DNA of 22,917 nt from a virus: positions 1 through 22,917 of the IMG/VR virus record IMGVR_UViG_3300031758_000601; one strand, 5' to 3'. The notes under the pieces were generated by a model that made no database searches, was not told where the DNA came from, and was given only the letters and a program-made list of their open reading frames with translations. Position 1 is the first letter of the stretch, and every line of letters begins with the position of its first letter. A program made the position numbers and the translations under genes. Of this stretch, positions 1-22,917 are shown piece by piece.

Positions 1-745
1 CAGGAGTGTTTACTAGGAATGGTTGATTAACAGGGATTCTTACACCTTTGTTGTCAGGATTCGTTTGTCTATCTAAATCCCTGTGCCATAATCTTGGCTT
101 ACCACTCTTAGCTGGATATTCAGCAGCAATCCATTGTTTTAATACTGGAACACCTGCTAACCTAACCGCACCTATAGCACCTGTACTTAATGCCTGATGG
201 CTTTCAGTTCTAGCTATAAGTAAACTCCTTGCGTTATTTATCTTCCCTTCTCTCAGAGTCTGAATCGCCAACTTGTTTACTTCATTCTGTGACAATCCAT
301 TCTCACGACCATACTTTATAACATTCGCTAATATACGAGCTATTTCGTTTTCAGTAGTATTCTCTATGCCTTGCATCTTTAGTCCGCTAATGCCAACCCA
401 ATACGATAACATAAATACTAACCACTCATCCAAAATGTTTAAAGGATCAAGGTCGATTTCTTCCGCTTTCTTATTCGTTTCAAACATCTGTTGGTATCGC
501 ATGGCAGTATAACCGCCAGTTGATTCATACAAAGTTCGTAAAATATTATTAATCTTATCGCCAGTAAAAAATCCTGCACGATTATTAGCCGCTTGTTCTA
601 CCCCTAATGCCTCAACCATTTGAGCAGCTTTATCAAAGTCAGCTTGTAAAGCCTCTTTTATTTTAGGCTGAAACTCTCTGATTGATTTCCTTGCAATCTT
701 TTGTTGCAAAGCAAACTGCTGTGATGGGTAAAGTATTTTCGGCAT
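1..745 (-). CDS. Mu gpF-like minor head / head morphogenesis protein (3' end outside window)
   Basis: The reading frame begins with ATG at 745, immediately after the portal stop codon (746-748), and stays open for 248 codons to the window edge, so the C-terminus is missing. Around residues 177-184 it carries IARTESHQ, the hallmark of the phage Mu gpF-like head morphogenesis domain (usually I-A-R-T-E-x-x-x-A), followed by a Trp/His/Asp-rich segment near residues 205-225 that also fits the family. Family members are minor capsid components that act at the portal vertex during prohead assembly and normally sit directly downstream of the portal gene, as here. The zero-base spacing implies translational coupling with the portal. 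The family call is confident; the exact role in this phage is inferred. Confidence 0.85.
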   Translation of the reverse strand, partial: MPKILYPSQQFALQQKIARKSIREFQPKIKEALQADFDKAAQMVEALGVEQAANNRAGFFTGDKINNILRTLYESTGGYTAMRYQQMFETNKKAEEIDLDPLNILDEWLVFMLSYWVGISGLKMQGIENTTENEIARILANVIKYGRENGLSQNEVNKLAIQTLREGKINNARSLLIARTESHQALSTGAIGAVRLAGVPVLKQWIAAEYPAKSGKPRLWHRDLDRQTNPDNKGVRIPVNQPFLVNTP

Positions 746-2149
746 CTATTTTACTGGAGGCAAATTATAATCACCTTGTTGTTGTGCATCTCTTGGGTCT
801 TGTAGCATAGTCAACTCGTCTATAGGCAAGTAACCTGCTGGGATAAATATTTCATCCATTTCAGCTCCTTCCATAGTATCATAACGCATAGCTGCTCTCT
901 TTTCGTTTGGAGTAATCCACCAAGATTGTGAAAGGATAGCACTAAGCTCTTTCATGTCCTCTTGTAACTCTGGGAATACTGTCAAGTCAAAATCGATATA
1001 GTAACCTTGACCAATTTCAGTTGCAAAGAATCTATTAAACGCATCACGAAGAGCTACTAACTCAGGAAGGACTACTTGAGTCAACATTTCCTTCTTAGCT
1101 TCCTTCATGTTGTTATAAGTCTTATTATCAGGATCGTTAAACAACGCAGAGTTCACTCCATAAACATTACAAAGTTCTCTAAGTGTTACTTTCTCTGATT
1201 CTAATAACTGCAAGTCAATAGGACTTAAACCCATGTTAATCCAATTCAACTTAGCACCTGCAATCAAAATCTTACCAGCATTCTTTAAGATACCAGCTTG
1301 AGTTTTTGTTCCGTACTGATTGTAGAAATCTTCTTTAAGCTTTCCTGCCGCCTCAGGTCCGAAATCATTTGATTCATCCGCAGACAAGATACCTTTAGGT
1401 CCTTGATTCTGTAACATACCTACCGATGTATCTTTTGCATCGTTAGAACGCTGTACAGTTCTATATGCAGCTTGTAAAGGACTCAAGCCGTAAAGCTGTT
1501 GTCCATTAGTGTCAAAGTAAGGGTTGAAGTATTTTAGATGGATTACGTCTTTCGCATCTAATTGATCCCATCCAACTAGCGTAAAAGAATAACCTTCAAC
1601 CCCATTTATTGTACCATCAGAAATAATGGCAACGTATTGAGATGGGAGTGTAACAAGTTCAGCAACCTTACCATTGGATAGTCTATTCGCCCAAATGTAA
1701 GTGTTACCAGTAATTAGTTTATAACCTACAGCACTCTCGATAAATTCAGAGAATGATTGATATTCATTTGGTTTTTCTAGCAAGTTATTTAAATCAGAAT
1801 CAGCAATTTCAGCAACTGCCTTTACACGAACTAACTCTGCTTTAGCAATATCTGCGGTTGACGTTGCATTCGCTAACATTGATTTGTATCTATTTAATTC
1901 TTTTTTGTTCTTTACTTGATAAACATAGAAAGGAACAGTAGAAATAGTTTTAGAGATACGTTTGATGATAGCATATACCTCACTATTGTTTTTATAGTCA
2001 AGTACAAATTTTTGCTGGTCTAATTCTGGATAAAGTGTTCTTCCGCCAATCAATCCACCGAAATCAGTAAAAGGATTGTTAAAAGTCACCTTTGGAGCTG
2101 CCTTCTGTTGAAAAGGGTTAGCTGCCTTTAGTATGTCCGTTAAATTCAC
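746..2149 (-). CDS. Phage portal protein (HK97-like family)
   Basis: A 467-residue protein of the usual size for HK97-type portals. The portal is a dodecameric ring at one capsid vertex through which DNA is packaged by the terminase and later ejected. Supporting features are the early YKNNSEVYAIIKRISKTIS segment (about residues 51-69), the GNTYIWANR segment and YVAIISDG strand near the middle, the KYFNPYFDTNGQQLYGLSPL segment, and a C-terminal part starting near residue 330 with LCNVYGVNSALFNDPDN, all typical of this fold. It lies between the large terminase gene (upstream, 38-bp gap) and the MuF-like gene (no gap), the standard packaging-head order. The start at 2149 leaves a short A+T-rich gap before the terminase stop. 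Confidence 0.9.
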   Translation of the reverse strand: MNLTDILKAANPFQQKAAPKVTFNNPFTDFGGLIGGRTLYPELDQQKFVLDYKNNSEVYAIIKRISKTISTVPFYVYQVKNKKELNRYKSMLANATSTADIAKAELVRVKAVAEIADSDLNNLLEKPNEYQSFSEFIESAVGYKLITGNTYIWANRLSNGKVAELVTLPSQYVAIISDGTINGVEGYSFTLVGWDQLDAKDVIHLKYFNPYFDTNGQQLYGLSPLQAAYRTVQRSNDAKDTSVGMLQNQGPKGILSADESNDFGPEAAGKLKEDFYNQYGTKTQAGILKNAGKILIAGAKLNWINMGLSPIDLQLLESEKVTLRELCNVYGVNSALFNDPDNKTYNNMKEAKKEMLTQVVLPELVALRDAFNRFFATEIGQGYYIDFDLTVFPELQEDMKELSAILSQSWWITPNEKRAAMRYDTMEGAEMDEIFIPAGYLPIDELTMLQDPRDAQQQGDYNLPPVK

Positions 2150-2187
2150 GCTATATATTATTTTTACAAAAGTAACAAATTTTTATG

Positions 2188-3324
2188 CTATACAACCCAC
2201 CCTCTTTTAGGTTTCGCATATTTTGTGTATATGGCATACCTCATAGAGTCCATTAAGTGATCTCGAAACTTCACAGGTTCATCAAGTGTATTGCCATCCG
2301 CATCAGTCTTCCACTTGTAGTTTTTAATCTCATCAAGCAAATCTAAAGACTCTGACCTTATATGCAAAGGAAATGATTTTACCTTGTTGATTCCTGCATA
2401 AACATCTTTTACTGCACTCTTCAAGTTAAATCCTGCCTTATTCACCTCCGAGATGGTTTTTGGTTCAGCAGGATCGGCAAATATCTCAGAGTTTCTATCA
2501 AGTCCTAGTGACCTCATCCTATCAATTAGTAACGCAGTCGACATTTTTGTATCGTAGATTAATTGGTCTACAAATAACTCGCCATCAAAGTTCTTGACCC
2601 TAACAAGGGCTGTTTGGTTGTTAAATCCAAAGTCAAGTCCGTAAAACGTATCTCCGCCATCAGGGAAGTTCCTTCTACGCTTCCAATGCGTATAAATGGT
2701 CGCTTGGGATATTGCTCTCTCCCCTAAACCATAAACTCGCCAATATTCATGGTCGGCTGCTTTAAGCCTCTCAATCTCCTCAATGATGCCTTTTTCTAAA
2801 AAAGGGTTGTCTAGGTAAGTCGTAATCGTAAAGTCGGCATCTTCTCTCGGAACTACCTTATCGTAAATCCAGGAGTAGTAATCGGAAGGGTTATAGTCAA
2901 TTACTATCTTTTCGGTTGTACGAAGGGACAACTGCATCCAAGATTCGTAGTTTACCTCATTCGCCTCGTTTATAAACAGATAATTACGCTTTCGACCTCT
3001 TATCTTCTGCGGTTGGTCGGTAGAAACGAACTCTACCACATTCCCACCTAAAAAGTAGATGTTTTCGGTCTTGTTGTGCTTCTCTTCGCTATAAAGCCCA
3101 TACTTAGACAAAATCTCAATAAAGTCACGCATTACCGAACCTTTGATGGATGGAAGTGAACTACGACATATTGTCAGCGTCTTTCCTTTCTCTTGAAGCA
3201 GTTTAACGATAAACCATGTAAGTACATTGTATGTCTTACCCGATCTCGTTCCTCCTTGCATGATGGAAATTCTCTTTTGTGAGTTTTGCAGTATTTCGAA
3301 GACTACGTTTGTGGTAACGTTCAT
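2188..3324 (-). CDS. terL: Terminase large subunit, PBSX-type
   Basis: The 378-residue motor and nuclease that cuts concatemeric phage DNA and pumps it into the prohead through the portal. The N-terminal ATPase shows a Walker A motif GGTRSGKT at residues 24-31 and a Walker B-like strand YLFINEA at 115-121, where Asn precedes the presumed catalytic Glu120, as is common in PBSX-type terminases. The RNase H-like nuclease half shows YGLDFGF near residue 225, FADPAEP near 290 and HLMDSMRYAIY near the C-terminus, giving the expected acidic residues. The protein is a little shorter than many large terminases but both domains look complete. A 183-bp gap separates it from the small subunit upstream. 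Confidence 0.93.
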   Translation of the reverse strand: MNVTTNVVFEILQNSQKRISIMQGGTRSGKTYNVLTWFIVKLLQEKGKTLTICRSSLPSIKGSVMRDFIEILSKYGLYSEEKHNKTENIYFLGGNVVEFVSTDQPQKIRGRKRNYLFINEANEVNYESWMQLSLRTTEKIVIDYNPSDYYSWIYDKVVPREDADFTITTYLDNPFLEKGIIEEIERLKAADHEYWRVYGLGERAISQATIYTHWKRRRNFPDGGDTFYGLDFGFNNQTALVRVKNFDGELFVDQLIYDTKMSTALLIDRMRSLGLDRNSEIFADPAEPKTISEVNKAGFNLKSAVKDVYAGINKVKSFPLHIRSESLDLLDEIKNYKWKTDADGNTLDEPVKFRDHLMDSMRYAIYTKYAKPKRGWVV

Positions 3325-3402
3325 AGGAAAAATTTTAAAAAATAGGATGGAAGTTTACTAATAGAAAACTTTTGGTTTTATAGAAAGGTAGGGGTTTGCT
3401 AT

Positions 3403-3421
3403 TTTAAGCCCCATTTAAGCC
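3403..3421 (-). repeat. Tandem pair of GGCTTAAA motifs, 11-bp spacing
   Basis: On the minus strand GGCTTAAA occurs twice, at 3421-3414 and 3410-3403, start to start 11 bp. It lies in the 183-bp gap between the terminase subunits (3325-3507), which holds no gene. The same kind of pair recurs at 3467-3487, 4459-4478 and 6478-6499. Helical-turn spacing suggests a protein-binding site; function unknown. Confidence 0.5.
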
Positions 3422-3466
3422 TTTCAATTCCAAAATGGATACATAGTACTACACATAGGGTTAAAA

Positions 3467-3487
3467 GCCTTAAAATCGCCTTAAAAT
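3467..3487. repeat. Direct repeat GCCTTAAAAT x2, 11-bp spacing
   Basis: GCCTTAAAAT occurs at 3467-3476 and again at 3478-3487 in the terL-terS gap, just downstream of the small terminase stop. It belongs to the same family of paired CTTAAA-containing motifs seen in three other non-coding stretches of this window. Confidence 0.55.
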
Positions 3488-3507
3488 GCGAAATAGAGGC
3501 ATTGTAG

Positions 3508-4065
3508 CTACTCCTCATACTCACCATCTTCATTAATATCTAATAATTCGCCTTTATCATGGTTATAAAGTGGGATTTCGTCACTTTCTCCTGCTTTGTA
3601 AGCTGGTACGACCATTCCTGGCTCTGTTTGCGTATCAAAGTTGATTATCTCACCTTCAGGTAACGCTTTGTGCTCATCTCCGTCTATTTGTTTCATAATA
3701 TCTCCAATTTGATTCGGTTTAACTACGTTGACTGTAATCTGCTTAACGACATCTCCTTCGTGAGCAACCTCAGTCTTTTCAATATATCCTCTTCTCTTGC
3801 CTCTAGTCTTTAGCAAGAACATCGTAGCTAAGGTATCACCCCTAGCAATCCTCTCCATTAGCTTTTGTTCGCCAAAGTCAAGCATAATCTCCTCAGGCTC
3901 GATTTCAGCTAATCTCTTAGCAAACTCAGGATCATCCTTCAACCAAGTTTTATACTGCGTCCTACCGACTCCAGAAGCCTCACATGATATGGTGATATTG
4001 CCAAAGTTCTCCTTATAGGCTATGATAAAAGCCTCTTTAGCTATTTCTTTGAATTGTGCGTTCAT
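3508..4065 (-). CDS. terS: Terminase small subunit (helix-turn-helix DNA recognition protein)
   Basis: A 185-residue protein encoded immediately before the large terminase. Residues about 20-50 read as a helix-turn-helix (ITISCEASGVGRTQYKTWLK), followed by FAKRLAEIEPEEIMLDFGEQKLMERIARGDT and a MFLLKTRGKRRGY segment, a pattern common in phage small terminases that bind the packaging site and recruit the large subunit. The last 60 residues are acidic and poorly conserved in appearance (EIPLYNHDKGELLDINEDGEYEE at the end) and may contact the large subunit. Position and helix-turn-helix support the call; there is no single diagnostic motif, so confidence is moderate to high. Confidence 0.75.
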   Translation of the reverse strand: MNAQFKEIAKEAFIIAYKENFGNITISCEASGVGRTQYKTWLKDDPEFAKRLAEIEPEEIMLDFGEQKLMERIARGDTLATMFLLKTRGKRRGYIEKTEVAHEGDVVKQITVNVVKPNQIGDIMKQIDGDEHKALPEGEIINFDTQTEPGMVVPAYKAGESDEIPLYNHDKGELLDINEDGEYEE

Positions 4066-4066
4066 A

Positions 4067-4258
4067 TTATCTATTCTTTGTTGGTGTGCGTATTGAAATA
4101 ATGCTAGTAACCTTCTTCTCTAGGTTCTCATGACCAACCCATTTGCCACAGTTAGTACATTCAAACTGAGTTTCCTTTACTTGACTAAACCACACGTATC
4201 CTTCGGTAACTGTACCGCATTTACACGTGTAATCCTTTTTACCATAAGTATCTTTCAT
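4067..4258 (-). CDS. Small zinc-ribbon protein
   Basis: A 63-residue protein with two cysteine knuckles: CKC at about residues 13-15 (within YTCKCGTVTEG) and CTNCGKW at about 34-40, together a plausible four-cysteine zinc ribbon. It is the first gene of the packaging operon, and its stop lies one base before the start of the small terminase gene, so the two are probably co-translated. Function is unknown; a DNA- or protein-binding role in packaging or late transcription is only a guess. Translation from 4258 is the only reasonable start. Confidence 0.65.
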   Translation of the reverse strand: MKDTYGKKDYTCKCGTVTEGYVWFSQVKETQFECTNCGKWVGHENLEKKVTSIISIRTPTKNR

Positions 4259-4458
4259 GTCAAATGTTTAAAAATGTTAAAATCATTGTTTTATATCAGA
4301 ATATTGGGGGGCACAAGGGGTGCATACCTTCCTTTACGCTAAAAAAGAGGGTAGGGGGTAGGCATACCGAAAAACCCGTCTATTTATCCCTAAAATTAGG
4401 TTACTACCTATTATCTCGGATCTAGGCTTATCCATGTACTACTAAATACCTTGAGGTC

Positions 4459-4478
4459 CTTAAATTGGCTTAAATTGG
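4459..4478. repeat. Perfect tandem repeat CTTAAATTGG x2
   Basis: Two exact, adjacent copies of the 10-bp unit CTTAAATTGG (4459-4468 and 4469-4478). Related paired CTTAAA motifs occur at 3403-3421, 3467-3487 and 6478-6499, always outside genes. This is a likely binding site for a phage or host DNA-binding protein. Confidence 0.6.
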
Positions 4479-4683
4479 CGTTTATATTCATTGGTTAATT
4501 ATTGGTTGATAGGTTGCTAAGTTAGTACGAATAATTTAATGATTGTCAAGGCACTCAAACGCAAAAGCTAAAACCTAGCCTTTGTATTATATTAATACAT
4601 ACCTACTAATATAATTAGTAAAGTAATTATACTATTATAATACTACTTATATAATATAAGTATTAAATTATTAATTAAACAAT

Positions 4684-4723
4684 GGATAATATAATAATGG
4701 ATAATTATATCCTACCAGGATAA
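4684..4723. promoter_or_regulatory. Cluster of GGATAA motifs beside an A+T-rich tract
   Basis: GGATAA occurs at 4684-4689, 4699-4704 and 4718-4723; the first two are within exact AATGGATAAT copies 15 bp apart. On the minus strand these read TTATCC, the first six bases of the DnaA-box consensus TTATCCACA, with the first two continuing as TTATCCATT (7 of 9). An inverted repeat GGATA-ATTA-TATCC (4699-4712) overlaps. Next to the 12% G+C tract at 4581-4680 this is origin-like or operator-like. The assignment is tentative. Confidence 0.35.
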
Positions 4724-4768
4724 ACCAGGTTAAAAATAAATTTATAATTATTTAAAGATTTTTACACA

Positions 4769-4794
4769 TTGTATTAATTATTCCCTTACCTTTA
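4769..4794 (+). promoter_or_regulatory. Possible early promoter (Bacteroidota-type)
   Basis: TTG at 4769-4771 and TACCTTTA at 4787-4794 resemble the -33 and -7 (TAnnTTTG) elements of Bacteroidota housekeeping promoters, about 33 bp before the first plus-strand start codon. The 15-bp spacing is shorter than the usual 19-20, so the call is weak. Confidence 0.3.
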
Positions 4795-4826
4795 TATCCT
4801 ATTAATAACAAACAAAACACAAAACA

Positions 4827-4943
4827 ATGCAAACACTTTCAAACATTCTTTTAGTATTTCAGTTGGTTTTATTCACTCTATTCATGGCAAACGTGGGTAG
4901 ATTATTAATTCACCTTTTAATTAATGACGATGCAAACAGTTAG
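4827..4943 (+). CDS. Small single-pass membrane protein (38 aa)
   Basis: An ATG at 4827, preceded by the A-rich leader AAACACAAAACA seen before most plus-strand genes here, opens a 38-codon frame ending in TAG at 4941-4943. The product is MQTLSNILLVFQLVLFTLFM followed by a short polar tail, with a clear hydrophobic helix at residues 5-20. It is the first gene of the early operon. Its last 20 bases overlap the next small membrane gene. No function can be assigned. Confidence is moderate because of the small size, but leader, hydrophobic helix and coupling to the next frame all favour a real gene. Confidence 0.5.
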   Translation: MQTLSNILLVFQLVLFTLFMANVGRLLIHLLINDDANS

Positions 4944-5031
4944 CCTATTTGAATTTATCGCCTTATTTATTGGCGGTATCTTACTTTACACATTAGCAAA
5001 AACAATTTGGCAAGAAATCACAAACAAATAA
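4924..5031 (+). CDS. Small single-pass membrane protein (35 aa)
   Basis: An ATG at 4924 (with an alternative two codons on, at 4930) starts a 35-codon frame that overlaps the preceding small gene by 20 bases in the +1 frame and ends with TAA at 5029-5031. Residues about 7-24 (SLFEFIALFIGGILLYTL) form a hydrophobic segment followed by a short basic/polar tail, KTIWQEITNK. The next gene starts 20 bp later. It resembles the tiny inner-membrane peptides common at the start of phage early operons; function unknown. Confidence 0.5.
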   Translation: MTMQTVSLFEFIALFIGGILLYTLAKTIWQEITNK

Positions 5032-5050
5032 CCCTTTTAAACTTAACACA

Positions 5051-5416
5051 ATGACACAAACAACAACAACAAAAGAACAAGTAATCGATGTTATTAACAA
5101 CATGGACTGCGAAGAGTTAGTCCAACTGAACAACGAATACTGCGAAGCTATCAACGCAATGGACTCGATGATTTATTCAAATGATGATGATTTTTTAGAT
5201 GAGTCTTTTAATACTAAAGCAGATTTAGCAAGGGCTATTACTTACGGAGATTATCGATATATGGATAATTGGGTAACGTTTAACGGATACGGAAACCTTG
5301 AATCTTTTCAATATATGGGAATTGATAACCTTTGCGAATTAGTGGAAGTGATTGCAGAATATGTTGTCGAGAATCCTTCCGAGTTTACTCAATTTGATGA
5401 AATAGATTTCAATTAA
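5051..5416 (+). CDS. Highly acidic orphan protein, possible DNA mimic
   Basis: A 121-residue soluble protein with 26 Asp/Glu against only 4 Lys/Arg, giving a net charge near -22. No catalytic motif is visible. A central patch (YSNDDDFLDESF, then ARAITYGDYRYMDNWVTFNGYGNLESF) looks conserved-domain-like, since aromatic and glycine residues are regularly placed. Such charge and size are typical of phage DNA-mimic inhibitors (anti-restriction or anti-nucleoid proteins), but this is inference from composition only. It starts at 5051 after an A-rich AACTTAACACA leader and is followed 20 bp later by the next gene of the operon. Confidence 0.75.
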   Translation: MTQTTTTKEQVIDVINNMDCEELVQLNNEYCEAINAMDSMIYSNDDDFLDESFNTKADLARAITYGDYRYMDNWVTFNGYGNLESFQYMGIDNLCELVEVIAEYVVENPSEFTQFDEIDFN

Positions 5417-5436
5417 TAAACTACAAAACAAACACA

Positions 5437-5883
5437 ATGAAAAAGACAATTAAAAAAGCATTTGTTGCAAGACCTTCAGAATGGTATAAACTAACCGAAG
5501 GCAGAAAAGCCACAATAAAAAAGGACAGCTTTTATAATGGCGAAGGATACTACACAGGAACTTGGGATGATGACGGCACTAAGTTTGAATGTCCAAGCAT
5601 CTTTTTTGATGAGATAGAAGAGTTTAACAATGAAATGATTTTAGCATCAAGACAAAAGAACGAAAAAGAAGAAACTATTTTCACATATCAAACAAAAGAC
5701 AAAGAAAGTAAAATCACATTTCAAATGCACCCAAGAAAAGCTTTTTCTTTTATTGTTATTGATGTGGTAAATATCCCTAAAAATATCATTAATGACATAT
5801 TGGACGCATTTATGCTAAAAGGAATTAGACAAAATGACTTTAATGGTGGATTTGATGAAGCAATCAAAACAATACAATTTTAA
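5437..5883 (+). CDS. Hypothetical protein (148 aa)
   Basis: A 148-residue protein I do not recognise. The N-terminal third (WYKLTEGRKATIKKDSFYNG, then GYYTGTWDDDGTKFECPSIFFDE) is beta-rich with alternating aromatic and charged residues. The remainder is a mixed alpha/beta segment ending in IKTIQF. It follows the acidic protein gene by 20 bp, with an ACAAAACAAACACA leader before ATG 5437. A 95-codon frame starting inside it at 5834 is better read as beginning at 5894, after this gene ends. No membrane segment or metal-binding motif is apparent. Confidence 0.75.
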   Translation: MKKTIKKAFVARPSEWYKLTEGRKATIKKDSFYNGEGYYTGTWDDDGTKFECPSIFFDEIEEFNNEMILASRQKNEKEETIFTYQTKDKESKITFQMHPRKAFSFIVIDVVNIPKNIINDILDAFMLKGIRQNDFNGGFDEAIKTIQF

Positions 5884-5893
5884 AATACTACAA

Positions 5894-6121
5894 ATGACAA
5901 CAAAAGTAAAATTTTTATACCATGAAGGAAACCAAGATTTAATGGCTTATTTCCCTGAAGAGGTATGGTGCGACAATACAAAAACTTGTTATTCTCACAT
6001 TGGACAGCATTCGGCATGCCATCCAAACTACGCAAAAGAATGTAGAGAAGCCACAATGCTTGAGTACTTAGATTTATTTAATGAACTACAAAGCATAGGC
6101 TACCGATTAGAACTTGTTTAG
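5894..6121 (+). CDS. Small Cys/His-containing phage protein
   Basis: The start is placed at ATG 5894, ten bases after the preceding stop, giving 75 residues; an ATG at 5834 lies inside the upstream gene and lacks the A-rich leader (ACTACAA) that 5894 has. The product begins MTTKVKFLYHEGNQDLMAYF and has a compact CYSHIGQHSACHPNYAKEC segment (about residues 32-50) with three Cys and three His, suggesting metal binding or a structural Cys/His knot. This kind of CY-H-GQH-C arrangement recurs in small uncharacterised phage proteins as I remember them. Its stop codon TAG (6119-6121) is inside stem I of the predicted hammerhead ribozyme. Confidence 0.75.
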   Translation: MTTKVKFLYHEGNQDLMAYFPEEVWCDNTKTCYSHIGQHSACHPNYAKECREATMLEYLDLFNELQSIGYRLELV

Positions 6122-6194
6122 GGTTTACTGATGAGGGGTAAGATTCCCCGAAATGGCGTAAGTTCCCCCGCTTACCCATATAAACCAAAAATAA
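6114..6194 (+). ncRNA. Type I hammerhead self-cleaving ribozyme
   Basis: The plus strand carries every conserved hammerhead element in order. Stem I 5' strand GGUUUA (6122-6127); CUGAUGA core (6128-6134); stem II GGGG/CCCC (6135-6138 with 6146-6149) and 7-nt loop UAAGAUU; GAAA (6150-6153); stem III AUGG plus GUAAG pairing with CUUAC plus CCAU (6153-6162 with 6171-6179, C6157 bulged) and loop UUCCCCCG; cleavage triplet AUA (6178-6180); stem I 3' strand UAAACC (6181-6186). Beyond a 2x2 internal loop stem I continues for six more pairs (6114-6119 with 6189-6194, one G-U), matching natural type I ribozymes in which this loop docks with loop II. The required 10.1-11.1 G-C and 15.1-16.1 A-U pairs are present. 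Predicted cut: between A6180 and U6181. The element lies between two genes of the early operon. Confidence 0.9.
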
Positions 6195-6199
6195 AGACA

Positions 6200-6409
6200 A
6201 TGAGCTTTAAAATTGACAGCTACCAAGTAAACGAGCATACAAATGACCTCGTTTTATATGTTGGGGATTCTATCTTTTGCACAATTAATTACCTAAATGG
6301 AAGGGGCGAAGTTATAAGCGAAGAGGAAATCGAAGACATAATCTCGGATATTGAATGGGAAGAAAATATCGGAAAGTCACAAGCGTGGAATGATTATTTA
6401 ACAAAATAA
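6200..6409 (+). CDS. Hypothetical protein (69 aa) downstream of the ribozyme
   Basis: The start is placed at ATG 6200 (MSFKIDSYQVNEHTND...), because the upstream in-frame ATG at 6131 is part of the ribozyme core CUGAUGA and would encode an unlikely peptide from the ribozyme. The leader between the predicted cleavage site and this ATG is 19 nt of A-rich sequence (UAAACCAAAAAUAAAGACAA), which fits the start context of the neighbouring genes. The 69-residue product has a beta-strand N-terminal half (LVLYVGDSIFCTINYLNG) and an acidic helical C-terminal half (ISEEEIEDIISDIEWEEN). I recognise no family. It is the last gene before a 232-bp gap. Confidence 0.7.
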   Translation: MSFKIDSYQVNEHTNDLVLYVGDSIFCTINYLNGRGEVISEEEIEDIISDIEWEENIGKSQAWNDYLTK

Positions 6410-6477
6410 ACCATTTCCAGGCTATTTAATTTTTTTATGATCTATAATAAGCAAATAAAAAGAAAAGGCAAATTTGA

Positions 6478-6499
6478 GGCTTAAAATAGGCTTTAAATG
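6478..6499. repeat. Paired GGCTTAAAATA / GGCTTTAAATG motif
   Basis: Two adjacent 11-bp units (6478-6488 and 6489-6499) differing at two positions, in the gap at 6410-6641. It belongs to the same paired motif family as 3403-3421, 3467-3487 and 4459-4478. A small perfect hairpin TGGTA-TTTT-TACCA (6498-6511) follows directly. Confidence 0.55.
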
Positions 6500-6551
6500 G
6501 TATTTTTACCAAATAGGTAAGATATGCCAATTATTACCCATTTTATGCTAT

Positions 6552-6572
6552 TGCAACTGCTTTTTAGTTGCA
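6552..6572. repeat. Perfect inverted repeat TGCAACT-GCTTTTT-AGTTGCA
   Basis: A 7-bp stem with a 7-nt loop between the 6478 repeat pair and the methyltransferase-like gene. There is no T-tract after it on either strand, so it is more likely an operator or an mRNA leader hairpin than a terminator. Confidence 0.45.
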
Positions 6573-6577
6573 TAAGC

Positions 6578-6637
6578 AAAAACCCCCTAAAAATCCCACA
6601 AAAACCCCATCCAAAAAACTCGCAAAAAACCCTTAAA
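6578..6637. promoter_or_regulatory. Helically phased A-tracts (predicted bent DNA)
   Basis: A-runs begin at 6578, 6589, 6600, 6613, 6624 and 6635 (five or six As each, three in the last), so the spacing is 11, 11, 13, 11 and 11 bp, separated by C-rich blocks. A-tracts repeated at about one helical turn are known to bend DNA. The tract ends four bases before the start codon of the gene at 6642. Confidence 0.55.
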
Positions 6638-6641
6638 CCAT

Positions 6642-7274
6642 ATGGCAAAAATCCTCGTGGCTTGTGAAGAAAGCCAATCAGTAACAAAAATCCTTCGTGA
6701 ACTTGGTCATGAAGCTTATTCATGTGACATATTACCTTGTAGTGGTGGTCATCCTGAATGGCATTTCCAGGAAGATGTGTTTAAAGTGATTAACAAAGGA
6801 TGGGATTTAATGATTGCACATCCTCCTTGCACTTTTTTATCTGTTAGTGGTGCAAGACATCTCTATAATAAGGATGGATCACCTAACCTAGAAAGGTATA
6901 AAAACCAAGCTATAGCTTTAGATTTTGTCCAAAAACTTATGGATGCACCTATTCCTAGAATAGCTATTGAGAACCCTGTTTCGGTTATATCAACAAAAAT
7001 CCGTAAACCTGATCAGATTATTCAGCCATATATGTTTGGTGATGAAGCTACAAAAACAACTTGTCTATGGCTTAAAAATCTACCAAAGCTAGAGCCTACA
7101 AATATTGTTGGTAAAGGTGAAAGGACTGTTTTTAAGAGTGGTAAATCTCACCCTAAATGGTATGCTGATGCCTTAGCAACTGCAAAATCTCCTGCTGAAC
7201 GTAGAACTTTAAGATCTAAAACATTTGAAGGTATTGCACGAGCTATGGCTACACAATGGACAAAAGATTTATAA
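6642..7274 (+). CDS. DNA cytosine-methyltransferase-like phage protein
   Basis: A 210-residue protein with features of the C5-cytosine methyltransferase fold in reduced form: an N-terminal strand MAKILVACEESQSV in the cofactor-binding position, AHPPC at residues 59-63 matching motif IV with its catalytic Pro-Cys, and IENPV at 109-113 matching motif VI. The ILPCSGGHPEW and QPYMFGDEATKTTCLWLK segments are typical of a widespread phage family usually annotated as DNA cytosine methyltransferase or as unknown. It is shorter than classical enzymes (over 300 residues) and lacks an obvious target-recognition domain, so activity on DNA is inferred. It probably modifies phage DNA against host restriction. 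It is preceded by a 232-bp regulatory-looking gap. Confidence 0.7.
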   Translation: MAKILVACEESQSVTKILRELGHEAYSCDILPCSGGHPEWHFQEDVFKVINKGWDLMIAHPPCTFLSVSGARHLYNKDGSPNLERYKNQAIALDFVQKLMDAPIPRIAIENPVSVISTKIRKPDQIIQPYMFGDEATKTTCLWLKNLPKLEPTNIVGKGERTVFKSGKSHPKWYADALATAKSPAERRTLRSKTFEGIARAMATQWTKDL

Positions 7275-7301
7275 ATTTTCACAAATTTTTAAGAATAAAT
7301 G

Positions 7302-7332
7302 TTGTAAAATATAAAAACAATTACTAATTTTA
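7302..7332 (+). promoter_or_regulatory. Putative Bacteroidota-type promoter
   Basis: TTG at 7302-7304 and TAATTTTA at 7325-7332 are separated by 20 bp, the spacing expected between the -33 and -7 (TAnnTTTG) elements. Transcription would begin near 7339, about 22 bp before the next start codon. The last base of the -7 element differs from consensus. Confidence 0.45.
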
Positions 7333-7360
7333 CGCTTAACACAACCAAAACAAAAAACTC

Positions 7361-7558
7361 ATGCACGAATTAATCACACTCAGTTATCAGATGAAGTGCG
7401 GTATTACTGGCACAATCATCGACAAAGGCGAACAAGCCTATTACAATCATCAGACAAAAACTTGCATACATCCTTTGGAATATGAAAGGAATATGAGCCA
7501 GGTTAAGATTGGTGATCCAAAAACCTATTTTACAAGACACCAAAAACTTAATAAATAA
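7361..7558 (+). CDS. Hypothetical protein (65 aa)
   Basis: A 65-residue basic protein, MHELITLSYQMKCGITGTII at the start, with single cysteines in CGITG and TCIHP and several histidines. A metal site is possible but not convincing. It follows a promoter-like sequence and overlaps the next start codon by one base (TAATG at 7556-7560), so it is translationally coupled to the zinc-ribbon gene. No function is recognised. Confidence 0.7.
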   Translation: MHELITLSYQMKCGITGTIIDKGEQAYYNHQTKTCIHPLEYERNMSQVKIGDPKTYFTRHQKLNK

Positions 7559-7740
7559 TGTCATACTCAACTTGCTGTGGAGCACATACCACAATGCCTG
7601 AACTAGGAATCTGTCCTGACTGCTTAGAACATTGCGATTGGGAAGATGAAGAAGAAGAGCCATCAGATGATCAAACATTTAATAACAATAATACCGAAGG
7701 TGGTATAACTGGAACACCTAATAACTGGCAAGGAAGATAA
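7558..7740 (+). CDS. Small zinc-ribbon-like protein (60 aa)
   Basis: A 60-residue protein with SYSTCCGAHTTMPELGICPDCLEHC: a CC pair near residue 6 and CPDCLEHC near residue 19 make a four- or five-cysteine zinc knuckle. The rest is an acidic, Asn/Gly-rich tail (EDEEEEPSDDQ, then NNNNTEGG). This STCCGA...CPDC pattern is frequent in small phage and Bacteroidota proteins of unknown role. The start codon overlaps the previous stop. Confidence 0.75.
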   Translation: MSYSTCCGAHTTMPELGICPDCLEHCDWEDEEEEPSDDQTFNNNNTEGGITGTPNNWQGR

Positions 7741-7771
7741 AAATATTAAAACACATAAAAAACAAACAAAC

Positions 7772-7981
7772 ATGAAATTCGAATTTGTAGAAGAAACAGA
7801 CCTAGTTTTAAACAGTACATTGTACTATACAAAGCAAGACGGTATCTTAGTTAGCGGATCTATAAATATCAATAAGGATAAGGCTTATGATTTATTTATG
7901 AAGCTTAGTCAAGGTATGCCACTTAGATTAACAGAAGTCCTAGAAACAAAAACTTATCAAAAACCCTCACAAGAGGAATAA
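7772..7981 (+). CDS. Hypothetical protein (69 aa)
   Basis: A 69-residue acidic/neutral protein with an N-terminal beta-rich half (MKFEFVEETDLVLNSTLYYT, then DGILVSGSINI) and a short helical part, DKAYDLFMKLSQG. The leader ACAAACAAACA before ATG 7772 is the typical A-rich start context. No motif identifies a function; it lies in a run of small early genes. Confidence 0.7.
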   Translation: MKFEFVEETDLVLNSTLYYTKQDGILVSGSININKDKAYDLFMKLSQGMPLRLTEVLETKTYQKPSQEE

Positions 7982-7995
7982 AAAACCCAAAACCA

Positions 7996-8226
7996 ATGTT
8001 GAAACTAACCCTAGAACAAAAGAAAAAAGGTATCAAAGAAGAGTTTACCTATGTAAACAGTAACGGAAGAATGTCAAAACAATACACCTACAAAGGGATG
8101 TATATTACTTGGGATAATCAAATCCTACATGGCAAATGGTATTACTGGAGAGCAAGTTATTACGCTTCTTTAGATGCAGCAGTTCAAGGAATAGACAGAC
8201 ATATCAATCACTTTAAAACTAAATAA
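7996..8226 (+). CDS. Hypothetical protein (76 aa)
   Basis: A 76-residue basic protein rich in aromatic residues (YTYKGMYITWDNQILHGKWY, then RASYYASLDAAVQGIDRHINHF). The alternation suggests a small beta-sheet followed by a helix, possibly nucleic-acid binding by its charge, but there is no recognisable family. It starts 14 bp after the preceding stop with an A-rich leader and ends 4 bp before the next start. Confidence 0.7.
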   Translation: MLKLTLEQKKKGIKEEFTYVNSNGRMSKQYTYKGMYITWDNQILHGKWYYWRASYYASLDAAVQGIDRHINHFKTK

Positions 8227-8230
8227 ACAA

Positions 8231-8431
8231 ATGCAAGAGATCACAGACTACAAAAGCCTATTTAAGTATGGCGACATGAAGAAGATTATGGAGATAACAG
8301 GCTATAGTCGTTATGTTATTGAAACAAGACTTAAGAACAATGATTATGAGATGACCGAGTTAATCAAAACATTCTATAACAAAAAACTCGAACTATTAAA
8401 AACACAAATCAATGATTACAGCGAAATATAG
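8231..8431 (+). CDS. Small helix-turn-helix protein
   Basis: A 66-residue protein. Residues about 14-35 (GDMKKIMEITGYSRYVIETRL) read as a helix-turn-helix: helix, Gly-Tyr-Ser turn, recognition helix. It ends in a helical ELIKTFYNKKLELLKTQ segment. Similar short proteins in Bacteroidota phages look like truncated regulators. A role in early gene regulation is inferred. The last 20 bases overlap the DnaA-domain gene in the +1 frame. Confidence 0.65.
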   Translation: MQEITDYKSLFKYGDMKKIMEITGYSRYVIETRLKNNDYEMTELIKTFYNKKLELLKTQINDYSEI

Positions 8432-8786
8432 AACTCCAAGACAAAATCTATTTAAAAGAAAGATACACAATGTGGACCAGGATATAGTCAATAACATAGT
8501 AAAGCAAATATCTATTGTCACTAATTTACCTGAAAAAGTGATTACTAAAAAAGGTAGATATAGACCTCAGGTACTTGCTCGTAATATGTGCTTTTATATC
8601 CTTCATGTTCACTATAAACAAAAAGCCGCTCAGATAGCTCCTTATTTTAACAAGGATAGGACTACAGTTTTACATGGCATTAACACCTTTGTAAACGATA
8701 TAGAGGTAGTACCTTACTATATGGAGCAATATCAGACAGTAAGAAGCAAAATAAAGATTCCTAAATTATATTCAGATAACTATTAA
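8412..8786 (+). CDS. DnaA domain IV-like DNA-binding protein
   Basis: A 124-residue protein whose residues about 51-98 match the C-terminal DnaA-box-binding domain of the bacterial initiator DnaA: ARNMCFYILHVHYKQKAAQI followed by APYFNKDRTTVLHGI at 76-90. This corresponds to the DnaA signature (IG..F..RDHTTV.HA), with the Arg-Thr-Thr-Val and His needed for base contacts retained. There is no AAA+ ATPase part, so it is a free-standing DNA-binding domain. It may bind DnaA boxes to start or regulate phage replication or to compete with host DnaA. A perfect box, TTATCCACA, lies just downstream at 8855-8863. It is embedded in the replication arm. Confidence 0.8.
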   Translation: MITAKYRTPRQNLFKRKIHNVDQDIVNNIVKQISIVTNLPEKVITKKGRYRPQVLARNMCFYILHVHYKQKAAQIAPYFNKDRTTVLHGINTFVNDIEVVPYYMEQYQTVRSKIKIPKLYSDNY

Positions 8787-8796
8787 AACAAACAAA

Positions 8797-8994
8797 ATGC
8801 TATCAACATTCGCACACATGAACGAAGTAGACAAAAAAATCTTTGTCGCTAAGATTATCCACAACATGAACTACAGTCAATCTAGTTTTGAAACTATGGA
8901 GGCAATAGTTAAAATGTGGGAACAATACCCAATCAAACAAGCAACTTTTTTTACACAATCAAATCAATTAACAAATGGAATTGCAAACAACTAA
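8797..8994 (+). CDS. Hypothetical protein (65 aa)
   Basis: A 65-residue, mostly helical protein (DKKIFVAKIIHNMNYSQ, then FETMEAIVKMWEQYP) with no recognised motif. Its ATG at 8797 follows the A-rich leader AAAACAAACAAA, and its last 20 bases overlap the start of the next gene in the +1 frame, so the two are probably coupled. The coding sequence contains a consensus DnaA box at 8855-8863. Confidence 0.65.
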   Translation: MLSTFAHMNEVDKKIFVAKIIHNMNYSQSSFETMEAIVKMWEQYPIKQATFFTQSNQLTNGIANN

Positions 8995-9652
8995 CAATCA
9001 AATTCAAGCTCCTAGTTACCAAATGGTCAACAAGGACTCTATGCTATCCTTATCTAACGAGCTTAAACGCTTTGTAAAGGATGCACACTTAGTATCTAAC
9101 ATCAAGGGTAAGGACTATTGTAACGTAGAAGCCTGGCAGATGGCAGGAGCTTCATTAGGCTTATTCCCTATCATTACAAGCGTACAAGACTTATCAAGTG
9201 AAAAAGAGATTAAGTATATGGCTACTTGCGAGGTTAGATCATACCAAGACAATAAGTTGGTATCAGTAGGCATAGCAATATGCTCAAACAAAGAGGGTAG
9301 CAAAAAATTCTTTGATGAGTATGCAATCTTATCTATGGCACAGACTAGAGCAGTAGGTAAGGCATTCCGTAATCAGTTAGCATGGTTGATGAAGGCTGCT
9401 GGATTCGAGGCGACACCTGCTGAAGAGATGGATTTTGTTCATGAAGAGCCGAAAAAAACCTCTAAGCCAGTACAAACAGTTGTAGCTGAAATCTTAGAAG
9501 AAGAGCCTACAAGAGAAGAAATCATGATGGAAGTAGCTAAGTGTACTAAGGTTAAGCAATTAACTGATATATACTTTACTTTCAAGCAATCATTTGATTC
9601 TGATGAAACATTGATGAAGGTATTAAAAATGAAAAAAGAAAATCTAAAATAA
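8975..9652 (+). CDS. Putative single-strand DNA annealing/recombination protein
   Basis: A 225-residue protein. After a Gln/Asn-rich start there is a beta-rich region (KDYCNVEAWQMAGASLGLFP, then KYMATCEVRSYQDNKLVSVG) and a helical signature at about 114-152, EYAILSMAQTRAVGKAFRNQ followed by AGFEATPAEEM. The A-x-TRA-x-x-KA-x-R pattern is shared with phage single-strand annealing proteins of the Erf/Rad52-like type that I know. The acidic/basic C-terminal tail looks flexible and ends in a small helical domain. Such proteins load on ssDNA and drive annealing-based recombination and concatemer formation. Neighbours (DnaA-like, DnaB) support a replication role. The exact family is uncertain without a profile search. 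Confidence 0.6.
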   Translation: MELQTTNNQIQAPSYQMVNKDSMLSLSNELKRFVKDAHLVSNIKGKDYCNVEAWQMAGASLGLFPIITSVQDLSSEKEIKYMATCEVRSYQDNKLVSVGIAICSNKEGSKKFFDEYAILSMAQTRAVGKAFRNQLAWLMKAAGFEATPAEEMDFVHEEPKKTSKPVQTVVAEILEEEPTREEIMMEVAKCTKVKQLTDIYFTFKQSFDSDETLMKVLKMKKENLK

Positions 9653-9653
9653 T

Positions 9654-10118
9654 ATGAATTTAACATTATTACCCAAAGTAGAACTTGCTTCTATTGAGCC
9701 TAACAAATTTGCTATTGAGTTAATCAAGTCGCAGATAGTAGATCACTTTACACAGACTGGTGAATCACCTTTAGAGCTACTCGTTAAGTCTGAGGCTGTA
9801 GTACAGCTCTTAGAAGGCATTAGAGCCGATTTAAAAGAGTTAGTATTAGATGAGCTTAGTAAGTATCCTGGAGGCAAGGCTGAGGTCTTAGGAAGCGAAA
9901 TGGCTAAGTTTGAATCAGGTGTTAAGTATATCTATGACCAAGACTATACTTGGAGCAAGATGAATGACCAATTAGAGTCTATGAAGTTTGCCATAAAGGA
10001 AAGGGAAAAGATGCTTAGAACACTACCAACCTCTATGGTTGATCCTGAATCGGGCGAAATGGTACATCCAGCACCTAGAATTAGCACTACAACCTTTAAG
10101 ATTAACTTAAAGAAATAA
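9654..10118 (+). CDS. Helical hypothetical protein next to the annealing protein
   Basis: A 154-residue protein, predicted mostly helical: FAIELIKSQIVDHFTQ, then LVKSEAVVQLLEGIRADLKE and YTWSKMNDQLESMKFAIKER, which could form a coiled coil. The C-terminus (PRISTTTFKINLKK) is a short beta strand. It starts one base after the stop of the putative annealing protein (TAATATG), so they are coupled. By position it could be a partner in recombination, like other helical proteins that flank phage annealing proteins, but I see no diagnostic motif. Confidence 0.7.
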   Translation: MNLTLLPKVELASIEPNKFAIELIKSQIVDHFTQTGESPLELLVKSEAVVQLLEGIRADLKELVLDELSKYPGGKAEVLGSEMAKFESGVKYIYDQDYTWSKMNDQLESMKFAIKEREKMLRTLPTSMVDPESGEMVHPAPRISTTTFKINLKK

Positions 10119-10125
10119 AAATCTT

Positions 10126-10184
10126 AACCACCTCATGATAAAATATTAATAACCTGATAGTAATTAGTGAAACTTGGGGTGGTT
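10126..10184 (+). repeat. Long-range inverted repeat AACCACCTCA / TGGGGTGGTT
   Basis: The arms at 10126-10135 and 10175-10184 form a 10-bp stem (one G-U pair) around a 39-nt A+T-rich loop and are followed by TATTTTAAA. It starts eight bases after the stop of the gene ending at 10118 and precedes a small membrane-protein gene. It could be a weak terminator or an mRNA 3'-end structure; the large loop makes a classical intrinsic terminator unlikely. Confidence 0.4.
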
Positions 10185-10200
10185 ATTTTAAACTACAAAC

Positions 10201-10317
10201 ATGAAACAAGCGATAATATTTTTATACGAGTTAGTAAAGTTTATAGTAATATCAATACCACTAGCAATATTGCTATTTGTAACATTAAGCATAATTAGTA
10301 AATTCAAGAAGATATGA
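10201..10317 (+). CDS. Small single-pass membrane protein (38 aa)
   Basis: An ATG at 10201 (leader AACTACAAAC) opens a 38-codon frame ending in TGA at 10315-10317. The product is one hydrophobic helix (residues about 13-32, KFIVISIPLAILLFVTLSII) with a basic end SKFKKI. The stop overlaps the next start in an ATGA arrangement, which supports real translation. No function can be assigned; it resembles the other tiny membrane proteins in this window. Confidence 0.55.
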   Translation: MKQAIIFLYELVKFIVISIPLAILLFVTLSIISKFKKI

Positions 10318-10526
10318 TGGAGATTGCAGGATTAGAGAACTCAGTACCAGTGAGGATGATTTATGTTGACGATAAAAGTGAAGTATTGTTTAAATCTTTA
10401 GCTCATGCAGCAAGGAATACAAGGATCACACAAGACTCAATAAAGAAATCACTTAGCCCTTTACTAAAGAAGAAATTTAAGCATAATAATAGAGATGTTG
10501 TTTTTAGGATAGTAAAGGATAAATAG
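10314..10526 (+). CDS. Small basic hypothetical protein (70 aa)
   Basis: A 70-residue protein starting in the ATGA overlap with the small membrane gene (a second ATG follows at 10317). Residues 14-32 (VRMIYVDDKSEVLFKSLAHA) followed by ARNTRITQDSIKKSL and a basic KKKFKHNNRDVVFRIVKDK tail resemble the short domain in which a target sequence is recognised by a NUMOD1-like or helix-turn-helix fold (SLAHAARNTRITQDSIKKSL). It is possibly a remnant or stand-alone DNA-binding module. The frame ends at the promoter-like element 10527-10534. Confidence 0.65.
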   Translation: MMEIAGLENSVPVRMIYVDDKSEVLFKSLAHAARNTRITQDSIKKSLSPLLKKKFKHNNRDVVFRIVKDK

Positions 10527-10534
10527 TATATTTG
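10527..10534 (+). promoter_or_regulatory. Consensus -7 promoter element TATATTTG
   Basis: A perfect match to the Bacteroidota -7 element TAnnTTTG directly after the stop codon at 10524-10526. No clear TTG lies at the ideal -33 distance; the nearest is 26 bp upstream (10498-10500), with a T-run at 10501-10505. Transcription would start near 10538, the first base of the first hairpin stem below. Confidence 0.45.
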
Positions 10535-10604
10535 TAATGTATTATGCGACAATACAACAAAGAATTTATTGGGTGGAGGATAAACAGGTAGTCGCATTAC
10601 CTGT
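10532..10604 (+). ncRNA. Kissing-loop RNA leader: two hairpins with complementary loops
   Basis: Hairpin A is TGTATT-ATGCGAC-AATACA (10538-10556), extended below a two-base bulge by TTGT/ACAA (10532-10535 with 10557-10560). Hairpin B is ACAGGTA-GTCGCAT-TACCTGT (10584-10604). The two 7-nt loops, ATGCGAC (10544-10550) and GTCGCAT (10591-10597), are perfect reverse complements, so the RNA can form an intramolecular kissing complex, or pair between two RNA molecules. After hairpin B come GAGTCTGAAGCCC and a T-run (10618-10624), and GGG at 10571-10573 could pair with CCC at 10615-10617. The start codon of the replisome-organiser gene is at 10631. No known riboswitch class is recognised. Confidence 0.6.
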
Positions 10605-10630
10605 GAGTCTGAAGCCCTTTTTTTATTTTT

Positions 10631-11263
10631 ATGGCTCAATTTTATACAACGATTATCCATCCAGTTAGGAAGGCTTTTCATTTATCTTGTAACGAGTACT
10701 GTGTATTAGATACTATACTGCGTATGCAAAACAACGATTCTCATTGGTGTTATATGAGTAGGGAAACAATGGCAGATGATTTAGACTTGTCAAAGCAATC
10801 TATTTTAAACATTATCAAGGGTCTTATTTTAAAGGGATTAGTAACTAAGCATGAGAAGACAAACCATCTTAGATGTGCAGGTACATTTAAGGATGCTATA
10901 GATGACTATAGAAGTTTTGGTATTGCAGATGACCACTTTACCGTTGGTAAAGAAAGTTTACCTAAGGGGTCAAAAAAGTTTACCTCAGATGGTAAAGAAT
11001 CTTTACCCAACAATACAATTAACAATAATAAGACATTTATAAAGCCACAGCCTTTAGAGGTTAGTAGTTATGCTAAAGAAATAGACTTTGTTTTAGATGG
11101 TGAATATTTCTGTGATCACTACGAAGCTAGAGGATGGAAACTTAACTCAGGGATAATGAAAGATTGGAAGGCTACTGTAAGAACTTGGAAAAGGAATAGT
11201 TCCAAATTTAATACTACTAATGTACCTACAAACAAAATAACTACACAAATAAAACTTAAATAA
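10631..11263 (+). CDS. Phage replisome organiser / replication initiation protein
   Basis: A 210-residue protein. The N-terminal 90 residues form a winged helix-turn-helix (NEYCVLDTILRMQNNDSHWC, then SRETMADDLDLSKQSILNII and LILKGLVTKHEK) as in phage replication initiators and DnaD/O-like proteins. A variable linker follows, and near residues 155-190 there is the helical motif FCDHYEARGWKLNSGIMKDW followed by RTWKRN, typical of the C-terminal helicase-loading region of replisome organisers. It lies two genes upstream of DnaB and probably binds the origin and loads the helicase. Unlike its neighbours, its ATG is preceded by a U-rich stretch (CTTTTTTTATTTTT), and a stop in frame at 10610 excludes an earlier start. 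Confidence 0.75.
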   Translation: MAQFYTTIIHPVRKAFHLSCNEYCVLDTILRMQNNDSHWCYMSRETMADDLDLSKQSILNIIKGLILKGLVTKHEKTNHLRCAGTFKDAIDDYRSFGIADDHFTVGKESLPKGSKKFTSDGKESLPNNTINNNKTFIKPQPLEVSSYAKEIDFVLDGEYFCDHYEARGWKLNSGIMKDWKATVRTWKRNSSKFNTTNVPTNKITTQIKLK

Positions 11264-11901
11264 TGATTTTAAATGATGATTTTAGAAAATACGATTACCC
11301 TAAAGGATTAACAATAACTGATCCTCCATATAATCAGAGCTATAGATATTCTAGTTATAAGGATAATTTAAAATTAGATGAATATATAGAATTGTTAAAA
11401 TGTATAAAAACTCCTTGTGTAATTATTCATTATCCTGAAGAAACAATAAACATTTTATCAAAATGCTTTGATAATTGCGAACAAGTTGTTACATGGGTTT
11501 ATAATTCTAATACTGGTAAGCAAAGTAGAACTATAAGTTGGTGGGGTTGTAAACCTGATTTTACCAAAGTATTACAACCTTTTAAAAACCCTAATGATAA
11601 AAGAATAAAATCATATATAAACAGAACTGGTAAAAACGGTGCTAAATTATATGATTGGTGGGAAGTTCAGCAAGTAAAAAATACTAGCAAACAAAAAACT
11701 GAACATCCATGTCAAATACCAGAAGAAATTATCAAAAGAATCATACTAACAACTGCTAAAAATGATGAACTAATAATTGACCCATTTGCAGGAAGCGGTA
11801 CGACATTAAAGGTTGCAAAAGAATTAGGTTATAGTTATATAGGTTATGAAATTGATGAAAATTATATAAAGATTATTAAAAACAGATTAAAAACATTATG
11901 A
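11263..11901 (+). CDS. Beta-class DNA amino-methyltransferase (N6-adenine or N4-cytosine)
   Basis: A 212-residue methyltransferase with motif IV DPPYN at residues about 19-23 before motif I DPFAGSGTT near 173-181, the motif order of the beta class. The region between (TWVYNSNTGKQS, KPVL-like FTKVLQPF) is short, so the target-recognition part is small. It transfers a methyl group from S-adenosylmethionine to an exocyclic amino group of adenine or cytosine. No restriction enzyme gene is present next to it, so it probably protects or marks phage DNA. The start overlaps the replisome-organiser stop by one base, and its end overlaps the helicase start by four bases (ATGA), so the three are one translational unit. 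It is noticeably more A+T-rich than its neighbours. Confidence 0.85.
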   Translation: MILNDDFRKYDYPKGLTITDPPYNQSYRYSSYKDNLKLDEYIELLKCIKTPCVIIHYPEETINILSKCFDNCEQVVTWVYNSNTGKQSRTISWWGCKPDFTKVLQPFKNPNDKRIKSYINRTGKNGAKLYDWWEVQQVKNTSKQKTEHPCQIPEEIIKRIILTTAKNDELIIDPFAGSGTTLKVAKELGYSYIGYEIDENYIKIIKNRLKTL

Positions 11902-13235
11902 TAGCTATAAACCTACCAAAAGCTTTAGATATTGAATCTAACATACTTGGTTCATTACTTTTAGACAAAAGGACTATACCATTGGTTATAGGTCATCTAA
12001 AAACTGACATATTCTACGATCTAAAGCACCAAAAAATCTTCAACGCTATTAAGGAAATGTATGATAGTAACATATCTATAGACCTAACAACTGTAGCTCA
12101 AAAACTTTCCCAAGATAAGGACATACAAGATGTTGGTGGAGCTTTTTACCTATCAAAGTTAACTGATAATGTAACATCAACAGCCCACATAAACACCCAT
12201 ATCGAGATTGTTATTGAGATGTACAAGAAGCGTGAAGCCTATAAAGTGCTTAGAATAGCTGAAAATAGTTGTTTAGACAACGATAGTCAAGCTATAGATT
12301 TACTTTCTGACCTAAATAGTCAACTTATAGGTTTACTAGAATATGGTAATCTATACGAAAAAAGCATAACTGACGTAGTTATGGCTATCAACTTTGCTAG
12401 GGACTTAGCAAGTAATGGTGAACTTTTAGGATTTAATACTGGATTCCAAGAACTTAACCAAACCATAGCAGGATGGTGTAAACCTGATCTATGTATCATA
12501 GCTGCAAGACCAGGAGCAGGTAAGACAGCAATGATGCTTTCAAGTGTTTATCACTTAGCTATCCTAAATAGCGTTCCTACGGCTATTTTTAGCCTCGAAA
12601 TGAGCTCCGAACAGCTTGTTGAAAGGTTAGAGTCAATAACGAGTCAAGTGCCCTTAAAACGCCTTAGAACGAATAATTTGAATGACTATGAACGTAAGCT
12701 ACTTTTAAAGACAGATGACAAGATAATCACAGCACCCATCTACATAGAAGATACAGGAGGAATCAGTATCTCACAACTCAGAGCTAAGGCTACTATTCTT
12801 AAGCAGAAGTATGGTATTAAGGTAATATTCCTAGACTATCTTCAGCTTATGAGTGGACAAGGCAAACAAAACCAAAACCGAGAGCAGGAAGTAAGTTTTA
12901 TAAGCAGAAGCCTTAAAGCCTTAGCCAAAGAGTTGGAAGTACCAATCATTGCTTTATCTCAGTTATCTAGAAAGGTTGAAGAAAGAGCTGATAAGTTACC
13001 TATGTTATCTGATCTTAGAGAGTCAGGTAGTATTGAGCAAGACGCTGACATTGTTATTATGCTCATGCGACCATCCTATTACGAAATGAAAGAGCCTGTA
13101 GAGATTGGTGGTAAGGAATATCATCCTGATGACCTAGTTATTGTTAAGGTAGAAAAGAACAGACATGGTAAGACTGGTAATATACCTATTAGATTTATTG
13201 GAGAAACAACCACATTTGAAGACTATAAACTATAA
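11898..13235 (+). CDS. dnaB: Replicative DNA helicase DnaB
   Basis: A 445-residue DnaB-family hexameric helicase that unwinds DNA at the phage replication fork. The N-terminal domain is typical (ALDIESNILGSLLLDKR, IFYDLKHQKIFNAI). The RecA-like domain has a Walker A motif ARPGAGKT near residues 202-209, FSLEMS a little further on, Walker B IFLDYLQLM near 309-317, and conserved LSQLSRKVEERADKLP and DLRESGSIEQDADIVIML segments followed by the arginine-finger region KNRHGKTG. The length equals bacterial DnaB. There is no sign of an intein. It is coupled to the methyltransferase by a four-base overlap. Confidence 0.95.
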   Translation: MIAINLPKALDIESNILGSLLLDKRTIPLVIGHLKTDIFYDLKHQKIFNAIKEMYDSNISIDLTTVAQKLSQDKDIQDVGGAFYLSKLTDNVTSTAHINTHIEIVIEMYKKREAYKVLRIAENSCLDNDSQAIDLLSDLNSQLIGLLEYGNLYEKSITDVVMAINFARDLASNGELLGFNTGFQELNQTIAGWCKPDLCIIAARPGAGKTAMMLSSVYHLAILNSVPTAIFSLEMSSEQLVERLESITSQVPLKRLRTNNLNDYERKLLLKTDDKIITAPIYIEDTGGISISQLRAKATILKQKYGIKVIFLDYLQLMSGQGKQNQNREQEVSFISRSLKALAKELEVPIIALSQLSRKVEERADKLPMLSDLRESGSIEQDADIVIMLMRPSYYEMKEPVEIGGKEYHPDDLVIVKVEKNRHGKTGNIPIRFIGETTTFEDYKL

Positions 13236-13238
13236 ACT

Positions 13239-13496
13239 ATGAAAACAGCAATGCAAGAATTTGAAATATTATTTTATAAGAAAGCACAACCAACCATTAA
13301 TACGAATAGTTGGGTAGTACATAAAGACGAGTTTGAAAAATTAATCTTAGCTGCCAAAGAAAAAGAAAAAGAGCAGATAATTACCGCTTTTGAAGTTGGA
13401 TATAAATCTTGCGATTTAGATGAAACGTTTGAAATTAATAGGAAATTAGCAAGTGGAGAACTGCACTATAACAAAACCTATAACCAAAACAAATAA
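13239..13496 (+). CDS. Hypothetical phage protein (85 aa)
   Basis: An 85-residue protein starting three bases after the helicase stop. The middle is helical (HKDEFEKLILAAKEKEKEQI), followed by ITAFEVGYKSC and a C-terminal ASGELHYNKTYNQNK. The KEKEQI...A...GY...YN-x-TY arrangement is one I recall in many small Bacteroidota phage proteins of unknown function. No catalytic motif. Confidence 0.7.
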   Translation: MKTAMQEFEILFYKKAQPTINTNSWVVHKDEFEKLILAAKEKEKEQIITAFEVGYKSCDLDETFEINRKLASGELHYNKTYNQNK

Positions 13497-13497
13497 C

Positions 13498-13728
13498 ATG
13501 GAACAAAACATCACACTAATCGACCAAAAATTCCCTGAAGTGGAATATGTACAAGGAGAAGACCTTAACATTGAGAACATGAAGCAACGTATTATAACTA
13601 GAGCATGGTATGATACTGCTAGGTTTCATGACTTAAATGATATAGCAGTTGGTATTGGTATGGGTACAAGAACACTATACTTTTACGCTAAGAAACTAAA
13701 ACTACCAAAGAGAAGTGGACTTAAATAG
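13498..13728 (+). CDS. Small helix-turn-helix protein (76 aa)
   Basis: The start is placed at ATG 13498, just after the preceding stop, rather than at 13453 inside the previous gene. Residues about 44-72 (FHDLNDIAVGIGMGTRTLYF followed by YAKKLKLPKR) form a clear helix-turn-helix of the Fis/resolvase type: the helix DLNDIAVGI, turn GMG, recognition helix TRTLYFYAKKL. It probably binds DNA as a small regulator. The end overlaps the next frame by 14 bases. Confidence 0.7.
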   Translation: MEQNITLIDQKFPEVEYVQGEDLNIENMKQRIITRAWYDTARFHDLNDIAVGIGMGTRTLYFYAKKLKLPKRSGLK

Positions 13729-14086
13729 GAACTATAAGAATACTCGTAAGTTCGACATAGAACAAGCTAAGGCTAAAGATGGCACTTACCAGGCATTGTT
13801 ATTATTTGCTAGGAACACAAAAATCCTCGTTATCCAACAGCCAAAAGCCCTAAAGCAAAAATATATGTGGCTTGAATATGAGAATAATGGTAAACCTAGT
13901 GGTATAGCAGACACAAGAGTAGAGTTCTTTGCTATCAACTTTGACCTTAAAGATAGGATCTACTTTATACGAGCTGAAATGCTTAGAATAAAGGCAAGAA
14001 GACACTTTAAATGGGGTAAAACTAAGATAGTTGAGGGCATAAGATATGTAAAAGTTCCAACTGTGGAGATGATACGTTTCGATTAA
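13715..14086 (+). CDS. Hypothetical basic protein (GTG start)
   Basis: A 123-residue basic protein. The only in-frame start near the 5' end is GTG at 13715, overlapping the helix-turn-helix gene by 14 bases; the next in-frame ATG is about 50 residues in (YMWLEYENNGK). The middle is beta-rich (WLEYENNGKPSGIADTRVEF, then RIYFIRAEMLRI), and the last 30 residues are basic. I do not recognise a family. It lies directly before the VRR-NUC nuclease gene with a 19-bp gap, so a nucleic-acid processing role is possible. Confidence 0.7.
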   Translation: MDLNRNYKNTRKFDIEQAKAKDGTYQALLLFARNTKILVIQQPKALKQKYMWLEYENNGKPSGIADTRVEFFAINFDLKDRIYFIRAEMLRIKARRHFKWGKTKIVEGIRYVKVPTVEMIRFD

Positions 14087-14105
14087 TTGATGTAATTTCG
14101 TTTAT

Positions 14106-14486
14106 ATGACATACAAAACAGCAAGTGACTTAACCAAGATGATGCTAGAATATTTAGATAGTTTAGGTTATGAAGTATGGAGGAATAATAACCTAGCAGT
14201 TAAGGGAAGGTCTTTTATTGGCAAGAAAGGCTTACCTGACATTATAGGTTACCATAAGAACTATGGTCAATTCATTGCTTGTGAGATTAAAGCTATAGGT
14301 GATAGGTTAAGTGTATCACAAATAGAGTTTTTAACTCATTTAGGTATGTGCGGTGGCACATCTATTGTATGTCAACAAGTATCAGACGGATCAATTAATT
14401 TAACAATATTTTTAGACAATGGCGAAAGCAAAATCAGCATCTGGGATGACCAAAAAGGTCAATTTTGGGAAGAGAAGGTTGGGTAA
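14106..14486 (+). CDS. VRR-NUC domain nuclease
   Basis: A 126-residue protein of the VRR-NUC family, a stand-alone PD-(D/E)XK nuclease fold common in phages. GLPDIIG at residues 43-48 provides the first acidic residue (Asp45), CEIKAIGD at 59-66 the E-x-K pair (Glu60, Lys62), and SVSQIEFL at about 69-76 the conserved Gln. It likely cleaves branched DNA such as Holliday junctions or flaps during phage recombination and packaging. Its 3' end overlaps, in the +1 frame, a second gene for a small basic protein by 68 bases. Confidence 0.88.
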   Translation: MTYKTASDLTKMMLEYLDSLGYEVWRNNNLAVKGRSFIGKKGLPDIIGYHKNYGQFIACEIKAIGDRLSVSQIEFLTHLGMCGGTSIVCQQVSDGSINLTIFLDNGESKISIWDDQKGQFWEEKVG

Positions 14487-14550
14487 GGCAAAGAAAAGAA
14501 ACGGACCTAAAGACAAAAATGTAAAACAATACCGAAGACAAGGTAGATAA
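14419..14550 (+). CDS. Small very basic protein overlapping the nuclease gene out of frame
   Basis: ATG at 14419 opens a 43-codon frame, one base shifted relative to the VRR-NUC gene and overlapping its last 68 bases, ending in TAA at 14548-14550. The product begins MAKAKSASGMTKKVNFGKRR, continues LGKAKKRNGPKDKN and ends in KQYRRQGR, with 16 Lys/Arg in 43 residues and only one acidic residue. Very similar Lys-rich MAKAKSATG... peptides ending in YRGQGR are familiar from Bacteroidota phages; here family knowledge, start context and product composition all support a real gene. It probably binds nucleic acid or is a minor internal protein. Confidence 0.75.
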   Translation: MAKAKSASGMTKKVNFGKRRLGKAKKRNGPKDKNVKQYRRQGR

Positions 14551-14561
14551 AAACAACAATT

Positions 14562-14774
14562 ATGGAAAATTTAGAATTAGACAACAAGGCAGAAAATGTA
14601 ACTAAGACTACTAAGAAAGAAGTTAAGGTTACTGTAGTTCCTAAGGAAAGCAAGTTTGTAACTGCTGAAACTATTAAGTTAGTAGAAGACATCTTAAATG
14701 ATGGTACAGTAGATATCAAATGGAGAGCACAACTTAAAGAACAAGTAAGAAAATACAAAGGATATGCAGAATAA
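14562..14774 (+). CDS. Hypothetical small protein (70 aa)
   Basis: A 70-residue charged protein with a low-complexity Lys/Glu/Val start (KAENVTKTTKKEVKVTVVPK) and a helical C-terminal half (AETIKLVEDILNDGTVDIKW, then LKEQVRKYKGYAE). Its last 11 bases overlap the next gene. No family recognised. Confidence 0.7.
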   Translation: MENLELDNKAENVTKTTKKEVKVTVVPKESKFVTAETIKLVEDILNDGTVDIKWRAQLKEQVRKYKGYAE

Positions 14775-14973
14775 CTATGAATACGATTCAGTCGTTGAGA
14801 ATGTTATTAATCGTTTAAAAGATAGAGCAAGGATTGGTTTTGAAAAGTACGGAACTGACCTTGACAGAAACGACCTAATAACAGAACAATGGATTGAACA
14901 CGCTATAGAAGAGGCATTAGACTTTAGTCTATATCTTACTAAATTAAAAGAGCAATTAAAAAAGAGTTTATAA
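14764..14973 (+). CDS. MazG-like nucleotide pyrophosphohydrolase-type protein
   Basis: A 69-residue all-helical protein. INRLKDRARIGFEKYGTDLD followed by QWIEHAIEEALDFSLYLTKL resembles the MazG-like all-alpha NTP-pyrophosphohydrolase fold: a KYG turn and an E-x-x-E/D...D motif (EEALD) that in the family binds magnesium. It is short compared with true MazG (single helical pair), so activity is uncertain. Phage versions could adjust nucleotide or alarmone pools. It overlaps the previous gene by 11 bases. Confidence 0.6.
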   Translation: MQNNYEYDSVVENVINRLKDRARIGFEKYGTDLDRNDLITEQWIEHAIEEALDFSLYLTKLKEQLKKSL

Positions 14974-14988
14974 ACCAAAACAAATATC

Positions 14989-15243
14989 ATGGCAACACAA
15001 AAAGAGAACTTCTTAGGAAGATGTTTCACACTTAGATCAGCTTACGGATCATTCAGAAAAGTATCATTCGGTCCAGAGGACTTAAAGAAACTAAACGAGT
15101 TCGCAGCATCTAACAAAGGATGGTGTTCTATCCTTATCAAAGACAAAAAGAACGCAGGACCTGAACAAAGTGATTTCTATTGCGAAATGGATACATTTAA
15201 AGCAGGTGATTATAAACCAACGGAGAAAAAATTACCATTTTAG
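14989..15243 (+). CDS. Hypothetical protein ending in LPF
   Basis: An 84-residue protein with a mixed beta/alpha pattern (RCFTLRSAYGSFRKVSFGPE, then KGWCSILIKDKKN) and a C-terminal tail ending in KKLPF. The -PF terminus recalls the tip of single-stranded DNA-binding proteins, but the tail lacks their run of acidic residues and no OB-fold pattern is certain. I leave the function open. The leader AAACCAAAACAAATATC precedes ATG 14989. Confidence 0.7.
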   Translation: MATQKENFLGRCFTLRSAYGSFRKVSFGPEDLKKLNEFAASNKGWCSILIKDKKNAGPEQSDFYCEMDTFKAGDYKPTEKKLPF

Positions 15244-15245
15244 TT

Positions 15246-15434
15246 ATGAATCCAAAAATTTACAAAGAAATAATCATTAACCTATCACTTTTATTAGTAG
15301 GTTTGTATCTACCATTCGCTTTTATCATCAATAAGTACAACCCAACAATGTGGGAATGGTATGAAAGAGCATTATACGTTATATCTGTTGCAGTAACTAT
15401 AGGTTACGGAGCTAATCAGTATAACAAAAAGTAG
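15246..15434 (+). CDS. Small two-helix membrane protein
   Basis: A 62-residue protein with two hydrophobic segments, about residues 10-28 (INLSLLLVGLYLPFAFI) and 42-56 (ALYVISVAVTIGYGA), separated by a short polar loop. It starts two bases after the previous stop and is the last gene of the plus-strand arm, followed by a strong terminator. Function unknown; it could be a membrane peptide for superinfection exclusion or just accessory. Confidence 0.7.
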   Translation: MNPKIYKEIIINLSLLLVGLYLPFAFIINKYNPTMWEWYERALYVISVAVTIGYGANQYNKK

Positions 15435-15460
15435 TATGTTTTGTTTGTAGTTTAATAGTT

Positions 15461-15491
15461 AGACGCTGCTATTCTTAGTGGCGTCTTTTTT
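15461..15491 (+). terminator. Rho-independent terminator of the plus-strand arm
   Basis: AGACGC (15461-15466) pairs with GCGTCT (15481-15486), extended inwards by T-G, G-T, C-G and T-A pairs around the loop ATTCTT, and is followed directly by a T-run ending at 15491. It lies 27 bp after the last plus-strand gene. Confidence 0.85.
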
Positions 15492-15501
15492 ATGTATCAA
15501 A

Positions 15502-15530
15502 TTGACTTATATCAATAAAACATAAGTCAA
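15502..15530. repeat. Perfect 9-bp inverted repeat TTGACTTAT / ATAAGTCAA
   Basis: Arms 15502-15510 and 15522-15530 around an 11-nt A+T-rich loop, inside the convergent gene junction. No T-run suits it as a terminator on either strand; it may be an operator or extra RNA structure. Confidence 0.5.
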
Positions 15531-15533
15531 AAA

Positions 15534-15555
15534 GTAGTAGTTTTACTACCTTTTT
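15534..15555. terminator. Bidirectional terminator hairpin
   Basis: GTAGTA (15534-15539) pairs with TACTAC (15544-15549) around GTTT. It is followed by TTTTT on the plus strand (15551-15555) and by a T-run on the minus strand (complement of As at 15529-15533), so it could stop transcription from both sides. Confidence 0.5.
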
Positions 15556-15589
15556 ATGAGCGATAAATAAACTTTATATGAGCGATAAA
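15555..15589. repeat. 13-bp direct repeat TATGAGCGATAAA, 22-bp period
   Basis: Exact copies at 15555-15567 and 15577-15589, between the terminators of the two arms. Spacing is about two helical turns. Function unknown; it could be a binding site or a duplication scar. Confidence 0.55.
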
Positions 15590-15615
15590 AAACCCCCAGA
15601 TTTTACCTGAGGGTT
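15587..15615 (-). terminator. Rho-independent terminator of the minus-strand arm
   Basis: On the minus strand AACCCTCAG pairs with CTGGGGGTT (one G-U pair, loop GTAAAAT) and is followed by TTTTTT (complement of 15587-15592, partly inside the stem). It lies 44 bp after the last minus-strand gene, converging with the plus-strand terminator at 15461. Confidence 0.75.
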
Positions 15616-15658
15616 AACCAAAACTACACACAATCACACACCACACATGAGAGCTATT

Positions 15659-15931
15659 TTAATTATGACTATTTCTAGTGTCATAAAACTTTGTCAATAC
15701 TGATCCGTAAAGGATTGCTTGATACCTTGTAATAAAGCTTTCTACTGTTTCATTCACATAGAAATAATCTTCATTAGCCATATATACAAAACACCTATCA
15801 CTATTTTCTTCATCAGCCGTTACACTCGCCACCTGATAGATGTTGATATAAGCATCTGATTCCTCAGAATTATCCTGGAACTCGTAGCTTTCATCTTCCT
15901 CTTCGGTCAGTTGTATGATGTGCATTAACAT
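15659..15931 (-). CDS. Acidic hypothetical protein (90 aa)
   Basis: A 90-residue acidic protein, the last gene of the leftward arm. After a Glu/Asp/Ser-rich N-terminus (EEEDESYEFQDNSEESD), it shows a compact pattern (AYINIYQVASVTADE, CFVYMANEDYFYVNETVESF) of strands and a helix resembling small FlbD-like or phage proteins in which a residue string is followed by FYVNETVE. Function unknown. ATG at 15931 or 15925 could start it; its 5' end overlaps another small frame. Confidence 0.65.
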   Translation of the reverse strand: MLMHIIQLTEEEDESYEFQDNSEESDAYINIYQVASVTADEENSDRCFVYMANEDYFYVNETVESFITRYQAILYGSVLTKFYDTRNSHN

Positions 15932-16052
15932 TTGTGATACTATTTTTAAGTACAGTAAGTCGTAATTCCTTTACAATCAACTCAAGCCTAGCTTCTAAGT
16001 GAGTCTTTTCTTTCATTAATTGGTTAATCTTAATGTCTACTTCTCTGGTCAT
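15891..16052 (-). CDS. Small helical protein (53 aa) overlapping the next gene
   Basis: ATG at 16052 opens a 53-codon minus-strand frame ending at 15891 and overlapping the next gene by 41 bases. The product, MTREVDIKINQLMKEKTHLE followed by ARLELIVKELRLTVLKN, is a likely coiled coil with a basic tail. An internal ATG at 16016 (MKEKTHLE...) is an alternative start. Directly upstream lies TAAATTTG (complement of 16053-16061), a perfect -7 promoter element, which would make transcription begin almost at the first ATG. Modest confidence because of the size. Confidence 0.5.
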   Translation of the reverse strand: MTREVDIKINQLMKEKTHLEARLELIVKELRLTVLKNSITNVNAHHTTDRRGR

Positions 16053-16080
16053 ACAAATTTACGATTTAATTGATATTGAA

Positions 16081-16125
16081 ATAAAAAGTGCATACCCCAT
16101 TGACTACCAATGTAATACACACTTT
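16081..16125 (-). terminator. Terminator after the metallophosphoesterase gene
   Basis: On the minus strand AAAGTGTGTAT pairs with ATGCACTTT plus G-U pairs (outer stem 16120-16125 with 16085-16090), with an inner CATTG-GTAGT-CAATG hairpin, followed by TTTTTAT (16087-16081). It lies 22 bp downstream of the gene ending at 16148 and separates it from the last two leftward genes, which have their own promoter-like element. Confidence 0.65.
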
Positions 16126-16147
16126 CTTTATATTTACTAAACTATAG

Positions 16148-16852
16148 TTACTTCTTAGGTAACCTAATAATCTTACTGCCTAGTGGCATTGGAACAAATA
16201 TAGCAACTCTTCCACCATCCAGAACAACTCCACAGCCTAATGTGGGTCTTTTGGGGAAAGGTCGTGAATACTCCATAGCATAGGCATCTATATCTATGCC
16301 ACAGCCTACATTCATGCCGAATATCATATCCTTATCAGATGAACTATAAAGAACACCTCCAAAGCTATGAATATGACCAATTACTGTTGATTGTCGAGCA
16401 TCTCTTGCTCTATTGATTGCACCTGCTTGTCCTGATGATCCTGTACCATGAGTATATAAAACACTATCTATTTCCCATTCTAAAGCCCATTTCCAGCCTC
16501 TAGGAGCATCCCAAGCTTGTTCATAGGATTTAATAAAACGTTCTGGTAAACCGCTTGTTTGAGCCTTTCTTTTATGAAGGGCTGAGTGGTTACCAATACA
16601 TACTTTTACGTTAGGGAATTGTTTGTACCATTTGTACATAGCAGCTTGTGCTAAGTCTGCTTCTCTACCTGCTCCATGTCCGTCAGGTTTAGATTCGTGA
16701 TAACTGATGGCATGATTGTCAACTTCATCTCCAATGTGTACAACCTCAGAACATTGAAACTTATTCGCTACTTCATAGCAAAAAGCTTTATAGCCTGGAT
16801 GACAAAATGGCTCATGAGTGTCGCCTATTACTAGGACATTTTTCTTGCTCAT
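16148..16852 (-). CDS. Calcineurin-like metallophosphoesterase
   Basis: A 234-residue member of the metallophosphoesterase superfamily. The signature blocks are all present: GDTH (residues 10-13), GDEVDNH (41-47), GNH (87-89), a His in YTHG near 134 and GHIH near 159, which together hold the two catalytic metal ions. It hydrolyses phosphodiesters or phosphomonoesters; in phages such proteins may process DNA ends, nucleotides or host signals. It sits downstream of the lysis cassette with a 21-bp gap and is followed by a terminator, so it is the last gene of that transcript. Confidence 0.9.
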   Translation of the reverse strand: MSKKNVLVIGDTHEPFCHPGYKAFCYEVANKFQCSEVVHIGDEVDNHAISYHESKPDGHGAGREADLAQAAMYKWYKQFPNVKVCIGNHSALHKRKAQTSGLPERFIKSYEQAWDAPRGWKWALEWEIDSVLYTHGTGSSGQAGAINRARDARQSTVIGHIHSFGGVLYSSSDKDMIFGMNVGCGIDIDAYAMEYSRPFPKRPTLGCGVVLDGGRVAIFVPMPLGSKIIRLPKK

Positions 16853-16873
16853 TATATGTGGTTTTGGTTTTGG

Positions 16874-17332
16874 TTATTTGTAAGGTGCGTAGGCTGTTTT
16901 GCCGTTTACCTTTAGTGCTCTCAACACTTGTTTTCTATTCTTACCAGCATTATAGCTTACATGAACCCAATCAGGATTAGTTGCAGTACCGAACTCATAA
17001 ATTAACTGATCGAAATCCAAAGTATCTTTAATGAAGTCAAAAATCTCTTTGTTAGTAGGTCCACCCATTCCATCCATATCAATATCTGCCGCTTTAGCCT
17101 CACAATGTTGTGAATTTAAGCTTCCTCCAATGTAATGGTTAAGAGTCTTAGATCTGTATCCAGAAGAAATATTAATAGGACCAAATTTCATTCTGATTGG
17201 TTCTAATACTTTCTCACAAAGAACAATAAGGTTCTGTAAATGCTCAGGAGTTGGCTCGTTAGATACTCCATGTCTTTTTGCTGATTCACTTCTAGTAAAT
17301 TCTGCTAATGCAAAGTGTGCTGTTAATTTCAT
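16874..17332 (-). CDS. Endolysin, M15-type peptidase
   Basis: A 152-residue protein of the Peptidase_M15_3 family (D-Ala-D-Ala carboxypeptidase or endopeptidase fold). SGYRSKTLN at 57-65, SQHCEAKAADID at 74-85 and WVHVSYN at 122-128 supply the zinc ligands His76, Asp83 and His124. It cuts peptidoglycan peptide bridges to release virions. It has no signal peptide, consistent with export through the holin encoded just upstream: two small membrane genes precede it, the nearest ending one base before its start. Confidence 0.9.
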   Translation of the reverse strand: MKLTAHFALAEFTRSESAKRHGVSNEPTPEHLQNLIVLCEKVLEPIRMKFGPINISSGYRSKTLNHYIGGSLNSQHCEAKAADIDMDGMGGPTNKEIFDFIKDTLDFDQLIYEFGTATNPDWVHVSYNAGKNRKQVLRALKVNGKTAYAPYK

Positions 17333-17333
17333 C

Positions 17334-17420
17334 TTAAATCATTTGATTTACAAAATATGCTAATCCTAGCAACCATAATAGGAAGCCAAGTGTTAATATT
17401 ATCTTTTCGCTTTTAGGCAT
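17334..17420 (-). CDS. Very small membrane protein in the lysis cassette (28 aa)
   Basis: ATG at 17420 overlaps the end of the holin-like gene by eight bases and opens a 28-codon frame, MPKSEKIILTLGFLLWLLGL followed by AYFVNQMI, ending in TAA at 17336-17334. The endolysin start follows one base later (TAAGATG). A short charged N-terminus and one hydrophobic helix resemble a pinholin-, antiholin- or signal-anchor-like peptide. It is coupled on both sides, which argues for a real gene; function is inferred from place. Confidence 0.55.
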   Translation of the reverse strand: MPKSEKIILTLGFLLWLLGLAYFVNQMI

Positions 17421-17628
17421 CTTTCTTAAATATTTTCTCTATTGAGGTTAAACCTAAACAACCGAACGCTAACAAAGCTACTGATTCTACAAGAATCGTA
17501 CTTGGAGCTATATGCTCTTCACTAAAACTATTGTGATACATAGTAACACATAAGGTTATTACACATAATAAACCACATAAACGCTTCATGCTAAATCTAC
17601 CGCTATCTTCTTGGAAAAACTGTTTCAT
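17413..17628 (-). CDS. Holin-like small membrane protein
   Basis: A 71-residue protein with two predicted membrane helices, about residues 17-32 (RLCGLLCVITLCVTMY) and 45-63 (ILVESVALLAFGCLGLTSI), and a charged C-terminus EKIFKKDA. The N-terminal GRFSMKR and the two-helix layout are typical of small phage holins, which form lethal membrane lesions that let the endolysin out. It precedes the endolysin gene and follows the spanin-like pair, as in many lysis cassettes. Confidence 0.65.
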   Translation of the reverse strand: MKQFFQEDSGRFSMKRLCGLLCVITLCVTMYHNSFSEEHIAPSTILVESVALLAFGCLGLTSIEKIFKKDA

Positions 17629-17631
17629 AAA

Positions 17632-18024
17632 TTATAATTGACTAAATTGGAAAATGACTAGGAATATTAAGATTATTTTTTGCCAAGCATGGTATTTATC
17701 CATTTTGTCAAGTTCTCTTTCCCTAGTTTGGTAAACTTCGAGGTTTGCTTCGTAGCGAAACTTGTAATTTTCGAGCTTATTAGCTTTATTAATGTAGACA
17801 TTGAGAATAGAATCATCTTTTATTGTTTTAGATTTTAACGAGTCCTTATAAGCGATTATTGTATCGTTATAGGACTTATATAATTTATTTATGGTATCTG
17901 CTTGACCAATAGTCATTATAACAACAGAATCACCCTTAATCTTTTTTGTAGTGGGATACTGGGAGTAGCTTGAAACTGACAGCAGTATCATTGCTAACAC
18001 TATCCAAAGTTGCTTTAACTTCAT
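17632..18024 (-). CDS. Exported lysis-cassette protein, spanin-like partner
   Basis: A 130-residue protein with a typical signal sequence (MKLKQLWIVLAMILLSVSSYSQ, cleavage likely after about residue 21), a charged, probably coiled-coil middle (NKANKLENYKFRYEANLEVY, then QTRERELDKMDKYHAWQ) and a C-terminal hydrophobic stretch, KIILIFLVIFQFSQL. The signal lacks a lipobox cysteine. It overlaps the upstream coiled-coil membrane protein by 89 bases in another frame, an arrangement typical of phage spanin gene pairs such as Rz/Rz1 that breach the outer membrane. The assignment is inferred from architecture. Confidence 0.6.
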   Translation of the reverse strand: MKLKQLWIVLAMILLSVSSYSQYPTTKKIKGDSVVIMTIGQADTINKLYKSYNDTIIAYKDSLKSKTIKDDSILNVYINKANKLENYKFRYEANLEVYQTRERELDKMDKYHAWQKIILIFLVIFQFSQL

Positions 18025-18280
18025 TTAGCTCGGTTTTTAGTGTTGTTATCTCTTGCTTAATCTCAGCGAACTTGCTTACGGTAGAAGTCACTATAGCTTC
18101 TTTAGCCTGATCAGCTTTAATTTGAACAGCTTTGTTCTTAGTCATAGTGCTATTAAAGTCAGTCATAAATTGCTCGAACTCCTTATCTTCAGTCACTGCC
18201 TTATCTTCCTTTTTAGCTGTAACATTTATAGTAGTTGCTGTAACTGTTAAAAAACCAAATATCAAAAGAATAGATTTCAT
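17936..18280 (-). CDS. N-anchored coiled-coil protein, i-spanin-like
   Basis: A 114-residue protein with an N-terminal hydrophobic segment (ILLIFGFLTVTATTINV, residues about 4-20) and a long helical region (KFAEIKQEITTLKTELNEVK) likely to form a coiled coil; the segment may be a signal or anchor. This is the layout of the inner-membrane spanin subunit. Its 3' part overlaps the next leftward gene by 89 bases out of frame. It could instead be a separate exported protein; the neighbouring holin and endolysin favour a lysis role. Confidence 0.6.
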   Translation of the reverse strand: MKSILLIFGFLTVTATTINVTAKKEDKAVTEDKEFEQFMTDFNSTMTKNKAVQIKADQAKEAIVTSTVSKFAEIKQEITTLKTELNEVKATLDSVSNDTAVSFKLLPVSHYKKD

Positions 18281-18286
18281 TGCCTT

Positions 18287-18595
18287 TTATTTAACTGTTG
18301 ATTTAATAGCTCCCATAGCATCTAAGGTTTCAAGCTTAGTTGTAGTAGAACTTAATGCTGTTTTACACTCAATTAAAGCCTGAGTCTTTAGGCTATCCTT
18401 ATACTCAAGATTAGTAATCCTAGCGTCCTGAGAGTTAATTTGATTGTTGAAGTTGCCTCTAATGTCTACATAAAGAACAGTTATACCGATTATAACTAGG
18501 AACATAGTTCCTTTGATTGGGTCTTTACTAAACTCGCGGAATGACATTACGCTTGTTACAGGGTTTAAATTTAATTTTGATTTACTATTAGCCAT
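18287..18595 (-). CDS. Membrane-anchored coiled-coil protein
   Basis: The start is placed at ATG 18595 (MANSKSKLN...); a longer frame would need a TTG at 18604. The 102-residue protein has one hydrophobic helix at about residues 31-45 (GTMFLVIIGITVLYVDI) and then a charged, coiled-coil-like segment (NNQINSQDARITNLEYKDSL, then KTALSSTTTKLETLDAMG). It may form part of the lysis or envelope-disruption cassette with the two genes that follow. It overlaps the homing endonuclease stop by eight bases. Confidence 0.65.
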   Translation of the reverse strand: MANSKSKLNLNPVTSVMSFREFSKDPIKGTMFLVIIGITVLYVDIRGNFNNQINSQDARITNLEYKDSLKTQALIECKTALSSTTTKLETLDAMGAIKSTVK

Positions 18596-19271
18596 AATAC
18601 ACAAATGATGTTTTGTTATTTTTTATTGTACCATTTAAAATTTTATGCAAATATTTTGGATTAATACCATTTTCATTTGCACATTCTATCGCACTGCCCC
18701 ATATTTTATTTGTGATTGTGCATATAACCTTTTTAGCTCCATGAGATTTTGAACCAAAATTTCCTTTATTTGTAGATACAGCACCATTTTGGTATCTTAA
18801 TTTGTGTGATTCGCTTTTCTTTTTTCGTGTTTCTTCAGATTCTGGACCATACTTCCTTTTAGTAGATCCTTCTCTTAATGTTTTTATATGAAAGTTTTTA
18901 AAGTCAATATCTTCTGCCATTCTTTTTTTAATTGTCTGACTTTGTTTTTGTCTAGACTCTATACTTCTTTTATAACTAGCACCAACAACACCTTCTCCTC
19001 CGTCTGTCATATTAGCTAAAATGCCAGTTTTATTATCTTTTCTACCGTATAATGCTATAAATTCCTTTTCTTTTTCACAAGCATATTCCCAACTTATATC
19101 ATCAAAAAGTATTTCTATTTCATATTTTGATTTTGCTGTAATATCATACCATATCTTATTACGGTCGCCTTTGTATTTGGCTTTAGCTCTTTTGTAAGTA
19201 GAGTCAGAACCAATTCCAATATAGAATGGTTCGTTTTTATCTAATCTTATGTGCCTATATAGATAAGCCAT
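18588..19271 (-). CDS. GIY-YIG homing endonuclease with NUMOD motifs
   Basis: A 227-residue free-standing homing endonuclease. The N-terminus has the GIY-YIG fold (YLYRHI at 3-8, FYIGIG at 16-21, Arg28), and the C-terminal half holds NUMOD3-like basic repeats (SEETRKKKSESHKL) and a NUMOD1 DNA-binding module (KKVICTITNKIWGSAIECAN followed by ENGINPKYLHKILNG). Such enzymes cut specific DNA in related phages and copy themselves into the break. It sits between genes of the lysis and tail arm without disrupting an obvious frame. The gene is clearly more A+T-rich than its neighbours, with many AAA/AAG codons, consistent with recent transfer. Confidence 0.9.
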   Translation of the reverse strand: MAYLYRHIRLDKNEPFYIGIGSDSTYKRAKAKYKGDRNKIWYDITAKSKYEIEILFDDISWEYACEKEKEFIALYGRKDNKTGILANMTDGGEGVVGASYKRSIESRQKQSQTIKKRMAEDIDFKNFHIKTLREGSTKRKYGPESEETRKKKSESHKLRYQNGAVSTNKGNFGSKSHGAKKVICTITNKIWGSAIECANENGINPKYLHKILNGTIKNNKTSFVYYG

Positions 19272-19275
19272 TTAC

Positions 19276-19860
19276 TTACTTTTTACCTATTTTAAAATAT
19301 ACACTACCTGAGTAGCCTATATTAAAGTTTTTATTAATATTTACATTAAGACCTATTAGAGCCTTATTTTTGGCATTAAGCATGATTCCAGGACTTAGTA
19401 CTTCTAAGCCATTAGACTCGCTTAAATCGCCTCTAAAGCCCAAATAAAGGGTATTCTTAGCTTTAGCTGCCTTAGTAATGGTGGTAAGTATGGTTTTTTC
19501 GGTTATTTTAGCCTCAAATCCCCTTGATTGGATCTTATTTTGGCTTATAGTGTCGTTAATGACAAAGGTATTAGAATCTACGTTAATCGTATCAGAATAC
19601 GCATATATACGCATATAATCGGATACTATGCGTATAGTATCATGTACGGTAATTTGTACAGAATCATGTACAGTATCTGTAGCTATTATAACATAAGGAA
19701 TATCTTTTCCTTGTTTCCACCTGGTGGTCACTTTTGTTTGATACACAGTATCGGTGTTTACAGACTCTATAACAGCATTAGAGCTATGGCATGACTCATA
19801 TAGCCACACCATAGCAAAGAAAGCAAGGATAATGATTAAATAGTCCTTAATATGCTTCAT
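19276..19860 (-). CDS. Membrane-anchored protein with internal repeats, unknown role
   Basis: A 194-residue protein. The N-terminus is a membrane anchor (DYLIIILAFFAMVWLYESC), followed by a Val/Thr/Asp-rich repetitive part (TDTVYQTKV, TDTVHDSVQITVHDTIRIV) and a C-terminal beta-strand-rich half (NTLYLGFRGDLSE, ALIGLNVNINKNFNIGYSGS) that looks outer-membrane-barrel- or fibre-like. The repeated TV-HD units derive from near-repeats at DNA level. It lies between the tail-fibre genes and the lysis cassette. A spanin-like or envelope function is possible but not shown. A one-base overlap couples it with the gene upstream. Confidence 0.65.
   Translation of the reverse strand: MKHIKDYLIIILAFFAMVWLYESCHSSNAVIESVNTDTVYQTKVTTRWKQGKDIPYVIIATDTVHDSVQITVHDTIRIVSDYMRIYAYSDTINVDSNTFVINDTISQNKIQSRGFEAKITEKTILTTITKAAKAKNTLYLGFRGDLSESNGLEVLSPGIMLNAKNKALIGLNVNINKNFNIGYSGSVYFKIGKK
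19597..19641. repeat. Tandem ATACGCATAT x2 and adjacent hairpin inside a gene
   Basis: ATACGCATAT occurs at 19597-19606 and 19607-19616, followed by a perfect 8-bp hairpin GATACTAT-GCGT-ATAGTATC (19622-19641). These lie in the Val/Thr/Asp-rich repetitive part of the gene and encode its repeated strand motif. Confidence 0.5.
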
Positions 19861-20213
19861 TATTCAGCAGATTCAGAAGGTTGTTCAACAATAGCTTCTT
19901 CAACAATTGGTTCTAGTTGAGGAGGTACTGGAGGTACATAATCACCTGTGATTGTTAGTTTAAGTTTAGCAGCTAACCAATCCCAAGCATAAGCATTAGC
20001 ATCAGAAGCACTATTGTAGCTAACATAATCAGCACCATTCATATCAACAGTTCCATTTACTAAAGGAGATATATTAATGTCTACTTGTTCAAATAATTGA
20101 TAGTAAAAAGTTGCATTGTCTACAAGATTATCTGAATTAACTTGTGAATATAACACACTTGCTTGTTTTGACTCTCCGTTTATCCATATGGTTAGTGGAT
20201 TAATTGTTTTCAT
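19860..20213 (-). CDS. Tail-associated hypothetical protein (117 aa)
   Basis: A 117-residue protein with a beta-rich N-terminal two thirds (TIWINGESKQASVLYSQVNS, then YYQLFEQVDINISPLVNGTV) and a low-complexity Pro/Glu-rich tail (VPPVPPQLEPIVEEAIVEQP). It resembles small proteins found beside tail fibres in Bacteroidota phages, and its place right after the fibre gene (11-bp gap) supports a tail-accessory role. No catalytic motif. Its stop shares a base with the next start. Confidence 0.7.
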   Translation of the reverse strand: MKTINPLTIWINGESKQASVLYSQVNSDNLVDNATFYYQLFEQVDINISPLVNGTVDMNGADYVSYNSASDANAYAWDWLAAKLKLTITGDYVPPVPPQLEPIVEEAIVEQPSESAE

Positions 20214-20224
20214 TTTATATTTTT

Positions 20225-21613
20225 TTATTGTAATTGATAAGACCTAATGTTTCCATCTTGTTGTATTAATGCAGTTGCACCTACCGCTATTGTTATACTT
20301 GAAACAGCTGTTGCGGAATTATTTATAATATTAGTACCACTAAAAGCATTTAAAGTAAGTACACCTGTACCTGCATTTTTAATCCAAAACATTTGATTTG
20401 TTCCGCTTGGATTAGGTAATGTCCAACTTGCCGTGCCTGTACCATTGTAAATCCAAGTAGTTGTAGCAGTTGTTATTGTTAATGTTGTACTTGTACTTGC
20501 AGTTGCATTAGGACTAAATCCAAGAGTATATGTTGTTCCATTATTAATAAAACTAAATAATGAATTATCACCTGCACCATTTACATTTAATCTTGATGTT
20601 GTATTTATAATACCCCCCGATGTGATTCTCATACGTTCGGTATCGCCTGTTACTAATCTTAAATCAGCACTATTTTGCGTACCAAAATATCCAGTTCCAT
20701 CACTTATATGTGCCATTACAAGTCCATTGCTTGTATTATTAGCGTTAACAACAGTAATAAAAGTTGTTGCAGCAGTAGAACTTGGATTTCTAAAGTATCC
20801 TATTGAGCCACTACCAGCTACTTCAAATTTAACCGCAGGCGAACTCGTTCCGATTCCAACATTACCACCGCTTGTGATACGCATACGTTCGTTAGCAGCA
20901 GTATAAAATAACATTGCATTTGTAGATGATGCAAAACCATTGTTATCGGATAATACACCAATATTATAATTAGCAGCTGCATTAGATACAAAGACATCAG
21001 TTCTTGTACCGCTTGCTCCGCCGTATACATCTAATTTATAAGTAGGCGAACTCGTTCCGATTCCAACGTTACCATTGTTTTTAATCACCAATGCATCACC
21101 TACTGAATAAGTATTAAAGTTATAATCAATTGAAGTTGAAGTACCATTTATAAATAAAGTACCATCACCCCCAGCAGCATTCTTAAACATTATTGCTTGA
21201 TTACTTGAACCAGCTTGAATAATTACTGCTCTACCAGTTGCAGATGCAGTGCCAAATGTATTCCCATTTGATTGTCCAGTAATTACTCCACTAAACGTAG
21301 CACTTGTAGCTGCAATAGAAGATGAGAATGTAGCAGCACCAGTAGAAGCTATAATAAGTTCATCACCACCACTTCCATTATAATTCATTCTAAAGCTATT
21401 ATCGCTATTAGTATAAATATCCCATCTATTTGTATTAGTTGAAATATCATATAAAGCTAAATAACCACCTGACCTTCCTGCTATTGCACCACTAAACGTA
21501 GCACTTGTACCACTTAAAGCACCAGTAAGTGTACCACCACTAAGAGGCAATAAACTACTCGTAGATATACCACTATCTGTTAAAATATTACCTGTTATAT
21601 TAGCTATTGCCAT
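20225..21613 (-). CDS. Tail fibre protein with GNVGIGTSSP repeats
   Basis: A 462-residue Gly/Ser/Thr/Asn-rich protein, typical of trimeric phage receptor-binding fibres. The motif GNVGIGTSSP followed by a K-x-D/E-V strand occurs twice (with ERMRITSGG before the second and a third ERMRITSGG later), and SATFSG-x-I units repeat near the N-terminus (LSGGTLTGALSGTSATFSGA). The C-terminus is a beta-rich Thr/Ser domain with no visible S74 intramolecular chaperone. It probably binds the host surface polysaccharide or outer-membrane receptor. The DNA repeats (for example at 20837 and 21044) invite recombination-driven variation. Confidence 0.85.
   Translation of the reverse strand: MAIANITGNILTDSGISTSSLLPLSGGTLTGALSGTSATFSGAIAGRSGGYLALYDISTNTNRWDIYTNSDNSFRMNYNGSGGDELIIASTGAATFSSSIAATSATFSGVITGQSNGNTFGTASATGRAVIIQAGSSNQAIMFKNAAGGDGTLFINGTSTSIDYNFNTYSVGDALVIKNNGNVGIGTSSPTYKLDVYGGASGTRTDVFVSNAAANYNIGVLSDNNGFASSTNAMLFYTAANERMRITSGGNVGIGTSSPAVKFEVAGSGSIGYFRNPSSTAATTFITVVNANNTSNGLVMAHISDGTGYFGTQNSADLRLVTGDTERMRITSGGIINTTSRLNVNGAGDNSLFSFINNGTTYTLGFSPNATASTSTTLTITTATTTWIYNGTGTASWTLPNPSGTNQMFWIKNAGTGVLTLNAFSGTNIINNSATAVSSITIAVGATALIQQDGNIRSYQLQ
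20837..21067. repeat. Long direct repeat inside the tail-fibre gene
   Basis: The 24-bp AGGCGAACTCGTTCCGATTC plus CAAC occurs at 20837-20860 and 21044-21067 (and continues as [A/G]TTACCA after it). It encodes the repeated GNVGIGTSSP motif on the minus strand. A second repeat, CACTAAACGTAGCACTTGTA, lies near 21289 and 21489. Confidence 0.8.
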
Positions 21614-21623
21614 TATTTATTAT

Positions 21624-21938
21624 TTAAAAAGGGTTAGGCAAAATTACTGTTTTTGGATTGATTATGTTATCCAATTGAATAGATAGTTCAGCGTCTAAAG
21701 CGGCTACATCTGTACCTTGATTTAACCAACCTTCTACGATTTCTTGTGTTAGGTCTTCATAAGGAATAAAGCCTTCTGTTGGAGGTGTTAAGCCTACGCA
21801 TACAGGGATTTGAGTTGAGGTTTTACCATCTGTAATCATTCTATAAGCGTTTACTTGAATTACCACATCCGTTAAATTATCTACCGCCAAAGCAGTTACC
21901 ATTGAATCTTGTGGGATTACCCATTGAAAATTTGTCAT
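21624..21938 (-). CDS. Hypothetical tail-module protein (104 aa)
   Basis: A 104-residue protein between the two fibre genes. The first half is beta-rich (TNFQWVIPQDSMVTALAVDN, then VVIQVNAYRMITDGKTSTQI), and the second is helical and acidic (EDLTQEIVEGWLNQGTDVAA), ending in NPKTVILPNPF. Similar small proteins accompany tail fibres in Bacteroidota phages in my memory and may be fibre accessory or chaperone proteins; the role here is inferred only from position. Gaps to both neighbours are about 10 bp. Confidence 0.7.
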   Translation of the reverse strand: MTNFQWVIPQDSMVTALAVDNLTDVVIQVNAYRMITDGKTSTQIPVCVGLTPPTEGFIPYEDLTQEIVEGWLNQGTDVAALDAELSIQLDNIINPKTVILPNPF

Positions 21939-21949
21939 ATTATATTGTT

Positions 21950-22917
21950 TTAAACTACTGTGATTGTTCTCCAGACTGTACCATCGTATAATTTAAGAGC
22001 ATTTGTTGTTGAATTATAGTAAACATCTCCTGCCTCTGCACCTGAAGGGTCAGAAGCTAATGGAACAAATCGCATTTGACCTTGTGCTTTAATTCTAATT
22101 TTTTCAGCTTGAACACTTGCATTTCTTGTAGTAAAAGTCAAGTCACCTGTTCCACCACTTATTGCAATTACATTTATTGATGCTCTTGCCGCATTGCCTG
22201 TTGTTGGATTAGCTGATAAAAATATACCTGCAAATGAATTTGTAGTAGCAGATGTATTTGTAATACTCAATCCGTTGCTTAATGTTGTAGTTGTATAAGT
22301 AGTTGCATCATTTAACCCAATTTCTAATTTTCTTGCACCACCAGGAATTGCTCCTATTCCTAAATCACCTGCCATATAGTTAGCAGCCGTTCCTGCCATA
22401 TACAAGTTCCATCTGTTAGTTCCTGACGGGATGTTACCAAAGAATCCATAGTTGTTTGTAGCACCTACAAAATTACTATTTATAATTACACCATATTGGT
22501 CTGATACTGTACTACCTGCTCCAAATGTTCCTTGATTTATGTTTATATGTCTTATAGCACCAACAGTAAAAGAAGCAGCAGCAGTTTGAGCAACAGTAGT
22601 TATGTAGTTCATTTGTCCTGTGCCTGTTGATGAAATTAGACTATCTAAATAAATTGCTCCTGTAATAGTAGAACTAAAACTTCTTGATATTCTAAGCATA
22701 GTAGTATCAATGCTTGTACTACCTATTCCCAATGAACCTGCTAAATAGTTGTTAGCCGTGCCAGATGCATATAAATTCCATCTACCAGTTCCACTTGGTA
22801 TTCCAAGAAATACACCATAGTTATTTGTTGCTCCGACTAATGTTGAATCTACAAATAAACCAAATTGGTTTGTTATAGCACTTCCTGCACCAATTGAACC
22901 TTGTTGCATATAGAAGT
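21950..22917 (-). CDS. Tail fibre protein (5' end outside window)
   Basis: The frame is open to the window edge: the first visible ATG (22909) is internal, because the codons before it (TTC, TAT) continue the frame and the following residues match an internal repeat (QQGSIGAGSAITNQFG against NQGTFGAGSTVSDQYG). The visible 322 codons contain two copies of a module ending in VGATNNYG..., PSG-x-x-RWNLY and LAG-x-LGIG, about 115 residues apart. The C-terminus, SGAEAGDVYYNSTTNALKLY followed by DGTVWRTITVV, is a common tail-fibre tip motif. It is probably a trimeric receptor-binding or baseplate-attached fibre. It is paralogous in style to the fibre gene at 20225. Confidence 0.85.
   Translation of the reverse strand, partial: FYMQQGSIGAGSAITNQFGLFVDSTLVGATNNYGVFLGIPSGTGRWNLYASGTANNYLAGSLGIGSTSIDTTMLRISRSFSSTITGAIYLDSLISSTGTGQMNYITTVAQTAAASFTVGAIRHININQGTFGAGSTVSDQYGVIINSNFVGATNNYGFFGNIPSGTNRWNLYMAGTAANYMAGDLGIGAIPGGARKLEIGLNDATTYTTTTLSNGLSITNTSATTNSFAGIFLSANPTTGNAARASINVIAISGGTGDLTFTTRNASVQAEKIRIKAQGQMRFVPLASDPSGAEAGDVYYNSTTNALKLYDGTVWRTITVV

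Follow-up and report, generated by a model that had tools for sequence, protein, structure and literature searches.

The window analysed here, a stretch of 22,917 nucleotides (positions 1 to 22,917 of the IMG/VR virus record IMGVR_UViG_3300031758_000601), carries two small plus-strand genes separated by a structured spacer. The upstream gene (5894..6121) encodes 75 amino acids from ATG 5894; its translation was checked and relatives were found, while no protein-family match was obtained for it. The downstream gene (6200..6409) encodes 69 amino acids ending in ...WNDYLTK, a form of the tail motif described below, and likewise has relatives. Farther downstream on the same strand lie genes for methyltransferase(s), a DnaA-C-like protein, a DnaD-like initiator and DnaB, and the terminase in the window is closest to those of Parabacteroides/Bacteroides phages, with approximately 36% identity. 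An earlier reading of the DNA from its letters alone (the sequence-only reading) had placed the pair in an early operon of a Bacteroidota phage. Codirectional small genes do indeed precede replication genes here; the downstream genes named above suggest that the pair is expressed early, and the host is presumably a member of the Bacteroidota.

Judged by its sequence, the spacer at 6122..6186 (+) is a type I hammerhead ribozyme for which cleavage is predicted, scoring 91.3 bits (E 2e-21) with the covariance model R1, which was built from 15 sequences. Its stem I pairs GGTTTA (6122..6127) with TAAACC (6181-6186), and is followed by the catalytic core CTGATGA (C3-A9, 6128..6134), the stem II hairpin GGGG-TAAGATT-CCCC (6135..6149, with four pairs between the strands 6135-6138 and 6146-6149), the core GAA (G12-A14, 6150..6152), and the stem III hairpin (6153..6179), which reads ATGGcGTAAG-loop-CTTACCCAT and contains a bulged C6157. 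All the residues that define the class, C3 U4 G5 A6 N7 G8 A9 and G12 A13 A14, are thus present at 6128-6134 and 6150-6152, together with the 10.1-11.1 pair (G6135-C6149), the A15.1-U16.1 pair at the base of stem III (A6153-U6179), H17 (A6180), and three selected helices with stem I open, with covariation in stems I, II, and III. The conserved elements and paired stems described in the sequence-only reading were checked base by base and agree with this assignment. The predicted cleavage site (6180..6181) lies between A6180 and U6181, and cutting there would give the downstream product an A-rich 19-nt leader (6181..6199) before ATG 6200, at exactly the coordinates proposed earlier. The hammerhead had been drawn at 6114-6194 (+), a span that does contain it but is too wide, as the inner element is 6122-6186. 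Neither the internal loop that had been assigned to stem I nor the outer helix is conserved in the relatives, and the reported overlap with the upstream stop codon holds only if that outer helix (from ~6114 on) is counted; the TAG at 6119-6121 abuts stem I.

The minimum-energy fold of 6100-6205 is the three-way hammerhead junction, but its energy is unexceptional when compared with shuffles (z = -1.6), and it is the core, together with covariation among relatives, that carries the case for a hammerhead. Shuffling the window 100 times never produced the hammerhead pattern. Since the window itself holds a single copy, with the next-best covariance score at 10.9 bits, there is no array at this locus. 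A gene start at ATG 6131, within the core, was also considered and rejected, since contig L031 has CTGAAGA (no ATG) at this place and keeps the gene from the equivalent of 6200.

When the window was searched whole and narrow against Rfam 15, with E up to 10, no hammerhead match was returned, either to Hammerhead_1 (RF00163) at its curated cut-off or below it, or to RAGATH-1-hammerhead (RF03152). The sequence-only reading had set such a search beforehand as its own refutation test and, taken literally, the test failed, with zero match in the window. However, the miss arises because Rfam holds no fitting model, and hence marks a limit of the models rather than a refutation. Hammerhead_1 matches the present branch in its permutation (stem I open) and in its core, but gave 19.9 bits on the best copy in contig L102 against a cut-off of 34. 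RAGATH-1-hammerhead is the nearest Rfam family for several relatives, at approximately 15-35 bits, below its cut-off of 56.3, which was reached by 0 of 12 records. Among 18 relatives (115 kb, several dozen copies), no Rfam hammerhead scored above cut-off. The current RNA library thus overlooks a large hammerhead branch. A blastn search of the window against 50,697 named phages gave chance matches only, and no relative with known activity was found inside this hammerhead branch.

The relatives are numerous. A pattern of the fixed stem I and core matched 27 viral contigs, 26 of them real-looking, and a looser pattern matched at least 120 viral contigs and only 4 contigs among 84,980 bacterial and archaeal genomes. 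The 165 fetched sequences yielded 187 matches to a strict structural finder and the reversed control yielded 0, and the distinct relatives amount to 163 in total, with the hammerhead junction as the best fold in 141 of the distinct sequences. The hammerhead family is a large branch that resides mostly in uncultivated viral contigs and is almost absent from bacterial genomes. In 296 Bacteroidota genomes, a covariance-model search found no copy, but its filters also missed the known copy in L164, so that this negative carries little weight. Hammerhead arrays also occur in L161 and L163, two short MAG contigs that were assigned to bacterial bins but are probably mis-binned phage sequence. Independently of the ribozyme, a scan by the 3' end of the downstream gene alone identified 24 contigs, comprising 21 with an intact hammerhead, 2 with a flawed one (L170, L171), and 1 with another RNA (L166). 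The flawed copies, which precede the slot of small genes described below, have an extra base or a mismatch beside the core, and are possibly weak or dead.

The covariation check proposed in the sequence-only reading found extensive compensatory changes. In a 15-sequence alignment that was not fitted to the structure, 99.6% of the cells are paired and 31 are double-change cells, versus at most 10 when the alignment is slid. A 137-sequence alignment, made to the covariance model and hence leaning towards it, has 99.3% of the cells paired, double changes at 16 of 19 pairs, and 509 double-change cells versus at most 95 in slid controls. Among these 137 relatives, core position 7, which is known to be unconstrained, is T, C, A, or G, whereas the other core positions are fixed save for single exceptions, with GAA invariant. 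In 160 copies, H17 is always A or C, and G does not occur there. This constancy of the core is owed partly to the search patterns, a bias that is countered by the 21 of 24 contigs with an intact hammerhead in the ribozyme-independent scan. Stem I pairs include UA, AU, CG, GC, and GU, and the downstream-gene scan yielded GGTTTA, GGTTAA, GGTTGA, and GGTTTG with CAAACC; since the variants stay paired, pairing constrains stem I as well. Stem II has compensatory changes at three of its four pairs, with a loop of the form T-N-A-N-T (T as its first base in 136/137 and A as its third in 121/137), and stem III changes in the same compensatory manner, with 136 different sequences among 160 copies. The A's that flank stem I are conserved as well (89% at -1, 97% at +1, and 84% at +2); these and the conserved loop II are the features that bear on a putative tertiary contact between loop II and stem I. 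With its near-invariant core, free N7, restricted H17, and compensatory changes in all three stems, the type I assignment is upheld.

These data also bear on the possibility that the element serves mainly at the DNA level, as a conserved border for gene swapping by recombination, with ribozyme activity incidental. The nearly fixed sequence of stem I would fit such a linker, as would the free exchange of the surrounding genes, which fall into 100 downstream and 81 upstream clusters, and the swapped slot behind the ribozyme. However, stems II and III change their letters and yet stay paired, and only core position 7 varies freely, which indicates selection on RNA rather than on DNA homology, and we regard the linker as improbable.

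Placement at gene borders is equally regular. Of 142 copies, 133 have the upstream stop at -6 to +20 of the start of stem I, and in 73 of the 142 this stop overlaps the ribozyme; a start codon follows 16-28 nt past the cut in 134 of 148 copies, versus 6% for random positions. The codirectional gaps in these contigs have a median of 11 nt when ordinary and 74 nt when ribozyme-bearing, indicating that the ribozyme fills the extra length. Sequence comparison establishes the identity, conservation, and position of the ribozyme; as for its activity, timing, and effect on expression, we infer that its most likely role, and a probable one, would be to cut polycistronic phage mRNA at gene borders into separate messages. 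The hammerhead would be carried in a polycistronic phage transcript and would fold after passage of the RNA polymerase and clearing of the upstream stop codon by the ribosome, and the folded RNA would then self-cleave at the A6180|U6181 site. This would leave an upstream message that ends just past its stop with a folded 3' end and a 2',3'-cyclic phosphate, while the downstream small gene would gain its own message with a 5'-OH and the 19-nt leader, a length close to the minimum for a starting ribosome. The two genes would subsequently decay and be translated separately. To our knowledge, the role of phage hammerheads has been an open question since 2011, and with over 160 natural copies that share one stop/start geometry, the idea of mRNA cutting becomes directly testable.

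The same geometry could instead reflect a translation-gated switch, in which ribosomes finishing the upstream gene would sit over stem I and the core and keep the RNA from folding, so that cutting occurs mainly when upstream translation stops, and the ribozyme would read upstream translation and set downstream expression. Indeed, nearly every copy has the stop codon touching or overlapping the 5' strand of the ribozyme, and the reading frame varies: some stops end within about 4 nt of the start of stem I, others at GGTTAA, and others with the core's UGA. Tight packing alone would put the stop there too, since ordinary gaps are just 11 nt, and no alternative fold or sensor was seen; we therefore consider gating unlikely, although it is the strongest competitor to the mRNA-cutting role.

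A few relatives have other RNAs at the same junction. In contigs L036, L037, L038, and L040, the two genes are retained with a different structured spacer in place of the hammerhead between them, and the ribozyme is thus replaceable. This alternative spacer forms another three-way junction (2925-3000 in L036, L037, and L038; 1542-1617 in L040); it had no meaningful Rfam match, and a scan for more found just the four known contigs. Its interpretation as a hammerhead was rejected, because GAA is absent and the core is not kept. In L042, a terminator-like hairpin was seen by eye at the junction, which the scanner, limited to loops of 8 or less, did not list. Such replacements would fit a folded RNA that shielded the upstream 3' end or blocked the polymerase, with no need for cutting. 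Nevertheless, a protective hairpin requires none of CUGANGA, GAA, A15.1-U16.1, and H17, all of which are kept, making a passive fold very unlikely.

Some contigs carry multiple copies, up to seven hammerheads, always on one strand and around single genes. Some relatives thereby have a single gene with hammerheads on either side, a layout that would also suit a circular-RNA or retrozyme-like element, in which two ribozymes release a unit that is then ligated. The window has one copy and no repeated unit, and circular or spliced products were sought in prophage arrays and not found (PMC3088659), so that this explanation appears extremely improbable. On the minus strand of L103 (6226-11139), six to seven copies are each followed by a near-identical 44-45-nt leader before the ATG, with a covarying hairpin stem (AGUC/GACU, AGUG/CACU, AGAC/GUCU). 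At its start, this leader is similar to the 5' hairpin (AAguCAG...gacUAUAA) in the RAGATH-1 model. No named relatives of the arrays in L102 and L103 were found.

The sequence-only reading noted that hammerheads are known in some phages, and singled out one between genes of a Bacteroidota phage early operon as worth study. The arrangement is not unusual: it recurs among the relatives, and phage hammerheads at gene borders had already been published (PMC3088659). In the prophage arrays described by Perreault et al. 2011, the tested hammerheads cleave in vitro, and one does so in E. coli; they flank single genes or short gene blocks, and processing of phage transcripts was suggested (PMC3088659). 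The present branch likewise lies at gene borders and around single genes, but differs from the prophage hammerheads in its near-fixed stem I, in the stop codon at stem I and the ATG about 22 nt past the cut, and in its distribution, which is concentrated in uncultivated viral contigs (at least 120, against the 4 contigs among 84,980 genomes). In the haloviruses HF1/HF2, HHphage lies 13 nt before the start codon of an early gene, and a mapped 5' end fits cleavage (PMC3088659). Both HHphage and the window have a hammerhead shortly upstream of a phage gene start, but HHphage is a variant structure at the front of a transcript of an archaeal virus, whereas the window has a canonical core at an internal gene border. 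The present family is therefore a new branch of a known kind, and its new parts are the locked stop/start geometry and the slot for tailed genes behind the ribozyme.

In the lineage of the window, the position behind the ribozyme is taken up by a small gene that changes from one relative to the next. Of 138 proteins whose genes immediately follow a ribozyme, 37 end in [YHF]-L-[ATS]-[KRQ], usually E-Y-L-A-K, versus 7 of approximately 3,430 other reading frames, five of these seven belonging to the window gene's own family; in the window, the tail is encoded at 6386-6409 (+). After removal of the tails, the tailed proteins fall into at least 14 unrelated families sharing E-[YH]-L-[AT]-[KQR], and the tail is absent from homologues elsewhere (L042 and Staphylococcus phage GH15 ORF003). 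The tail codons vary synonymously around a dominant form, consistent with, but no proof of, selection for the tail peptide. We tentatively propose, as a possibility somewhat short of even, that the ribozyme in this lineage may be the fixed front gate of a slot in which small accessory genes are swapped, each on its own ribozyme-released message and with the tail as a shared address or turnover tag. The shared tail on unrelated proteins is in any case a separate lead on how phages handle small accessory genes.

Three other regions of the window drew attention. The stretch at 6410-6641, after the small gene, is non-coding, and comparable stretches in the slot relatives share conserved motifs. 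A non-coding spacer at 10119-10200, closed by AACCACC/GGTGGTT and situated before a small ORF (GTG 10167 or ATG 10201), looks structured. Finally, in the region 10520-10630, a promoter-like TATATTTG of the Bacteroidota type lies at 10527, and the short non-coding stretch behind it contains a hairpin and a T-run and possibly encodes a small RNA.
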